From Candidatus Gastranaerophilales bacterium (GTDB lineage Bacteria; Cyanobacteriota; Vampirovibrionia; Gastranaerophilales; Gastranaerophilaceae), in the NCBI GenBank assembly GCA_944324395.1, contig CALUWC010000009.1, forward strand, positions 1 to 64,000: DNA of 64,000 bases, in the 5' to 3' direction. Made by a program: the position numbers and the translations under genes. Position 1 is the first letter of the stretch. Each line of letters begins with the position of its first letter. The notes under the pieces are model-generated. The model was not told where the DNA came from. It did not search any database and was given only the letters and a program-made list of their open reading frames with translations. Shown here in pieces: positions 1 to 64,000 of the stretch.

Positions 1-1085
1 AAGTGACCCCTGAAAAAATAAATTTTCTGGCATCTGAAGTTAAAGGTTTGATTTGCCTTGCAATATCACCTGAAATTGCAAAACAGCTTGACTTACCGCA
101 AATGGTTGAACAAAATACCGAAGGAATGAAAACAGCTTTCACAATAAGTATTGATGCGGCTGAAAAATACGGAGTAACAACCGGAATTTCAGCTTTTGAC
201 AGAGCAAAAACCGTGGAAGTCGCAACTGCCCGTGATGCTCAACCGTCAGATTTAAGACGTCCGGGACATTTGTTTCCTTGTGTTGCAAGAAAGGGCGGAG
301 TACTGGAAAGGACAGGCCACACCGAAGCTGTTGTCGATCTTGCAAAACTTTGCGGACACAGACCGGCAGGTGTTATGTGTGAGGTAATGGCTCCTGACGG
401 ACATATGGCAAGAAGAGATTATTTAAGGCAGTTTGCGGACAAACATAACATGAAGTTCATTTCCGTAACAGAACTTATCGCATACAGATTAAAATCCGAA
501 AAACTTGTCACAAGAGAAGCCGAAACAACTCTCCCGACTCCGTACGGAGAATTTACTCTATATGCATTTAAAAATCATATTAACGGTTCTGAACATGTAG
601 CACTTGTTAAAGATGACGGTTCTGATAAAATTCCTGCCGTAAGAGTTCACAGTATGTGCTTAACCGGAGATGTTTTTCACAGCCTGAAATGCGACTGTAA
701 TTCACAATTACACAACGCTTTAAAATACATAAATGACTATGGCAAAGGTGCAGTTGTCTATTTAACAGACCATGAAGGCAGAGGAATAGGACTATGTAAC
801 AAAATAAAAGCATACAAACTGCAAGAACAAGGTCAGGATACAATTGAAGCAAATATCTCGCTGGGATTTAAATCAGATTTAAGAGATTACGGAACAGGAG
901 CTCAGATACTGGTTGATTTGGGATATACTTCTTTTAATCTCATTACAAATAATCCTAAAAAGATTATAGGTTTAGAAGGCTACGGACTTAATATTAACGA
1001 TATAATAAAAGTTCCTTCAGAAATAACTCCGTACAACCAGAGATACATAAATACAAAAAAAGAAAAAATGCACCATTACTTATAA
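1..1085 (+). CDS. ribBA: Bifunctional riboflavin enzyme RibBA (DHBP synthase / GTP cyclohydrolase II), 5' truncated
   Basis: The frame is open at the left edge, so the first 40-50 residues of the DHBP synthase domain, including its acidic metal-binding loop, lie outside the window; the GTG at 3 is an internal codon. Visible residues 1 to about 165 are RibB (motif RDAQPSDLRRPGH, then the ERTGHTEA segment). Residues from about 175 are RibA, with the zinc motif CLTGDVFHSLKCDC, DHEGRGIGL, a TNNPKK segment and a C-terminal KMHHYL. RibA opens the GTP imidazole ring and RibB makes 3,4-dihydroxy-2-butanone 4-phosphate from ribulose 5-phosphate, the two inputs of riboflavin synthesis. The usual 'SECLTG...RCDCG' reads SMCLTG...KCDCN here; the zinc cysteines are kept. 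No other rib gene is visible. Confidence 0.95.
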   Translation, partial: VTPEKINFLASEVKGLICLAISPEIAKQLDLPQMVEQNTEGMKTAFTISIDAAEKYGVTTGISAFDRAKTVEVATARDAQPSDLRRPGHLFPCVARKGGVLERTGHTEAVVDLAKLCGHRPAGVMCEVMAPDGHMARRDYLRQFADKHNMKFISVTELIAYRLKSEKLVTREAETTLPTPYGEFTLYAFKNHINGSEHVALVKDDGSDKIPAVRVHSMCLTGDVFHSLKCDCNSQLHNALKYINDYGKGAVVYLTDHEGRGIGLCNKIKAYKLQEQGQDTIEANISLGFKSDLRDYGTGAQILVDLGYTSFNLITNNPKKIIGLEGYGLNINDIIKVPSEITPYNQRYINTKKEKMHHYL

Positions 1086-1098
1086 AGGAGTACATTTG

Positions 1099-2076
1099 AT
1101 GTATAATACAAGAATTTTAACAGCACATGAATATGGAAGTTTTGAAAAATTATATGAGGATTTTCGCTCAAAAGCAGCCTCCGAATACAATTTTGAATTA
1201 GATCCGCTTGATTATGACGGATTTTTAGATGCAATTGATAAGGATTTAATAAAATGTATTGTATTATATAACAATGATGAACCGGAAGCTTTTCTTGTTT
1301 ATACAACAGCAATTTCTGAAGCTATTGAATTAAATATAATTCACAGTATCTCAAAAGAAAATTTTAACGAACAGGCTCACAAATTATTGGAAAAATTTCT
1401 TGAAGTTACCAAAACTCTCCGGAAAGACCAAATTGTTTGCTATCCCATGCTTGGAGAACAAAAAACTTTAATCAGTACAATAGCAAAATTAGGCTTTAAA
1501 TTTGTAGGCATAGAAGTTTTGAGATTTAAATTTAACTCTGAAGAATCAAGAGAACTCTTTGAACACGCAAGAGTAGTGAAACTTCCTGAAGATTATGAAG
1601 TAGTTTCATGGAACAGCAAATACTTTGAAGATGCGGTAGAAGTCATTCAAGAATCGTTTAATGACAGTTCTGATGCATTATTTGACCCCAGATTTAAATC
1701 TCTTGACGGGACAAGAGATATCATAAATAAAATTGTTAAAGATATATACGCTGAATTTATGCCAAATTCAACAAGCGTTCTGCTTTATAAAGGTGAAGCA
1801 GTAGGTTTTGCATTTATGAATCTTACAGGCGGCTCAATAGTAAATATTCCGCTTGTAGGAATTAAACAAGAACATCAAGGAAAAGGTCTGTCTACAATTA
1901 TGCTGAAACATTCAATGGATTTCCTACTGCAGGCTATTAAGCAATATAACAGCCCGCTTACAGAAATAAACACAACAACAGAAACCGACAACCTGCAAGC
2001 TTTAAGATTATACAAAAATCTGGGATTTATGGAAGATTACAGCTATCCGCAGTCCTATCTCCCTATCGGAAACTAG
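1099..2076 (+). CDS. Double-domain GNAT family N-acetyltransferase
   Basis: About 325 residues, twice the size of one GNAT domain. The C-terminal half has the acetyl-CoA loop (VGIKQEHQGKGLSTIML, matching V-x-x-x-x-R/Q-G-x-G-x-A) and the typical GNAT ending NLQALRLYKNLGF. The N-terminal half has a weaker GNAT-like outline ending in a KLGFKF segment and is probably a degenerate copy that contributes structure. The ATG at 1099 is chosen over the TTG at 1096 because AAGGAG at 1085-1090 lies 8 nt before it. It starts 13 nt after ribBA and is probably cotranscribed. The substrate cannot be told. Confidence 0.85.
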   Translation: MYNTRILTAHEYGSFEKLYEDFRSKAASEYNFELDPLDYDGFLDAIDKDLIKCIVLYNNDEPEAFLVYTTAISEAIELNIIHSISKENFNEQAHKLLEKFLEVTKTLRKDQIVCYPMLGEQKTLISTIAKLGFKFVGIEVLRFKFNSEESRELFEHARVVKLPEDYEVVSWNSKYFEDAVEVIQESFNDSSDALFDPRFKSLDGTRDIINKIVKDIYAEFMPNSTSVLLYKGEAVGFAFMNLTGGSIVNIPLVGIKQEHQGKGLSTIMLKHSMDFLLQAIKQYNSPLTEINTTTETDNLQALRLYKNLGFMEDYSYPQSYLPIGN

Positions 2077-2108
2077 ACTTTTGTAAAAAAATCAGTTAAA
2101 TTAAATAT

Positions 2109-3257
2109 ATGTCAGGTATAGATTTAAAAAGATTTTTAAACTCTTTTGGCAAAAATTATCCGCAACAAATGCTAACAGGCAGAAGCACTATAAATTCGGC
2201 TGCTCAAACTCAATTAAATCAAACCTCGCAAATGCCTACAGCCCAAACTACCGGCGCTGCTCAAGCTTCTAACACTGCATCTTCTGTGCAAATTGCCCAA
2301 AATCTTCAATTAAACGCACTTCAAAACATGGATAGAGCGGTCTATGCAAAAGAAGTACTGCAATTACCAAAAAACATTAACGAATTTATATATATGCTGC
2401 AAAAGGGATTAACGCAGGCACAATTTAATCAGATGTTTGCAAACCAGCTTGCTGCCCAGCGGAACAACCTGTCACAAATACAAGCACAAATTCTTGCTCA
2501 ATTACAAGGATTAACAACAACTATAAATGATGAAATGGTGAATATTCAGATTGCAAACCAATTACAAACCTCGCTCAAAAAATTAGAAATTCTTTCAGGC
2601 GGGATGATTAACCTTTCAGATATTTCAATCTTGCTGCAAAAAAACGGGAAAGAAGCCCTGACAAAACTCATTATGTCAATGACAGAAGCTTCAAAAGCCG
2701 GAATTACGGATCTTTCCCAGATGAAAGAAATGGCAAAACTTATCAATGCAAGTATTTCTGTTGCCGCAGAAAACAATCCTCAAAAAACCTTAAAATTATT
2801 ATTACTTCTATATCTGCCATGGCTGCCACTGGAAGATGGTGTCGGATTCGATCTTGAAATTCAACCGCAGAGTGAAGATACAGAAGAAAGTGACAGCATA
2901 CTTGTAATAACAGTAACTACAATAAATTTCGGTACAATAAAAGCGACTCTCGTACTTGAAACAAGCAATTCGGTACAGGTACAGATTGAATGCGGGGAAA
3001 AATTTCCCAAAGATGAACTCAAATTAAGAATTGAAGGGGAACAAAAATATTATGCAATGGATTCCGTCCTATCATTTGAAACAAACAATAACATAAAAGA
3101 CATAACCGAATCTAAACAATCTGCAAATATAAATATGTCACAAACCACAGAAATTAATCCGTACCTGCTTTTAATGGCTCATACAATAATCAAGCACATT
3201 ATAGACATTGATAACAATAAAACCCTTGGAATAACTTCACATACGGATAAATTTTAA
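2109..3257 (+). CDS. Hypothetical protein, Gln/Ala-rich N-terminus, possible FliK-like C-terminal domain
   Basis: I do not recognise this 382-residue protein. Residues 25-75 are rich in Q, A, T and S and look disordered. Residues 80-235 look helical. Residues 240-310 look like a beta domain in which LLLLYLPWLPLEDG is followed by alternating hydrophobic strands (ILVITVTTINFGTIKATLVLE). That outline recalls the C-terminal domain of FliK-type hook-length proteins, but the resemblance is weak and no flagellar genes are nearby. There is no signal peptide and no clear Shine-Dalgarno; a TAAATT hexamer 6 nt before the ATG could be a -10 of a leaderless message. Confidence 0.7.
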   Translation: MSGIDLKRFLNSFGKNYPQQMLTGRSTINSAAQTQLNQTSQMPTAQTTGAAQASNTASSVQIAQNLQLNALQNMDRAVYAKEVLQLPKNINEFIYMLQKGLTQAQFNQMFANQLAAQRNNLSQIQAQILAQLQGLTTTINDEMVNIQIANQLQTSLKKLEILSGGMINLSDISILLQKNGKEALTKLIMSMTEASKAGITDLSQMKEMAKLINASISVAAENNPQKTLKLLLLLYLPWLPLEDGVGFDLEIQPQSEDTEESDSILVITVTTINFGTIKATLVLETSNSVQVQIECGEKFPKDELKLRIEGEQKYYAMDSVLSFETNNNIKDITESKQSANINMSQTTEINPYLLLMAHTIIKHIIDIDNNKTLGITSHTDKF

Positions 3258-3350
3258 TAAATGTAAAATCTTTAGTTGCAAAATAGCAAAATTTTGAAAT
3301 TTGGCGGTTTAAAACAGAAATAATTGTAAAGAAATGTTATTAAACATATC

Positions 3351-3379
3351 TTTACAAAACCTCAAACAACTGCTATAAT
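3351..3379 (+). promoter_or_regulatory. Strong sigma70-type promoter for the 3460 gene
   Basis: TTTACA at 3351-3356, a 17-nt spacer and TATAAT at 3374-3379, preceded by TGC (extended -10). The predicted start near 3386 gives a leader of about 74 nt, which holds the hairpin at 3407-3426 and an AAAGGAG Shine-Dalgarno. Confidence 0.75.
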
Positions 3380-3406
3380 CGTAGTTGAAAAAGAGTTAGT
3401 GTTAAA

Positions 3407-3426
3407 GGATTAAGGGGTTAATCCTA
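3407..3426 (+). promoter_or_regulatory. 5' leader hairpin
   Basis: AGGATTAA (3407-3414), loop GGGG, TTAATCCT (3419-3426): a perfect 8-bp stem in the predicted leader of the 3460 gene. It has no T-tract, so it is more likely an mRNA-stabilising or regulatory hairpin than a terminator. Confidence 0.45.
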
Positions 3427-3459
3427 ATTTAAAATTGAATACAAAAAAGGAGTGTTAGT

Positions 3460-4233
3460 ATGGCAATTGCACCTATTAACGGAATTAGCGTTAGACAAAA
3501 TTATAACAGTACGGTAAATTTTACCGGCAGAAGACAAAATGAAGAAGGAGATGACAGGCAGCCTTTACGCCGCAGCACAAACAATATGGCAGCAGTGCCT
3601 GTTGTAGTATTGATGGCAATGACACCCGGAATGCTAAATGGAAAGCAGCCGGTAACAGTACTTCCGGCAAATGAAATGAATATAACAGAAGTTCTCGCCC
3701 AGGCACCGGAAATTGAAGAGGCTACCTATGTTACAAATGCTGAAGAATTTAACCAAATAAATTGGCCTTACAGTCTGGCTTCATTATCAAATGAAAAAAT
3801 TCAATTATCTAAAGTATTTAAATCAAATGGTAATTATTATAACCTTGTAATGACAAAATTTAAAACTTCAGATGCTCCCAGAATAGTAAATAATGTATAT
3901 CTATTTAAATCCGACAGCCGTGGAAATGTTGACAAAGAATTTTTTCCTCTGTATGACTCTTACACATCAACACCAACCGTTATGAGATTGATATACCATA
4001 AACCAGAGAGCGGCAATGAATTTTGTGGAGCCTTAGTTTCTCAAGATTTAATGAATAAGCAAGGTAATATAGACGGATACATGCAGTATGAAGTGAAATT
4101 GCCAGATGATATAGCCAATGTACTAATTGACTTATTAGCAACTGACGGAAATTCAAAATGGGATAACAGAAGTAGTGTTGGGTTCCAAAAAACTACTTCT
4201 GCTAAGATTCAAAGTCCATATGTAGTAGATTAA
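3460..4233 (+). CDS. Hypothetical protein with VNFTGR N-terminal motif
   Basis: A 257-residue protein of unknown function. The start is set by a strong Shine-Dalgarno (AAAGGAG, about 8 nt upstream). The N-terminus has a VNFTGRR motif at about residues 19-25, of a type I recall at the start of many uncharacterised Gastranaerophilales proteins. A short hydrophobic stretch follows at about 43-58 (MAAVPVVVLMAMTPGML), possibly a membrane or export segment. The remainder looks like a mixed alpha/beta domain with aromatic residues and no catalytic motif I can name. It has its own strong promoter and a stem-loop over its stop codon, so it may be expressed as a single, abundant message. Confidence 0.75.
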   Translation: MAIAPINGISVRQNYNSTVNFTGRRQNEEGDDRQPLRRSTNNMAAVPVVVLMAMTPGMLNGKQPVTVLPANEMNITEVLAQAPEIEEATYVTNAEEFNQINWPYSLASLSNEKIQLSKVFKSNGNYYNLVMTKFKTSDAPRIVNNVYLFKSDSRGNVDKEFFPLYDSYTSTPTVMRLIYHKPESGNEFCGALVSQDLMNKQGNIDGYMQYEVKLPDDIANVLIDLLATDGNSKWDNRSSVGFQKTTSAKIQSPYVVD

Positions 4234-4256
4234 GTTTTGTAAAAAATTTAATCTAC
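4225..4256 (+). terminator. Stem-loop at the stop of the 3460 gene
   Basis: GTAGATTAA (4225-4233) pairs with TTAATCTAC (4248-4256). The stem continues inward through T4/A4 pairing to a GTAA tetraloop. It covers the stop codon and only a short T run (TTTG) follows, so it may be a weak terminator or a 3' end stabiliser. Confidence 0.45.
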
Positions 4257-4318
4257 TTTGAAATAGGAGAGAAAATAATTTTTTACATGAATTAGTAGAC
4301 AATTAAAAGAGTATAACA

Positions 4319-7300
4319 ATGGCACTTGATAATATAGAAAACAGAAAAATAATAGAAACAGTATCTACCCCGACAACCCCAACAACAGATGCCGGGAATA
4401 CTTCTGTTAATAAATCAAATAAGCCTATTGATTTTTCGTCAAAAACAGATTCCAATAATCAAATATTGGAAATTCTTTCATCTCCTGAATTCAAACAATT
4501 ACCAGAAGAAGAGCAGTTAAAAAAATTAAAATCACTTCTTTCTGGATATTCAGAAGATGAAATTAAACAATATGTAAACAATTTAAAAAATAAAAATAAT
4601 ACACAAACAGTTAATGAAACAACTGAAAATGAAGTAGAAAAAAACACTTTACCTTTAGATGAAAATAATACAGAGCCTAAAACTTCTGTTTCTTCATCCG
4701 AAAATCAAAGTGAATTAGAAAAAGCCCTATTAGAATATACAAAAAATACTAGTACGCAAGATGATATTAATACTTTAGTGGCAAAACTCATTACAAAAGA
4801 AAAAATAGGTGAAGCTACACCTGAAGAAATTAAAATTCTCAAATTATATAATGAAAACCAAGAAGCTAAACCTCCTAAAATACAAACAACTCAACAATCC
4901 GAATTTAATGGAATTAAAGCAAAAGACCCTTTAGTTTCACCTGAAATAATTGCGAGCAATGAATGGAAAAATAAAACAGCCAAAGAAAAAACTCAAATAT
5001 TTGTTGACGCTTATCTTTCAAAATATAATGAGGATTATAACAAACTATCAGATGAAGAAAAAATAAAAGTTATAAATAAAGAAATAAATGACCTTAACAA
5101 ACTTAAATCATCTGATAATAACAAGAATATAACTAAAACTGATTATCATGAAATTAATAGACTTTTGGGCATATTACATCAGTCAGGAGTTTCACTTGAT
5201 CAGTATAAAAATATGTCCACAGGTCAAAGACAAACACTCGTTCGCAAAGCCGAACTCAATGCTACAAAAAGTCTTATAAATGCAATTCCGGAAAATAAAC
5301 GTAAAAGCCCAGAATGGCAAGCTCTTTCTGGAGAAGAAAAATTATATGCATATGCAGATATATTTTTTAATAAAACAGATGCTGAATACCGAAATCTACA
5401 AGATAAAGAAAAGGAAATATATCTAAAAAATAAATGTAATGATCTTATAGATCAATATATTACAGGTCCATATGGTATTAACTGGAAAGAACTCAGCGAA
5501 GATGCCAGAAATACATACATTTCAAAAACTCTCACAACTATAGAAATTGCTTCAGAAAATAATATGACAATAAAAGAGTATATGGATTGTACTCCGCTGA
5601 GTAAATTAAAATTTACGCAGAATTTCTATAAAAAAAGAGGATTTGAGATTCCAAAAGAATTAGAGGTAGAAAATATTCTTATTGATAGCTACATGAAGAA
5701 TAATAATGGAGCGGAGCCAACAACATCTGATTTAATAGAAATGTTAGAGCAAAAAGCAAAAACTCAACCTCTTAATCCTGCTGAACAAAATTTGTTAAAT
5801 GGTTACAAATTTTTAATCCAAGTCAATTCCGGCTATAAAAATGAAAAACAAAGTTCTATAGTTACATTAACAGAACAAGCTGCCACGAATAACTATAAAA
5901 ATGTAAATGAACTTATTGATGTAAGAATTAAAAACATACAAAATATAAAAATTGAAAAACCTGAAAATGTTAATAAAGAAATACTACGCCTATTAAGAGA
6001 AACAGGAGGCGATTACGAACAGTGCCAATATATATTGGAAAAGTTGAAAACTGACTTGAATCTTTCTCCTGAAGAAATTCAAAAATATCAAAAGATTGCC
6101 AACAGTCATAAATTGAAAGGTGCAGCAAAAACAAAAAATGCACCTATTATAGTCAAAGTTATCACAGAGGTAAATGAATCTGGAGAAACTGAGATTGCTA
6201 AAAATTCTACTAAAAATATTGGTTTGCTTTTTAAAGATGAAGAATTTGATACTGTAGCAACTGGCATTCTTAATTATAATTCTAATTTAAGTGATCCATT
6301 AGCCGCAGGTATGCAAGACCGATCAATTATGACAATAGAAGAGTCTTTGAAACATTCTAACGTTTTATTAAATTCAGATAATATTTCTAATGCAAACAAA
6401 GCAATATTCACCCAAGATTTAATTGAACATGCTAAACAAAATGGTGTTGAAGAACAATTAACATTCGGCAGAGAATTGTCAAAGATTGATAATTCTGCAG
6501 TTACAGAAGGCTTGGCGGCTGCTTCAAATTCTGTTGGCGAAGAATACCGAAGCCAATATAACTCTTATGTTGAAACAGCTATGCAGAATTATCCGCCTGA
6601 ACAGCAGCAAAGTATCCGCTCTGCTATGCAAACCGGAGAAATTTCACAGGAAACTCTTTCACAAACAACTCCTCCTTCAGGCAGAAATACTGAAAATACA
6701 CAAACTTCAACAACTAACAGAAGTGCTGACAACAGCTCTAAAACATCCGGTAATACACAGCAAAATTCTAATGTCGTAAATAATGCATCAAATGCGGCAA
6801 CAAATAGTGCTGCTCAATCTTCTGCCGCTCCATCAAGAACTTCTGTATCAAATTCTACAGCAGCATCTTTCAATAATACAATTGACTCTCCGACAAGCTT
6901 TACCTCTCAATTAAGACAGGAAAGCAATATTACGGAACCAACATATTCTACATCTTCCGATGATAACATTTCTACGGCTAAAACTGTTTCTCTCAGCCAG
7001 TATAGCGGAATTAATGATGATTTTACAACAGAAGCTCTTGAAGCCAAAAAAGATGCAGCTATGGAAAATATTGAAAACTTCCAGGAGCACGTTGAAGAAT
7101 CCGTACAACAAAGTCAAGTTACGGAAGAAGATATTCAAACTATTGCAAATCTGATTGAAAATCCTGAAAATATTTCTATTTCAGAAGAAGACAAAATACG
7201 TCAGGTTTTCAAAAAAGTAGGAACAAATGTTACTGCTATATACAATATAATTATCAACAGATACGGTTCGCAGGTTCAGGATAAATTCTTAGAAGTTCTT

Positions 7301-8281
7301 GCCTCAAACGGCTCATCTGACAATATTCGTTCTTTTGTTAACAGTATGAGAAGCGACCCGAGTATTATCAAAAAATTATACACTCATTGCTCAAATCAAA
7401 AACTTAAATCAGAATTACTTAATATGCTGCCGATAAATGATATCATATTGATGATTACGGCAGGTCAAATTAAAATTTCAGATCTTGGAACCGGCAATTA
7501 CAAACGAGTTATTGCCGAGTTAAAACAATCAGATCCCGAAAAATTAAACGAATTATTCGGAGAATTTGAAAGCAATATAAATGACAAAATTTCTTCAGGT
7601 TATAGTCTGAACGATTCCGATCGTCAGCGGCTGTATGAATATCTCAGCAGCAATATCCAGGGTTTAAGCAATACGAAATTTTCAAGATATCTGCAATACT
7701 TGCCTATAGAATCAAGAGAAGAACTTGTAGCTATGAAAAATTCGCCAAAAACAAAAACTCCGGAACAAACCGAAGATATGGCAGAATCTTATGTTCAAAA
7801 TTCTCCGGCTGATAATAACACTCAGGCAGAACGCAAAGCCGAACAGCCGGAAAGTTTTGATGAATCTCAAAATGCAAATACTATAGAAAAAGAAAATAAA
7901 GAAAGCAACACTCAAAAAACTGTACAGCAAAATGCTCAGCCGATTTTCAAAGAAAATGAAATGACAACTGTTTTAAATGATGGAACAAAAGTCAAAAGAA
8001 AAGAAACATTCGGAGCAATCAGCAACGATACAGAAATGTACGATGATTATGAAGAAGTAGCAAGAGAAAGTGCAACACCGTCAATGAACGATCCTGTATT
8101 AACACCGGGTTCCTACGAATGGCAGGTAAAATATAACAAGCAAATGGCATATCAGCCGATTACACCGCCTTCAAACATGCCGGAAACAGATGACGGAATT
8201 TTGTTAGGCTCAAACAAGGTCAGCCAGAGATTACAAATAGATAAAATGAAAAGAAAAGGGCCGTTTTACTTTAACGCATAA
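4319..8281 (+). CDS. Large hypothetical repeat protein (1320 aa)
   Basis: I do not recognise this protein. It has no signal peptide and is strongly charged and Asn/Lys/Glu/Ser-rich. It carries three degenerate copies of a helical module at residues 54-92, 213-262 and 329-380, each reading roughly S-P/N-E-W/F...L/K...EEK...(Y/F)-x-D-x-x-L/F. Residues about 780-890 are a Ser/Thr/Asn/Ala-rich low-complexity linker. A helical region follows at about 930-1140, then a second linker with Asn/Gln/Glu-rich segments. The C-terminus is a short conserved-looking tail ending KRKGPFYFNA. Only a poor AAGAG-type ribosome site precedes the ATG. It lies after two other unknown genes and may work with them. A scaffold, adhesin-like or secreted effector role is possible but unproven. 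Confidence 0.8.
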   Translation: MALDNIENRKIIETVSTPTTPTTDAGNTSVNKSNKPIDFSSKTDSNNQILEILSSPEFKQLPEEEQLKKLKSLLSGYSEDEIKQYVNNLKNKNNTQTVNETTENEVEKNTLPLDENNTEPKTSVSSSENQSELEKALLEYTKNTSTQDDINTLVAKLITKEKIGEATPEEIKILKLYNENQEAKPPKIQTTQQSEFNGIKAKDPLVSPEIIASNEWKNKTAKEKTQIFVDAYLSKYNEDYNKLSDEEKIKVINKEINDLNKLKSSDNNKNITKTDYHEINRLLGILHQSGVSLDQYKNMSTGQRQTLVRKAELNATKSLINAIPENKRKSPEWQALSGEEKLYAYADIFFNKTDAEYRNLQDKEKEIYLKNKCNDLIDQYITGPYGINWKELSEDARNTYISKTLTTIEIASENNMTIKEYMDCTPLSKLKFTQNFYKKRGFEIPKELEVENILIDSYMKNNNGAEPTTSDLIEMLEQKAKTQPLNPAEQNLLNGYKFLIQVNSGYKNEKQSSIVTLTEQAATNNYKNVNELIDVRIKNIQNIKIEKPENVNKEILRLLRETGGDYEQCQYILEKLKTDLNLSPEEIQKYQKIANSHKLKGAAKTKNAPIIVKVITEVNESGETEIAKNSTKNIGLLFKDEEFDTVATGILNYNSNLSDPLAAGMQDRSIMTIEESLKHSNVLLNSDNISNANKAIFTQDLIEHAKQNGVEEQLTFGRELSKIDNSAVTEGLAAASNSVGEEYRSQYNSYVETAMQNYPPEQQQSIRSAMQTGEISQETLSQTTPPSGRNTENTQTSTTNRSADNSSKTSGNTQQNSNVVNNASNAATNSAAQSSAAPSRTSVSNSTAASFNNTIDSPTSFTSQLRQESNITEPTYSTSSDDNISTAKTVSLSQYSGINDDFTTEALEAKKDAAMENIENFQEHVEESVQQSQVTEEDIQTIANLIENPENISISEEDKIRQVFKKVGTNVTAIYNIIINRYGSQVQDKFLEVLASNGSSDNIRSFVNSMRSDPSIIKKLYTHCSNQKLKSELLNMLPINDIILMITAGQIKISDLGTGNYKRVIAELKQSDPEKLNELFGEFESNINDKISSGYSLNDSDRQRLYEYLSSNIQGLSNTKFSRYLQYLPIESREELVAMKNSPKTKTPEQTEDMAESYVQNSPADNNTQAERKAEQPESFDESQNANTIEKENKESNTQKTVQQNAQPIFKENEMTTVLNDGTKVKRKETFGAISNDTEMYDDYEEVARESATPSMNDPVLTPGSYEWQVKYNKQMAYQPITPPSNMPETDDGILLGSNKVSQRLQIDKMKRKGPFYFNA

Positions 8282-8293
8282 TATCTAACCTGC

Positions 8294-8322
8294 TTGCTTT
8301 TCAATATCTTTTATGCTGTAAT
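8294..8322 (+). promoter_or_regulatory. Candidate ispH promoter overlapped by a palindrome
   Basis: TTGCTT (8294-8299), a 17-nt spacer and TGTAAT (8317-8322) with TGC just before it. The -10 lies inside the inverted repeat at 8314-8334, so a repressor site or an RNA hairpin near the transcript start is possible. Confidence 0.4.
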
Positions 8323-8346
8323 AGTATTACAGCAGGAAATTCCTGC
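8314..8346 (+). repeat. Two overlapping inverted repeats before ispH
   Basis: TGCTGTAAT / ATTACAGCA (8314-8322, 8326-8334) is a perfect 9-bp palindrome with a 3-nt centre. GCAGGA / TCCTGC (8332-8337, 8341-8346) is a second perfect palindrome sharing three bases with the first, so both hairpins cannot form fully at once in RNA. No T-tract follows either one. Confidence 0.6.
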
Positions 8347-8354
8347 GAGTCCAA

Positions 8355-9245
8355 TTGAAAGAAGACAATTACAAATTGCCGAAAGAAATTAGATTAGCTA
8401 AATTTGCAGGTTTTTGCTACGGAGTAAAAAGAGCCGTTGAAACCGTTAAAAAACTAAAAGCAGAAAACCCTGAACGAAATATTTGTGTGCTTGGTGAACT
8501 TATTCACAATACACAGGTTATTGAAGAGTTAAATAGTTTAGGGATAAAGTCACTTTCCGAATTGCCTGAAAAGGGAAGCGGAATTTGTGTTGTAAGAAGT
8601 CATGGTGAAAGTCCAGAGATTTTCGAAAGAATTCAAAAAGCAGGATTTGAAGTGTTTGATTTGACCTGTCCTGATGTCAAAAAAGTACAGCAAAAAGCTA
8701 TTGAACTGGCACAAGAAGACTATTACCTTGTAATTGTCGGAAAATCAAATCACCCTGAGGTTATTGCAATCAATGCAAATGCCCGCCAATTCAGCAATAA
8801 GGTTGTTGTAGCAGATTCCGCGGAGCAGTTAAAACATTTTGAACAAGAGCTGAAAAAACATAAAAAAATCGGTGTTGTAGTTCAAACAACTCAAATGATT
8901 TCCACACTGAACGAAATTATAACATATTTAACACCGCTGGTAAAAGAATTGCATATTGCAAATACAATCTGCCAGAGTACCTCTATGCGTCAATCTGAAG
9001 CTGTAGAATTAGCTAAAGACAGCGATTTGATGATAGTTGCAGGTTCAAAAAAGAGTGCAAATACCACGCATTTAGCAGAAATCTTAAAAAATATAACAAC
9101 AACAATCCATATTGAAACAGAAAAAGAATTGGATAATTATAAAGATTTAATTAAAAAAGCAAACAGAATTTCAGTCACTGCAGGAGCTTCAACTCCTGAC
9201 AACGTAATAAATAAAGTTATCGAAAAATTACAAGATTGCCAATAA
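8355..9245 (+). CDS. ispH: 4-hydroxy-3-methylbut-2-enyl diphosphate reductase (LytB)
   Basis: Last enzyme of the MEP isoprenoid pathway; it reduces HMBPP to IPP and DMAPP with a [4Fe-4S] cluster. The three cluster cysteines are seen at C21 (AGFCYGVKRAV), C105 (DLTCPDVKK) and C206 (NTICQST). The C-terminal TAGASTP segment is also typical. At 296 residues it has the normal length. The start is TTG at 8355: a stop at 8322 closes the frame upstream and no ATG or GTG lies between. No good Shine-Dalgarno precedes the TTG; an AGGA lies too far away, inside a palindrome. rpsA follows after 46 nt. Confidence 0.95.
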   Translation: MKEDNYKLPKEIRLAKFAGFCYGVKRAVETVKKLKAENPERNICVLGELIHNTQVIEELNSLGIKSLSELPEKGSGICVVRSHGESPEIFERIQKAGFEVFDLTCPDVKKVQQKAIELAQEDYYLVIVGKSNHPEVIAINANARQFSNKVVVADSAEQLKHFEQELKKHKKIGVVVQTTQMISTLNEIITYLTPLVKELHIANTICQSTSMRQSEAVELAKDSDLMIVAGSKKSANTTHLAEILKNITTTIHIETEKELDNYKDLIKKANRISVTAGASTPDNVINKVIEKLQDCQ

Positions 9246-9291
9246 CAATGCAATCAGAAAATTATAAATAAAGAAAAGGAGAAAATAAAAA

Positions 9292-10371
9292 ATGACACAA
9301 GCAACATTAGATGATTTTGAAAAGTTATTAGAAGAAAGCTTTTCAAGCGGACATTCAGTAGCTGATATTGTTGAAGGTACTGTACTGAAAAAAGAACAAG
9401 ACGGATATTTAATCAGTGTAAGAGGAGCTAAAACAGAAGCTTTCTTACCAAACAAAGAAATTTCATCAGCAGAAGAAGCTGCACCGTTAGAAATCGGCGA
9501 CGTTAAAGAATTTTATGTATTAAAAGAAGAACAAGATGAAGAAGGTATGGTATTATCATTGAAAAGACTTGCATTTGCTCAAGCATGGGCACAGCTTAAT
9601 GATGCAAAAGTTCAAGGTGATACAATCCTTGCAAAAGTTGTTTCAGTTGTTAAAGGCGGTGTATTAGTTGATGTAGCAGATTTGAAAGGTTTCATTCCAT
9701 CTTCTCAATTAAGAACAGGAACACCATTTGACGGATTGCTGGATCAAAAAATTGAAGTTAAAGTATTGGAAGCCGATCCTAAGAAAAATAAACTTATCTT
9801 ATCTCAAAGACAAGCTGTTGCAGAACAAAGAGATCAAGTTGTTGACAATATTTTAGCTGAATTGCAAGAAGACCAGATTGTTAAAGGTGAAGTTGTAAGA
9901 ATTGCTGATTTTGGAGCTTTTGTTGACATCAACGGTATAGACGGATTGCTTCCTATTTCAGAAATTTCATGGCAGAGAATTAAACACCCTTCAGATGTAA
10001 TTTCTCTTGGTGAAACAATTGAAGTAAAAATTATTAAAATAGACCACGAACTAAAGAGAATTTCATTATCATTAAAAAGAATGGGCGAAGATCCATGGCA
10101 GCAAATTGAAGGTCAATTCTCAGAAGGACAAGTTATCACAGGTACAGTTAATAAAGTAACAGGATTCGGTGCTTTCATCAATATCTTCCCTGGAGTTGAA
10201 GCTTTATTACCGGTTTCTGAAATGGCTGAAGAAAATGTTAACCCGTTCAACAAATACAAAGTAGGCGACAGCGTTGAAGTTTTGATTAAAAAATTCACAC
10301 CTCAAGAACACAGAATTGCTCTGAGCGTAAAAGATATTAACAAAGACGAAAATGCTGCATCAGAAGAATAA
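9292..10371 (+). CDS. rpsA: 30S ribosomal protein S1 (four S1 domains)
   Basis: 359 residues with four S1 RNA-binding repeats at about 23-90, 107-172, 195-265 and 280-350. The third and fourth carry the classic GEVVRIADFGAFVDI / GTVNKVTGFGAFINI strands. The short, four-domain form is that of Cyanobacteria and Firmicutes rather than the six-domain form of E. coli. AAAGGAGA 8-10 nt before the ATG gives a strong start. It follows ispH, a pair that is fused in some Clostridia. A strong terminator at 10394-10428 ends the unit. Confidence 0.92.
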   Translation: MTQATLDDFEKLLEESFSSGHSVADIVEGTVLKKEQDGYLISVRGAKTEAFLPNKEISSAEEAAPLEIGDVKEFYVLKEEQDEEGMVLSLKRLAFAQAWAQLNDAKVQGDTILAKVVSVVKGGVLVDVADLKGFIPSSQLRTGTPFDGLLDQKIEVKVLEADPKKNKLILSQRQAVAEQRDQVVDNILAELQEDQIVKGEVVRIADFGAFVDINGIDGLLPISEISWQRIKHPSDVISLGETIEVKIIKIDHELKRISLSLKRMGEDPWQQIEGQFSEGQVITGTVNKVTGFGAFINIFPGVEALLPVSEMAEENVNPFNKYKVGDSVEVLIKKFTPQEHRIALSVKDINKDENAASEE

Positions 10372-10393
10372 AAATCTGTAAAATATAATAGAC

Positions 10394-10428
10394 ATAAAAG
10401 CGAAAGATAAATAATCTTTCGCTTTTAT
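10394..10428 (+). terminator. Rho-independent terminator after rpsA
   Basis: A perfect 15-bp stem (10394-10408 with 10414-10428), core AAAAGCGAAAGAT, loop AAATA, and T-rich sequence on the descending arm and beyond. Confidence 0.85.
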
Positions 10429-10520
10429 CTTTAATAAATATAATAACAGCAAATCGTATTGTTTAAAAAATTTTCATTTATGATAAAATTATATAGACAG
10501 ATTTTAATAAGGAGAGAAAA

Positions 10521-10754
10521 ATGGCAGATTCAAAAATTTTAGCAACCATCGAAAGATCAGATACAGAACAATTACAAATTTCCGTAAGTGAATATAAAGG
10601 CAGAAGCTATCTTAATATGAGAATATTCTACACAACAGATGACGGGGCAACCTGGCTTCCGACTAAAAAAGGAGTTACATTCTCGCCTGATCAGCTTGAT
10701 ATTCTAACAGAAGCTATTGAAGAAGCAAAAAAAGAATTCATGGATGAAGAATAA
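10521..10754 (+). CDS. PC4/YdbC-family ssDNA-binding protein
   Basis: 77 residues matching the transcriptional coactivator p15 (PC4) fold: strands with ISVSEYKGRSYLNMRIFYTTDDG, then TWLPTKKGVTFSPDQLD and a C-terminal helix rich in Glu and Lys. Bacterial members bind single-stranded DNA and probably act as general DNA chaperones. AAGGAGAG about 5 nt upstream sets the start. It stands alone between two hairpins and has its own AT-rich upstream region. Confidence 0.85.
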   Translation: MADSKILATIERSDTEQLQISVSEYKGRSYLNMRIFYTTDDGATWLPTKKGVTFSPDQLDILTEAIEEAKKEFMDEE

Positions 10755-10763
10755 AATTTAAGA

Positions 10764-10789
10764 AGGCAGAAATAATTATATTTCTGCCT
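10764..10789 (+). terminator. Hairpin between the PC4-like gene and priA
   Basis: AGGCAGAAAT (10764-10773) pairs with ATTTCTGCCT (10780-10789), loop AATTAT. There is no T-tract after it, so it may be a partial terminator or a processing site. Confidence 0.55.
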
Positions 10790-10814
10790 CAACATTATAA
10801 AAGGAACACTTTCA

Positions 10815-13115
10815 ATGGAAGAGAATATTCAAAACAAATTATTTGAACTTCCCGCCCGCAAATTAACCTTAAAAAAGCGGGAATCTTCCAGCGATTTGAA
10901 TAAACCAGCTCCTAAATACGCTGTATGCCTGGTAAATATAAAAGCAATGGGAGTAAGAACCTTTAGTTATATAATTCCCGACAGCATGCAAAATAAAATA
11001 AAAATCGGGCAGGCTCTTCTTGTACCATTCGGCAGACAGGGACTAATCAATGCATTTTGTGTCGGATTCTCAAACTATTTACCGCCGGAAATTAAAGCAA
11101 AACAAATCAATAAAATTTTAGAGGAAACGCCTCTGTTTTCAGTTGAATATCTAAAGCTTCTTGAATGGGTCGCGAATTACTATTGCACTGACTTAATAAC
11201 CGTTATAAATGCAGCTATTCCGCTAAAACTAATTGAAAAATCACTTAAAACAGAACAGTCAATAGAATTTGTAAAAACAGACGGAGCAACCAAAAGACAA
11301 TTGGAAATATTAGAAAAACTCCAATCCTGCGGTAAAATGTCTTTGATTGAATTTGAAAAACTTGTTAAAACAACACGAACAACAATAAAAAAGCTTGAAA
11401 CTCTGGGCTGTATAAAACTTACAGAAGAACAAATATACAGAAATCCGCTTGACATTTTAAAAATAAACCAGAAAGAAGATTTGTATGAATTGTCGCCTGC
11501 CCAGCAAAAAGTTTATGAAGGTATATCAAAACAAATAAAACAAGAAATTTCCCCGCAAATTCTGCTGCATGGAATAACAGCAAGCGGGAAAACCGAAGTT
11601 TATTTCAAACTTATAGATGACACTATAAAATCCGGTAAAAATGTTCTATTTTTAGTTCCTGAAATTGCTCTTGCATCTCAACTAACAAAACGACTGGCCA
11701 GAAAATTCGGAACAAAAGATGTAGCAATATGGCACAGCAGTATTTCAGAAGGGGAGCGTTATGACGTCTGGCAGAAACTGTATAAAAACGAAATAAAAAT
11801 TCTGGCAGGTGCAAGATCTGCTGTTTTTGCACCGTTAAACAACATCGGACTGATAATTATTGATGAAGAACACGAAAGTGCATATAAACAAACTTCGCCT
11901 GCACCAAGATATGATGCAAGGCTGGTAGCAAAAAAACTTGCCGAATTTAATAATTGTCCGATACTTCTCGGGTCTGCAACTCCTGATATTTCAAGCTATT
12001 ACAGGGCAGTTAACTCAGGTCATTTATATGAAATGCTAACCAGGTATAACAATGCAAAAGTTGCACCGGTCACTGTTATCAATATGCAGGAATACGGCAG
12101 AGCAGCGTACAAAAGTCTTATTTCAAAACCTTTACAAACGGCAATTCAAGAAACTTTGGATAACAAACAGCAGGTAATTCTATTGATAAACCGCAGAGGA
12201 TATTCAACATATACCCAGTGTCAGGGCTGCGGACATGTAATAGAATGCCCCAATTGTGCAATCCCAATGATATGGCATGCAAAAGACAATATGCTCAAAT
12301 GCCACTATTGCAACCATGTTGAATATTTCCCCGATGTATGCCCGAATTGCGGATTTGAAGGTTTAAAAAATTCAGGCACAGGCACCCAGAAAATTGAGCA
12401 ATACATAAAAGACCTTTACCCTGAATACAATGTAGAAAGAATAGACAGCGACGTTCTTGTACGTAAAGGCGAACATATTAGACTTCTGGAAAAATTCCAA
12501 AAAGGAGAAATCGATATCTTAGTCGGAACCCAGATGATAGCCAAAGGACTAGACAATCCAAATGTCACACTAGTAGGAGTAATTTCAGCTGATGCAAGCT
12601 TTAATCTTCCTGATTTCAGAGCCTCCGAACGTGGATTTCAACTGCTGACACAGGTTGCAGGAAGAGCCGGCAGAGGAGAATTTAAAGGCAGAGTTTTATT
12701 TCAAACATACAATCCTGAATACTATGCACTGGAAAGTGCTAAATCCCAGAACTACGCAGAATTTTACCGTAAAGAAATAACATCAAGAGAAGATTTTGAC
12801 TATCCGCCCTTCAGTCAAATAATAAGACTTATACTAAGTTCACAAAACAAATTCAGAGCAGAAAAAGCGGCTCAGGAAATTGCCCTTAGACTCTGTACTA
12901 TGATTGAAAAATTCGGATTCGGAGAACGGCTTGAAGTTTTAGGACCTACAGCCTGCGTTATTGAACGTATAAACAGCTATTACAGATTTCAAATTCTAAT
13001 CAAGAATAAACTTGAAGATAAAGGACATCAATTTGTTTCAAGCTTTTTAAGCAAAATAACTTCGCCAAAAGATATAAGAATGACAATAGATGTTGACCCG
13101 CTTGATATTCTGTAA
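10815..13115 (+). CDS. priA: Primosomal replication restart helicase PriA
   Basis: A 766-residue superfamily 2 helicase that reloads the replisome at stalled forks. An N-terminal DNA-binding region is followed by the Walker A motif HGITASGKT (252-260), the DEEH box at 350-353, and a zinc domain with paired CxxC motifs at about 470-515 (CQGCGH, CPNC, CHYC, CPNCGF). Helicase motifs GTQMIAKGLD and QVAGRAGRG follow. Length and order are normal, with about 35 extra basic residues at the N-terminus. AAGGA lies about 10 nt before the ATG. It converges on pcrA with 23 nt between stops. Confidence 0.96.
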   Translation: MEENIQNKLFELPARKLTLKKRESSSDLNKPAPKYAVCLVNIKAMGVRTFSYIIPDSMQNKIKIGQALLVPFGRQGLINAFCVGFSNYLPPEIKAKQINKILEETPLFSVEYLKLLEWVANYYCTDLITVINAAIPLKLIEKSLKTEQSIEFVKTDGATKRQLEILEKLQSCGKMSLIEFEKLVKTTRTTIKKLETLGCIKLTEEQIYRNPLDILKINQKEDLYELSPAQQKVYEGISKQIKQEISPQILLHGITASGKTEVYFKLIDDTIKSGKNVLFLVPEIALASQLTKRLARKFGTKDVAIWHSSISEGERYDVWQKLYKNEIKILAGARSAVFAPLNNIGLIIIDEEHESAYKQTSPAPRYDARLVAKKLAEFNNCPILLGSATPDISSYYRAVNSGHLYEMLTRYNNAKVAPVTVINMQEYGRAAYKSLISKPLQTAIQETLDNKQQVILLINRRGYSTYTQCQGCGHVIECPNCAIPMIWHAKDNMLKCHYCNHVEYFPDVCPNCGFEGLKNSGTGTQKIEQYIKDLYPEYNVERIDSDVLVRKGEHIRLLEKFQKGEIDILVGTQMIAKGLDNPNVTLVGVISADASFNLPDFRASERGFQLLTQVAGRAGRGEFKGRVLFQTYNPEYYALESAKSQNYAEFYRKEITSREDFDYPPFSQIIRLILSSQNKFRAEKAAQEIALRLCTMIEKFGFGERLEVLGPTACVIERINSYYRFQILIKNKLEDKGHQFVSSFLSKITSPKDIRMTIDVDPLDIL

Positions 13116-13138
13116 GCTGAAATAAAATTTTTCAAACC

Positions 13139-15637
13139 TTAGAATTTTTTGAGTTTTGCATAAGTTGCATCCATAGCTTTTTTGCCAAGTCTGCCAAAAT
13201 CAATCGTATACATAACACTGTCACCAACGGTCATAACATCTGTAATATGCCCGATTCCAAGCTTGTCATGGAATACTCTTTGCCCTACTTCATATATTTC
13301 ATCAATAATATGAGCATTAGCTCTTTGTTGACGGCGTTCTTCCTCTTTTTGCCGTTCTGATTCAAGACGCTGGCGGCGTTCTTCTGCCATTCTTTTTATG
13401 GCATTATCTTTAAAAAATGCCGCAATTTTTTCTTCTTCTCTTTTTTTATTGATTGCGGATTTCACTACAATAGCTCTATTGGGAGTTCTGTTTGTTTGAA
13501 TTTTCGAACTTGAAGGACGAGAAGAACTTGCAAGTCCTTTTCTCTGTGGTGCAACAAAATTAGCCCCGAAACCGGATGAAGGTCTTACATAACCGTCAGA
13601 ATCCGTTTTAGTATAAGATTCTCTTGCCTTTGATACAGCACTTCTAAATGTAGAAGCTCCGATTGACCTGCCTTCAGATTCCAGTGATTCAATCAAATTG
13701 TGCGGAATTTCCTCAATGAAACGGGACGGGTTGTAATACTTGTATTCACCCCAGGTCTGGCGTCTTTTGGCAGAAATAAGGTATAATTTTTCTTCCGCTC
13801 TTGTAACTCCGACATACATAAGCCGTCTTTCTTCTTCAACTTCGGAAGGAACCTGCAGTGTTCTCTGGCTTGGGAAAATGCCTTCATCCATACCTGCAAT
13901 AAATACTATAGGAAATTCAAGCCCTTTTGCTGCGTGCAGTGTCATCATTGTGACGTTATTAGCTTCATCAACCATTGAATCAAGATCAGATACAAGTGCC
14001 ACCTGCTGTAGAAATTCTCCCAGTATATTGTCTTCTTCTTCCGGTACAAATTCTTCGGCCACATTCACAAGTTCCTGTAGGTTATTTATATCATCCTGAA
14101 TTTCCGGATCGTTAATAGCTTTTGCTTGAAGTTCTGCAAGGTATCCTGATTTTTCAATAACAAGAGCAACAAACTCCTTCAGAGTATATGAATCTTTTGC
14201 CTGCTGAAATTTGCAAATAAGATTAGCAAAATCTTTCAATTTGGACTGAGTTTTTGCATTTAAATCGGATTCTTCACATACTTTTATAGCTTCAAAAAGG
14301 CTGATATCACGTTCATTTGCAAAATCGGAAAGATTTTTCAATGTGGTTTCACCGATTGCACGTTTCGGTATGTTTATTACCCTGCGTAAACTCTGGGAAT
14401 CATCAGTATTATTGATAAGTTTAAGATAACATATCACTGTTTTTACTTCTGCTCTGTCATAGAATTTTGTACCGCCATAAATTCTATATGGAATACCTGA
14501 TGCCATACAGGCTTCTTCTAAGGCTCTTGATTGGTTATTAGTTCGGTACAATATTGCAAATTGATTGTAGTTTCCATGAGCAGTTCTCTTTATATTGCTT
14601 ACTATATAATTCGCTTCATCAGCCTCATCATCTGCAATATAATAACTCAGTTTTTCACCTTCACCTTTGTTTGAATATAAAACCTTTGCTACACGCTCGT
14701 TATTATTTTCAATAACTGCATTTGCAGCATTCAAAATATGAGCCGTTGAACGGTAATTTTGCTCAAGTTTAATAAGTTTTGTATTCGGATAATCTTTCTG
14801 AAAGTTCATTATTATTGTAAAATCAGCACCACGCCATGAATATATTGACTGGTCAACATCACCTACTACACATAATGAACGCTCTGCCGGAATATCTTTG
14901 GACAAATTGGTATAAAGCATATTAACAAGTTTGTACTGAGCAAGGTTTGTATCCTGATATTCATCAACCAAAATATGCTGAAATCTGTCATAATACTGCT
15001 GCCTTACTTCTTCATTCTGCTCTAAAAGTTTTACAGTCAGCATAAGCATATCGTCAAAATCAATTGCATTGTTGTTGTTTAAAGACTTTTCGTATTCTTC
15101 ATAAATAGAAGCTATTTTCTGTGATTTAAAATCTCTGGCAAATGTTGCAAAAGTGTGAGCATCCTGCATTTTGTTTTTTGCATTAGATATTACCGATTTC
15201 ACAAGCTTTGTTTGATAAACTTTATCATCAAGATTTAACTTTTTTATTGCTCTCGAAATAAGTTGATTAGTATCAGAATCATCATAGATTGTGAAATTCT
15301 TATCAAGGTGCTTGCCTGAAGCTGTATTGTACTTGTCGATATTTTCTCTCAAGATTCTTCCGCAAATTCCATGGAATGTTCCTACCCACATATATTTGAC
15401 AGTATCTTCACCAATAATCTTGCCGATACGTTCTTTCATCTCTTTTGCGGCTTTATTGGTAAATGTAACAGCCAGAATATTTCTCGGTCTGACCCCATTC
15501 TGTATCATATAAGCAATTCGTGTCGTCAAAACCTTCGTCTTGCCTGAACCTGCCCCTGCTAAAATAAGCAGCGGCCCCTGCGTTGTCTGTACAGCTTCCT
15601 GTTGTTCCTTATTAAGATTTTCTAATAGATTTTCCAT
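13139..15637 (-). CDS. pcrA: ATP-dependent DNA helicase PcrA/UvrD
   Basis: A superfamily 1A 3'-5' helicase for repair and removal of recombinases from DNA. Walker A AGAGSGKT lies at residues 27-34. DEYQDTN, VGDVDQSIYSWRGAD, TLHAAKGLEFP and YVGVTRAEE motifs follow. The C-terminal Tudor-like domain (VGQRVFHDKLGIG) that binds RNA polymerase in PcrA is present after a basic, Glu/Arg-rich coiled stretch. The ATG at 15637 is chosen because GGAAGAGG lies just upstream; the upstream frame to 15679 would encode an unlikely hydrophobic leader over the promoter. 832 residues, slightly longer than usual. Confidence 0.95.
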   Translation of the reverse strand: MENLLENLNKEQQEAVQTTQGPLLILAGAGSGKTKVLTTRIAYMIQNGVRPRNILAVTFTNKAAKEMKERIGKIIGEDTVKYMWVGTFHGICGRILRENIDKYNTASGKHLDKNFTIYDDSDTNQLISRAIKKLNLDDKVYQTKLVKSVISNAKNKMQDAHTFATFARDFKSQKIASIYEEYEKSLNNNNAIDFDDMLMLTVKLLEQNEEVRQQYYDRFQHILVDEYQDTNLAQYKLVNMLYTNLSKDIPAERSLCVVGDVDQSIYSWRGADFTIIMNFQKDYPNTKLIKLEQNYRSTAHILNAANAVIENNNERVAKVLYSNKGEGEKLSYYIADDEADEANYIVSNIKRTAHGNYNQFAILYRTNNQSRALEEACMASGIPYRIYGGTKFYDRAEVKTVICYLKLINNTDDSQSLRRVINIPKRAIGETTLKNLSDFANERDISLFEAIKVCEESDLNAKTQSKLKDFANLICKFQQAKDSYTLKEFVALVIEKSGYLAELQAKAINDPEIQDDINNLQELVNVAEEFVPEEEDNILGEFLQQVALVSDLDSMVDEANNVTMMTLHAAKGLEFPIVFIAGMDEGIFPSQRTLQVPSEVEEERRLMYVGVTRAEEKLYLISAKRRQTWGEYKYYNPSRFIEEIPHNLIESLESEGRSIGASTFRSAVSKARESYTKTDSDGYVRPSSGFGANFVAPQRKGLASSSRPSSSKIQTNRTPNRAIVVKSAINKKREEEKIAAFFKDNAIKRMAEERRQRLESERQKEEERRQQRANAHIIDEIYEVGQRVFHDKLGIGHITDVMTVGDSVMYTIDFGRLGKKAMDATYAKLKKF

Positions 15638-15663
15638 GACCTCTTCCCAAATAAAAAAAAATA

Positions 15664-15672
15664 TGCTATAAT
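15664..15672 (+). promoter_or_regulatory. Extended -10 promoter for the 15723 operon
   Basis: TGC-TATAAT at 15664-15672 lies in the divergent region with pcrA. It sits within an inverted repeat TATGCT / AGCATA (15662-15667, 15675-15680), which may give a -10 on the other strand for pcrA or an operator. Confidence 0.6.
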
Positions 15673-15722
15673 CAAGCATAGTTGAAAAATGTAATTAATG
15701 CAATTAGAAGGTAAAAGAAAAA

Positions 15723-16322
15723 ATGACAGAAAGTGATATGGATATTTTATTAAGTTCGGATGACAAAAATGATGATGCTCAAAAATCAATAGTAGTACCT
15801 ATTGACGACGAAATGGATACAGTAAAATCAGATACTCCGAACACAGTTGATGAATTGGCAATGGAGCTGGCAACAATCAAACAATCTGCAAAAAAAATTG
15901 CAATCATCGGCAGCAGAAATCTTCCTATCACTCATCAGCAAATGATTGAAACTCTTGCAACAGCTCTTGTTATGCAGGGAAATACAATCATTACTTCAGG
16001 AGGTTCTTCAGGAACAAATGCTGCAGCCATCAGAGGTGCTATGAAAGCTAATCCTGAAAAATTATGCGTTATACTTCCGCAAACTATCGGACAGCAGCCG
16101 TCTGATGTGCAAGATCAACTTATAGGTGTTCCTAATATTATTGAACACGCAGACAGAGCTATGATGACTCTGGCAGATGCTTCAAGAGTTTGTAACAGAG
16201 AAATTATTGACGAGTGCAATCAGTTAATATGCTTCTTGTCCCATACCAGCAAAACTCTCCATAATGCTGTTCAATATGCCGAAGAAGGTCATAAAGTTAT
16301 CACTGTATTTTATTTAGATTAA
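15723..16322 (+). CDS. DprA/LOG-like Rossmann protein of cyanobacterial type
   Basis: 199 residues. The first 50 are acidic and probably disordered. From about 56 a nucleotide-binding Rossmann fold of the SLOG superfamily follows: KKIAIIGSRNLP (58-68), TSGGSSGTNAAAIRGA (from 91), VILPQTIGQQP, and a C-terminal CNREIIDECNQLICF segment. This layout matches a small protein conserved in Cyanobacteria and often annotated as 'DNA recombination-mediator protein A', recalled from memory; it lacks DprA's extra domains. The true dprA is at 23734, so this paralogue probably has another role. It starts a three-gene unit with the HEAT-like and EF-hand genes. Confidence 0.8.
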   Translation: MTESDMDILLSSDDKNDDAQKSIVVPIDDEMDTVKSDTPNTVDELAMELATIKQSAKKIAIIGSRNLPITHQQMIETLATALVMQGNTIITSGGSSGTNAAAIRGAMKANPEKLCVILPQTIGQQPSDVQDQLIGVPNIIEHADRAMMTLADASRVCNREIIDECNQLICFLSHTSKTLHNAVQYAEEGHKVITVFYLD

Positions 16323-16323
16323 T

Positions 16324-16340
16324 ATAAGGTTTTCCCTTAT
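16324..16340 (+). promoter_or_regulatory. Hairpin masking the ribosome site of the 16339 gene
   Basis: ATAAGG (16324-16329) can pair with CCTTAT (16335-16340), loop TTTTC. The left arm is the only Shine-Dalgarno candidate and the right arm holds the first two bases of the ATG, so translation could depend on opening it. The stem is short. Confidence 0.3.
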
Positions 16341-17508
16341 GAGTGATAAATTAAAAAAATTAACCGGTAAAAATCCAAAGGATTTTGAACCTGTTGCATA
16401 TGAACTTATCAATGCTCCTGATGTTGAACTTTTTGCAGAACTGGTTTCTCAAGATGATTTTCTTTTTGATTTCGTCAAACAAAATGTTGCAAAACGTCTG
16501 TCAAAAATATGTAATGAATCAAATTATTTAAATTTGCTGAAATTCATTAAATATTACTCCCCTGATTACGAAGATTTTATAATATCAAATCTTGTTGAAT
16601 ATGCAGATGAAGATTTGACAGATAGAATGCTTGAAATCTTTGAAAACGGTTCCGAAAACGAAAAAATATACTGTGCGAAATTTTTCGCATATATTCAGGA
16701 TCCACTGGCTCTTGATTTATTAAAAAAGAATGCATATAGCGAAAATTCTTATCTGAGCGGAAATTGTGCTTCTACATTAGCAATTTTGGGCGACAAAGAT
16801 TCTTTTAATTCAGCCATAAAAATGCTTGATAATGAAGATAATTTCAAAGTTCTGGCTGCTGTTAGATTTCTAATTGCATACGGAAACAAAGAAGCTCTGC
16901 CCGATATTATCAAAGCAATGAAGAATTCTTCATTTTCTGAAAATATTGCAGGTGAAATTCCATATTTATACGATTTACTTTCATTATATGAATTTAATCG
17001 GGAGGATTGTTTATATACACTTAATTTGATAATAAACGGGCTTGGAGAAATTCTGGGATTATCTTCAGTATTTGATTTTCAATTGTATGATATTTTTGAA
17101 ATGCTTATAAAAAATAATCCGGATTCTATTTCTGCTGTTGTAGTATTAAATGCACAAGATAAATTCAATACTCTGACAGAAAATGATGAATATCTTTTTG
17201 ATGAAACAAAAGACACAAAACAAGAAGTTTTAGATATAAAAAATCTGCTAAATACGATAAATAAAAAAGAATTAAATTCCCTATCGGAAAAAGAATTAAA
17301 TGAAAACAGCTTATTTGTTTATACTGCATTAGATTTTACAAAAAATACTGATAAGGTTAGGAAATTACTTACATCAGAAAATCAAACATTAGTATTAAGA
17401 GCTTTGGAAATACTAAAAAAACTCGGATCTATATCTGATGAAGATAGGAAAACTGCTTTTAATTCAGTATCAAATGAGAATATAAAAAATGTTATTATGG
17501 CAATATAG
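16339..17508 (+). CDS. HEAT-like helical repeat protein
   Basis: 389 residues with no signal peptide. It is built from repeating pairs of helices; clear HEAT-like units run from about 85 to 205 (for example ENEKIYCAKFFAYIQDPLALDLL, then a matching NSYLSGNCASTLAILGDKDSF unit and FKVLAAVRFLIAYGNKEALPDI). These usually make protein-binding solenoids. No catalytic motif is visible. The stop TAG at 17506-17508 is also the start of the AGGAG that serves the next gene, so the two are translationally coupled. A second HEAT-like protein starts at 62962. Confidence 0.8.
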   Translation: MSDKLKKLTGKNPKDFEPVAYELINAPDVELFAELVSQDDFLFDFVKQNVAKRLSKICNESNYLNLLKFIKYYSPDYEDFIISNLVEYADEDLTDRMLEIFENGSENEKIYCAKFFAYIQDPLALDLLKKNAYSENSYLSGNCASTLAILGDKDSFNSAIKMLDNEDNFKVLAAVRFLIAYGNKEALPDIIKAMKNSSFSENIAGEIPYLYDLLSLYEFNREDCLYTLNLIINGLGEILGLSSVFDFQLYDIFEMLIKNNPDSISAVVVLNAQDKFNTLTENDEYLFDETKDTKQEVLDIKNLLNTINKKELNSLSEKELNENSLFVYTALDFTKNTDKVRKLLTSENQTLVLRALEILKKLGSISDEDRKTAFNSVSNENIKNVIMAI

Positions 17509-17519
17509 GAGAAAAAACT

Positions 17520-17840
17520 ATGCACTACATTATTACGCATGAAAAAAATACAATCCCTGCAGGTTACAGAAATCTTACAGATGAAGAAATTGCTAAAGAT
17601 TTTATTGTAATAGATACAGATAAAAGCTATTTCATTTCCAAAAACGAATGGATGATGAATTTTATCAAACTTTTGGGACAGGATATGCCGGCTCTGGAAA
17701 AAGAAGGACCCGATTCCATTATGAGAAAAATACAAGAATTATCTGATGAATTTGATAAATATGATTTAGATAATAATAAACTAATTGATTATATGGAATA
17801 TAAAAACTTCCTGTCAGACAATATCTATATTTCAGATTAA
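17520..17840 (+). CDS. Small EF-hand calcium-binding protein
   Basis: 106 residues with two canonical 12-residue EF-hand loops: D32-x-D34-x-S36-x-F38-x-S40-x-x-E43 and D82-x-D84-x-N86-x-L88-x-D90-x-x-E93. The ligand positions 1, 3, 5, 9 and 12 are all filled, so real calcium binding is likely. The spacing of about 50 residues is longer than in calmodulin-type pairs. No signal peptide, so it appears cytoplasmic. AGGAGA 6 nt before the ATG overlaps the upstream stop codon, and a strong terminator follows. It is the last gene of the 15723-17840 unit. Confidence 0.85.
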   Translation: MHYIITHEKNTIPAGYRNLTDEEIAKDFIVIDTDKSYFISKNEWMMNFIKLLGQDMPALEKEGPDSIMRKIQELSDEFDKYDLDNNKLIDYMEYKNFLSDNIYISD

Positions 17841-17857
17841 AATAGATAATTTTAATA

Positions 17858-17894
17858 ACAAAAAGACCTCTTAAAATTTAAGAGGTCTTTTTGT
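17858..17894. terminator. Bidirectional terminator between the EF-hand gene and secF
   Basis: A perfect 18-bp palindrome (17858-17875 with 17877-17894) with core AAAAAGACCTCTTAA and A/T tracts on both sides. It can end transcripts arriving from both convergent genes. Confidence 0.9.
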
Positions 17895-17914
17895 TGGTTA
17901 TATTTTTTGCAAAC

Positions 17915-18892
17915 CTAAGCTGCAACAGCAGGTTCTTTTTTCTTATTTTTTCTTTCTTCCCAGAAATCAACAAGCATACAGCAGAAGAATATACTTGAAT
18001 ATACTCCGACTACAACACCAAGAATCATTGCAAGAACGAAATCTTTTGTTGTAACTCCGCCAAAGAAGTACAATGCAAGCAATGTCAATAATACTGTTAG
18101 TGATGTATTAATACTTCTTGCAAGAGTCTGACTTACAGAAACATCAATAATTTCTCCATAAGACATTTTCTTGCCGTAATATCTTAAGTTTTCTCTGACC
18201 CTATCAAAAGTTACAATAGTATCGTTGATTGAAAAACCAATAAGTGTTAATATCGCAGTCAGGAATAAGCCGTCAATCTGAACATCAAAGAATATACCAA
18301 GAATTGAAAAAGCCCCGACTACAAACAAAACATCATGCACCAACCCGAGAATTGCTGCAAGAGCATAATCAAATTTAAATCTTAACGAGATATAAATAAT
18401 CATACCAAGCATTGCAAGAGCAAGAGCCAAAATTGACATTTTGAAAAGCTCATTTCCTAAGGTAGGACCTACAGAACTAACCTGAATTAATTCTGCATCT
18501 TTATATTCGCTTTGAATTGCCTGAGTAATTTCATCTGTAGTATCTGAACCTTCATCAATAAATTTGGTCTTGATTGATATTATTGAATTGATATTTTTAT
18601 TTTCTTCTGTTGGTGTAACATCTAATATCTGAATATAAGGATTGTCAACGCCGATTTTGCTTAAATCCTCTCTGGTTTTTGCAACTGCATCATTTTTTAC
18701 ATCTTCTTTAACACCATATTGTAAAATTGTACCGCCTGTATAATCAATACCGACTTTAACAGGAGAATGTGTCGGATATGTAATCATAGAATAAATCATT
18801 GCAATGATACCAGGAGTCAAAAGACAAGCCGACAAGCATATCCAAAGTATTCTATATTTTACAACGTGTACCGTTCTTTTCATATTAAACAT
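17915..18892 (-). CDS. secF: Protein translocase subunit SecF
   Basis: A 325-residue inner-membrane protein of the Sec accessory complex that uses the proton gradient to help pull proteins across. One membrane helix near residues 12-33 is followed by the short periplasmic part with GIDYTGGT, then five helices with GFSINDTIVTFDRVRE and SINTSLTVLLTL. The C-terminus is basic. The ATG at 18892 has GAGGGT 8 nt upstream; a second ATG at 18883 is possible. It lies 22 nt after secD in the usual order. Confidence 0.95.
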   Translation of the reverse strand: MFNMKRTVHVVKYRILWICLSACLLTPGIIAMIYSMITYPTHSPVKVGIDYTGGTILQYGVKEDVKNDAVAKTREDLSKIGVDNPYIQILDVTPTEENKNINSIISIKTKFIDEGSDTTDEITQAIQSEYKDAELIQVSSVGPTLGNELFKMSILALALAMLGMIIYISLRFKFDYALAAILGLVHDVLFVVGAFSILGIFFDVQIDGLFLTAILTLIGFSINDTIVTFDRVRENLRYYGKKMSYGEIIDVSVSQTLARSINTSLTVLLTLLALYFFGGVTTKDFVLAMILGVVVGVYSSIFFCCMLVDFWEERKNKKKEPAVAA

Positions 18893-18914
18893 TTTATTTT
18901 ACCCTCATACTTTC

Positions 18915-20246
18915 TTAGTCTAAAATACCAAAACGTGCTTTTTCACGTTTAGTTTCCGTAACTTCATAATCGTGGCCAATTTCATCTTTAGAAAGACCAA
19001 ATAGCACCGGATATTTCAATTCTCCGGTTCCAAAGATTAAGTGCATAAAGTTTTTAGTAACAGTGATTGCCGTAAACATAGAAACAATTACACCTAATGC
19101 CAGAGTTAAAGCAAAACCTTTAACTACACTTGTTCCTAAGAAATACAAAATAACACAAGCTAAAACCGTTGTCATATTTGAATCGAAAATACTTGTAAAT
19201 GCTCTGTCAAATCCTGAATTGATAGCTGTGAATAAATTCCTGCCTGCTCTCAATTCTTCTTTTGTTCTTTCAAATATCAAAATATTAGCATCAACCGCCA
19301 TACCTACTGACAGGATGAAACCTGCAATACCGGCAAGTGTTAATGTAACCGGAATGATTTTGAACAATGCAAATAATATCAATGCATATATAACCAATGC
19401 AACATCCGCAATAAGTCCCGGTAATCTGTAATATAATAACATAAATATCATTACAAGCCCGATACCTAAAATACCTGCAAATTTTGATTTTTCAATACTA
19501 TCAGCACCCAGAGTCGGACCGACAGTATTTTCTTGAATAATTTCAGACGGCACAGGCAACGCACCGGCATTTAACAAATTAACCATTCTATCTGCTTCTT
19601 CATAAGCAAATCCGCTATTCCCGCCAGAGATTTCGGCTCTGCCGCCGTAAATAGCTTCTCTGATAACAGGAGCGGAAATTTCTTCTCCATCAAAAAATAT
19701 TGCCATTTGTTGACCGACTAATTTCTCTGTTAATTCAGCGAATTTAGTCGCACCTTTACCATTAAATTCCAGTGATACAGTCCATTGACCTGTTTGATCG
19801 GAGCCAATTGAAGCTGATTTCAAATCTTCACCTGTCAAACCAGTAGATTCCCAAATCAATTGTCCTTTATCATCTCTTTTGTGCTGTTTATTCGCATCAA
19901 ATACAGGCTGTTTAAATTCCAATTGTGCAGTTTTACCCAAGAAAGCTTCTGCTTCTTTCAAATCCGTAATTTGCGGAATTTCAACAAGCAATCTTTTGTC
20001 ACCCACTTGAGCAACTGTTGTTTCTGATACCCCGAGTTTGTTTACACGACTTTCGATTGCATACTGCAAACGGCTCATAACTTCAGGTGTAATCTTTGTG
20101 ACTGTGTCTGTAGTTCTGGCTTCAAGCATAATTCTTGAACCGCCCACAAGATCCAGTCCTAATTTGGTTGGTTTTTTGTAGATTGTAAAGATACAAGCTA
20201 TTGCTATCCCTACAATAATCCAAAACATAATGATTTTGTTTTTCAA
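18915..20246 (-). CDS. secD: Protein translocase subunit SecD
   Basis: A 443-residue partner of SecF. An N-terminal helix is followed by LGLDLVGGSRIMLEA, a periplasmic P1 region shorter than in E. coli (about 220 residues, with the LEFKQPVFD and VSLEFNGKGATKFAEL segments), then five more helices with TVGPTLGADSI and GMAVDANILIFERTKEELRAG. It starts with AGAGGGT just upstream of the ATG. dapA lies 70 nt upstream in the same direction. Confidence 0.95.
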   Translation of the reverse strand: MKNKIIMFWIIVGIAIACIFTIYKKPTKLGLDLVGGSRIMLEARTTDTVTKITPEVMSRLQYAIESRVNKLGVSETTVAQVGDKRLLVEIPQITDLKEAEAFLGKTAQLEFKQPVFDANKQHKRDDKGQLIWESTGLTGEDLKSASIGSDQTGQWTVSLEFNGKGATKFAELTEKLVGQQMAIFFDGEEISAPVIREAIYGGRAEISGGNSGFAYEEADRMVNLLNAGALPVPSEIIQENTVGPTLGADSIEKSKFAGILGIGLVMIFMLLYYRLPGLIADVALVIYALILFALFKIIPVTLTLAGIAGFILSVGMAVDANILIFERTKEELRAGRNLFTAINSGFDRAFTSIFDSNMTTVLACVILYFLGTSVVKGFALTLALGVIVSMFTAITVTKNFMHLIFGTGELKYPVLFGLSKDEIGHDYEVTETKREKARFGILD

Positions 20247-20316
20247 TTTTCTACCCTCTTATGTATAACTCTAAACTGTTTTATTTTTATAATAATTTAT
20301 TTTATGCGGAAAAGAA

Positions 20317-21225
20317 CTAGCCTTCTTCGCTTAATTCTGATTTAACCCTGTCGATTACCTTGAATAATTCAATTTTTTCTTCATCAGTCAAAGTAACCAG
20401 AGGTTTTCTGACATAGGATTCTATAATACCTTTATACTCCAAAGCCGCCTTAACAGGTATAGGATTCGGTGCCATAAATAGTTTTTTAAATACAGGATAT
20501 AACGTTTTGTGCATATTTCGTGCAGCAATATATTCTCCTGATTTAAAGTTTCTTATCATAGATTTAATTTCAGAACCGAAAAGGTGCGATGCAACAGAAA
20601 TTACCCCATGGGCACCCAGTGCAACCATCGGTAATGTAAGGCTGTCATCTCCCGAATAAATAACAAAATCGTCAGGACAAAGCATTTTCATCTCTGAAAC
20701 CATATCCATATCAGGGCAGCTCTGTTTTACCCCAATAATATTACTATATTTTTCAGCTAAATATGCTACGGTTTCAGGCAGCATATTAACCCCTGTTCTT
20801 GATGGTATGTTATAAAGGATTATAGGCAGCCTGGTAGATTCCGCAATTGTTGAAAAGTGTTCCACAATTCCTCTTTGGTTAGGCTTGTTATAATACGGAA
20901 CAACTGATAATATTGCATCCACTTCTTCTTTTTGTGCAAATTTTGTATATTCAACGGCAGATTGAGTTGAATTTGAACCTGCACCTAATATAATTTTTGC
21001 TTTATTGGCAACAGCTCTTTTAACTGTGCTGACTAATTCAATCTCTTCCTCGTTTGTCAAAGTAGGAGATTCACCAGAAGTCCCTGCAACAAGGATTGCC
21101 TCACTTCCGGAATTTATTAAGTGTTTTGCAAGAGTTTCAACTTTATCATAGTCAATATTCCCGGATTTATCCATAGGAGTGACCATTGCAGTAATAACTT
21201 CTCCGCAATCATATCTTAATGCCAT
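20317..21225 (-). CDS. dapA: 4-hydroxy-tetrahydrodipicolinate synthase
   Basis: It condenses pyruvate with aspartate semialdehyde, the first committed step to diaminopimelate and lysine. 302 residues, normal length. The (beta/alpha)8 signatures are present: GTSGESPTLT at about 48-57, VVPYYNKP, YNIPSRTGVNM with Tyr138, and the Schiff-base Lys167 in IIGVKQSCPD. AGAGGGT precedes the ATG. dapF, a later step of the same route, is at 36386. Confidence 0.96.
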   Translation of the reverse strand: MALRYDCGEVITAMVTPMDKSGNIDYDKVETLAKHLINSGSEAILVAGTSGESPTLTNEEEIELVSTVKRAVANKAKIILGAGSNSTQSAVEYTKFAQKEEVDAILSVVPYYNKPNQRGIVEHFSTIAESTRLPIILYNIPSRTGVNMLPETVAYLAEKYSNIIGVKQSCPDMDMVSEMKMLCPDDFVIYSGDDSLTLPMVALGAHGVISVASHLFGSEIKSMIRNFKSGEYIAARNMHKTLYPVFKKLFMAPNPIPVKAALEYKGIIESYVRKPLVTLTDEEKIELFKVIDRVKSELSEEG

Positions 21226-21365
21226 GTAAATACCCTCTGTTTCCCTAATCTATACTTCTTAATTATATTATAAAAGTAAATATATTGCTTAATTATTAAG
21301 AATAATGTCATTTTTATTAAATTATATAACTAATGAATACAGATTTTTTATTTTAAAATCTTTTG

Positions 21366-21374
21366 TGCTAAAAT
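21366..21374 (+). promoter_or_regulatory. Extended -10 immediately before lptC-like ATG
   Basis: TGC-TAAAAT at 21366-21374, with only 7 nt to the ATG at 21382 and no Shine-Dalgarno. A start of transcription at about the ATG would give a leaderless mRNA. The same TTGTGCTAAAAT string recurs before the gene at 53702. Confidence 0.55.
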
Positions 21375-21381
21375 TCTTAGT

Positions 21382-21963
21382 ATGAACTGGAAAGATTTAC
21401 CGAAAAAGAAACGTTTATACGTTATAGTATTTTTGACAATCGGCGGAATATTGGCATGGGCTTTTATCACTGCCGGAGTCATTACACACGACTTCAACAG
21501 GAAGCAGCTTGCCGCTCAGGGAGACGAACAGGAGGCTATAGTTAACGGTATAATTCTGACAGAAACAAAAAACGATCAAAAATACTGGGAAATATACGGT
21601 GAAACCGGCAAATGGGACAGCAGACAAGGTATTGCTCAACTGGACAAGGTTATAGGAAATTTTTACCAAGACAACGAAGTTTCAATGAGTTTTGAATCTT
21701 CAAAGGGAACTTATAATTCCCAAAAAGGTGATATAATTCTATATAAAGATACGTTTATTGTCTTAAAAGACGGAATAACCTTAAACGCAGACAAATTACA
21801 CTGGTATAATTCGCATTCGCCAATTGTTGCGGAAGGTCATATTAAAATTCAAAAAGGGAAAGAATTACTTTCAACCGCCGATAAAATCGTAATCAATCCT
21901 GATTATTCAAGCTTTCAAATAAGCGGAAATACTGTATCAAAAGTTTATGAGGATAAAAAATAG
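21382..21963 (+). CDS. LptC-like LPS export protein
   Basis: 193 residues. A single N-terminal membrane anchor at about 11-34 is followed by a periplasmic beta-jellyroll: repeated short strands such as KYWEIYGETGKWDS, GTYNSQKGDIILYKDTF and LNADKLHWYNSHSPIVAEGHI are typical of the LptC/YrbK fold. LptC links the LptBFG transporter to the periplasmic LptA bridge. An lptA-like gene follows at once, which supports the call. No lptB is visible in the window. Confidence 0.8.
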   Translation: MNWKDLPKKKRLYVIVFLTIGGILAWAFITAGVITHDFNRKQLAAQGDEQEAIVNGIILTETKNDQKYWEIYGETGKWDSRQGIAQLDKVIGNFYQDNEVSMSFESSKGTYNSQKGDIILYKDTFIVLKDGITLNADKLHWYNSHSPIVAEGHIKIQKGKELLSTADKIVINPDYSSFQISGNTVSKVYEDKK

Positions 21964-21964
21964 T

Positions 21965-22939
21965 ATGAAAAAGTTTTTAACTGTTATTACAGCACTTTTA
22001 ATGTTGTCCGGACTGGCTGTTAAAGCATCTGATTTGGTTATTGAATCTAAAAATCAGACATTTAACGAATCTGATAATAAAATCAAATTTAACGGAGACG
22101 TCAAAGTTACCGTAGATGATTTGAAGGTTGTGGGCGATAGTGCCGATGTTAATATGACAAATGACCAGAAACTTGATACTGCGACTTTTTACGACAAACC
22201 TTATGCTTTTGAAATAAAGAAAAATAAAAAAAGAGAAGTAAAAGCCAATATTTTGAAAGTATCTTTAATAACAAAAATTGTAAGAGCGGAAGGTGATACT
22301 CAATCAGTAGTTTTTGAAGGTAAAACTCCGGTTGTCGTAATTAACGCAAATGTACAGGAATATGACACAAAAACCGGAGTTATGACAGCAACCGGTGCAG
22401 TTACAATGCTTTATAAAGATATTGAAACTTTTTCTAACGGGGCTCAAATTACAACCGACAAAAACGGAGATCTGAAAAAACTTGTTCTTACAGGAAACGC
22501 CAAGGTTAAACAGGAAAACAATGAGTCTTATGCTGACAAATTTGTATATGAAACAGCAACAGGAAATCTCACAGCATACGGCAATACAACATCTAATGCC
22601 GTAATGGATGATGGTTCAAAACTTGTTTTAAAATCAAGTTATCAGGAATATAACCAGAAAAAATCAATCTTCAATGCCAGCGGAAATGTCAGAATCTGGT
22701 ATCAGGATTATTATGCAGCAGGCCCGAAGGTTACACTTTATCCGGGTGCAGGGACAGATAAACCAAATGAAGCATATTTTACCGGGCGTTCAAGTATAAC
22801 TCAAGGTGTCAGAACAATATATGCCGATAAAATTAAAATGACAATGAAACCTAAGAGCTTTGATGCTCAAGGAAATACCCGAACCGTTATTAAAAATATA
22901 GGTTCAGGCAATGATGATAATGTAACTCTTGGATTATAA
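21965..22939 (+). CDS. LptA/OstA-like periplasmic protein
   Basis: 324 residues from the ATG at 21965; the longer in-frame start at 21947 would overlap the previous gene and spoil the signal peptide. MKKFLTVITALLMLSGLAVKA is a clear Sec signal peptide with cleavage near residue 21. The mature part has two OstA-type repeats (KIKFNGDVKVTVDDLKVVGD; then GVMTATGAVTMLYKDIETFSNGA and later ASGNVRIWYQDYYAAGPKV), so it is about twice the size of E. coli LptA. It probably forms part of the periplasmic LPS bridge. The gap to the upstream stop is 1 nt. Confidence 0.83.
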   Translation: MKKFLTVITALLMLSGLAVKASDLVIESKNQTFNESDNKIKFNGDVKVTVDDLKVVGDSADVNMTNDQKLDTATFYDKPYAFEIKKNKKREVKANILKVSLITKIVRAEGDTQSVVFEGKTPVVVINANVQEYDTKTGVMTATGAVTMLYKDIETFSNGAQITTDKNGDLKKLVLTGNAKVKQENNESYADKFVYETATGNLTAYGNTTSNAVMDDGSKLVLKSSYQEYNQKKSIFNASGNVRIWYQDYYAAGPKVTLYPGAGTDKPNEAYFTGRSSITQGVRTIYADKIKMTMKPKSFDAQGNTRTVIKNIGSGNDDNVTLGL

Positions 22940-22941
22940 TT

Positions 22942-23715
22942 ATGAAAGATAAAATTGATAAAGCTTTAGAATGTTTTAAAAAACGTGATTGGAACGGTGC
23001 AATTGACCTGTTTACTTCAGTTTTGGAAATAGAAACGGATAATGCAGAAATCTATAACAACCTTGGATTATGTTATGCAAATACCGGAGATGATGAAAAA
23101 GCAGAAAAAAATTATTTAAAAAGCATCGAATTAAATCCAAAAATCCCGCAATGTTATATAAACCTTTCGGATTTATATTACAAACAAAAAAGATTGGGGG
23201 AGGGTATAAATATTCTTTCTTATGCTATAGACATGCTGCCTGAAGATATTATTTTCAGACATTATCTCGCCCGGTTTTATATGGAAGATGCAAAACTTGA
23301 CTTGGCTATTGACGAATTAAATTATATACTTGATAAACAGCCTGACAATTATGATGCATATTATGATCTGGCAAAAGTTTATTTTGAATTTGGCAACTAT
23401 GATTCCGCTATAGAAAATTTTGAAAATGTATTAGAATACAAACAGGATAATGAACTTATTTATTATTATCTTGCGGAAGCATATCAAGCCAATGATGAAA
23501 TAGATAAAGCAATTTCCAATTTTCTCAAATCAATTGCCGCTAATAATAAATTCCCTATACCGTATAAAAAAGTTGCTATTCTTTTTATGGCAAGAGGGGA
23601 TTATGAAGATGCAATCGAATATTTGGAAGATTATCTGAATTTTGATATACCGCAGGAAGAAAAAGATTCCGTTAATAAATTGATATCTAATATTAAAAAA
23701 AAAACTGAAAAATAA
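22942..23715 (+). CDS. TPR-repeat protein
   Basis: 257 residues made of about seven tetratricopeptide repeats with the canonical W/Y-G-Y-A-P pattern (for example AEIYNNLGLCYANTGDDEKAEKNYLKSIELNP and YDAYYDLAKVYFEFGNYDSAIENF). There is no signal peptide, so it is probably cytoplasmic. The ATG is 2 nt after the lptA-like stop. It probably acts as a protein-interaction scaffold; the partner is unknown. Confidence 0.85.
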   Translation: MKDKIDKALECFKKRDWNGAIDLFTSVLEIETDNAEIYNNLGLCYANTGDDEKAEKNYLKSIELNPKIPQCYINLSDLYYKQKRLGEGINILSYAIDMLPEDIIFRHYLARFYMEDAKLDLAIDELNYILDKQPDNYDAYYDLAKVYFEFGNYDSAIENFENVLEYKQDNELIYYYLAEAYQANDEIDKAISNFLKSIAANNKFPIPYKKVAILFMARGDYEDAIEYLEDYLNFDIPQEEKDSVNKLISNIKKKTEK

Positions 23716-23733
23716 GAGGTCTCAGAGATTAAT

Positions 23734-24822
23734 ATGAAAGATAAGTATTGGATAGCATTTTCTTCAATAGAACAGATAGACAGTACTTTTATTAAAAAGC
23801 TGTATGGATATTTTGGAGATATCGAAAAAGCTTTTCATGCATCATTAGATGACCTCAAAAAAATAGAAGGTTTGAGCATAAAAAAATCCGAAAACTTTCT
23901 GAAATACAGAGATAAAGTTGATATAGACAGAACATTTACGGAAGTTGAAACAAGAGGAATAAATTTTTTAACTCTTGAAGATGAAAACTATCCTAAAATG
24001 CTCAAAAATATAGATAATCCTCCTGCAGTTTTATATTACAAAGGCAAACTTTTCGAATGTAATTTAGACAAAACACTTGCTGTTGTAGGTTCGAGAAAAG
24101 CAAGTCTGCATGGGAGAGAAGATTTAAAAAAAATCATTTCAGGTCTTGCAAATACAGATATATGTATAGTTTCCGGACTGGCATCCGGAATTGATACCGT
24201 TGCACATACCTCAGCTATTGAAAATAATTTAAAAACAATAGGTGTTATTGCAAGCGGTCTGGATCACATTTATCCGGCAAGCAATAAAACCCTTTACCAT
24301 AATATTGAAAATGGATACGGAGCTGTTGTTACAGAATATTATCCGACATTTGAGCCGATAAAATTCAGATTTCCGCAAAGAAACAGAATTGTATCGGGAC
24401 TGTCATTCGGAACATTAGTTGCAGAAGCATCGTTAAAAAGCGGAGCCTTAATAACCGCAAATTTAACATTAGAACAGGGAAGAGAATTGATGTGTGTTCC
24501 GGGGCTTATTTCAAACCCTAATACCCAAGGGATTTATAAACTTCTCAAAAACGGAGCAGCACTCGTAACTGAAAGTGATGACATTTTGAATGCTTTAAAC
24601 TGGGAAATAAAAAAAGACACATACTCAGAACAACTTACACTTCCTATGTTGACAAATGAAGAAGAAATTATTTATAAAAATTTGGAAATAGAAGAAAAAG
24701 GAATTGATGAATTATTAGCATTGACAAAATTAAAACTTGACGATTTGCTAATGAACTTGACAACAATGGAGCTTAAAGGCATAATAAAACAATGCGGCGG
24801 GGATAGATACAAAAAGGTATAG
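23734..24822 (+). CDS. dprA: DNA-processing protein DprA (Smf)
   Basis: A 362-residue loader of RecA on incoming single-stranded DNA in natural transformation. An N-terminal helical/SAM-like region (1-80) is followed by the Rossmann domain with VVGSRKAS, VSGLASGIDTVAHTSA, GVIASGLDHIYPASN, PQRNRIVSGLS and EASLKSGALITA. A C-terminal winged helix-like region (about 305-360) is present. AGAGGT lies upstream. It is followed by a DUF805 gene and topA; the dprA-topA neighbourhood is common in bacteria. Confidence 0.93.
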   Translation: MKDKYWIAFSSIEQIDSTFIKKLYGYFGDIEKAFHASLDDLKKIEGLSIKKSENFLKYRDKVDIDRTFTEVETRGINFLTLEDENYPKMLKNIDNPPAVLYYKGKLFECNLDKTLAVVGSRKASLHGREDLKKIISGLANTDICIVSGLASGIDTVAHTSAIENNLKTIGVIASGLDHIYPASNKTLYHNIENGYGAVVTEYYPTFEPIKFRFPQRNRIVSGLSFGTLVAEASLKSGALITANLTLEQGRELMCVPGLISNPNTQGIYKLLKNGAALVTESDDILNALNWEIKKDTYSEQLTLPMLTNEEEIIYKNLEIEEKGIDELLALTKLKLDDLLMNLTTMELKGIIKQCGGDRYKKV

Positions 24823-24823
24823 T

Positions 24824-25294
24824 ATGAAATTTAATAAGGAAATTTTAAAGGAAATTTTTACTGTTAACCGGCCTATTGGTCGTTTAACATATTTTCTGCA
24901 AATACTTACTATATTTCTTATCCAGTCAGTTATTATTGCTACTTATATGCTATTTTTTGCACAAAACCAACATCCTGTAAAAGAATTGCAATTTATATTT
25001 TACATTCTGGCCTTGCCTGCATGCTTTATAATATGCTGGATAAATTGCATACTTACAATCAAAAGATTATGGGACATAACAGGGAAAAAGATTTTATCTG
25101 TATTTATACTAATTATTTTTATCGCCCTTATGTTTTTAATTAAAGAAATTAAAATACTTTACCTTGTTATATTTATATTACCCGGTAAATTATCAAAAAA
25201 AGATAAAAAAACAATTGAAAATTCAAAACCATTAGAAGAAAATAGAGAAGAAAGTAATTTCGAAAAGGTTGAAGATGGCAGAAACGAAGAGTAA
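24824..25294 (+). CDS. DUF805-type inner membrane protein
   Basis: 156 residues with four predicted membrane helices in the region 20-125. The DUF805 hallmarks are seen: an N-terminal NRPIGRLTYF and TIKRLWDITGKK after the second helix. The C-terminus is a charged tail. Function of the family is unknown. The ATG is 1 nt after the dprA stop, and its end overlaps the start of topA by 20 nt, so it is embedded in the operon. Confidence 0.75.
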   Translation: MKFNKEILKEIFTVNRPIGRLTYFLQILTIFLIQSVIIATYMLFFAQNQHPVKELQFIFYILALPACFIICWINCILTIKRLWDITGKKILSVFILIIFIALMFLIKEIKILYLVIFILPGKLSKKDKKTIENSKPLEENREESNFEKVEDGRNEE

Positions 25295-27590
25295 AACAAA
25301 AGAAAAATCATTAGTAATAGTCGAGTCACCGGCAAAATCCAAAACCATTAAAAAGATTTTAGGCGGGGAGTATCAAATTGAGGCAAGTTACGGACATATA
25401 AGAAATTTGCCGACAAAAGACGCTGCAACCCAGAACTTAGGTTTTGATGTTAATAACAATTTTGAACCTAAATTCGAAATTATTCCCGGCAAACAGCAAG
25501 TTGTAAAAAAACTAAATGATTTAGCCAAAAAAGTTGATAAAATATATCTTGCATCCGACCCCGATCGTGAAGGAGAAGCCATTGCGTGGCATGTTCGTCA
25601 GGTTTTAAAAGTTCCTGATGAAAAAATCTGCCGTATTGTATTTAATGAAATTACTCCAAAGGCTGTTAAATATTCTGTTGAACATCCAAGAAGTATTGAT
25701 ATGGATATGGTGCAGGCACAGCAGACAAGACAAATTCTGGATAAACTTGTAGGTTTCAAACTCAGCCCTGTTTTATGGAAGCAAATCGGTAACAGAAACC
25801 TCTCGGCAGGCAGAGTTCAATCCGTTGCATTGCGTATGATTTGTGAAAGAGAAGATGAAATTGAAGCTTTTGTTCCGCAGGAATACTGGTCAATTCATGC
25901 ATTACTGGATAAAGACGGCAAAACGTTTGAAGCAGAGCTTGCAAAGATTAAAAATAAATCGGTAGAAAAAACAATTAAAAACAAAGAAGAAGCCAGGAAA
26001 ATTGTTGATTACCTGACAAACCCGCAAACTCAATATGAGGTTTCAAAGGTTACTAAAAAGTCTACTAAAAGAAAACCGACAGCACCTTTCATAACCTCAA
26101 CCATGCAAAGAGCCGCAAGTTCAAAATTAGGTTTCGGGGTATCTAAGACAATGCAGGTTGCCCAAAAACTTTATGAAGGTATCGAAATTGACGGCACCCC
26201 TGTAGGTTTAATAACATATATGAGAACAGACAGTGTCAGAGTTTCCGATGACGCTCAAAATATGGCACACGATTTTATTTTAGAACATTACGGAGAAAAA
26301 TATTATCCAGAAAAGCCTAATATTTATGCAAAAGGAAAACAAAACGTTCAAGACGCACACGAAGCTATAAGACCTTCATACCCCGAAAGAACTCCCGAAA
26401 GCATAAAAAAATATCTTGATAATGACCAGTACAGACTGTATAAACTTATCTGGGAGAAATTTATGTCATCTCAAATGGCACCTGCTGAAATTGCAAACAA
26501 ATCTATTGAAATAACTTCAGGTGATTATACTTTGAGAGCAGGCACAAGCAAGATTACATTTGACGGCTTTTTAACGTTATATAATGATGCAGAAGAAGAC
26601 GAAAACAAAGACTCTGATACAAAAATTCCTGATTTAGAAAAAGGAGATAAAGTCGTCTGTAAAAAAATAGATCCTAAACAACACTTTACGCAGCCGCCTC
26701 CAAGATATAACGAAGCTTCATTGGTTAAAGCTCTTGAAGAATACGGAATAGGGCGACCGTCTACTTACGCAACCATTATTACAGTCATACAGACAAGAAA
26801 ATATGTAGAGAAAAAAGATAAAGCTCTTCACCCTACATTACTTGGCAGAACTGTATCTAAGCAATTAGTTGCACAGTTTGCGGATATTATGGATTACAAA
26901 TTCACCGCTGGAATGGAAGAAAAGCTTGATAAAATTGCAGACAAAGAAGCTGTCTGGGTCAAAGTTCTGCAGGATTTTTACACACCCTTTATGGAAGAAG
27001 TAAACTCCGTTATGAAAACAGCCCAAAAGGTCACTATTGAAACAAAATTCACCTGTCCGAACTGCGGAAAACCAATGGTGCTTCGCACAAGCAAAACAGG
27101 TTCTCAATTCTTAGGCTGTTCCGGTTATCCGGAATGCAAAACGGCAATGTCAATAAACGTTATGCAGGAATTGGAAGAAAATGAAGATAATCAGGAAGAA
27201 AAACCTCAAGAAGTCTGTGATGAAAAATGTGAAAAATGCGGTTCTGATATGATATTCAAAATCGGACCATACGGTAAATATATGGAATGCACAAATTCTG
27301 AGTGCAAACACCGCAAACCATATAGAAAATCAACAGGAGTAACCTGCCCGAAATGCGGCAAAGGCACTATTGTTGAACGCAAATCCAAACGGGGAACTAT
27401 ATTTTACGGGTGCGACAAATACCCTGATTGCGATTTTGTATTGTGGAACGAACCAACCGGAGAAACTTGTCCAAACTGCGGAAACCTTTTAGTAAAAAAA
27501 GTTCTGAAAAAAGGAACCGTAATTTCATGTTCTAATATGAAATGCGGATATAAAAAAGAATCTGAAGCATCTGAAGCTGTAGAAAATTAA
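25275..27590 (+). CDS. topA: DNA topoisomerase I (type IA)
   Basis: 771 residues. The TOPRIM domain (VIVESPAKSKTI, SDPDREGEAIAWH) is followed by the catalytic Tyr315 in YMRTDSVRVS. The C-terminus carries four zinc-ribbon copies (CPNCGKPM...GYPEC, CEKCGSDM...NSEC, CPKCGKGT...KYPDC, CPNCGNLL...NMKC), the E. coli-like layout with three or more zinc domains. It relaxes negative supercoils. The ATG at 25275 has AAAGG 6 nt before it; the TTG at 25269 is the alternative. It overlaps the DUF805 gene. Confidence 0.96.
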   Translation: MAETKSKTKEKSLVIVESPAKSKTIKKILGGEYQIEASYGHIRNLPTKDAATQNLGFDVNNNFEPKFEIIPGKQQVVKKLNDLAKKVDKIYLASDPDREGEAIAWHVRQVLKVPDEKICRIVFNEITPKAVKYSVEHPRSIDMDMVQAQQTRQILDKLVGFKLSPVLWKQIGNRNLSAGRVQSVALRMICEREDEIEAFVPQEYWSIHALLDKDGKTFEAELAKIKNKSVEKTIKNKEEARKIVDYLTNPQTQYEVSKVTKKSTKRKPTAPFITSTMQRAASSKLGFGVSKTMQVAQKLYEGIEIDGTPVGLITYMRTDSVRVSDDAQNMAHDFILEHYGEKYYPEKPNIYAKGKQNVQDAHEAIRPSYPERTPESIKKYLDNDQYRLYKLIWEKFMSSQMAPAEIANKSIEITSGDYTLRAGTSKITFDGFLTLYNDAEEDENKDSDTKIPDLEKGDKVVCKKIDPKQHFTQPPPRYNEASLVKALEEYGIGRPSTYATIITVIQTRKYVEKKDKALHPTLLGRTVSKQLVAQFADIMDYKFTAGMEEKLDKIADKEAVWVKVLQDFYTPFMEEVNSVMKTAQKVTIETKFTCPNCGKPMVLRTSKTGSQFLGCSGYPECKTAMSINVMQELEENEDNQEEKPQEVCDEKCEKCGSDMIFKIGPYGKYMECTNSECKHRKPYRKSTGVTCPKCGKGTIVERKSKRGTIFYGCDKYPDCDFVLWNEPTGETCPNCGNLLVKKVLKKGTVISCSNMKCGYKKESEASEAVEN

Positions 27591-27609
27591 CAAAATAAGG
27601 ATTAGCATT

Positions 27610-29151
27610 ATGGTTGTAAATAAAGAACTGTACGAACGCTACAAAAAATTAAAAGCGGAAGGCATCAATATAAGTTTGTCTGAATTAAAACAGCAAATGG
27701 AAAATGAAATACAAAATAAAATTATAGCTCCGCCCAATAATATCAATCCTGTAATAGAAAATCAGGTTCGGCAGAATATCCAGAATTTTGCAGGGGATTA
27801 TCATTCTCCCGAAGAAATTCCTTCAACTCAGCCGAACTCTAACCCCACACCTATTCAAGCTTCAAATACCATAAATACAGAACCTCAGACACAGGTTTTT
27901 TCTGCCTATATGCAGCAGCCGGCTCAACCTGCACAGCAAACATTATTTCAAAATGCTCAAGAACAGTTCTCCGCAGCGAATGAAAAACCGGTTCAACCTC
28001 AAACAACAGCTGCTCCGCAAAACAACACAAACTCCTGGTCTACGACATATTCAAATTCATCGGTTGATAAGAATTCTGAAATATACAAAAATTATTCAAA
28101 CAGCTTTAATGCAGATTTTTCAAATTCCTCATACGGATTTAATACAAATTCTGCAGATCTTGTAAACAGATCTTTGGAAAGTTACTCTCAGGCTGCATCA
28201 GCCCAAATACCCTTTCAAAATTCAAATTCTTCACCTGCTGCAGGAGAAAGAAAATATACGGGAAATGTTTCCGAAGAAAAAATACAAGCCGCTAATGCCA
28301 TAAGCAAAATTTCAAATAAATACTGTTTAATCGGTTATCCGCTGGGGCATTCTTTATCTTCATACATTCATGAAGCAGGCTTCAAAAGCTTGGAAATCAA
28401 TGCTGTTTATGACATTTTGGAAACTCCGCCTGACACTCTTGTTGAACGAGTAAAATATCTAAAAAACAACGGTTTTGCAGGCTTTAATGTAACAATTCCG
28501 CTGAAGCTTCCAATAACATTATTTTTAGATAAAATCGATACATCTGCAGATGTTGTAGGAGCAGTAAATACAGTAGTTATAAATCCTGATAAAACAATGA
28601 CAGGTTATAATACAGATGTAATCGGATTCAAAAATGCAATACCGTCTGACATTATTCTTGCAGGTAAAACAGCAGGAGTTTTGGGAACAGGTGGAGCAGC
28701 AAGAGCTGCCATTACTGTTCTTGCACAAAATCAAGTCAAACAGATTAAAATTTATACAAGAAATATTCCAAACAGCATAGAACTGTTGAACTTTCTTAGA
28801 AAGAAATTCCCTGCAACAGAATTTAATGCTTTTCAAATTGAACGGATAAGAGATCTATCAGATGTACAAATTCTGGTTAATACAACTCCTATCGGAATGC
28901 AAGGACGCTCTGCAGATATGACACCTGTTGAAGAGAATGAATTGAGAACCTTACCGGAAGGTGCCTTTGTTTATGACGTAATTTATAATCCTAAAAAAAC
29001 GGTCCTAATAAAACTTGCACAAAAAAACGGTTACAGGACAATCAACGGAGTTGACATGTTCATTCATCAGGCTGCAGTGGCAGAGCAAATCTGGACAGGA
29101 AGAACTCCTGATTTTAAAGATATGAAAATCGCTGCACTTGAAAATTTATAA
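27610..29151 (+). CDS. aroE: Shikimate dehydrogenase with a 235-residue disordered N-terminal extension
   Basis: Residues about 237-513 are a full AroE: YCLIGYPLGHSLSSYIHEAGF, FNVTIPLKL with catalytic Lys299, GAVNTVV, GYNTDVIGF with Asp335, the NADP loop GVLGTGGAARA (356-366) and a C-terminal NGVDMFIHQAA segment. Residues 1-235 are extra: a short helical start (ELYERYKKLKAEGINISLSEL), then a Gln/Asn/Ser/Pro-rich stretch with no known domain. No internal ATG lies between residue 101 and the catalytic domain, so the extension is probably translated. It follows topA by 20 nt and ends 1 nt from the bioB stop on the other strand. Confidence 0.9.
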   Translation: MVVNKELYERYKKLKAEGINISLSELKQQMENEIQNKIIAPPNNINPVIENQVRQNIQNFAGDYHSPEEIPSTQPNSNPTPIQASNTINTEPQTQVFSAYMQQPAQPAQQTLFQNAQEQFSAANEKPVQPQTTAAPQNNTNSWSTTYSNSSVDKNSEIYKNYSNSFNADFSNSSYGFNTNSADLVNRSLESYSQAASAQIPFQNSNSSPAAGERKYTGNVSEEKIQAANAISKISNKYCLIGYPLGHSLSSYIHEAGFKSLEINAVYDILETPPDTLVERVKYLKNNGFAGFNVTIPLKLPITLFLDKIDTSADVVGAVNTVVINPDKTMTGYNTDVIGFKNAIPSDIILAGKTAGVLGTGGAARAAITVLAQNQVKQIKIYTRNIPNSIELLNFLRKKFPATEFNAFQIERIRDLSDVQILVNTTPIGMQGRSADMTPVEENELRTLPEGAFVYDVIYNPKKTVLIKLAQKNGYRTINGVDMFIHQAAVAEQIWTGRTPDFKDMKIAALENL

Positions 29152-29152
29152 A

Positions 29153-30088
29153 CTAACACAAAATATTCTTGCCGAGCTTTTCGGCTGTTGTTATGTCTTC
29201 TGAAGGTTCTTTACCGACAGTTGTTAAATAATTGCCTATTAAAATACCTTCAACACATGTTTTTAAAGCCAATTCCTGATTTTTCTGCGACAAACGCATT
29301 CTTCCGCCGCAGAAACGCACAACCGCCTTTGGATTTGCAATTTTAAATATTGCCATTGTCCGTAAAACATTTTCTTCATCAATTTTATCGTGATAATTCT
29401 CAAACGGAGTTTCAGGGATTGGCATAAGAATATTTATAGGGATAGAATCCGGCTCAATTTCTGCAAGTTCCATTGCCATTTCAACACGTTGTTCAATACT
29501 TTCTCCCATGCCTAAAATTACTCCGCAGCACAATTCCATTCCGTATTTTTTAACAAGCTTACATGTATTTAAACGGTCTTCCCAGCTGTGCGTTGTACAA
29601 ACTTCCGGATAATATGAACGGCATGTATTTATATTATGGTGAAATCTTTTTAATCCGGCTTGCGACAATTGTTTTGCCTGTTCCTCATTTAAAATACCAA
29701 TTGATGCACAGGATTTAATTCCAAGTTCATTCACCAGTTTAATCATTTCAAGTTCAAGTTTAAAATCTCTGCCTTCATCGGGAGTTTTTCCGCTCGTTAC
29801 TATTGAGAAACGGGAAGCTTTATTACTCAAAGCTTCTTCAGCTGCTATTTTAACTTCTTCTATATCTACAAGAGGATAAGACTCAATATCGGTTCTGTAG
29901 TGAGAACTTTGTGCACAATATTTACAGTTTTGAGAACATTTTCCATTCCTTGCATTTATCAATGAACAAAATTCTATGTTATTTGACATATACTTTGATG
30001 ATTCATTTAAAAGTTCTTCCAGAGGTAAATTATATAAATTTAATAATTCTTCTTTTGTATATACTTTCTTTCTAAATGAGCTATCCAT
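29153..30088 (-). CDS. bioB: Biotin synthase
   Basis: A radical-SAM enzyme that inserts sulfur into dethiobiotin. C51-x3-C55-x2-C58 (GKCSQNCKYCAQSSHY) binds the [4Fe-4S] cluster. NTCRSYYPEVCTTHSWEDR and the C-terminal RFCGGRMRLSQKN, a conserved BioB segment, are present. The ATG at 30088 has AAAAGGA 8 nt upstream; the frame is open to 30163 but that part is unlike BioB. About 311 residues, a normal length. No other bio gene is present in the window, so the substrate must come from elsewhere. Confidence 0.94.
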   Translation of the reverse strand: MDSSFRKKVYTKEELLNLYNLPLEELLNESSKYMSNNIEFCSLINARNGKCSQNCKYCAQSSHYRTDIESYPLVDIEEVKIAAEEALSNKASRFSIVTSGKTPDEGRDFKLELEMIKLVNELGIKSCASIGILNEEQAKQLSQAGLKRFHHNINTCRSYYPEVCTTHSWEDRLNTCKLVKKYGMELCCGVILGMGESIEQRVEMAMELAEIEPDSIPINILMPIPETPFENYHDKIDEENVLRTMAIFKIANPKAVVRFCGGRMRLSQKNQELALKTCVEGILIGNYLTTVGKEPSEDITTAEKLGKNILC

Positions 30089-30282
30089 ATCCCCGTCCTT
30101 TTCTATATGAATATTATTCCAGAAACATGCCCATGTCAATTTTGAAGCATGAGAAATTATCATTCAATTACATGTATTAGAAAAACTTTAATGCTACAGG
30201 AAGGTTTTCATCTTTTTAAATGATGTTTATAAAACCAGATATTATAGAATAGAAATGTAATAAAAATGAATTGGGCAGGTTA

Positions 30283-31107
30283 ATGGAACAAAGTTTTGAT
30301 TTTTCCTCTTACAATAATATAAAACGTTTATCCGAAGATGAACTCACCGAATTGTGGGGAAAATATCTTGCCGATAAATCTGACAAACATTCAAGAGATG
30401 CCTTGATTGTTCAATACATTTATCTCGTCAGATATGTAGTCGGCAGAGTGAAAGTCACATTACCTGTAACAATTTCTATTGAAGATATTGCAGGTTACGG
30501 GGTTGAGGGTTTAATCAATGCTATTGAGCGGTTTTCGCCTCAAAAAAATACCCGTTTTGAAACTTATGCATTAATAAGAATCAGAGGTTCAATATTAGAC
30601 AGAATCCGTTCTCAAGATTTTTTACCGAGAAGTGTCAGAAAAAAAATCAAAGATATAAAACAGGCAGCAGAATACCTGAAACAGGAATTAGGAAGAATGC
30701 CGACTACAACCGAGATTGCAAATTATCTTGATATGGATCCAGAAAAAGTCTGCCAGATTTTATCAGAAGATGTTACAGTAACTTCTATTTATGATAAAAG
30801 AGGAACTTCTGATGACAGTATGGAAATTATTGATACCATTGAAGATTCAAATAAATTGAACCCGCAGGAACGAATGGAAGAACAAAATGCAAAAACTGAC
30901 CTTCAAAAGGCACTCCAAAGACTTCCTGAAAGAGAACGAGTTTTAATGGTCTTGTACTATCAAGAAAACATGACAATGAAAGAAATCGGAGAAACTCTTG
31001 GAATGTCTGAATCAAGAGTCTGCCAGCTGCATGCTCAGGCAATTATGAAACTGAAAAATATTTTGAATGAAAATCGTACCTCCCGCCTTCAAAAAGCTAT
31101 TGTTTAA
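30283..31107 (+). CDS. RNA polymerase sigma factor, FliA/WhiG type
   Basis: About 274 residues from ATG 30283 (an upstream TTG at 30271 is possible; neither has a good Shine-Dalgarno). Region 2 is RDALIVQYIYLVRYVVGRV...IEDIAGYGVEGLINAIERF...RFETYALIRIRGSILDRIRS, region 3 reads LGRMPTTTEIANYLDMDPEKV, region 4 LPERERVLMVLYYQENMTMKEIGETLGMSESRVCQLH. The LDRIRSQDF block and absent region 1 place it with FliA/WhiG/SigB-type alternatives, which in other bacteria drive flagellar or developmental genes. No flagellar genes are seen here. Its end overlaps the convergent OmpA-like gene by 4 nt. Confidence 0.9.
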   Translation: MEQSFDFSSYNNIKRLSEDELTELWGKYLADKSDKHSRDALIVQYIYLVRYVVGRVKVTLPVTISIEDIAGYGVEGLINAIERFSPQKNTRFETYALIRIRGSILDRIRSQDFLPRSVRKKIKDIKQAAEYLKQELGRMPTTTEIANYLDMDPEKVCQILSEDVTVTSIYDKRGTSDDSMEIIDTIEDSNKLNPQERMEEQNAKTDLQKALQRLPERERVLMVLYYQENMTMKEIGETLGMSESRVCQLHAQAIMKLKNILNENRTSRLQKAIV

Positions 31108-31700
31108 TTTAGAGGATCCTGTTTTTCATAATTTAAAATAACAAAATCAATTCTGCGATCCATATTATTTGAGTAATGTACATTGCTGCTAAACGGCATA
31201 AATTCTCCAAAACCGATGGCATTGATTTTTTGCGGAGAAATTTTTTCAACTTTAATAAGATAATCAACTATTTTCCCGGCTCTCACCGTTGATAATTCCC
31301 AGTTTGATTTGTAATTTGATTTTTCCCAGGATTTGTACGCAGTATTACTTTCAACACTGCACTCTTTATTTATAAATTTAAGAATTTGAGCTATTTTTGA
31401 TAAAACAGGTTTTGAACTGTCCAAAAGTTTATCCTGACCTTCTTCAAAAAATATTGTACTGCATATACTAACAATCAATCCTCTGGGAACTTTTGTATAA
31501 ATTATACAATCACCTAAATTTAAACTCCCGGCAAACAGCCGTTCAATATCAGAAGTCCTGCTGTAGTTATTCTGAGTCAATTGTCCTGCAATTTTTTGAG
31601 AATGTTCCGGAATATTAGCAAAAGAAACTGCAAAAAACGAAAATCCCGAGAGGATTATAAAGCAAATAAAATATTTAATACCCGTAATTTTATTTCTCAC
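31104..31700 (-). CDS. Exported OmpA/MotB-family peptidoglycan-binding protein
   Basis: 198 residues. The N-terminal hydrophobic segment at about 8-28 is a signal peptide or anchor. The C-terminal OmpA/MotB domain has an IFFEEGQDKLLDSSKPVLSKI start and the conserved NWELSTVRAGKIVDYLI and NMDRRIDFVIL elements. The NWELS-x-x-RA form is closer to MotB and related stator-type proteins than to classical OmpA. It would tie the envelope to peptidoglycan. It lies head-on to a FliA/WhiG-type sigma gene. Confidence 0.83.
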   Translation of the reverse strand: MRNKITGIKYFICFIILSGFSFFAVSFANIPEHSQKIAGQLTQNNYSRTSDIERLFAGSLNLGDCIIYTKVPRGLIVSICSTIFFEEGQDKLLDSSKPVLSKIAQILKFINKECSVESNTAYKSWEKSNYKSNWELSTVRAGKIVDYLIKVEKISPQKINAIGFGEFMPFSSNVHYSNNMDRRIDFVILNYEKQDPLN

Positions 31701-31762
31701 ACAACAATCCTCTCATTTGAAATTCTTTTCAAACATGAGGAAAAATACTATTAGCTGATAAG

Positions 31763-32977
31763 TTAAGGTTTAATTACAGAAAGTACATATTTATCATTAA
31801 AGAATTTCTTTGCACAATCCAAAAGCTGCTCAGAAGTAACAGACTTTACTGCCTGCTTCATCTTATCATTATAATCAAAGCCAAGCCCTAAAACTCCATA
31901 TTTTGCAAATCCGCATGCCTGCTGAATATTTGTTTCATCTAAAAATGCACACTTGCCTAACAAATTATTTTTTGCATCTTCAAGTTCTTTTTCAGAAACA
32001 GGAACAGTTTTTATTTTTTCTATTTCTTCATCAAAACCTTTTAATGCGACATCAATATTTTTTGGTTCAGTTGCAATATATATAATAAACCCGGCCGCAA
32101 GTTTATAAGTTTCGTATGAACTTCTAACAACGTAAGCCAAGCCTTTTTTATCTCTAAGTTCCAAAAATAATCTTGAAGACAAACCGCATGCACCAAGAAT
32201 TATATTTAACAGTATCAAAGAAAGATACCCTTCATCACCAAAAGTCGGAACCAGCCAGCCTTTTACCAGATGAGCCTGATTCAAATCCTGTCTGATATTT
32301 TCAACAACTTTAGTTTTATTTAACTCTGGTTTTTCAATTTCAAAGTTGTTGTCTACCGATTCAGGAAGAGTACCAAGAGTATTTTCTACCTGTTTAATTA
32401 TATCTTCTTTATCCAAAGCACCAACTATCGCAAGAGATTTTTTACTGTTATTTAAAATATCCTTATATGCACAAATAACATCCTCTTTTGTAATATTGTC
32501 AATATTTTCAAGTATTTTTGTCAAAGAATTCCCATAATAGTGATTTTCAAACATTGTACGACCGAAAGAGTCCATTGCAGTAGCTCTTGGGGAATCCAAT
32601 TCTGCAGGAATTTCACATTTCAATTTCAAACGTTCTTTTTCAAACTCGTCAAACGTAGAATTCTTGATAACATCATCCATTAATTCTAATGCTTTTGAAA
32701 AATCTTCATTCAAACATACAAATTTTATCCTTAAATAATTAGGAAACAGTTCACTAGAAAAATCAATTGCATATTTCTCAAATTCATTTGCAAGTTCTTC
32801 GGAATTAAATTTTGAAGTACCTTGCAAAAGCAATCTCGGGACAAGCGGATAAACACCGGGTTTATCAACAGGTCTGTTTATTGAAAAATTCAAGCAAAGT
32901 GCCATTCTCGGGGTATTATCGTTTTTTTTATAAATATATTCAATATTATTCTGTAATTTAGATATTTCTTTAGTCAT
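31763..32977 (-). CDS. M16-family peptidase-like protein lacking the zinc motif
   Basis: About 404 residues with the two-domain M16 fold (processing peptidase type). The expected HxxEH zinc motif near the N-terminus is absent: the place that should read like HFLEH-x-x-F-K-G-T is PRLLLQGTSKF. The C-terminal half keeps LSSRLFLELRDKKGLAYVV, whose Arg/Tyr pair marks the non-catalytic partner of M16B heterodimers. It therefore probably needs an active partner, which is not in this window. The ATG at 32977 is preceded by a GGAG about 13 nt away; the ORF could be extended to 33016. Confidence 0.85.
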   Translation of the reverse strand: MTKEISKLQNNIEYIYKKNDNTPRMALCLNFSINRPVDKPGVYPLVPRLLLQGTSKFNSEELANEFEKYAIDFSSELFPNYLRIKFVCLNEDFSKALELMDDVIKNSTFDEFEKERLKLKCEIPAELDSPRATAMDSFGRTMFENHYYGNSLTKILENIDNITKEDVICAYKDILNNSKKSLAIVGALDKEDIIKQVENTLGTLPESVDNNFEIEKPELNKTKVVENIRQDLNQAHLVKGWLVPTFGDEGYLSLILLNIILGACGLSSRLFLELRDKKGLAYVVRSSYETYKLAAGFIIYIATEPKNIDVALKGFDEEIEKIKTVPVSEKELEDAKNNLLGKCAFLDETNIQQACGFAKYGVLGLGFDYNDKMKQAVKSVTSEQLLDCAKKFFNDKYVLSVIKP

Positions 32978-33048
32978 ATTGTATAAAAATCTCCATGTAT
33001 GAATAAATAGTATCACGTTTTAATATAAAAGACAAATTATTGATATTG

Positions 33049-33057
33049 TGTTATACT
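33049..33057 (+). promoter_or_regulatory. Extended -10 just before comM ATG
   Basis: TGT-TATACT at 33049-33057 with AAGACA 17 nt further upstream as a weak -35. Only 6 nt separate it from the ATG at 33064, and no Shine-Dalgarno is present. Confidence 0.5.
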
Positions 33058-33063
33058 GCCCGT

Positions 33064-34602
33064 ATGGTTAATACAGTAAAAACAGCAACAGTAATCGGAC
33101 TTAATGCATACGAAGTATATGTAGAAACAGATGTTGTAAATTCTCTGCCTTCAATTTCTATAGTAGGGCTGCCTGATACCTCCGTAAATGAAGCACGTGA
33201 CAGAGTTAAATCTGCTATTAAAAATTCAGGCTATACCTTTCCGTCAAAAAAAGTTGTCATAAACCTTGCACCGGCAGATTTGAAAAAAGTAGGAACAAGT
33301 TTTGATTTACCGATAGCAATAGGAATTTTAACAGAAGAAGAAGTGCTTGCCCCCGAACAACTTAAAGATTACGCATTTATCGGAGAACTGTCACTTGACG
33401 GAACAATCAGAGGAGTAAACGGAGTTTTACCTCTTGTTTTGGGACTGAAAGAAGCAGGTATAAAAAATGTTATTGTACCGAAAACGAATGCCAAAGAAGC
33501 TGCTCTTAACGGGGAAGTGAATATATATGGAGCAGAACATCTAACCGAAGTTGTTAATCATTTTACAGAAACAAAGATAGAAAAAACTTTTGTTGATGTA
33601 AATAAATATTTATTGGAAAAAGCTGCTATTCATTATGCATTTGATTTCAAAGACGTAAAAGGACAACACAAAGCCAAAAAAGCACTTGAAATTGCTGCAG
33701 CAGGTGCTCATAATCTCCTTATGTCAGGTTCGCCCGGTTCAGGGAAAACTCTTATGGCAAAATGTTTTCCGTCAATACTTCCTCCGCTAGAATTATCAGA
33801 AGCTCTTGAATTGACAAAAATATACAGTGTTTGCGGACTTTTATCTCCTGATGAACCTTTAATGATAAAAAGACCGTTCAGACCAGTACATCATACCGCT
33901 TCCGCAAACGGAATAATCGGAGGCGGAAGTACCCCGAAACCGGGAGAAATAACTCTCGCAGACAGAGGAGTATTATTTTTAGATGAAATGGTAGAATTTC
34001 CAAGACAGGTTCTTGAAGTTTTAAGACAACCGCTGGAGGACGGGGAAATAGTAATTTCACGTGCCAAACATTCAATTAAATATCCCGCCAAATTTATGCT
34101 TTTAGGGGCAATGAACCCTTGTCCATGCGGATACCTGGGTGACAGAGAAAAAACTTGCACCTGCTCGGACTTTCAAATAAGCCGTTATAAATCGAAACTT
34201 TCTGGCCCCTTGTTGGATAGAATTGACTTACAAATAAATGTTCCTCGATTGACACCCGAAGAACTTCTTCTTTCTACCGAACAGGAAGAATCTTCCGCAC
34301 AAATACGTCAGCGTGTAATAAAAGCAAGACAAATTCAAATTGAAAGATACAAACATGAATCTATATTAACAAACTCCGAATTGACCTCGGAACTTATCAA
34401 AAAATATTGTAAATTAGATGAAAATTCCCAAACAATTATGAGGGCTGCTGTTGTAAAATATCAGCTTTCGGGCAGACGTTATGACAGAGTATTAAAACTT
34501 GCAAGAACAATTGCAGATCTTGATGAATGCCAAAATATAACGGCAATGCATCTGACTCAAGCCCTGCAATACAGAATGGACAATGAATTAACTGATGTTT
34601 AA
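33064..34602 (+). CDS. comM: YifB/ComM-family Mg-chelatase-like AAA ATPase
   Basis: 512 residues. An N-terminal Lon-like domain (about 1-180) is followed by the AAA+ core: GSPGSGKTLMAKCFPSILP Walker A, GVLFLDEM Walker B, and MNPCPCGYLGD...CTCS cysteines, then SGPLLDRIDLQINVP and a C-terminal helical lid (SGRRYDRVLKLARTIADL). ComM is a branch-migration helicase that promotes integration of transforming DNA. The ATG at 33064 is chosen over the TTG at 33040 because the candidate -10 lies between them. Confidence 0.93.
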   Translation: MVNTVKTATVIGLNAYEVYVETDVVNSLPSISIVGLPDTSVNEARDRVKSAIKNSGYTFPSKKVVINLAPADLKKVGTSFDLPIAIGILTEEEVLAPEQLKDYAFIGELSLDGTIRGVNGVLPLVLGLKEAGIKNVIVPKTNAKEAALNGEVNIYGAEHLTEVVNHFTETKIEKTFVDVNKYLLEKAAIHYAFDFKDVKGQHKAKKALEIAAAGAHNLLMSGSPGSGKTLMAKCFPSILPPLELSEALELTKIYSVCGLLSPDEPLMIKRPFRPVHHTASANGIIGGGSTPKPGEITLADRGVLFLDEMVEFPRQVLEVLRQPLEDGEIVISRAKHSIKYPAKFMLLGAMNPCPCGYLGDREKTCTCSDFQISRYKSKLSGPLLDRIDLQINVPRLTPEELLLSTEQEESSAQIRQRVIKARQIQIERYKHESILTNSELTSELIKKYCKLDENSQTIMRAAVVKYQLSGRRYDRVLKLARTIADLDECQNITAMHLTQALQYRMDNELTDV

Positions 34603-34619
34603 TAATTTCTTTTTTCTTG

Positions 34620-34625
34620 TATAAT
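34620..34625 (+). promoter_or_regulatory. -10 hexamer next to the GT9 start
   Basis: TATAAT at 34620-34625 with only 6 nt to the ATG at 34632 and no Shine-Dalgarno; no recognisable -35. Confidence 0.45.
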
Positions 34626-34631
34626 GATTTT

Positions 34632-35627
34632 ATGGAAGAGAAAAAGAGAATACTTGCAATAAATTTTGGCGGAATAGGAGATGAAATATTTTTCCTGCCG
34701 ACTTTGATATCTTTGAAAAAAGAATTTCCGAATTCAGAAATAACTCTTGCTCTGGAACCAAGAAGTAAAAGTGTAAAAGATTTAACAGATACCATAGATG
34801 ACTTAATGTTGATTGACGTTAAGGGCAAAAACAAATATCTTGAACTTTTGAAATTGATATTCAAAGCCCGATATGGTCACTATAATTTAGTTATCTCATC
34901 AGGCGGAAATAAATTGATAAGTATTCTTTTATTTTTAACCGGAATAAAAGAACGCTGCGGATACGACACCGGTAAATTAAGCAGAATGCTGCTTACACAT
35001 GCAATGCCTTTAAACAAACGGCAATATGCTTGCAAAATGTATCATGATTTAATAAGGGATATAACAAAATACAATACCGAACTTCCGCAAATCAATGTTG
35101 ACGTGACAGAAAAGATTTCAAATTCTGTTTTAATTCACCCCGGAGTCAGTAAATTGAGTGTGCAAAAAGGCTGTATAAAAACAATTCCCGCTCAAACCTG
35201 GGCAAAAACAATAGACCTTCTTGTTGCGGAAGGCAAAAAAGTTATGCTTGCCGGCGGCCCTGATGATAAAGAATGTATTGATGAAATTTTAAATAATGTA
35301 CGCACTAAGAATTTTGAAAACTTATACGGAACAACAAAGAGTTTGAAAGATTTAGCAGAATTGATTGCTTCCGCTGATAAATTTTTGTGTTCTGATTCTG
35401 CTCCATTGCATGTTGCAGTAGCATTGGGGGTAAAGACCTATGTTATTTTTGGACCGACAGATGATAATGCATTGATTCCGCAAAGTGACAGGGTAATTGC
35501 AATAAAAGCTAATGACAACTGCGATTTAAAACCCTGCCTCTGGGCAAGACGCCAAACAACATGCAAAGACTTAAAATGTTTAAAAATTACGGCATCACAA
35601 ATTGCATCAACCGTTTGTAACAATTAA
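34632..35627 (+). CDS. Glycosyltransferase family 9 (ADP-heptose:LPS heptosyltransferase-like)
   Basis: 331 residues. The N-terminal ILAINFGGIGDEIFFLPTL is the GT9 opening motif, followed by the GT-B second domain with VLIHPGVS, TWAKTIDLLVAEGKKVMLAGGPDDKE, DLAELIASADKFLCSDSAPLHVAVALG and VIFGPTDDNALIP. These add heptose or similar sugars to the lipopolysaccharide core or a surface glycan; the exact sugar cannot be told. With lptC/lptA-like genes it supports a diderm LPS-bearing envelope. Confidence 0.9.
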   Translation: MEEKKRILAINFGGIGDEIFFLPTLISLKKEFPNSEITLALEPRSKSVKDLTDTIDDLMLIDVKGKNKYLELLKLIFKARYGHYNLVISSGGNKLISILLFLTGIKERCGYDTGKLSRMLLTHAMPLNKRQYACKMYHDLIRDITKYNTELPQINVDVTEKISNSVLIHPGVSKLSVQKGCIKTIPAQTWAKTIDLLVAEGKKVMLAGGPDDKECIDEILNNVRTKNFENLYGTTKSLKDLAELIASADKFLCSDSAPLHVAVALGVKTYVIFGPTDDNALIPQSDRVIAIKANDNCDLKPCLWARRQTTCKDLKCLKITASQIASTVCNN

Positions 35628-35726
35628 TTTTAAAAAATGTAAACAAATCATTAACACATGCAATTTCACACAAAAAAAATACTTTATATAAATGTAAGGT
35701 TATAGTGTGGAAAGGTTTACTGTTTT

Positions 35727-36326
35727 ATGTACAGCGGAGTTGCATCAGGAATATTTGCAATAAGAAACTGCGACAAAACAACCAATGGCGACATTGGCAG
35801 ACTTCCGGTAACAGTCGGACAAAGTGCGGCTGTTATTAAAGCCGGTGCACAATATAACAACGCCATAGCCAAACCTATAAAAATTATTCTGGATACATGT
35901 GATGATATAGCAAAATCAGATAAAGTTTTTAATGGACTTAAAAAAGTTGTAAAATTTGCATCAGATAACGTAAACCCGCTTATTGTAGCATCAAGCGGAG
36001 TAAAAGTTGCATTAGCAGATAAAGAAGAGAGAAAAAGCACACTTATAACTGAAGCAGGAACTTTAGCAGGTATGTTTCTCGGCGAAGGCTGGATGAAAAA
36101 ACACCTTGATAATATTCTGGCAAAACTTCCAATAAATAAAAAATGGCTTCCGATAGTAAAAGGAATTGTTTTTGTAACAGGATCAATTTCAGCCTCAACT
36201 CTTGGCAGCAAAATTGGTAAAAAAGCTGCAGAATATTGGGATAAGCCTTTAGTAAATAATGAAAAACAGCTTGTTTCTGATAATAATTCCGATAAAGTTT
36301 ATAAACCTCTGGATTACAAATCATAA
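35727..36326 (+). CDS. Hypothetical lineage-type protein with hydrophobic glycine-containing segments
   Basis: 199 residues, not recognised. It begins MYSGVASGIFAIRNCDKT. Residues about 75-115 and 145-170 are hydrophobic and rich in Gly, Ala and Ser (for example IVFVTGSISASTLGSKIGKKAAEYW), suggesting membrane or amphipathic helices. No signal peptide or catalytic motif. GGAAAGG lies about 10 nt before the ATG. The general type resembles the 59584 protein and may be a small membrane-associated protein of this lineage. Confidence 0.7.
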   Translation: MYSGVASGIFAIRNCDKTTNGDIGRLPVTVGQSAAVIKAGAQYNNAIAKPIKIILDTCDDIAKSDKVFNGLKKVVKFASDNVNPLIVASSGVKVALADKEERKSTLITEAGTLAGMFLGEGWMKKHLDNILAKLPINKKWLPIVKGIVFVTGSISASTLGSKIGKKAAEYWDKPLVNNEKQLVSDNNSDKVYKPLDYKS

Positions 36327-36335
36327 AATTTTTAA

Positions 36336-36364
36336 TTGCCCATAGGTATTTGTTGAGTTATAAT
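36336..36364 (+). promoter_or_regulatory. dapF promoter
   Basis: TTGCCC (36336-36341), a 17-nt spacer and TATAAT (36359-36364). Predicted start near 36371; AAAAGGA follows and leads to the ATG at 36386. Confidence 0.65.
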
Positions 36365-36385
36365 TCCAAGAAAAAGGATGAAATT

Positions 36386-37225
36386 ATGACAACAATAAAT
36401 ATAACAAAAATGCAGGGCTGCGGTAACGATTTTGTAATTTTAGATTACGGCGAGTATGAAAAAAGCGGACTCTCAATGGAAAAATTAGCCCAAAAACTTT
36501 GTGACAGACATTTTGGAATCGGTGCTGACGGAATGATAATTCCAGACATAAAAACTAATGATAACAATACCGATATTGGCTGGTATTTTTACAACTCAGA
36601 CGGCTCAACAGCACAGATGTGCGGAAACGGTATGAGATGTTTTGCAAAATATGTCTATGACAAACAGCTTGTTAATAAAAAACAATTCAGTGTAAACACA
36701 TCTGCAGGGATAATCAGTCCTGAAATCCTGGATAACGGAATGGTGAAAGTTAATATGGGAAAACCAATTCTTGAAAATGAAAAAATACCTTTTAAAGGAG
36801 AAAGAAAAGTTCATGTAAAAGAGTGCGAATTTGAGATTACTCCGGTATCTATGGGAAATCCTCACTGTGTGATTTTTACTGATGAAGATCCGATGTATCT
36901 TGCTCAAACATACGGTCCTGATATGGAAGTTCACCCGTATTTCCCGGAGAAAACAAATACCGAATTTGTAAAAATTCTCTCAAAACAAGAAATAAAAATG
37001 TGTGTGTATGAACGCGGCTGCGGAATAACTTTAGCCTGCGGAACAGGTGCCTGTGCAAGTGTTGTTGCTGGAGTTTTAAATAACTTAACAGAACAGAATG
37101 TCAAAGTCAATCTGCCCGGCGGGGCTGTAAACGTTGAATGGTGCGGGAATCGTGAAAATCCTGACAGAGATATTTATCTTACAGGACCCGCTCAATACAG
37201 TTTCACAGCAGAATACATGTTGTAA
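36386..37225 (+). CDS. dapF: Diaminopimelate epimerase
   Basis: 279 residues. The N-terminal MQGCGNDFVILD is the family start. The catalytic cysteine pair is Cys79 (NSDGSTAQMCGNGMRC) and Cys218 (LACGTGACASVVAG). It converts LL- to meso-diaminopimelate for peptidoglycan and lysine. The ATG at 36386 is set by AAAAGGA about 8 nt upstream; the ORF is open further but that part lies over the promoter. It works with dapA at 20317. Confidence 0.95.
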   Translation: MTTINITKMQGCGNDFVILDYGEYEKSGLSMEKLAQKLCDRHFGIGADGMIIPDIKTNDNNTDIGWYFYNSDGSTAQMCGNGMRCFAKYVYDKQLVNKKQFSVNTSAGIISPEILDNGMVKVNMGKPILENEKIPFKGERKVHVKECEFEITPVSMGNPHCVIFTDEDPMYLAQTYGPDMEVHPYFPEKTNTEFVKILSKQEIKMCVYERGCGITLACGTGACASVVAGVLNNLTEQNVKVNLPGGAVNVEWCGNRENPDRDIYLTGPAQYSFTAEYML

Positions 37226-37289
37226 TAATTTCTTTTTTCATGGTAAGATTTAATCATACACTAGAAAAATAGTAAAAGGAGAAATTTAA

Positions 37290-37589
37290 ATGAAAAATTA
37301 TGAATTGTTAACTATATTCAAGCCGAATTTAGATGCGGAAGAAATTGACAAAGCTGTAGAAAAAATCAGTTCAGTTATTGTTGATTTTGGCGGAAACGTT
37401 GTTTCTACAGACAAAACAGGAAGAAAAAAATTAGCTTATGATATTCAAAATTTCAGAGACGGTTTTTTCACAACTATGATTTTAGCTTTACCGGCTGACA
37501 AAGTTGCTGAATTCAAAAGACAATTAAGATTAAGCGACAATATCTTAAGAACAATGTTTATGGAAGTTTCAGAAAAAGCTTCTGTATAA
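37290..37589 (+). CDS. rpsF: 30S ribosomal protein S6
   Basis: 99 residues with the typical start MKNYELLTIFKPNLDAEEID, GRKKLAYDIQNFRDGFF and a C-terminal DNILRTMFMEV. AAAGGAG about 8 nt upstream. First gene of the conserved rpsF-ssb-rpsR cluster. Confidence 0.95.
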   Translation: MKNYELLTIFKPNLDAEEIDKAVEKISSVIVDFGGNVVSTDKTGRKKLAYDIQNFRDGFFTTMILALPADKVAEFKRQLRLSDNILRTMFMEVSEKASV

Positions 37590-37612
37590 TTTGAAAAATT
37601 AAGGAAACGAAA

Positions 37613-38023
37613 ATGACATTAGCAAAAGCAGTAGTTACAGGAATAGTTTACAAAACACCAAAAACCGGATACACATCTAATAATGTTGCGGTTTCGTCTT
37701 TTGTGCTAAACATAGGAACACAGGAAGAAACACTTGTAAGAGTTATTTCTAAAAGACAATCTCTTGAAGAAATCGTTTCAGGACTGACAAAGAACCAGAA
37801 AGTTCTTGTTGAAGGCAGACTGCAAAACGGCATCAGCAAAATGGATGACGGTACAGAAAAGAAAGTTTTTGAAATTGAAGCTGCTGTTATTGAACTTATG
37901 GGCGGTTCTTCAACCTCAGAGGCATCTCACAATGAAGGTGATATTTTAACATTCGGAGAAATGGAATCCTCACCTGATGCGAATACTGATGTTCTGATGG
38001 ATGATGAAGAAGTCCCGTTCTAA
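37613..38023 (+). CDS. ssb: Single-stranded DNA-binding protein
   Basis: 136 residues: an OB-fold (about 1-100, with VLVEGRLQNG) and an acidic tail ending DDEEVPF, the partner-binding tip usually written DDDIPF. It binds replication and repair ssDNA and recruits PriA and others. AAGGAAA precedes the ATG. It lies between rpsF and rpsR as in most bacteria. Confidence 0.9.
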   Translation: MTLAKAVVTGIVYKTPKTGYTSNNVAVSSFVLNIGTQEETLVRVISKRQSLEEIVSGLTKNQKVLVEGRLQNGISKMDDGTEKKVFEIEAAVIELMGGSSTSEASHNEGDILTFGEMESSPDANTDVLMDDEEVPF

Positions 38024-38078
38024 ATATAATTTTGTAATTAAGTAATAGAAAATAAGGCTAGAAAGGCAAATTAAACAA

Positions 38079-38306
38079 ATGGCAAGACAAGAAGATAAGA
38101 AAAAACGCAAAAATTGCAGTCTTTGTGCAGACAAAGTTACATCTATTGACTACAAAGATGCTGCAAAGTTAAAAAGATACTTAACTGAAGCAGGAAAAAT
38201 CATTCCGAGAAGAATTACCGGAAACTGTGCAGCACACCAGAGAATGGTTGCAAAAGCAATTAAAAAAGCCAGAGAAGCTGCAATTATAAGTTACGTTTTT
38301 GACTAA
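38079..38306 (+). CDS. rpsR: 30S ribosomal protein S18
   Basis: 75 residues: N-terminal CSLCADKVTSIDYKDAAKLKRYL, then ITGNCAAHQRMVAKAIKKARE. The CxxC-type N-terminus is the zinc-capable form. Third gene of the rpsF-ssb-rpsR cluster, followed by a terminator. Confidence 0.95.
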   Translation: MARQEDKKKRKNCSLCADKVTSIDYKDAAKLKRYLTEAGKIIPRRITGNCAAHQRMVAKAIKKAREAAIISYVFD

Positions 38307-38321
38307 TAACAAAAATATATC

Positions 38322-38354
38322 AAGCACCCTGTCTGAACTTCGGTCAGGGTGCTT
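38322..38354 (+). terminator. Terminator after rpsR
   Basis: AAGCACCCTG (38322-38331) pairs with CAGGGTGCTT (38345-38354); an inner short stem around ACTTCGG is possible. TTTGTTAT follows. Confidence 0.75.
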
Positions 38355-38402
38355 TGTTATATTGATACAGCAATAAAATAATTGTTCAATAGGAAATCAT
38401 TT

Positions 38403-38564
38403 ATGATAGTAAAAAACATCACAAAATTTGGAAATAGCTGGGGAATAATTATCCCTCCTGCAATTTTGAAACTACTTTCAATAAATCCTGTTACAGATCA
38501 GGTTATATTAGATGTGCAAGATAATGAAATCAGAATAAAAAAAATTAAAAAAGACGAAAAATAA
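38403..38564 (+). CDS. Solitary AbrB/MazE-type DNA-binding protein
   Basis: 53 residues: MIVKNITKFGNSWGIIIPPAILKLLSI fits the swapped-hairpin SpoVT-AbrB/MazE fold, with VILDVQDNEIRIKKI as the second strand pair. AGGA about 8 nt before the ATG at 38403 sets the start; an in-frame TTG at 38382 is weaker. No toxin gene of MazF or VapC type is beside it, so it is either an orphan antitoxin or a small transcription regulator. Confidence 0.7.
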   Translation: MIVKNITKFGNSWGIIIPPAILKLLSINPVTDQVILDVQDNEIRIKKIKKDEK

Positions 38565-38593
38565 TTTAAATTTTTTGTTTGTAATGTTTATCA

Positions 38594-38599
38594 TATAAT
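38594..38599 (+). promoter_or_regulatory. -10 hexamer beside the SpoIID-like start
   Basis: TATAAT at 38594-38599, 6 nt before the ATG at 38606, with no Shine-Dalgarno. The upstream sequence is T-rich without a clear -35. Confidence 0.5.
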
Positions 38600-38605
38600 A
38601 TAAAT

Positions 38606-40339
38606 ATGAAGAAGTTGGGAATTGCTTTAGGTATAAATTTATTATTACTAGCATTTGCGACCCCCGCAGTGTATTCTGCTGCGATGTATAGAGATATTCC
38701 GCAAACAACGCTTATGATTGCAAAAAATGCGGCAATGGAAGAATCTTCTTGTATTCCCGGCTCCAAAATTGTTCGAGTCGGAATAGGGACAAATAATTTT
38801 AAAACTTATGAATGGGAGAATTCTGCGATATACGGTACCGGAGAATTTGAAGTTTACAACAACAAAACATACATAAATACCTATGACAGCAACAATGTAA
38901 TAAATATCTCAATGGTCGGGAAAATTTTTGTATTGACTGATGCTGAAGGTAATACCATTGCTAAAGTTTCAGGTCCGATTATTTTCAAAACCGATTTCGG
39001 ATTTTTAGGTATACAGGATTTAAAAAGAGCCGGAAAAGATGCTATCTACAGAGGGAAATTAGAGCTTGTTGCATCATCTGCAAAACCTGGTAAATTTTAT
39101 ACAGTAAACACTTTGCCTGTTGAAGAATATTTAAAAGGTGTTGTTCCCAACGAAATGCCTGTACGTTTTGGATTGGAAGCATTGAAAGCTCAAAGTGTAG
39201 CTGCAAGAAATTATGTTCTATCCCCGAGAACAAAAAGTAACCCTCATTATGATGTTGTAGATTCCGTAGCAAGTCAGGTGTATTTCGGAGCGAATACTGA
39301 AAAAGATTTGTCAAATAGAGCAGTCAGAGAAACTACAGGTATTGTAGCTTTATACGGCTGGGACTTGATTCTTGCACAATATTCATCAACTGCCGGAGGT
39401 TATACAGAAAGCTACCATAATGCATTTTCTGACCCGCTGACAAAAAAGTTCCCGCCTGAGCATAAGCCATACCTGACAGCAAAACCTGATTATCCCGATA
39501 TTGAACCTTTAAATAGCGAAGAAGCTGCTGCAGAATTTTATAAATCAAAACCGAAATCTTTTGATGAACAATCATCATACTTCCGCTGGGAAAGAGAATG
39601 GAACGGGCAGGAAATTCAAGATGCAGTACAGGCTAATATTGCAGCACAAAGTACTACAGGATTTATCAAACCGACAGTCGAAAAAGGTGAAACTATCGGT
39701 ATTATCAAAAAATTAAATGTTTTAAAACGCGGCGATTCAGGTAAAATTATAAAACTTGAAATCCAAACAGATAACGGCAATTACACAGTTGAAAAAGAAC
39801 TCGTAATAAGAAGACTGCTGACTAATCACGGCAAAACCCTGCCGAGTGCTAATGTCGTATTTGAACATGAATATGACGAAGATGGTAATTTAATTTATAT
39901 TAAAGCCTACGGCGGCGGATTCGGACATGGAGTTGGGCTAAGCCAGTATGGTGCAGGTTATATGGGAAACGAATTACATAAATCATTTGATGAAATTTTA
40001 AAACATTATTACAGCGAAATCACTCTGGCTACAGTACCTGCCGTTTTATCTGCAAATCAGGGACAAAACAAAGTAATTCAGAGTTTTTGGACAAAAGACG
40101 GCAAAGCTTATTTAGTTGTAGATAACAAATATAATATGGATTATATTGATGCCAGTATAAATAATGTTGACGAAAAAATAACACTGGATACATCTCAAAG
40201 ATATAACAGAATTGATTTGTCCGAATATTTACAAAAAGGAATGAATACGGTAATATTTTCATATCCGGCAATACATGGAAAAAATAAAGGGATAAGATTA
40301 TATATAGAATTGGCGGGAGATGATGACAGCAACAGCTAA
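38606..40339 (+). CDS. Exported SpoIID/LytB-domain peptidoglycan protein
   Basis: 577 residues. A signal peptide ends near residue 25 (AFATPAVYSAA). A SpoIID core follows: TLPVEEYLKGVVPNEMPVRFG, LEALKAQSVAARNYVL, SSTAGGYTESYHNAF and GFGHGVGLSQYGAGYMG. SpoIID is a lytic transglycosylase that cuts peptidoglycan denuded of stem peptides; LytB-type relatives enhance amidases. An extra C-terminal domain of about 80 residues (SFWTKDGKAYLVVDNKYN) may bind the wall. Homologues occur outside sporeformers, including Cyanobacteria, so this does not imply sporulation. It overlaps murJ by about 20 nt. Confidence 0.87.
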   Translation: MKKLGIALGINLLLLAFATPAVYSAAMYRDIPQTTLMIAKNAAMEESSCIPGSKIVRVGIGTNNFKTYEWENSAIYGTGEFEVYNNKTYINTYDSNNVINISMVGKIFVLTDAEGNTIAKVSGPIIFKTDFGFLGIQDLKRAGKDAIYRGKLELVASSAKPGKFYTVNTLPVEEYLKGVVPNEMPVRFGLEALKAQSVAARNYVLSPRTKSNPHYDVVDSVASQVYFGANTEKDLSNRAVRETTGIVALYGWDLILAQYSSTAGGYTESYHNAFSDPLTKKFPPEHKPYLTAKPDYPDIEPLNSEEAAAEFYKSKPKSFDEQSSYFRWEREWNGQEIQDAVQANIAAQSTTGFIKPTVEKGETIGIIKKLNVLKRGDSGKIIKLEIQTDNGNYTVEKELVIRRLLTNHGKTLPSANVVFEHEYDEDGNLIYIKAYGGGFGHGVGLSQYGAGYMGNELHKSFDEILKHYYSEITLATVPAVLSANQGQNKVIQSFWTKDGKAYLVVDNKYNMDYIDASINNVDEKITLDTSQRYNRIDLSEYLQKGMNTVIFSYPAIHGKNKGIRLYIELAGDDDSNS

Positions 40340-41921
40340 CGAAAACAAAGCACCCAGTTTACTAAAAGCCGCATGGTTGATTGCAGTTGTAACTATCGTA
40401 AGTAAACTTATAGGATTTGTCAGAGATATAATTATTGCTAATTATTACGGGGCTTCACTTGTTTCTGATGCTTATTACTATGCATATCAGATACCTTCAT
40501 TATCTTTGATTTTACTTGGCGGTGTCGGAGGTCCTTTTCACAGTGCAACCGTTGCTATATTTTCCAAACTTATACCAAACTTGAATGAAAAACCATCTGA
40601 AAAAGTTAACCGGTTATATTCAACATTTATGAATGCAACTATTATCTTTTTTCTGATATTATCCGCTATAATCTTTTTATTTCCTAAACAGATAATGGGT
40701 TTGATAATCTCGGGCGGCTCAAATGAAATGGTAAATCTTGCAGCTGCACACCTGAAAATTATGACTCCGCTTCTTGTTATTGGCGGAATTGTCGGAATAT
40801 ATTACGGAATTCTAATTATTTACAGACAGTTTATGCTTCCAAATCTCTCACCAATAATTATGAGTCTTGCAATAATTGGTGTAGTTATGGGAGTACCAAA
40901 TGATCAAAAAGGTTATGCCCTTGCATGGGCTACTACAATTGGTGCTGTCTTACAGCTTATTATCCAATATCCTAATATAAGAAAACTCGGTTACAGATTA
41001 AAACCGGTTTTTGAATTTACAAATAATCAAAACTTTAAAGAAATTTGCGAACTGCTGTTTCCTGCAGTGTTAAGTTCAACTGTCGGACAAATACATATTT
41101 ATGTCGATATGTTTTTTACCTCCTCAATATCAGAAGGGGCCTGGACTGCTATAGGTTATGCCAACAGAGTGTTTCAATTCCCGGTAGGGATTCTGGTTAC
41201 GGCATTTCTGGTTCCGTTGTTCCCAATATTTGCAAGACTTGTAGCTGATAAAGATTATGACGGAATAAAAAAATATTTTAATAAAGGTGTCGGAGTACTA
41301 TTTTTCGGAGCAATACCTATTATTATAGGAATACTTGTTGTCGGAATGGACGCTGTCAGACTTGTATTTGAACATGGGGTATTTGATAAAAATGCAACTT
41401 TTATGGTTACGGAAGCATTATGGTTTTTATCTGTTTCAATAATTCCTTACGTATTCAGAGATTCCATAACAAGAGTTTATTACTCTTTTAACGATTCTGC
41501 AACACCGTTTATTGTCGCTTTTTCGTCTATTGTATTAAAACTTATTCTGAATTATGTATTGATTACTAAAATGCATTTTGGAATCGGCGGAATTACCCTA
41601 TCAACATCACTGGTAACATTATTTAATGCATGTATTTTAGGAATTTTAATTACTAAAAAAATAAAAATGGATTATAAATCATTATTTACAAACTTGTTAA
41701 AAATGTGCATTTCAGGTATTATAGCACTTGGGGTATGCTGGTTATGTGCAATAGAAATAGATAACCTTGTTCACCTTCCTAAAATTCCGTTTGAAATTAT
41801 AAAAATAAGTCTGATAGCAATTATCTGCCTGGCTGTATATATCCCGTTAAATTTACTATTCAAAATGGAATATGCAGGCGAGTTGTTTAATAGATTGTCA
41901 GCAAAAATTTTAAGAAAATAA
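40320..41921 (+). CDS. murJ: Lipid II flippase MurJ
   Basis: 533 residues with about 14 membrane helices. The N-terminal SKLIGFVRDIIIANYYGASLVSDAYYYAYQIPS is the MurJ/MviN signature. It flips lipid II across the membrane for peptidoglycan synthesis. Two adjacent ATGs (40320, 40323) follow GGGAG so closely that translation probably couples to the overlapping SpoIID-like gene, whose stop is at 40337. An envelope operon with the upstream gene is likely. Confidence 0.94.
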   Translation: MMTATANENKAPSLLKAAWLIAVVTIVSKLIGFVRDIIIANYYGASLVSDAYYYAYQIPSLSLILLGGVGGPFHSATVAIFSKLIPNLNEKPSEKVNRLYSTFMNATIIFFLILSAIIFLFPKQIMGLIISGGSNEMVNLAAAHLKIMTPLLVIGGIVGIYYGILIIYRQFMLPNLSPIIMSLAIIGVVMGVPNDQKGYALAWATTIGAVLQLIIQYPNIRKLGYRLKPVFEFTNNQNFKEICELLFPAVLSSTVGQIHIYVDMFFTSSISEGAWTAIGYANRVFQFPVGILVTAFLVPLFPIFARLVADKDYDGIKKYFNKGVGVLFFGAIPIIIGILVVGMDAVRLVFEHGVFDKNATFMVTEALWFLSVSIIPYVFRDSITRVYYSFNDSATPFIVAFSSIVLKLILNYVLITKMHFGIGGITLSTSLVTLFNACILGILITKKIKMDYKSLFTNLLKMCISGIIALGVCWLCAIEIDNLVHLPKIPFEIIKISLIAIICLAVYIPLNLLFKMEYAGELFNRLSAKILRK

Positions 41922-41961
41922 GATAATTTAAAAATAAGATAAGCAGAGTTAAGATTAGCTT

Positions 41962-42312
41962 ATGAGATTAGAAATAGGTCCATACATCGGTAATAACAAA
42001 GTTCGGCTGGACTTTAAAAGAAGTCCGGACAGGCCTGATAATATTCATAGTTACGAAATTGACAAATCTAAGGCTGACGAATTTGTAAAAAAATATAATG
42101 CACAAGAAAGAAAACTGTTGGATTTAACAATAGTATCTGTTGCATTTTTCTCAATTTTGGGCTGGTTTGCAGGGGTAAGAAAGCGTTCTTTTGCCTGGGC
42201 TGTTATAGGAATACCGGCGGGAGTAATAACAGGCTTGGGATTAGGAGCATTGATTTCGTCGTATAGAAAAAATAATCTTATGGACAAATACAATGTAAAA
42301 CAAGCAGACTAA
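41962..42312 (+). CDS. Small hypothetical protein with two membrane segments
   Basis: 116 residues, not recognised. A soluble N-terminus (MRLEIGPYIGNNKVRLDF...) is followed by two hydrophobic stretches at about 53-72 and 78-100, the second rich in Gly. No clear Shine-Dalgarno; TAAGAT lies 6 nt before the ATG, as at other possible leaderless starts in this window. Confidence 0.65.
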   Translation: MRLEIGPYIGNNKVRLDFKRSPDRPDNIHSYEIDKSKADEFVKKYNAQERKLLDLTIVSVAFFSILGWFAGVRKRSFAWAVIGIPAGVITGLGLGALISSYRKNNLMDKYNVKQAD

Positions 42313-42336
42313 TCAAAAGAATTTAACGGGGCTGGT

Positions 42337-42789
42337 ATGAAAGAGTTTTTAAAATCAAATATAGACGAAACACCTTCTATGATTATTTTAGGAATTATAC
42401 TGCTGTATTTATTAGCGGCAGGATTTGTTTCGTATTTAGCATTCCTGCACCGGCTGACAATTTTAAATGCAGCAATAATAATCGTCATTTTTACTTTAAT
42501 GTATATACCAAGATTTTTAATAATAAAAAAACTTTTGAAAAAAGATGAAGTAAAAATAATAGAAAATTATATTATGATAAACGGAGTCGGCATTGATTTA
42601 TCTGAGATACAAGATTTTAGGATAGAAGCATCAAAACCGCAGGTTGTATTTTTTATCAATAACAAAATGCTTGTCTTTTACCACGCAAAGTTCTATTTAA
42701 AACTTCCCGCAGAGGAAATAGCTTTTTCAGTTATAGGCTCGGCAAAAATACAACTTTTAAAAGAATTTTTACAACAACTTCTCAGCTAA
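42337..42789 (+). CDS. Small hypothetical membrane protein
   Basis: 150 residues, not recognised. Two hydrophobic segments at about 15-36 and 43-65 are followed by a soluble part of beta strands (VKIIENYIMINGVGIDLSEIQDFRIEASKPQVVFFINN). That soluble part loosely recalls a membrane-anchored PH-like (bPH) domain, but this is only an impression. GGGG lies before the ATG. Its stop abuts the cysS stop, 1 nt apart on opposite strands. Confidence 0.65.
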   Translation: MKEFLKSNIDETPSMIILGIILLYLLAAGFVSYLAFLHRLTILNAAIIIVIFTLMYIPRFLIIKKLLKKDEVKIIENYIMINGVGIDLSEIQDFRIEASKPQVVFFINNKMLVFYHAKFYLKLPAEEIAFSVIGSAKIQLLKEFLQQLLS

Positions 42790-42790
42790 A

Positions 42791-44164
42791 TTATTTAGCC
42801 TCAAGTGTAGTACCTTCTTTTGTATCTTTTACAACAATACCTGCACTATCAAAAGCAACACGAATTTTATCAGCAATATCCCAGTTCTTTTCTATTCTTG
42901 CCTGTTTTCTGAGTTCAAGAATTTCATTAATAGAACTGAACGTCTGTCCCAGAACCTCAGATGTTTTTTCAATTGCATTAGAAATTTCATCATCGGTTAA
43001 AGCAGCTTTTTCAAACGTAAATCCGAGAGCCGAACCGAGCTTATAAAGCAAGGTATAAGCATTTTTTTCACCTTTGTTAGCCTTTGTTGCTAAATCAAAA
43101 AGCACTGCCAGAGCCTTTGAAGTATTCAAATCATCATCCATAGCTTCTACAAAAGCTTTATATTCATCAGTTGCTTTAATATCGAGAGTTTCATTTAGCG
43201 GAGTTTGCTTTGCATTAGTCAAACGTTTTGCACCAGCCTGAGCTGCAGACAAAGCTTCATCAGAAAATTCCACAGGCATTCTGTAATGATTTGTCAAAAT
43301 AAATAATCTCAAAGTGTTGGCATCATAATTTTTTAGCATTTCGTCAATCGTTAAGAAGTTTCCAAGAGACTTAGACATTTTTTCTTTGTTGATGGTTACA
43401 AAACCGTTATGAAGCCAATAATTCACAAATTTGCAGCCGTTTGCACATTCTGACTGTGCAATTTCATTTTCATGATGCGGAAATATCAAATCTGCACCGC
43501 CGGCGTGTATATCAATTGTTTGTCCTAAATATTTTCTGCTCATAGCAGAGCATTCAATATGCCACCCGGGTCTGCCTACTCCCCATGGTGACTTATAGCC
43601 GAATTTTTCATCTTTTTTCCACAGTGCAAAATCCAGAGGATCTTCCTTATGTTCTCCAACTTCAATTCTTGCCCCGCTTTCCAATTGATCAATAGGCTGT
43701 TTAGAAAGATAACCGTACTTCGGAAATTTTTTCACTCTGAAATAAACATCCCCGTTTGCTTCATAGGCATATCCTTTTTCTATCAAAACCTTGACCATTG
43801 CAATCATCTCGCCCAGCGTTTTAGTTGCAAATGGTTCAATATCAGGTTTTAAAGTATTAAGAGCTTTCATTGAATTTGAAAACTGGTTATACCAGTACCG
43901 AGAAACTTCTTCCGGAGTTTTACCCTCTTTTTCTGCTTTTTTAAGAATCTTATCATCAACATCTGTAACATTACGGCAATACGTGACATTGTACCCCTTG
44001 AATTTTAAATACCTGTACAAAACATCCCAGGTAATATAACATCTTGCATGACCCAGATGAGCGTAATCATAAACTGTAGGTCCGCACACGTACATTTTTA
44101 CTTTATTTTCTTCAATTGGTTTAAATTCTTCAATAGTATTTGTGTAAGAGTTGAATAATCGCAT
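42791..44164 (-). CDS. cysS: Cysteinyl-tRNA synthetase
   Basis: 457 residues. Class I signatures: YVCGPTVYDYAHLGHAR with the zinc ligand Cys27 and HIGH-type HLGH (36-39), and KMSKS near residue 260. AHLGHARCY, GWHIECSAMS and GGADLIFPHHENEIAQSE are also typical. It charges tRNA-Cys. No T-box leader is visible in the 160-nt gap upstream. Confidence 0.97.
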   Translation of the reverse strand: MRLFNSYTNTIEEFKPIEENKVKMYVCGPTVYDYAHLGHARCYITWDVLYRYLKFKGYNVTYCRNVTDVDDKILKKAEKEGKTPEEVSRYWYNQFSNSMKALNTLKPDIEPFATKTLGEMIAMVKVLIEKGYAYEANGDVYFRVKKFPKYGYLSKQPIDQLESGARIEVGEHKEDPLDFALWKKDEKFGYKSPWGVGRPGWHIECSAMSRKYLGQTIDIHAGGADLIFPHHENEIAQSECANGCKFVNYWLHNGFVTINKEKMSKSLGNFLTIDEMLKNYDANTLRLFILTNHYRMPVEFSDEALSAAQAGAKRLTNAKQTPLNETLDIKATDEYKAFVEAMDDDLNTSKALAVLFDLATKANKGEKNAYTLLYKLGSALGFTFEKAALTDDEISNAIEKTSEVLGQTFSSINEILELRKQARIEKNWDIADKIRVAFDSAGIVVKDTKEGTTLEAK

Positions 44165-44276
44165 GTAAAAATCCCCTTTTTACCCATTTTATAACAAACA
44201 AATTGATAAATGTAAATAAATGTAAAAAATATATGTAATATATACACTTTATAGCAATTATAAATATTCAAAGTTG

Positions 44277-44306
44277 TTTATATACATGTGTCAATATATT
44301 TATAAT
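44277..44306 (+). promoter_or_regulatory. Promoter of the 44326 gene
   Basis: TTTATA (44277-44282), an 18-nt spacer and TATAAT (44301-44306). AAGGAG at 44311-44316 follows at once, so the leader is very short. Confidence 0.6.
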
Positions 44307-44325
44307 AGTAAAGGAGAAGTATATT

Positions 44326-44799
44326 ATGACAGATCAAATCAAGTATGTGCCAACAGTTATACGCTGGGAAGAAAATGGAAAAATTCAACAGCGAACTATG
44401 AAAATTGAAGAAGGATTTTCTTTTAATTTTGAACAATCCAAGAAAAAATACGATGCAAAAACATACAATTCACCGGGGAAAGCACCTATTTTATACTTGA
44501 AAAAAGAAGATGCATACAATATTTTGGGATTATCACACGCAAACGAAAACGGATACACCAATAAAAACGGTGAAAAAATCTATGTATTAGATCACAAAGA
44601 TATGGAAGCCGCAAGAAAAGCCGAGCAGTCAAATATGGTTGATAACCTGACTCATCAGCACGTAAGCTGGGCAGGTTACGGTGCCAGAGTAAAAGATGTT
44701 GCATTTACCACTAACGGAAATCTGAGTATTATACATAACGGCACCAATGCTCAAGGAAAACGAGAAGAATATCAGATTTCTATCTTCTATAAAAAATAA
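44326..44799 (+). CDS. Hypothetical protein
   Basis: 157 residues, not recognised. It starts MTDQIKYVPTVIRWEENGK and is a soluble charged protein with aromatic-rich strands in its second half (HQHVSWAGYGARVKDVAFTT). No signal peptide or catalytic motif. AAGGAG 9 nt before the ATG is strong, and an evident promoter lies just upstream, so it is probably a well-expressed single gene. It converges with the amidase gene with no gap between the stop codons. Confidence 0.7.
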   Translation: MTDQIKYVPTVIRWEENGKIQQRTMKIEEGFSFNFEQSKKKYDAKTYNSPGKAPILYLKKEDAYNILGLSHANENGYTNKNGEKIYVLDHKDMEAARKAEQSNMVDNLTHQHVSWAGYGARVKDVAFTTNGNLSIIHNGTNAQGKREEYQISIFYKK

Positions 44800-45477
44800 T
44801 TAAATTTGCAATATATCAAAAATTTTATGTACCGGCTGCACTAATTCTGTAACCGGTATTTTTTCGTCCATTTCAAGCGTAATTGTCGGAATGTTTCTTT
44901 CAACCCCGCAATAAGTACCGAAACTCCCCGGAGTCGGGTAACCTATACTCTTTTCCACAGGATATTTTATGATATCTGATATCTTCTGTGCAATATCTGC
45001 AGCAGGACCGTCGTAATTTACTATTTTATACGGTGTATGCAGCGTTAATACCAGCTTTAGAGAGTATTGAACAATGGTATCAATTAGAAACTGTGTTTCA
45101 ATCTCACTTGCCGGAGCTTTTCCGCCATAATACGGAGAACCTTTTGTAAAACCCTCTTTTATGCCGTCTGCCCAATTCTTAGTCGGGAAATTTCTGTTTA
45201 AATCAACACCGTTAGCGTTAGTGCGGATTTTTAAGTGCATACCGTCGGGATTAAGGCAGGGAATAAACAACGGCACCGCATTTCTCTCCCTCTTTGAAAT
45301 CATAGTTTTTGAGGAAAGAGATTTTTCCAGATAACTTTTTATCAAATATTCTCCCTGCGGCTCATCTCCATGTACAACACCAATTATCAATATATTGTTA
45401 TCTGAAGCCTCGCCTATAAGTTCTATTTTATTCCCGAGCTTTGTTTCTGCGGTTTTTAAAATCTCTGTCGAAATCAT
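44800..45477 (-). CDS. M14-type zinc carboxypeptidase/amidase, MpaA-like
   Basis: 225 residues. Zinc ligands in VVHGDEPQGE (His36, Glu39) and LTLHTP (His147) and the catalytic Glu202 in TITLEMDE are all present, together with CLNPDGM and NANGVDLNRNFPTKNW. This is the MpaA pattern, a gamma-D-glutamyl-meso-diaminopimelate amidase that trims released muropeptides. No signal peptide, so it is cytoplasmic, in line with peptidoglycan recycling. It fits with the nagZ at 55490. Deacylases of the AstE/AspA family share parts of this pattern and are the alternative. Confidence 0.75.
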   Translation of the reverse strand: MISTEILKTAETKLGNKIELIGEASDNNILIIGVVHGDEPQGEYLIKSYLEKSLSSKTMISKRERNAVPLFIPCLNPDGMHLKIRTNANGVDLNRNFPTKNWADGIKEGFTKGSPYYGGKAPASEIETQFLIDTIVQYSLKLVLTLHTPYKIVNYDGPAADIAQKISDIIKYPVEKSIGYPTPGSFGTYCGVERNIPTITLEMDEKIPVTELVQPVHKIFDILQI

Positions 45478-45546
45478 AATACAATTTTATATATTTATAA
45501 AATTATAGTCAAAAGTATTACAGGAACATAAAATTAAATAAATATT

Positions 45547-45879
45547 CTATTGCCAGTATGGTTTAAAATTTCTGATTTCTTCCATTAAATTTTCATAATT
45601 ACCATTGAAAGTCAATGCTCTGTCATCTATATACAAAACCGCAGGAATTTTTTTATTAGTCACAGATTTAATATATTTAGAAATTTTATATTTATTTAAC
45701 CATTCTTCAACAAATGAAACATTCCTAACCGTAAAAATATGTATATTATATATTTCAGAAAGCTGCATCAAAAACTCGGGACAGCCTGTTTTTATTTCGG
45801 CAATATTTTCTTCACCTGCCCAGCCTTTATAATTATTTAAAACACCATCAAAATCTATACAAATATCTTTTTTCTTCAT
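45547..45879 (-). CDS. Small HAD-like protein
   Basis: About 110 residues from ATG 45879, or 119 from ATG 45906; neither has a Shine-Dalgarno. CIDFDGVLNNY is a DxD motif of the HAD superfamily, followed by the IHIFTVRN second-motif region and a late VLYIDDRA motif, so the core of a small phosphatase-like fold is present without a cap. The role is unknown. Its promoter is shared at the -35 with the divergent XRE tandem pair. Confidence 0.75.
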   Translation of the reverse strand: MKKKDICIDFDGVLNNYKGWAGEENIAEIKTGCPEFLMQLSEIYNIHIFTVRNVSFVEEWLNKYKISKYIKSVTNKKIPAVLYIDDRALTFNGNYENLMEEIRNFKPYWQ

Positions 45880-45917
45880 GTTACTAAATATTACTTTTAT
45901 TCTCATACATTAGAATA

Positions 45918-45946
45918 ATAATATAGCCTATAGGAATTTTTGTCAA
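45918..45946 (-). promoter_or_regulatory. Minus-strand promoter for the HAD-like gene
   Basis: On the minus strand TTGACA (45946-45941), a 17-nt spacer and TATTAT (45923-45918). The -35 overlaps the -35 of the divergent XRE promoter almost completely. Confidence 0.7.
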
Positions 45947-45969
45947 CTTGTATGAGAAATATATATACT
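45940..45969 (+). promoter_or_regulatory. Plus-strand promoter for the tandem XRE genes
   Basis: TTGTCA (45940-45945), an 18-nt spacer and TATACT (45964-45969). The first ATG is 6 nt after the -10, so the message is likely leaderless. Confidence 0.65.
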
Positions 45970-45975
45970 TAAATT

Positions 45976-46185
45976 ATGTACATAGTTAACTTATATAACA
46001 TTCGTTGGAGAAAAAAATATACCCAAGAAGAAATTATGGCTGCAACGGGATTAAGCAGAAATACCGTTAATAGATTATTTAAGTGCCAATATTATGACTT
46101 CAAACTTAGTACATTAGAAACTATTGCAAAATTTTTTAATTGTAAAATCAATGATATCCTAATTGAAGTGGAAAATGATAAATAA
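45976..46185 (+). CDS. XRE-family transcriptional regulator (copy 1)
   Basis: 69 residues, one helix-turn-helix domain: YTQEEIMAATGLSRNTVNRLF holds the recognition helix, and LSTLETIAKFFNCKINDILIE is the closing helix pair of the Cro/CI fold. It is about 71% identical to the next gene by my own count. Copy 1 starts at the leaderless promoter and lacks a Shine-Dalgarno. The palindrome TATGTACATA overlaps its start codon. Confidence 0.85.
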   Translation: MYIVNLYNIRWRKKYTQEEIMAATGLSRNTVNRLFKCQYYDFKLSTLETIAKFFNCKINDILIEVENDK

Positions 46186-46190
46186 AAATT

Positions 46191-46400
46191 ATGTATATAG
46201 TGAATTTATATAACATTAGATGGAAGAAAAAATATACCCAAGAGGAAATCGCAGAATCAACAGGATTAAGTAAAAAAACTATCAATCAGTTATTCAGTGG
46301 AAAATATTACAACTACGAACTCAATACATTGGAAACTATCGCAAAATTTTTTAATTGTAAGATTCACGATATCCTAATTGAAGTGGATGATAAAAACTAA
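46191..46400 (+). CDS. XRE-family transcriptional regulator (copy 2)
   Basis: 69 residues, a tandem paralogue of the previous gene. The most changed positions lie in and after the recognition helix (SRNTVNRLFKCQYYDF against SKKTINQLFSGKYYNY), so the two may bind different sites or form heterodimers. No clear Shine-Dalgarno precedes it; the 5-nt gap suggests translation coupled to copy 1. Confidence 0.85.
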   Translation: MYIVNLYNIRWKKKYTQEEIAESTGLSKKTINQLFSGKYYNYELNTLETIAKFFNCKIHDILIEVDDKN

Positions 46401-46428
46401 AACGTGTGACAATATCACATTTTATAAT

Positions 46429-46806
46429 TTATTTAACTACTATATACCCTTCAGAATCTTTTATTAACGGAATTGTAAATTTTTCACCGTTTTTAAGAGT
46501 AATTGCTATAAAACACTTGCCAATTTGACTGCAACTGCCATCACCTGTAAAAGTCCAATCACCATAATATTTTGTTTTTAGAACACTGCCGCTTGTTGTA
46601 GTATCAGGCATTCCGAGTGCAAAATATTTAGCAAGTCCTTCAGAATTATAACCGTACTCTTTGCCTCTGTCCATAGCACTATTGAACTGGGCAACTTCTG
46701 ATGCGGTTTGAACAGCCTTTCTTTTCGCATAACTGTCAGATGCATTTGCAGTCAATGAAATTGATAGCAAAACAAATAATAGTAAAATAATCTTAAATTT
46801 ATTCAA
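46429..46806 (-). CDS. Small exported protein of unknown function
   Basis: 125 residues with a clean signal peptide (MNKFKIILLLFVLLSISLTANA, cleaved about residue 22). The mature part has a GDWTFTGDGSCSQIGKCFIAI segment with two cysteines 6 apart, which could form a disulfide. Part of the layout recalls type IV pilin minor components (KTKYYGDWTF...), but it lacks a pilin prepilin motif. It follows gyrA by 15 nt on the same strand. Confidence 0.7.
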   Translation of the reverse strand: MNKFKIILLLFVLLSISLTANASDSYAKRKAVQTASEVAQFNSAMDRGKEYGYNSEGLAKYFALGMPDTTTSGSVLKTKYYGDWTFTGDGSCSQIGKCFIAITLKNGEKFTIPLIKDSEGYIVVK

Positions 46807-46821
46807 AATATTCTCCTTTAA

Positions 46822-49389
46822 TTATGCAGGATTGTTATCTTGAGAACTGTCAAGCAGACTTGTCTGTTGTGCATTTTCAGTCTGAACGGTTTCTGCACTG
46901 TCTGAAGATGTTTTAATAGTTACATCATCCTCATCAGGGTTAACAATCTTGTTAACAGAACATACAGTATCGCCGTCAACAAGGTTTTGGGCCCTCACAC
47001 CTGTTGCTGGACGTCCCTGACAAGAAATAGAACCTGCATTCAACCTAGTTACAACACCGTTTGCAGTAACCATCATAATATCATCAGAATCTCTTACGAT
47101 TGTTAATGCTACAAGTCTTGATGCACTTGATTTAAATTTAGTTGCAATAAGACCGATACCGCCTCTGTTTTGAGTTCTAAATTCAGATAATTTTGTACGC
47201 TTGCCAAATCCGTCAGAAGTTACAACAAGCAAATCCGCATCATAGTCCTGCGGAACAATATCGCAACCAACAATTTCATCGCCCGTACGTAATTTCATAG
47301 AAATTACACCTCTTGCACTTCTGCCCAGCGGTCTTAAATCCTGAATAGGGAATCTTATCGCCATACCGCATGATGTTCCGATGATAATTTCATCTTTTGC
47401 GGTTGCAAGTTTTACCCAGCAAAGGCTGTCACCTTCATCAAGTCCGATTGCAATAATACCGTTTCTTCTGATATTAGAGAAGTTATCCAGTTCAATACGC
47501 TTGATATAACCTTTTTTAGTAAGCATTATCAAGTTCAAATCTTTAGAGAAACTGCTTACAGGTACAACTGCCGTAATCTGTTCATCCTGATCAATAGGAA
47601 GAACATTGACTATAGGAAGACCTTTAGCCTGACGTCCGCCTTCAGGGAAATCATAAACATTCAAGCTGTATACAGTACCTTTTGAAGAGAAGAACAATAC
47701 TTTATCGTGCATCATCGCAGTAAAGAAATGCTGAATATCATCATCATCTTTAGTTTTCATGCCTGATTTACCGCGGGTTGCACGATTTTGTCTTTCAAAA
47801 GTATCAAGAGAAATACGTTTTAAATACCCTTGGTGAGTAATAAATACAGCCATAGGAGTATTTGGAGTTAAATCCTCAATAGTAACTTCACCCTGCTCAG
47901 GAAGAATTTGAGTTTTTCTGTCATCACCGTATTTTTCTTTATCTTCCAGAAGTTCAGCTTTTATGATGTCGAGAATTTTTTGACGGCTGGCAAGGATTGA
48001 TTCGTATTCTTCAATTTTTTTCAGCAATTCATCATATTCAGCCTTAACTTTATCCTGCTCCAAACCTGTCAAACGTCTTAATTGCATTTCAAGAATTGCA
48101 TTAGCCTGATCAACATCAAGACCAAATCTGCTCATCAAGCCGTCACGTGCATCATCAGTGGTTTTAGAATTTTTGATAAGCTCAATAACTTCATCAATAG
48201 AACCCAGTGCAATAATTAAACCGGCTAAAATATGAGCTCTGATTTTAGCTTTTTTCAGGAAGAATATAGTTCTTCTTGTAACAATTTCAATTCTGTGTTC
48301 AACAAATTCATTCAATACTTCGTATAAATTCATCAAGCGAGGCTGTTTACCGCACAATGCAACCATATTAACACCAAATGTCGTTGCAAGCTGTGTATAT
48401 TTGAATAAATTATTCTTAACAACATCAGGTTTTGCATCACGCTTCAACTCGATAACAATTCTCATACCTTCTCTGTCGGATTCATCACGAATATCAGAAA
48501 TACCATTGATTCTTTGATCCTTAACCAGTTCGGCAATTTTTTCAATCAACTGTGCTTTGTTAACCTGATACGGGATTTCTGTTACGACAATTGCAGTTCT
48601 TGCCTGTCTTCCGCCGCCGCCTGCAATTTCCTCAAAACCCGCAACGGCAGACATTTTAATAGAACCTCTGCCTGTTTCGTAAGCCTGTTTAATATCATTA
48701 AGCCCGATAATAGTTGCCGCAGTCGGGAAATCAGGACCTTTGATATATTCCATAAGTTCAGATACAGTAATCTGCGGATTATCAATCAATGCAATAGTAC
48801 CGTCAACAACTTCACAAAGGTTATGAGGAGGAATATTTGTAGCCATACCTACAGCAATACCTGATACGCCGTTTAATAATAACATAGGAAGTCTTACAGG
48901 AAGAACTGAAGGTTCTTGTAATGAACCGTCAAAGTTCGGCTCAAATTCTACAGTTTCACAATCAATATCAGCAAGCATTGACTGGGTGATTTTATGCATT
49001 CTGGCTTCTGTATAACGCATTGCGGCAGCCCCGTCGCCATCAACAGAACCAAAGTTTCCATGCCCGTCAACCATTAAATATCTGGTAGAAAAGTCCTGAG
49101 CCATACGAACAAGTGCTTCATACACAGAACTGTCACCATGCGGGTGATATTTACCTAAAACTTCACCGACAATTCTTGCACATTTTTTAAACGGCTTGTC
49201 AGGATACATACCCAATTCATTCATTGCGTATAAAATACGTCTGTGAACCGGTTTTAAACCATCTCTGACATCAGGAAGTGCTCGTCCGACAATTACACTC
49301 ATTGCATAATCAATATATGAACGTTTCATTTCCTCTCTTATATTAACGGGAACAATATTTCCATGATTAAACATATTCTGCTGAGTCAA
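46822..49389 (-). CDS. gyrA: DNA gyrase subunit A
   Basis: 855 residues from the TTG at 49389, chosen because GGAGG lies 8 nt upstream. It is a type IIA topoisomerase that adds negative supercoils with GyrB. Catalytic Tyr126 lies in [10 protein letters not shown]. The QRDR reads GDSSVYE, so the quinolone positions are the wild-type-like Ser87 and Glu91. The GyrA box, normally QRRGGKG, is QNRATRG here (in [14 protein letters not shown]), a form I recall from cyanobacterial GyrA. The C-terminus has the beta-pinwheel and a long Asp/Ser/Gln-rich tail. Confidence 0.96.
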
Positions 49390-49422
49390 TACTCTATCCT
49401 CCAGTCTGTACTCCTTAATAAT

Positions 49423-49431
49423 AATATAGCA
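49423..49431 (-). promoter_or_regulatory. gyrA promoter -10 (minus strand)
   Basis: Read on the minus strand, TGC-TATATT (49431-49423), within TTTGTGCTATATT, an extended -10 like those at 21366 and 53685. Predicted leader of about 27 nt holding AAGGAG and GGAGG. Confidence 0.55.
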
Positions 49432-49566
49432 CAAACATAAAGTTTATGACTACATCTTAACATGGGGTAAATATTTTGTTACCATATATAGACTATAACA
49501 AATTTTCAATACATATAAAATCTGTTATGAGCTTGTTATAAGAAATAGGCTTTTTATAAGAGATTT

Positions 49567-51423
49567 CTACATAATCCATTTTACATTTTCTTTTTTTACA
49601 ACGGCAGGATTACCGGCAACAAGAGTATTTGGCGGAACATCTTTTGTAACAACTGAGCCTGCTGCTACTATTGCACCACTGCCTATTGTAACCCCTTTTA
49701 ATATTGTCACACCCTGACAAATCCATACTCTATCGCCTATGACAACAGGTTTACTGGGGTTCAAACATTTACCGTCGCTATTTATTATTGAATGGAAATC
49801 CGAGTCCGCAATATAACAGTTAAATGAGATTGCCACATTTCTGCCGATTGTTATACTGTTTTCACAATGAATAATTGTTCCCTGATTTACATAACCCGAA
49901 CCTAAAGTTACAGTAGCATTTTTTCTCAACCTTATCTGCGTATCCGGATATAACCTGAATTCACCTTCTACCTTTAAATTTGCATTCTCATCTAAAGCCA
50001 CAATACATTCAGCATTAGAACCGGGAACTAACTTTTGATTTAACACCAGTTTGCCGTTTCCTGTAATCCTTCCCGTATTTGATTTATCTCGAATAATGGT
50101 ATTTCCGTATTTGACAATATTTGCAGTATATCTTTCACCGTTATTGTTCGGTGATACACTAACACATGCCGGTATCTCTTCAAAACTTTTTGTAATAAAT
50201 TCTGCATCAGAAGCACATAAATAACTCCCGTTTTCAGAAATAATAATTCCTTCCGGCTTTGCCTTTTTCATCAATCTAATTGCAAGTTCTTTCATTTTCG
50301 GAGTTAACGGCTTAAACAAATCGCTTGAAATAGTTATTCTTTTGCAGCCCACAGATTTTGCTATTTCAAAAAAGCCGTCAATATCTGCCTCATTATCATT
50401 TATACCCTCGAGGAAAATATATTTTAGAATAAAATTAACATCTCTATACGGATATTTTTTCATATTTTCCACAACTCTGTCAAAGGCATCAACCTGTTTT
50501 ACTTTTTTATAAGTTTCTCGTGTACCCGCATCTAAAGAAGTTTGAACTTTTATGACCCTGCCTGTTTTTAAAAACTCAGCAAATTTTTCTCTATAAATAG
50601 AACCGTTGGTAATAAATGAAACTTTCCATTTTGTTTTTAACAAAATATCAAAAATTTTATCACAGTCTTTATTTGCACAAAATTCGCCGTTAGAAAGGTT
50701 TATATTGAAATCAGAAGTATCTAATTCCGGCATTTCCGATAATTGTTTAATAATTTCATAGGTTGTATAACCGTCCTTATCGTCTTTTAAGTGTTGTAAT
50801 TGACTTTCTGCAAAACAATAGATACATTTGAAATTACAAACATCGCCGGGTTGATTAGTTCCAAAACTCACAGTATCTAATTTTACTTTTTTGGGCCAAA
50901 ATCCTGGTTTTAAATGAGGACATTTAGAACAATCATTTTCTTCACCTTTTCTAATCTTTTCAATAAGCTCTGTTGAATACCTTGTCCAGTGGTCAATCCT
51001 TTCTTTTATTGTTCCTGATGTCGGAATAATCGGATATTGCTTAACAATACAACAAGGTGAAAAATTGTGTTTTCTATAACTGATAAAATGTCCGAGATAT
51101 TTGCAGCCAAGTCTGTATTCTAAATCAGCTTCAAAGAAGTGAATTCTTTCCGGAGGCATTTTTGATAACAAAATTTTAGCCGTATTTGTTGCAACTCTAT
51201 AGGTTACCCATACATCAGCATCCGGATATCTTTTTAATGCTTCATCAATTGAAACAACATCATATTTGTCCAACAGTTTTTTATTATCATATTTATACAG
51301 CTCTTTATCCTTATCTGCAAACAGAACAGGCTCGCCGGTCATAGACGTGTATTCATCAATTTTCTTTGCTATATTCTTTGTAATTCCGTAATAAATAACC
51401 GGTTTATTATTTTCTTGTTCCAT
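49567..51423 (-). CDS. Radical-SAM protein fused to a hexapeptide-repeat acyltransferase
   Basis: 618 residues. Residues about 1-80 look like a small Rossmann-type domain (VIYYGITKNIAKK, then EALKRYPDADVWVTY), recalling sugar-acyltransferase N-terminal domains. Residues about 105-175 hold scattered cysteines (CKYL, CC, DCSKCPHL). A radical-SAM core follows with C196-x3-C200-x2-C203 (GDVCNFKCIYCFAE), NLSNGEFCANKDCDK and later KITISSDLF-like strands. The last 110 residues are a left-handed beta-helix O-acyltransferase: TIGRNVAISFNCYIADSDFH with the catalytic His, then VVIGDRVWICQGVTILKGV and VTKDVPPNTLVAGNPA. The ATG at 51423 has GAGAGG 6 nt upstream. It follows a CapA-like gene by 22 nt on the same strand. 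Confidence 0.85.
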   Translation of the reverse strand: MEQENNKPVIYYGITKNIAKKIDEYTSMTGEPVLFADKDKELYKYDNKKLLDKYDVVSIDEALKRYPDADVWVTYRVATNTAKILLSKMPPERIHFFEADLEYRLGCKYLGHFISYRKHNFSPCCIVKQYPIIPTSGTIKERIDHWTRYSTELIEKIRKGEENDCSKCPHLKPGFWPKKVKLDTVSFGTNQPGDVCNFKCIYCFAESQLQHLKDDKDGYTTYEIIKQLSEMPELDTSDFNINLSNGEFCANKDCDKIFDILLKTKWKVSFITNGSIYREKFAEFLKTGRVIKVQTSLDAGTRETYKKVKQVDAFDRVVENMKKYPYRDVNFILKYIFLEGINDNEADIDGFFEIAKSVGCKRITISSDLFKPLTPKMKELAIRLMKKAKPEGIIISENGSYLCASDAEFITKSFEEIPACVSVSPNNNGERYTANIVKYGNTIIRDKSNTGRITGNGKLVLNQKLVPGSNAECIVALDENANLKVEGEFRLYPDTQIRLRKNATVTLGSGYVNQGTIIHCENSITIGRNVAISFNCYIADSDFHSIINSDGKCLNPSKPVVIGDRVWICQGVTILKGVTIGSGAIVAAGSVVTKDVPPNTLVAGNPAVVKKENVKWIM

Positions 51424-51445
51424 TATATGCCTCTCTGTTATTAAA

Positions 51446-52501
51446 TTATTCATAATTAAATTCAATTTTTATCAAATCTGATGATGAATCAACTATGATA
51501 TTATCCTTCACACTTGTATCATATTCTACTAATAGATCAATAAATTTATCTAATTCATCTTGCCTCAACAATCTTGTAATTGGAGTAAAAGACTGATTAT
51601 CCATATATATAGGATAAATATTTATCTTTGAATAAACTTTATTATCTATTTCAGAGAATTTCAATTCCGCAACCATGTTATACGGCTCAGTTTTTGCTCT
51701 GAAATTAGCAGGAAAAATAAAATTACCGATACCATATAAAACAGGTTTACCTTTGTATATCTCAATTGAATTCATATAATGCGGGCCATGACCAATTACA
51801 AAATCAGCCCCGTAATCAATAAATTTATGGGCATACTCTATTTGTAAATTAGTATTTTTCATCAAATCATATCCGAAATGAGGAAACATTATTACTTTTG
51901 AATCTTTATCATTTTCTTTTATTGTCTTAATTAAATTTTCTGCATTTTCAGGAGTTAATAAAAATGCACCGCATTTAGCTTCTTTTGCATAAAAATCGTA
52001 TTCTTTATCGTAATCTTTGTGATATTTATACCCGCCGATAATATACAAATTCACATTCTTATTATAAAGCGAAATTCGTTTAATAAACGGCATACTTGCT
52101 CTATCTAAATTGATACCTGCACCAAAAAATCCTATTCCTGCATCTTTCAATACCTTTTGAGTATCTAAAAGCCCTTGTAAATCATAATCCAAGATGTGAT
52201 TATTTCCCAGAGAAACCGCCGAAATCTTATATTTTTTAAGCAGTTGCGGAACAATCTCTTTATCTGCCCAGTGCAAAACTCTTTTCTTTTGAGCAATACT
52301 TGAAACCGTTACATCAGTCAAAGGGGTTTCCAGATTAGCTATATTAAAATCAAACCTGTTCAAAAATATTTCAACATTCTCAAACAGTACATCATAGCCT
52401 TTTTGTCTTAATATATTTATTCTCGCATTACGGTCATACTTGAGCTGATAATTTTCACCCGTTGTCAAATCACCAAAGAATCCAATACTGTATTCACTCA
52501 T
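51446..52501 (-). CDS. CapA-family protein (PGA_cap metallophosphatase fold)
   Basis: 351 residues. Typical CapA/PgsA elements in order: FFGDLTTG, NLETPLTD, SLGNNHILDYD, FPHFGYD, GHGPHYMNSIEIYKGKPVLYGIGNFIF. Family members are linked to poly-gamma-glutamate or capsule export, but the fold is a metallophosphoesterase and many homologues have other roles. Unlike Bacillus CapA it has no N-terminal membrane anchor or signal peptide, so it would be cytoplasmic. It precedes the radical-SAM/acyltransferase gene and the two are probably one operon. Confidence 0.85.
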   Translation of the reverse strand: MSEYSIGFFGDLTTGENYQLKYDRNARINILRQKGYDVLFENVEIFLNRFDFNIANLETPLTDVTVSSIAQKKRVLHWADKEIVPQLLKKYKISAVSLGNNHILDYDLQGLLDTQKVLKDAGIGFFGAGINLDRASMPFIKRISLYNKNVNLYIIGGYKYHKDYDKEYDFYAKEAKCGAFLLTPENAENLIKTIKENDKDSKVIMFPHFGYDLMKNTNLQIEYAHKFIDYGADFVIGHGPHYMNSIEIYKGKPVLYGIGNFIFPANFRAKTEPYNMVAELKFSEIDNKVYSKINIYPIYMDNQSFTPITRLLRQDELDKFIDLLVEYDTSVKDNIIVDSSSDLIKIEFNYE

Positions 52502-52604
52502 AACTCTGCTGCCTTAACTGTTACTGTTTATTAAACTCTATATATTATATTAAAATCTTAATAACCTTCAATCCTCTTAAATAATGAATAATAAAATCCT
52601 ACAA

Positions 52605-52916
52605 TCATTCATAAAATGCCCGTTCCGTAATCTCCTTCCATTTTGCATGATTGTAATTTTCGTAACTTTTGGAAAATTCTATCAATGCCTTGACTAATAC
52701 CCTGCCGCTGTCAGATTTACCAACTATTAAGTAATCTCCGTTAATATTCTCACAATATAAAATCTCTTTATGTACAATTTTATCAACATTGGTTTTAGGA
52801 TTTTTATTTATAACAGACTTAAGCCAGACATGCAAAAGTTTTAGCGGAGTTGTTTTTCGCATCAAAAGTTCTTCATTATGCTGTTGTAAAAATTTTGCAT
52901 ATTCAGAAATTATCAT
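52605..52916 (-). CDS. Hypothetical small protein
   Basis: 103 residues, not recognised. It begins MIISEYAKFLQQHNEELLM and is helical at both ends with a short strand pair (ILYCENINGDYLIVGKSDSG). No signal peptide. Little more can be said. Confidence 0.6.
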   Translation of the reverse strand: MIISEYAKFLQQHNEELLMRKTTPLKLLHVWLKSVINKNPKTNVDKIVHKEILYCENINGDYLIVGKSDSGRVLVKALIEFSKSYENYNHAKWKEITERAFYE

Positions 52917-52974
52917 TTTATATCCTTAGCAGTTATTTTTATGTTGTAAATAGATTTATTATATACATTTACCC

Positions 52975-53625
52975 CTACCCTTCCCATGGGGTAGTTGTCG
53001 CAAAACAAGTTATATCATAAATCCCGCATTTATTAAACTCATTTATCATTTCTTCAAAAGTTGAACCTGTTGTACATATATCATCAATTATAAGAATCTT
53101 TTTACCTGATATATATTTATCCTTGTTTACCTCAAATGCTTTTGATAAATTCAGCATTCGCTGGGATTTATTCAGCTTGTACTGAGGTTTTGTATCTTTT
53201 ATTCTTTTTATCAAATCAAAATTAATTTCAAATCCTGAAAGTTTTGAAAACTCATCAGCAACAAGTTCCATATGATTATATTTTCTTTTTTTCTTACGTT
53301 TCGGGAAAATCGGTACGGGAACAATCTGATAATTACCATTCAATCCCAATTTCTGCCAGTATTCCCACATAAATTTTGCCTGATAATATGCCAGTTCTTT
53401 CTGCCCGTGATATTTTAAACCCCTAATCATTTTCTGCAAATTTTTTGAATATACTCCGGCACAATAGATTGAAACCTCTTTATATTTTCGATTAACTCCG
53501 ACAGGTAAAAAATCTAATTCTTCAAAACACTTTGAACACATTTTGACAGATTCTTTGGAGCTTTTACAAAAATAACACTTCTTTTTATATATCCAATCTA
53601 ATAATCCCAGTAAAAAATCTTTCAT
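52975..53625 (-). CDS. comF: ComF-family phosphoribosyltransferase-like protein
   Basis: 216 residues. The N-terminal zinc ribbon has Cys17, Cys20, Cys30 and Cys33 (CYFCKSS...MCSKC), and the phosphoribosyltransferase domain has the PRPP loop ILIIDDICTTGSTFEE at about 173-188. ComFC works in uptake of transforming DNA in naturally competent bacteria. A typical ComF mid-region FPKRKKKRKYNHMELVA is present. With dprA and comM this is the third competence-associated gene in the window. Confidence 0.87.
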   Translation of the reverse strand: MKDFLLGLLDWIYKKKCYFCKSSKESVKMCSKCFEELDFLPVGVNRKYKEVSIYCAGVYSKNLQKMIRGLKYHGQKELAYYQAKFMWEYWQKLGLNGNYQIVPVPIFPKRKKKRKYNHMELVADEFSKLSGFEINFDLIKRIKDTKPQYKLNKSQRMLNLSKAFEVNKDKYISGKKILIIDDICTTGSTFEEMINEFNKCGIYDITCFATTTPWEG

Positions 53626-53684
53626 ATCTGAAGAATATCATATAATTAAAGTATTGTAAAAAGCTAGTTAGAAAAATTCCCTTG

Positions 53685-53693
53685 TGCTAAAAT
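53685..53693 (+). promoter_or_regulatory. Extended -10 before the 53702 gene
   Basis: TGC-TAAAAT at 53685-53693 (in CTTGTGCTAAAAT), with 8 nt to the ATG at 53702 and no Shine-Dalgarno. Confidence 0.5.
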
Positions 53694-53701
53694 TTTATAT
53701 T

Positions 53702-54895
53702 ATGAAAAAGATTTTACTTACAGCTTTAACACTATGCCTGCTGCAAACAGCAGTTCCGGCTCAAACAACAAATTTAACATTTCTATATATAAACGGTTCA
53801 AATAACAATGATACTAAAATGAAAAACTGGTATATAAACGGAGTGAAAAAACTTCACCCTGTTTTAAAAGAAAAATTTGAGCAAAATCAGGAAATAAAAG
53901 CATGGACTGAAAAAAACAGTTTAATTATAGAAGAAGAACCTCAAATATTTTTCTGGGGATATGACAGCAAAACAGATCTTGATTTTGTAAAAGAAAGACT
54001 AAATTTATCTAAAGCTATAAGTTCTCTATTAGCATACGAAATAAGGAGTTTACTGACTCAATTCATGCATGATGCAATCTGGGTTCAGAAAACTCACAAT
54101 ATGCTGCCTATTTTGGACGGATTAAATGACAGAATTAAAGAACAGGCAAATAATGGTCAAAATGTAATTCTCTACGGATATTCCGCCGGAAGTTTTGTAA
54201 CATATCAATATATGCTGTACAAACTTCCATATATCAAATTTGACAAACTTTTTGCCGCATTGAATGCGGATAAAGATATTATACAGCTGGCCCATGAACA
54301 TCCGCAGAAAGATACCTGCCTTTCCGCTCTATCTTATGAAAAAGGCAATATAGGAGTTATAACAAATCAGGGACATCTTGTTTTAAATCAAGATAAAGAA
54401 CAATTAAAACAAAACTATTTAAAAATGAATGAAATAACGGATAAATACTGTGCTCCCAAAGGCTATGTCAGAGGAGTTGTAAATTTCGCAAGTCCTGTTC
54501 CGCTGTTTTATTCTGATATGGCTGATCCTGATTATGAAATGACATTTTATAATAAGTATTTATATAAATATATTATTGAAAACGGAATATACTTCCTGAC
54601 CGTCAATTTCAGAGAAGATCCTATGGGATTTCCAACAAGCGACAATCTCACATTGAAAGAAATCGAGAATTTAGCTGATATAAAATTTGAAAATCCGACC
54701 GGTGTTGTTTATGATAATTCAGGAGTATGGTCAAAACGGCCTGCAATATTTGCCCATACCTCATACTGGTCTGCCAGAAAAACATTTGCCAAAAGTGTTG
54801 TTAAAAGTTTTGTAAATGGAACTAAATTTTATTATGACAAAAATTATCAAAATAAAGAGTTAGATAAAAAAGAGAAAAAATCAGAGGTGCTATAA
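53702..54895 (+). CDS. Exported serine-hydrolase-like protein
   Basis: 397 residues. The ATG at 53702 gives a clean signal peptide (MKKILLTALTLCLLQTAVPAQ). VILYGYSAGSFVTYQYM has the G-x-S-x-G nucleophile elbow of alpha/beta hydrolases; FLYINGSNNND upstream could be the first strand with the oxyanion loop. The other catalytic residues are not obvious, so enzyme activity is an inference. It is the first gene of a unit with 54895, nagZ and 56481, and the next ATG overlaps its stop (TAATG). Confidence 0.65.
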   Translation: MKKILLTALTLCLLQTAVPAQTTNLTFLYINGSNNNDTKMKNWYINGVKKLHPVLKEKFEQNQEIKAWTEKNSLIIEEEPQIFFWGYDSKTDLDFVKERLNLSKAISSLLAYEIRSLLTQFMHDAIWVQKTHNMLPILDGLNDRIKEQANNGQNVILYGYSAGSFVTYQYMLYKLPYIKFDKLFAALNADKDIIQLAHEHPQKDTCLSALSYEKGNIGVITNQGHLVLNQDKEQLKQNYLKMNEITDKYCAPKGYVRGVVNFASPVPLFYSDMADPDYEMTFYNKYLYKYIIENGIYFLTVNFREDPMGFPTSDNLTLKEIENLADIKFENPTGVVYDNSGVWSKRPAIFAHTSYWSARKTFAKSVVKSFVNGTKFYYDKNYQNKELDKKEKKSEVL

Positions 54896-55488
54896 TGACT
54901 CAAACTCAACATTCAATATTATTTGATCCGGGATTTGCACAACACACAACTATTCTGTCATTAAATACAGAATATATTTACGCTGCCATAAATCAGTTTA
55001 AAAATTTCGGACAAAAGAAGATGAAATTCAAAATGCTATACCCGCAAATTGTAAAAATGGTTGATAACAATACCGGATTTTGTCTGGGATGTTTAATGTG
55101 GGCAGTTTATATAAAATCACATAAAAATGTAGAAATTGAAGGTAATCCTTGTTTCGGCGACACTTATGATGAAACCGAAACTGTCGAAGAAATTGACTAC
55201 TCAATTGAATATTTTAATCAATTAAAAAAAGATGCAAAGTATTATCTTGGCACAGATTACGAAATAAACCCAAAATATATAGAAGTTTTAAAACTTTATA
55301 AAAAATTTCTGGTTTTGAATAAGAATTTTACACAAACAAAAACTTCAGAAGATTTACTGCTGCCAGAAGAAATAAAAATTCCAAATAAAGAAGATCTGGA
55401 TAAAATTTATAATAAAATTCATGAAGTTATTAAAACCGGAAACCTGATAGATTTACTTGAAGATTTTAATCTGATACACAAAGGATAA
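54895..55488 (+). CDS. Hypothetical protein
   Basis: 197 residues, not recognised. It begins MTQTQHSILFDPGFAQHT and has one CLGCLMW segment with a CxxC. It is mostly helical and charged with no signal peptide. The start overlaps the previous stop by 1 nt, GAGGTG serves as ribosome site, and nagZ starts 2 nt after its stop, so it sits tightly inside this operon. Confidence 0.7.
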   Translation: MTQTQHSILFDPGFAQHTTILSLNTEYIYAAINQFKNFGQKKMKFKMLYPQIVKMVDNNTGFCLGCLMWAVYIKSHKNVEIEGNPCFGDTYDETETVEEIDYSIEYFNQLKKDAKYYLGTDYEINPKYIEVLKLYKKFLVLNKNFTQTKTSEDLLLPEEIKIPNKEDLDKIYNKIHEVIKTGNLIDLLEDFNLIHKG

Positions 55489-55489
55489 A

Positions 55490-56467
55490 ATGGTTACACT
55501 AAAAGAAAAATTATACCAGATGTTCATTCTCGGAACTGACGGGAATGGCTACCTTGAAGCTTTACATAACGGTCTTGGCGGAATAATATTTTTCACACAT
55601 GATATTAGAACTTCACTACAATTCAAAGATTTAATATCAGATATTAAAACCGGCAGCCTGATTTCTCCATTTTTATCAATTGATCAAGAAGGGGGCAGAG
55701 TTGAACGGACAGAAAATATTCACAACGGTAAAAAATATTTATCCGCCAGATATGCATTTGAAAAAGGTGAAAATTTTCTTGCCAAACAAACTAAAGAAAT
55801 CGCTCAGGAGCTGAAAACTTTCGGAATTAACTTAAATTTTGCTCCCTGCATTGATACAAATACAAATCCTGATAACCCGATAATCGGAGAACGGGCTTTT
55901 TCATCAAATCCTGATGATGTTATAAAGGGGGAAAAGATAGTTTCAAAAATTTATAAAGAAAATGGAATAATTCCATGTGTAAAGCATTTCCCCGGTCATG
56001 GCGACACAAATACAGACAGCCACCTTACTCTGCCTGAAATTGCTCTTCCTCTTGAAAGAATGGAAGAAACTCATATTAAACCTTTTAAATTCGCAGTGAA
56101 AAACGGAGCTGAAATGATTATGGCTGCCCACATACACTGTATCTGCTTCGAAAAAGAACCAATTCCGGCGTCCTTAAGCAAAAATGCAATAAATTATCTC
56201 AGAAATATCCTGAACTATAAAGGTGTAATAATAACTGATGATATGATTATGAAAGGTGTAAGCTCATTTAATGACACAGAAGCTGCACTTATGGCTATCC
56301 ATGCCGGTGTTAACATGCTGATTTACAGGAATTCTAATAAAAATACAATTAACATAATTGAAAACCTTTATAAAAAAGCTATAATTGATAAAGAACTTCA
56401 AGAAAAAATCAATATTTCATACAAAAAAATAACAGATTTAAAAACAAAATATTCAATAATCAAATAA
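55490..56467 (+). CDS. nagZ: Glycoside hydrolase family 3 beta-N-acetylhexosaminidase (NagZ-like)
   Basis: 325 residues, a compact one-domain GH3. KHFPGHGDTNTDSHLTLPEI holds the catalytic loop, SIDQEGGRVERT and GVIITDDMIMKGV (nucleophile Asp) are typical of NagZ. It removes N-acetylglucosamine from muropeptides in the cytoplasm; no signal peptide is seen. With the MpaA-like amidase at 44800 it supports a peptidoglycan recycling route. Confidence 0.9.
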   Translation: MVTLKEKLYQMFILGTDGNGYLEALHNGLGGIIFFTHDIRTSLQFKDLISDIKTGSLISPFLSIDQEGGRVERTENIHNGKKYLSARYAFEKGENFLAKQTKEIAQELKTFGINLNFAPCIDTNTNPDNPIIGERAFSSNPDDVIKGEKIVSKIYKENGIIPCVKHFPGHGDTNTDSHLTLPEIALPLERMEETHIKPFKFAVKNGAEMIMAAHIHCICFEKEPIPASLSKNAINYLRNILNYKGVIITDDMIMKGVSSFNDTEAALMAIHAGVNMLIYRNSNKNTINIIENLYKKAIIDKELQEKINISYKKITDLKTKYSIIK

Positions 56468-56480
56468 GGAGCAATATTTA

Positions 56481-57062
56481 ATGAAACTCAATAAAAATGA
56501 AAAAATAGCGGTTATATTAGTTATGGTTCTTATTATCAGTGCATTAAGCTGTCTTATTATAAATACAATAACACCAAAAGAAAATAAGGTTTCATTAATA
56601 GTTGTCCTTCATCAAGAAGAAGCTAATATACCGAGAACAATAAAATTAACAGCAAAAAAATACCATGCCTACGAAGATTTATACAATACAAAAGAACCAT
56701 TATTCGTTTACGGCTACACTTCAGCATATTCAACACGAAGCGGAAGTCTGCAATTCCATGAAGAAATGCAAAAGAGATTTAAAAAAGAGAAATTAAATTA
56801 TAAATATCTGGCAGTAAAAAATTGGAGAAACATCTCCGCAGAACTTATCGCAAAATATGAGAAGGATATTACACCGAGCGGGGAAGTCTGTGCTCCCGAA
56901 TATGAACTTGACAAAAAGCTGCAGAATTTGATTGATATATCTGAAAGCTGTATGGAAAATGCCTGTATTATAGATAATAAAAAGAATAAAATGATTGTTA
57001 TCAGTCGTGATATAGATTTTATTATAAAGGTATTAAAAGAACACAATCCGCCAAAACAATAG
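56481..57062 (+). CDS. Membrane-anchored hypothetical protein
   Basis: 193 residues. One N-terminal membrane helix at about 10-31, then a soluble domain. PLFVYGYTSAYSTRSGSLQFHEEM could be a thioredoxin-like first strand and helix in which the usual CxxC is replaced by S-x-x-S, but this is a weak impression. AAGGAG about 12 nt before the ATG. Last gene of the 53702-57062 unit. Confidence 0.65.
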   Translation: MKLNKNEKIAVILVMVLIISALSCLIINTITPKENKVSLIVVLHQEEANIPRTIKLTAKKYHAYEDLYNTKEPLFVYGYTSAYSTRSGSLQFHEEMQKRFKKEKLNYKYLAVKNWRNISAELIAKYEKDITPSGEVCAPEYELDKKLQNLIDISESCMENACIIDNKKNKMIVISRDIDFIIKVLKEHNPPKQ

Positions 57063-57120
57063 TTAACAAACTTGCGAAAAACCATTTAGAAAGTATAATT
57101 TATTTAAAAAGGGAGAGTGT

Positions 57121-58371
57121 ATGAATCTGGAACATTTAAAGAAAACTGATCCGCTTATTGCAGAACAAATAGAATTAGAACTGGCAAGACAGCAGGAAAC
57201 AATAGAACTTATCGCAAGTGAAAATTGCACATCACAAGCAGTAATGGAAGCATGCGGAAGCGTGTTAACAAATAAATATGCGGAAGGAAAACCGCACAAG
57301 CGTTACTACAACGGCTGCGAGCATATTGATATTATTGAGGAAACAGCCCAAAAAAGAGCATGCGAATTATTCCATATGGACCATGCAAATGTTCAGCCTC
57401 ACAGCGGAGCTCAGGCTAATATGGCAGTTTTTATGGCAACAATGAAACCGGGCGACAGAGTATTAAGTATGGATTTATCTAACGGCGGACACTTATCCCA
57501 TGGGTCACCCGTTAATTTTTCAGGATTATACTATGACGTAAAAAGCTACGGAATAAATGATAACGGGGAAATAGATTATGACGAAGTAAGAAAAATAGCA
57601 CTCGAGCATAAACCTAAACTCATCATCTGCGGAGCAAGCAACTATTCAAAAATAATTGATTTCAAAAAATTCAAAGAAATAGCAGATGAAGCAGGTGCAT
57701 TATTGTTAGCGGATATTGCACATATTGCCGGTTTAGTTGCTGCCGGAGTTCACCCGTCGCCTGCACCGTATTGCGACTTTGTAACAACAACAACACATAA
57801 ATCTCTAAGAGGTCCCAGAGGCGGAATAATTATGTGCAAAGAACAATATGCCAAAGATATTGATAAAGCAGTATTTCCAGGGTTGCAAGGCGGACCTTTG
57901 GAGCACATTATCGCAGGAAAAGCCGTAGCCCTTTTAGAAGCTTCAAAACCTGAGTTTGTTGAATATGCAAAACAAATTGTTAAAAATGCAAAAGCACTTG
58001 CTCAAGGTTTGATGGATGAAGGTATGGATATTGTCGGCGGAATGACCGAAAACCACCTGATGACATTAGATTTAAGGAGAACAGGTAAAACGGGAAAAGA
58101 TATGGCAAATGTTTTGGAAACTGTAGGTATTACAGCAAACAAAAATACGGTGCCAAACGATCCTCAAAGTCCTTTTGTGACAAGCGGAATAAGACTTGGA
58201 ACACCTGCAGTTACAACAAGAGGTTTTAAAGAAGAAGATATGACAGAAGTTGCAAAAATTATTGCATCTGCAGTATTTTCGTCAGATAATACAATTGCAT
58301 TGCAAAATTTACGGGAAAGATCTCTAAAATTATGCAAAAAACACCCTTTATACAGTGAAAATAAGGAGTAG
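57121..58371 (+). CDS. glyA: Serine hydroxymethyltransferase
   Basis: 416 residues. It interconverts serine and glycine and makes methylene-tetrahydrofolate. PLP Lys227 lies in [42 protein letters not shown] and [14 protein letters not shown] are family signatures. AAAGGGAGAG precedes the ATG. The next gene begins within its 3' end. Confidence 0.96.
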
Positions 58372-59413
58372 AATTATAATTATTAAGTTAGCACATTCAC
58401 AAATAATCGGAACGGTAATAGCCTATATATTCGGGGTATTCATTGTGCCTATGGTTATAAGTTTTTCTAAAAAAGAAGGACTTGTGGATGTTCCAAATGA
58501 AAGAAAAATTCATACAAAACCGATATCCCGGCTTGGAGGAATTGCTGTATGGGCAAGTACAATGCTTACTTTTTTATGCCTTGTACTTATGAGTTATTAT
58601 CCTTACGGGAAACTAATGTCAGGAATTCTGTTAGGAAGTTCTTTAATGTTTCTGCTTGGATTAATTGATGATGTATACGGATTGGGAGCAAAGTTTAAAT
58701 TACTCATACAACTGTCAATTGCAACCATTGTATATTTGCTTGGAGTTCAGATAAATAGTGTTCCGTTTTTCGGCGGATTAGATTTAGGGTGGCTTTCTTA
58801 TCCTATAACTTTACTATGGATTGTCGGTATTTCAAACGCAGTTAATTTTATAGACGGAGTTGACGGATTGGCCGGCTCTGTTGTTACAGTCAATTCAGTT
58901 ACACTTGCAATTTTAGCAATCACACTTAGTCCTCCAAATCCTATAAGTGCATTGATAGGATTTATTCTTGCAGGTTCAATGCTGGCATTTTTAACTTTCA
59001 ACTTTAACCCTGCGAAAATTTTTATGGGTGACAGTGGCTCACTATTCTCAGGATTTATACTTGCAACAATTTCTATTACAGGAGTTATGAAGGTTGCAAC
59101 TCTGGCTATTTTATTACCATTTGTCGTTCTTGCAGTACCTATTATTGATATTACCTATGCAAGTCTAAGAAGAATAGCAAAAGGACAATCACCTTTCGTG
59201 GCTGATGCAGAACATATACATCACAAATTACTGCATGCCGGATTCTCTCAAAAGAAAACTGTTGTAATTATCACATCGGTGGCAATTCTATCAGGCGGAT
59301 TGGCATGTCTGTTTGCAAGCCATAATGCCATAAAATACTATTTCTTCCTGATATTAGCCGTAATTGCAATTATGTTATTTCTAAATTTAATCAGAGTCTT
59401 GACAAAGAAATAA
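58355..59413 (+). CDS. MraY/WecA-family sugar-1-phosphate transferase
   Basis: About 345-352 residues with 10-11 membrane helices. [44 protein letters not shown] and [10 protein letters not shown] are the WecA/TagO signatures. It moves a sugar-1-phosphate, usually GlcNAc or a relative, to undecaprenyl phosphate for a surface polymer. The start is unusual. AAGGAG at 58363-58368 is well placed for an ATA or ATT codon at 58376-58381, but no ATG, GTG or TTG is there. The only standard codon in frame is GTG at 58355, inside glyA, without a Shine-Dalgarno. I give the GTG coordinates with that reservation. Confidence 0.9.
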
Positions 59414-59427
59414 CTTTCGTTTATAAT
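59399..59427 (+). promoter_or_regulatory. Perfect consensus sigma70 promoter
   Basis: TTGACA (59399-59404), a 17-nt spacer and TATAAT (59422-59427), starting inside the last codons of the WecA-like gene. The predicted start near 59434 gives a leader of about 150 nt before the 59584 gene. Confidence 0.8.
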
Positions 59428-59583
59428 GTAGGGCATAAAAATTTAGAATTTGATTACTCAGTTTTATACAGAGTTTTTCGTCTGAATAGAATATTTAAGT
59501 GCAGATTCTAACATAGAGTTAAGTTAACTAAGTATCAGAAACTTAATTAAATATCGTATTGTAACCAGATAAGGATATTAATT

Positions 59584-60132
59584 ATGAAAACGCAAGCAAT
59601 ACAAGGACATGAACAAAGACGAACTGTATTAGCACCGGTAGGGATAGGTGCAGTAGCAGGAGCTGCCGGCGGATACGCATTAAAATATGCATATCCGGTA
59701 ACTGCGGACGAAAAAATGACCGATGAATACATCAAAGTAATGAATAAAATAAACAAACAAAAAACTGAGTACAATTTCAGAACCGAAAAGTACATAAATT
59801 CAATAAAAGAAAAACCAAAAAGATCTTTAGCCGAAGATGAATTCGTAAAAATGTTTGACGGATTGATTGATGGTGACAATGTCGGCACCAAAAGAATACG
59901 TCAGGCAATATCAAATATTCAAAAGCAAAAACCTGATGAACTTTTGGAATTTAAAAGAATATGCAAGGCTTCATCAGAAATTGCAAATAAAACAGCTCAA
60001 CAATGCATTAACGCATATAACCTTGTAACAAAACATATAAGACCGACGTCTTTCTTCCTGATAACAGGAGCTGTTGTCGGAGCTGTTATTGCACTGGTAA
60101 ACGATATTCTAAAAACAGATGTTAAAGAATAA
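59584..60132 (+). CDS. Hypothetical protein with membrane segments at both ends
   Basis: 182 residues, not recognised. A short hydrophobic Gly-rich stretch at about 16-35 (VLAPVGIGAVAGAAGGYALKY) and another at about 152-172 flank a charged helical middle region. AAGGA lies about 10 nt before the ATG. It has a perfect promoter and a terminator of its own, so it may be strongly expressed. The Gly-rich segments resemble those of the 35727 protein. Confidence 0.75.
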   Translation: MKTQAIQGHEQRRTVLAPVGIGAVAGAAGGYALKYAYPVTADEKMTDEYIKVMNKINKQKTEYNFRTEKYINSIKEKPKRSLAEDEFVKMFDGLIDGDNVGTKRIRQAISNIQKQKPDELLEFKRICKASSEIANKTAQQCINAYNLVTKHIRPTSFFLITGAVVGAVIALVNDILKTDVKE

Positions 60133-60167
60133 TAACTGTATTTATATTAATTGAGTCTAATATAAAT

Positions 60168-60191
60168 GAAGGCAGGGTATCCTGTCTTTTC
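60168..60191 (+). terminator. Terminator after the 59584 gene
   Basis: GAAGGCAGG (60168-60176) pairs with CCTGTCTTTTC (60181-60191, one G-U pair), followed by TTTTT. Confidence 0.75.
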
Positions 60192-60194
60192 TTT

Positions 60195-60380
60195 TTATAA
60201 AGATTTATCAAACTCACTTTCATAGCCATATTGCGAAAATAATTTTACCCGATTTTCAGCCATACATTCCTGAGCAGTCCGCTCATAATTATCAATCTGT
60301 TCTTCCAATTCTCTGTCATGCTTAGGAAACAATCTGAATAACTGTTTTAAATCAAATAAACAAAAACTGATTTCAGGCAT
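60195..60380 (-). CDS. Small hypothetical protein
   Basis: About 61 residues from ATG 60380 (GTG at 60386 is the alternative). GAGG lies 10 nt upstream. It begins MPEISFCLFDLKQLFRLFPKHDRELEEQIDNYERTAQEC and is mostly charged and helical. I cannot name a family; the small size and AT-rich context keep confidence modest. Confidence 0.5.
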   Translation of the reverse strand: MPEISFCLFDLKQLFRLFPKHDRELEEQIDNYERTAQECMAENRVKLFSQYGYESEFDKSL

Positions 60381-60394
60381 AGTCACATATCCTC

Positions 60395-60480
60395 ATATAA
60401 ACTTCACATATATATTAAAAATTTTCATCTGAGAAAATTGCAAAAAATAACCCGAATATGAATTTATGTAAAGTTTATAT
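60395..60480. repeat. Imperfect inverted repeat between two minus-strand genes
   Basis: A 16-bp arm at 60395-60410 and its inverse at 60465-60480 match at 15 of 16 positions (ATATAAACTTCACATA against the inverse of TATGTAAAGTTTATAT). The arms are 54 nt apart. This could be an operator pair or, less likely, the scar of a small mobile element. Confidence 0.6.
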
Positions 60481-60489
60481 ACTTTTTAT

Positions 60490-61092
60490 CTACTTGATTA
60501 TGCTCACAAGAAAAAATACTGCCACAAAAACACCTATAATTATGAAAATGTAACTAATCCATGAACGCTTTAAATCAGCCTCGTCAAACGAAGTCATATA
60601 AATATTAAATCCGCAAACTTTTAAATATTTAATAATATCCTGAGCGTCAAGCCTGTCTTGTATTGCAAAGGAAATATGTTCTCCTGATTTCGTTGTAATT
60701 GCAAGAAAAGAATTAAATTCTCCTAAATGTTCAAGCCAATCCATTCTGTCTCTAAACAGCCACGGCCGTTCCGGCGGAGGCAGGGTATCAAAACTCATTT
60801 CTGCAACCGCACCAAACGGGATTCTATATTTATTATCAAAAATCAGCAGTTGTTTTACTCTGTCAACCGTCATAGTTCTGTATCCGCTGACATCCCAGCG
60901 GCCAAGTTCAACACATCTCCAAACAAGCTGTGCAATATATAAACCTGCAAAAAATACTGCAATTTCAATATTTTTCATGCTCAATCCAAATATAACAATC
61001 AAAAATGCAATTATACCTGTAATAATAAGCAATAACTGGCTGTAATACCAGCGGCTACGCATTTGCGGCGACCAAGATGATACTTCTTGCAT
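60490..61092 (-). CDS. Hypothetical membrane protein
   Basis: 200 residues, not recognised. Two membrane helices near the N-terminus (about 17-38 and 43-62), a soluble beta-rich middle (TMTVDRVKQLLIFDNKYRIPFGAVAEMSF...) and a C-terminal helix at about 176-196. The middle resembles a membrane-anchored PH-like domain, as does part of the 42337 protein, only as an impression. Confidence 0.7.
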   Translation of the reverse strand: MQEVSSWSPQMRSRWYYSQLLLIITGIIAFLIVIFGLSMKNIEIAVFFAGLYIAQLVWRCVELGRWDVSGYRTMTVDRVKQLLIFDNKYRIPFGAVAEMSFDTLPPPERPWLFRDRMDWLEHLGEFNSFLAITTKSGEHISFAIQDRLDAQDIIKYLKVCGFNIYMTSFDEADLKRSWISYIFIIIGVFVAVFFLVSIIK

Positions 61093-61152
61093 GATTAATT
61101 CTCCTATAATTACGCTTTCACACCAGTATACAATTTTAATTAAAGAAAATAA

Positions 61153-61962
61153 TCATATATTATTAGGAGATTGCCTGCCTCTGCAAAAACAAAATATCAT
61201 ACCGGCAATGCCAATCACAAACAATATTACAGACATAATTTCAGCAACATGCAGACTGCCAATATCTAAGGCACTGTCAATTCGTATACGCTCAACAAAA
61301 AATCTTATAACAGAATATACTGTTAAATATGCAAAAAACGAAACTCCTGAATATTTTTTCCCAAACTTAAACAATATAAACGTTAAAATTCCAAAACCAA
61401 ATAAATCTAAAATGCTTTCATATAAAAAAGTCGGGTGAAATAATGAATAATTCATATATTCAACTACACGCTTAGATTCCGGAATAAAAACCCCCCATGC
61501 CTGACCGCTAACAGGAAATCCGTATGCTTCAGAATTAAAATAATTCCCCCACCTGCCTATTGCCTGCCCAAGAATTGTTGCACAGGACATTGAATCCAAA
61601 ACATTCATCACAGGAACTTTATTTTTTAAAGCTGATATCATCAATGCGGGAACTCCTAAAATAATAGCACCATGAATAGATAACCCTCCCTGACGAATAT
61701 CAAAAATTTCAATCGGGTGAGCAAAATAATATGAAGGATTCAACAAACAAAAATACAGTCTTGCACCAATTATGCCTGAAATTATAATAAGGGGTGCACA
61801 GCTTATTATAACATCTTTTCTCATTTTAACATTTATAACATTAAAAAACTTATTTCCAATAATAATAGCAACAAATATAGCTGATGCCAGAATAATACCG
61901 TACCAGTATATCGGGAAATTAAAAACACTAAATGCAACTGAAGATGGAGCCGGTATAATCAT
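61153..61962 (-). CDS. lgt: Prolipoprotein diacylglyceryl transferase
   Basis: 269 residues with seven membrane helices. GARLYFCLLNP, RQGGLSIHGAIILG, and GQAIGRWGNYFNSEAYG (the Lgt signature) are present. It adds diacylglycerol to the lipobox cysteine of preprolipoproteins. It lies next to a lipoprotein gene, with 2 nt between them on the same strand. Confidence 0.95.
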   Translation of the reverse strand: MIIPAPSSVAFSVFNFPIYWYGIILASAIFVAIIIGNKFFNVINVKMRKDVIISCAPLIIISGIIGARLYFCLLNPSYYFAHPIEIFDIRQGGLSIHGAIILGVPALMISALKNKVPVMNVLDSMSCATILGQAIGRWGNYFNSEAYGFPVSGQAWGVFIPESKRVVEYMNYSLFHPTFLYESILDLFGFGILTFILFKFGKKYSGVSFFAYLTVYSVIRFFVERIRIDSALDIGSLHVAEIMSVILFVIGIAGMIFCFCRGRQSPNNI

Positions 61963-61964
61963 TA

Positions 61965-62564
61965 TTACTCTTCAGGTATCGCTCCTATTTGTTTATCCGA
62001 ACCGGACTGATGGTCTTTTATTTTTTGAATCTGTTCTTGAACAGAAGCTTTATCCTCTGCATTAGGTGCCAGTTCCAAATATTTTTCATAATTCGCAATT
62101 GAAGCCTCATACAATTCTGAAATATACTGTTTTGCATCATCAGAAAGCTCGAAATCGTCTTGTGAAGAAATTTCATCGGCTTTAGGAGTGTATAAAGTTC
62201 CGTCAGTCTGCATTCTTACAGTACCCTGTTCCATATCTACAGCCAGATTATTTTCAGCTGTAGCAAGAGAATAATACGAATCGGCAGCCTCCGGTTTCAT
62301 TTCTATAACTTTTTTGTATTCTTCTACAGCATTAACATAATCTTCTGCCTGCGTATATACAACCGCCAGATTGTAATGAGTTTCAAACACGGAAGGATCA
62401 AGATCGATACTTGATTTTAATCTTTCAATTGCCTGGGTATAATCACCTTTATCAGCGTATGCTTTTGCTTTGTTATTCAAATCCTGAACAGCTAAATTAT
62501 TTATACAAGCCGTTGAAACAACCGCTACAAACAAAATACTTGCAATCAAAAGTACTTTCTTCAT
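61965..62564 (-). CDS. TPR lipoprotein
   Basis: 199 residues. The signal peptide ends in VVSTAC, a lipobox-like cysteine at about residue 20 (the -3 position is Ser rather than the usual Leu). Two clear TPRs follow (AKAYADKGDYTQAIERLKSS and VFETHYNLAVVYTQAEDYVNAVEEYKKVI), then a degenerate third and an acidic tail. As a probable outer- or inner-membrane lipoprotein it would itself be a substrate of the Lgt encoded next to it. Confidence 0.85.
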   Translation of the reverse strand: MKKVLLIASILFVAVVSTACINNLAVQDLNNKAKAYADKGDYTQAIERLKSSIDLDPSVFETHYNLAVVYTQAEDYVNAVEEYKKVIEMKPEAADSYYSLATAENNLAVDMEQGTVRMQTDGTLYTPKADEISSQDDFELSDDAKQYISELYEASIANYEKYLELAPNAEDKASVQEQIQKIKDHQSGSDKQIGAIPEE

Positions 62565-62680
62565 CTTTACCCCTCTTCAAACATGTTAAGCTGATGTTAA
62601 ACTAATTATAATTTAATAATAAAAATATAGCAAATTTAATAAATTTAAGTTACAATAAGGAAGAAAAAAGGAGAATTTAT

Positions 62681-62956
62681 ATGTCAGATGACAAAGTAGT
62701 CAGCCTCGGTGCCAAGAAAAAATCTATGGCTGATGAAAAACAACAGGAAGAAAACAACGGGAAAAATCAGGATTTAGTTTATTGCAGTTTTTGCGGAAGA
62801 CCCAATACCCAGGTTATAAAAATGGTCAAAGGTCCGGGTGTTAATATATGTTCTGAATGTGCAATGATAGCCGTTCAATATTTAATTTTGCAAGACAGAA
62901 TGCCTTCTGCTGAAGCACAGCATATTCTTGACGCATTTTGGGGAAAGGCCAGATAA
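62681..62956 (+). CDS. Stand-alone ClpX-type C4 zinc-finger protein
   Basis: 91 residues. Cys35, Cys38, Cys57 and Cys60 (VYCSFCGRP and ICSECAMIA) with the helix after them match the N-terminal zinc-binding domain of ClpX, which dimerises and binds substrates and adaptors. The AAA+ ATPase part of ClpX is absent. The rest is a charged N-terminal 30 residues and a short C-terminal helix. AAAGGAG before the ATG. It could be an adaptor, a decoy for ClpX partners, or a zinc-binding DNA or protein interactor. The HEAT-like gene begins 5 nt after it. Confidence 0.85.
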   Translation: MSDDKVVSLGAKKKSMADEKQQEENNGKNQDLVYCSFCGRPNTQVIKMVKGPGVNICSECAMIAVQYLILQDRMPSAEAQHILDAFWGKAR

Positions 62957-62961
62957 CATAG

Positions 62962-64000
62962 ATGACAGGTTCTAAATTTAAACAGTTGAATCCATTTGAA
63001 TTAAAATCTGCCATTACAAATTTATTAAATAAAATAAATTCTGTAAATGACATTCAAAATTGTCTTGCAGACTTTGAGCTTTTAGACGGACAGGAAGATA
63101 AAAAAGTTATTTCAAAAATTCTGTTTAAAGAACTTGTTAATGCCCACCCTGATAAAATATCCGTAATTTGTTTTATGCTCGAGCATTATGTCCCTAAAGA
63201 CGAATTAGTTAACAAATTGTGGGAAACTTTAAAAAATAAAAATCTAAAAACTGAAGTAAAAATAACTATCTTAAATTTACTGAGAGAACTTGATGCAGAT
63301 TGGTCTTACGAATCATGCGAAGAATATCTTGAGGATGCTCAATCTTTGCTTGATGAAAACACAAAACAGCTTTTAAATTCTGCCATAATAAACCCTGAAG
63401 TACAGATAGACTTTATGGATTTTCTGGCATCAATAAGAGTACAGGATAAAATAACATTAATAAACTCGCTCAGTGACGATTTTTCATCAGATGCACTGGC
63501 AAATATTTTAATTCCTATCTTTGTATCTGAGCCGGATTCTCCTGCCGGAAAAGAAGCCCTAAAACTTCTTGGACAAACAAAATCACAGCTTGCACTGCAT
63601 ATTTTAGAACAAATGCACAATCTCACACATGGAGAACTGAAACAAAATATAAAAAAAAGTCTTTCGGCTATAAAACTATCAGGTATAAGAGAAGATAATA
63701 CCAAAGAATTTTATAAAAAAATTCTTTCAAACAGTAAACCACAAAAATTCTATATAACGTATCCTGACGGTCATGGCGATCAAGCTTTAATATTTACAAG
63801 AGTTACAACCAATGAAAAAATTCGCTTTGTATCAATTGTTATCAATACAGATACCGGAATTAAAGACTGCTTTGGCTTCTTTGAAATATCTCAGTTTGAA
63901 TGCGACAAAATCCTAGAAAGATTTCTGCGTGATGAAAAAACGGTAAGCCTGCCGCCTGAAACATTTAAAACAATTTTATACAACGCAGAATTGACAACTA
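62962..64000 (+). CDS. HEAT-like repeat protein, 3' truncated by the window
   Basis: The frame is open from the ATG at 62962 to the window end, 346 codons, so the C-terminus lies outside. It is helical, with repeated hydrophobic pairs such as KTEVKITILNLLRELDADWSYE and LGQTKSQLALHILEQM, similar in style to the protein at 16339 though not clearly homologous. A later part (KPQKFYITYPDGHGDQALIF) looks beta-rich. It follows the stand-alone ClpX zinc finger by 5 nt without a Shine-Dalgarno, so it is probably translated by coupling. Confidence 0.8.
   Translation, partial: MTGSKFKQLNPFELKSAITNLLNKINSVNDIQNCLADFELLDGQEDKKVISKILFKELVNAHPDKISVICFMLEHYVPKDELVNKLWETLKNKNLKTEVKITILNLLRELDADWSYESCEEYLEDAQSLLDENTKQLLNSAIINPEVQIDFMDFLASIRVQDKITLINSLSDDFSSDALANILIPIFVSEPDSPAGKEALKLLGQTKSQLALHILEQMHNLTHGELKQNIKKSLSAIKLSGIREDNTKEFYKKILSNSKPQKFYITYPDGHGDQALIFTRVTTNEKIRFVSIVINTDTGIKDCFGFFEISQFECDKILERFLRDEKTVSLPPETFKTILYNAELTT

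Follow-up and report, generated by a model that had tools for sequence, protein, structure and literature searches.

A stand-alone ClpX-type zinc-binding domain encoded beside a HEAT-like gene in Gastranaerophilales

What does a ClpX-type zinc-binding domain do when it is encoded apart from the ClpX ATPase? The question is raised by a short gene near the end of the window, the stretch of 64,000 nucleotides (bases 1 to 64000 of contig C9) analyzed here from a 1.89-Mb gut-bacterial genome of Candidatus Gastranaerophilales. The frame of this gene, called ZF below, begins with ATG, ends with TAA and encodes all four cysteines (Table 1). Pfam zf-C4_ClpX (PF06689) matched ZF with 49.6 bits (E of 3.6e-13; cut-off 27), and the Pfam search gave neither an AAA+ match nor a second domain above cut-off. 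NCBIfam ClpX models, with cut-offs of 359 and 370.75, reached 30.4 and 28.1 bits. A phmmer search against the PDB at E up to 0.1 returned seven sequences, every one named ClpX, with the E. coli zinc-binding domain (ZBD) as the best match (E of 9e-8). In an alignment of 28 diverse rows, mean column identity was 58%, 20 columns were invariant, and the zinc cysteines were invariant in all 28; together with the Pfam score, this invariance rules out chance cysteines. ZF is a real gene that encodes a ClpX C4 ZBD without the AAA+ module. The original prediction had described such a protein, 91 residues long with four cysteines and no AAA+ module, and the ORF and the Pfam search upheld it.

Table 1. 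Features of the ZF locus; positions are those of the window unless stated otherwise
Feature	Position	Strand	Basis or remark
lgt, divergent neighbor	61153..61962	-	in 77 of 80 named loci
TPR lipoprotein-like gene, divergent neighbor	61965..62564	-	upstream of ZF in 78 of 80 named loci
Likely ribosome-binding site of ZF, GGAG	62670..62673	+	sequence; seven bases 5' of ATG
ZF, stand-alone ClpX-type C4 zinc-binding domain protein, 91 aa	62681..62956	+	ORF, Pfam and phmmer
Codons of the N-terminal KVVSL motif	62693..62707	+	followed by a charged low-confidence linker
Zinc knuckle, C35-x2-C38 ... C57-x2-C60	62783..62860	+	
C-terminal helices to invariant W87	62861..62941	+	hold six of the eleven positions that differ between ZF and ClpX
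HEAT-like gene, 533 aa	62962..64000, leaving the window; stop ends at contig base 64563 (L062:6963-8564)	+	
WGR-like beta domain in the HEAT-like gene, residues about 252-333	63715..63960	+	fold comparison only
453-aa protein with six Clp_N matches and no ATPase match	contig C9 65280-66641 (L062:9281-10642), beyond the window		

A broken or misassembled clpX would be the simplest origin of such a frame. A full clpX of 438 aa is present on contig C1 of the same genome, after the genes for trigger factor and clpP. A clpX ATPase frame directly after ZF, which the original prediction had named as the sign of an assembly error, was looked for, and no ATPase frame was found 3' of ZF; the next gene is instead the HEAT-like one (HEAT below), five bases past the ZF stop. 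The separate clpX, together with the same short frame beside HEAT in 55 of 58 order genomes, rules out an assembly error or a broken clpX.

That ZF is coupled to a HEAT-like gene had been predicted as well, with a search for the pair in other genomes as the way to check it. The pair is conserved. Our set of 59 genomes comprised 58 of Candidatus Gastranaerophilales and one (G058) from another family of the same class. The short ZF frame was present in 55 of the 58 order genomes and stood side by side with HEAT on the same contig in all 55. HEAT was present in 55 of the 59 genomes and absent from G058, which encodes a different ZBD protein of 145 aa, and from G017, G026 and G051; these last three, 66 to 84% complete, are also the three order genomes without ZF. 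Across 19 order neighborhoods, ZF adjoined HEAT in 19, RuvX was present in 18 and DUF1292 in 16, and the neighborhoods with RuvX or DUF1292 gaps (L102, L108 and L113) are cut by contig ends. The distance from ZF stop to HEAT start was at most 20 nt in 138 of 144 loci, with overlap in 51, in a count for which starts were chosen mechanically and some genomes entered via two collections.

Wider samples gave the same picture. A scan of named genomes yielded 363 pattern matches, 357 of them ZF relatives; among the best 80, the arrangement ZF-HEAT-RuvX-DUF1292-ClpN was found at 78 loci and ZF-HEAT alone at the other two, where contigs end early or hold no further match. Named relatives come mostly from metagenome-assembled genomes titled Candidatus Gastranaerophilales, Melainabacteria, Cyanobacteria or 'bacterium' (Zag_111 included), and a few are oddly labelled as Fusobacterium, Brachyspira or Muribaculaceae. 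In a phylum sample of 292 genomes, a close ZF relative was present in all family and order genomes but five (G197, G217, G237, G259 and G321), all of genus g30. The remaining phylum genomes had weak best matches to ZF, and those among the matches listed lie in frames of clpX length.

HEAT extends beyond the range of ZF. A HEAT profile detected the protein in 68 of 146 class genomes, some of them from families f46, f50 and f51, which lie outside the order. Fifteen loci were fetched: 12 with full HEAT from these three families, one with a HEAT fragment, and two from the window's family. An unfiltered ZF profile run in six frames over the 12 sister-family HEAT loci scored at most 0.2 bits, compared with 125 and 143 bits on the two loci of the window's family. 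RuvX follows HEAT in nine of the 12, and the three loci without RuvX are all from f50. Since HEAT and RuvX are more widespread than ZF, HEAT (with RuvX) is probably the older.

Genus g30 separates the two genes within the order. HEAT was present in 56 of 58 g30 genomes and ZF in 17 of 58, each time directly upstream of HEAT, in a count that leaves out four large-frame matches in G386, a scrap of 14 positions in G360 and a duplicate frame of 57 aa in G280. In the tree built from 33 g30 HEAT proteins (12 with ZF and 21 without), the ZF label changed five times, three times as forced by well-supported branches, a count that on the HEAT tree alone cannot separate losses from gains. Elsewhere in the order ZF is the norm, which makes its repeated loss within g30 the simplest reading; gain within g30 is possible. 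Of the 39 genomes that have HEAT but no ZF, 21 were searched for degenerate ZF remnants by running the unfiltered profile over as much as 1,200 bases 5' of HEAT. The 21 rows scored at most 2.6 bits, against 115 to 145 in 12 rows with ZF, and such remnants were rejected. A lost ZF-binding site on HEAT likewise left no trace: nine ZF-free g30 rows retained on average 96% of the 83 columns conserved in ZF-bearing sets, and four of the 83 columns dropped below 75%. ZF without HEAT was not found in any genome in which both were searched. HEAT is the wider of the two and is conserved without ZF; ZF is therefore an accessory of HEAT and not the reverse. In genus g18, several HEAT matches (e.g., G061, G064 and G075) read across one or two stop codons, and HEAT may therefore be shortened there.

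HEAT is predicted to consist of a helical solenoid, a WGR-like beta domain and a helical C-terminus. A one-chain model of ZF and HEAT, made from a relative's sequence with the natural stop read through and 56 alignment rows, reached a pLDDT of 84.6 and a pTM of 0.66; the C-terminal 309 residues of HEAT modelled alone reached 90.6 and 0.86. For neither model did Foldseek give a match at E of 0.001 or better. In the read-through model, residues 97-336 matched HEAT/ARM-type chains with high rmsd and Z up to 8.7, which is within reach of unrelated helical repeats, and Pfam HEAT_2 scored 12.8 bits on the protein, below its cut-off of 27.7. The beta domain gave a more uniform result: 12 of its 15 best fold matches were structures of PARP1, 2 or 3 (Z of 3.9 to 5.1; rmsd of 2.5 to 3.6 over 71 to 80 residues), and it also matched a phage protein that bears the WGR name (TMt 0.74, E of 0.37). 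Going by some entry titles, we take the matched PARP region to be the WGR domain. Pfam WGR did not match HEAT at E up to 0.1. With Z about 5, the putative WGR-like domain is a lead only, though one strengthened by the fact that 12 of the 15 best matches are of one kind. For the helical C-terminus, VIA-align gave no convincing relative, a result that excludes nothing. The RuvX neighbor belongs to the Pfam Holliday junction resolvase family, and RuvX has a role in rRNA maturation. By inference, RuvX and the WGR-like fold suggest a function in nucleic-acid processing.

To compare ZF with ClpX itself, 187 ZF loci (55 distinct domains; many genomes were reached twice) were set against 38 ClpX domains of the order (8 distinct). 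Like the N-terminal ZBD of ClpX (PF06689; PDB 1ovx and 2ds5-2ds8), ZF has four zinc cysteines and a following helix, and both share the pattern CSFC...V-x-K...GP-x-V-x-IC-x-EC. In the read-through model, the zinc domain superposes on ClpX ZBD 2ds6 (Foldseek TMt 0.72, E of 0.47). Positions follow what we take to be the numbering of E. coli ClpX without Met, anchored on F16 and I46. Thirteen positions are alike in ZF and ClpX (the cysteines and positions 15, 16, 24, 26, 30, 31, 33, 35 and 38), while 11 are conserved yet different (19, 21, 27, 34, 37, 41, 42, 44, 45, 46 and 49), six of them, including Ile46, in the last helix. Because ZF rows were chosen by the string NICSEC, this choice in part fixed positions 34 and 37; the separate 28-row alignment likewise shows no variation at either. 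Unlike ClpX, ZF also carries an extra C-terminal segment with an invariant Trp and a KVVSL-like N-terminal tail, and it stands in an operon of its own with HEAT and ruvX. Of 119 distinct ZF frames, 118 carried the tail pattern M-x(1,6)-K-[VI]-[VIL]-[STNKRQE]-[LIFM], and the one exception has Ala at its fourth place; among 534 background ORFs no shorter than 100 aa, 3 carried the pattern. Behind the tail, residues 8-26 form a linker with pLDDT below 50 in a modelled relative.

The anchors F16 and I46 were taken from PMC7804408, an excerpt of which places them in the ClpX ZBD pocket that is used by trigger factor and overlaps the lambda O site; according to the same excerpt, SspB and RssB bind this hydrophobic region. 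Phe16 is kept in all ZF rows counted. Position 46 is Tyr in all ZF rows counted but Ile in all ClpX rows counted.

These data tip the balance somewhat toward ZF being a detached ClpX ZBD that now serves as a dedicated accessory subunit of the older HEAT/WGR-like protein encoded with RuvX. The ZBD would have parted from the ATPase at the base of Gastranaerophilales or close to it, and then have become a subunit dedicated to HEAT. By analogy with ClpX, its knuckle may dimerize, and the changed helix face may bind HEAT (or RuvX); given RuvX and the WGR-like fold, the complex would handle nucleic acid. The KVVSL-like tail on its flexible linker could serve as a peptide handle by which a further partner, perhaps ClpX, is bound. 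We prefer this reading because the linkage to HEAT is close and so far exclusive and because ZF has a surface of its own. The HEAT coupling is also the stronger lead because ZF occurs only beside HEAT, where both were searched, and HEAT persists without ZF. Several observations count against the partnership: the pTM of the read-through model leaves the ZF-HEAT contact putative, the conserved HEAT columns persist in g30 genomes that lack ZF, the WGR-like match is one of fold at a Z of about 5, and a Clp_N protein encoded in the same operon leaves room for a Clp link.

That last protein follows DUF1292 in the window's genome and is present at 78 of the best 80 named loci. Like ZF, it is a docking module of a Clp ATPase minus the ATPase; unlike ZF, it is built from a different domain, here in a neighboring gene of the same operon. 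Elsewhere in the genome are Clp_N frames of 839 and 871 aa, presumably ClpC and ClpB. In seven g30 loci (L144-L149 and L154), clpP-clpX lies downstream of the HEAT operon. Both the Clp_N protein and this linkage are compatible with ZF being a ClpXP adaptor or recruiter, a role that we consider unlikely though worth weighing: the tail would dock on ClpX, and the ZBD or bound HEAT would present cargo such as RuvX or the HEAT complex. A flexible tail and a folded domain would be a possible likeness to the adaptors SspB and RssB, although these bind a ZBD and ZF is itself one. The near-invariant hydrophobic tail, rare in background ORFs, and the predicted flexible charged linker fit such a role, and ZF may be linked to ClpX through this tail. 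In a table of PMC9775585, N-motif-1 of ClpX substrates is a Lys-hydrophobic motif near the N-terminus. A loose form of this motif is found in the first residues of 121 of the 534 background ORFs and so says little; the tail as an N-motif-1 degron was left as weak. The ZF frames, moreover, are one family of one origin. As for linkage, clpX starts 6.4 to 9.2 kb past the HEAT start in the seven g30 loci, but four of these lack ZF (three have it), so the linkage is no evidence for ZF itself; it is also absent from two further g30 stretches, L152 and L153.

In the window's family, one operon holds two ATPase-free Clp docking modules (the ClpX ZBD and the Clp N-domain repeats) together with HEAT/WGR-like and RuvX proteins. 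These proteins might conceivably form a hub that tethers ClpXP and a second Clp machine, or their cargo, to a complex that processes nucleic acid; we consider this improbable.

ZF might also act as a decoy, titrating adaptors that bind the ZBD so that fewer reach ClpX. According to PMC7226468, free E. coli ClpX ZBD in trans inhibits RssB-mediated sigmaS turnover in vitro, so that competition by ZF for ClpX partners is possible in principle; by this analogy, so is the original idea of ZF as a competitor or adaptor. Phe16 of the pocket is kept, and trigger factor, an E. coli ZBD partner in the excerpt of PMC7804408, is encoded before clpP-clpX in the window's genome. Yet position 46 is changed throughout along with ten other conserved positions, SspB has no match in the window's genome, and a decoy would have no need of strict linkage to HEAT. 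The evidence favors a dedicated HEAT partner over a passive ClpX decoy, which we regard as quite improbable. That ZF is a zinc module for binding nucleic acid or sensing redox state, with no relation to protease docking, is very improbable: four cysteines and the RuvX and WGR-like neighbors would suit such a role, but the ClpX ZBD, a known protein-binding domain, gives the best alignment to the knuckle.

ClpX ZBDs without an ATPase are already known from annotation and from one paper, an excerpt of which describes zf-C4_ClpX as an accessory domain in some cyanobacterial sigma factors (PMC11119718). A Streptomyces zaomyceticus plasmid protein (WP_327166968.1, 123 aa; L265:2510-2881) and an Escherichia phage P88 protein (AIZ95127.1, 110 aa; L266:1369-1701), the latter annotated carboxylate-amine ligase, resemble ZF in having the ZBD but no ClpX ATPase. 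They differ from it in their extra parts and lack a KVVSL-like start, and no HEAT-annotated gene was found in the inspected stretches around them. ZF itself was sought in phages and plasmids and rejected there: all 19 phage and 43 plasmid matches fell short of 80% query coverage. Among the 43 plasmid matches, 20 were listed: nine are annotated clpX, one as a ClpX zinc finger protein, and the rest have no annotation at the matched place. A related ZBD was found on two viral contigs; a 58-residue frame on an IMG/VR contig (L263:3971-4147) encodes a ClpX-type zinc domain with NICSEC, as in ZF. Multiple ClpX-type zinc domains also occur. G386 encodes two large proteins (L150:3589-5835 and L151:3697-5316) with at least two each, whose N-terminal parts read like TPR repeats, and in family f8, 27 of 48 genomes have two to six, e.g., a 145-aa protein at L109:6805-7242. 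Among the matches listed, the open-licence literature held no description of the ZF family or of the ZF-HEAT-RuvX arrangement.

ZF is an order-wide conserved case of a protease docking domain encoded as a separate gene with a fixed partner, and a second ATPase-free Clp docking protein stands next to the ZF-HEAT pair. If the proteins of this operon indeed formed a hub, Clp proteases would be under the control of copies of their docking domains encoded in separate genes. The presence and absence of ZF beside the same HEAT gene within one genus provide a natural experiment on the role of detached docking domains.
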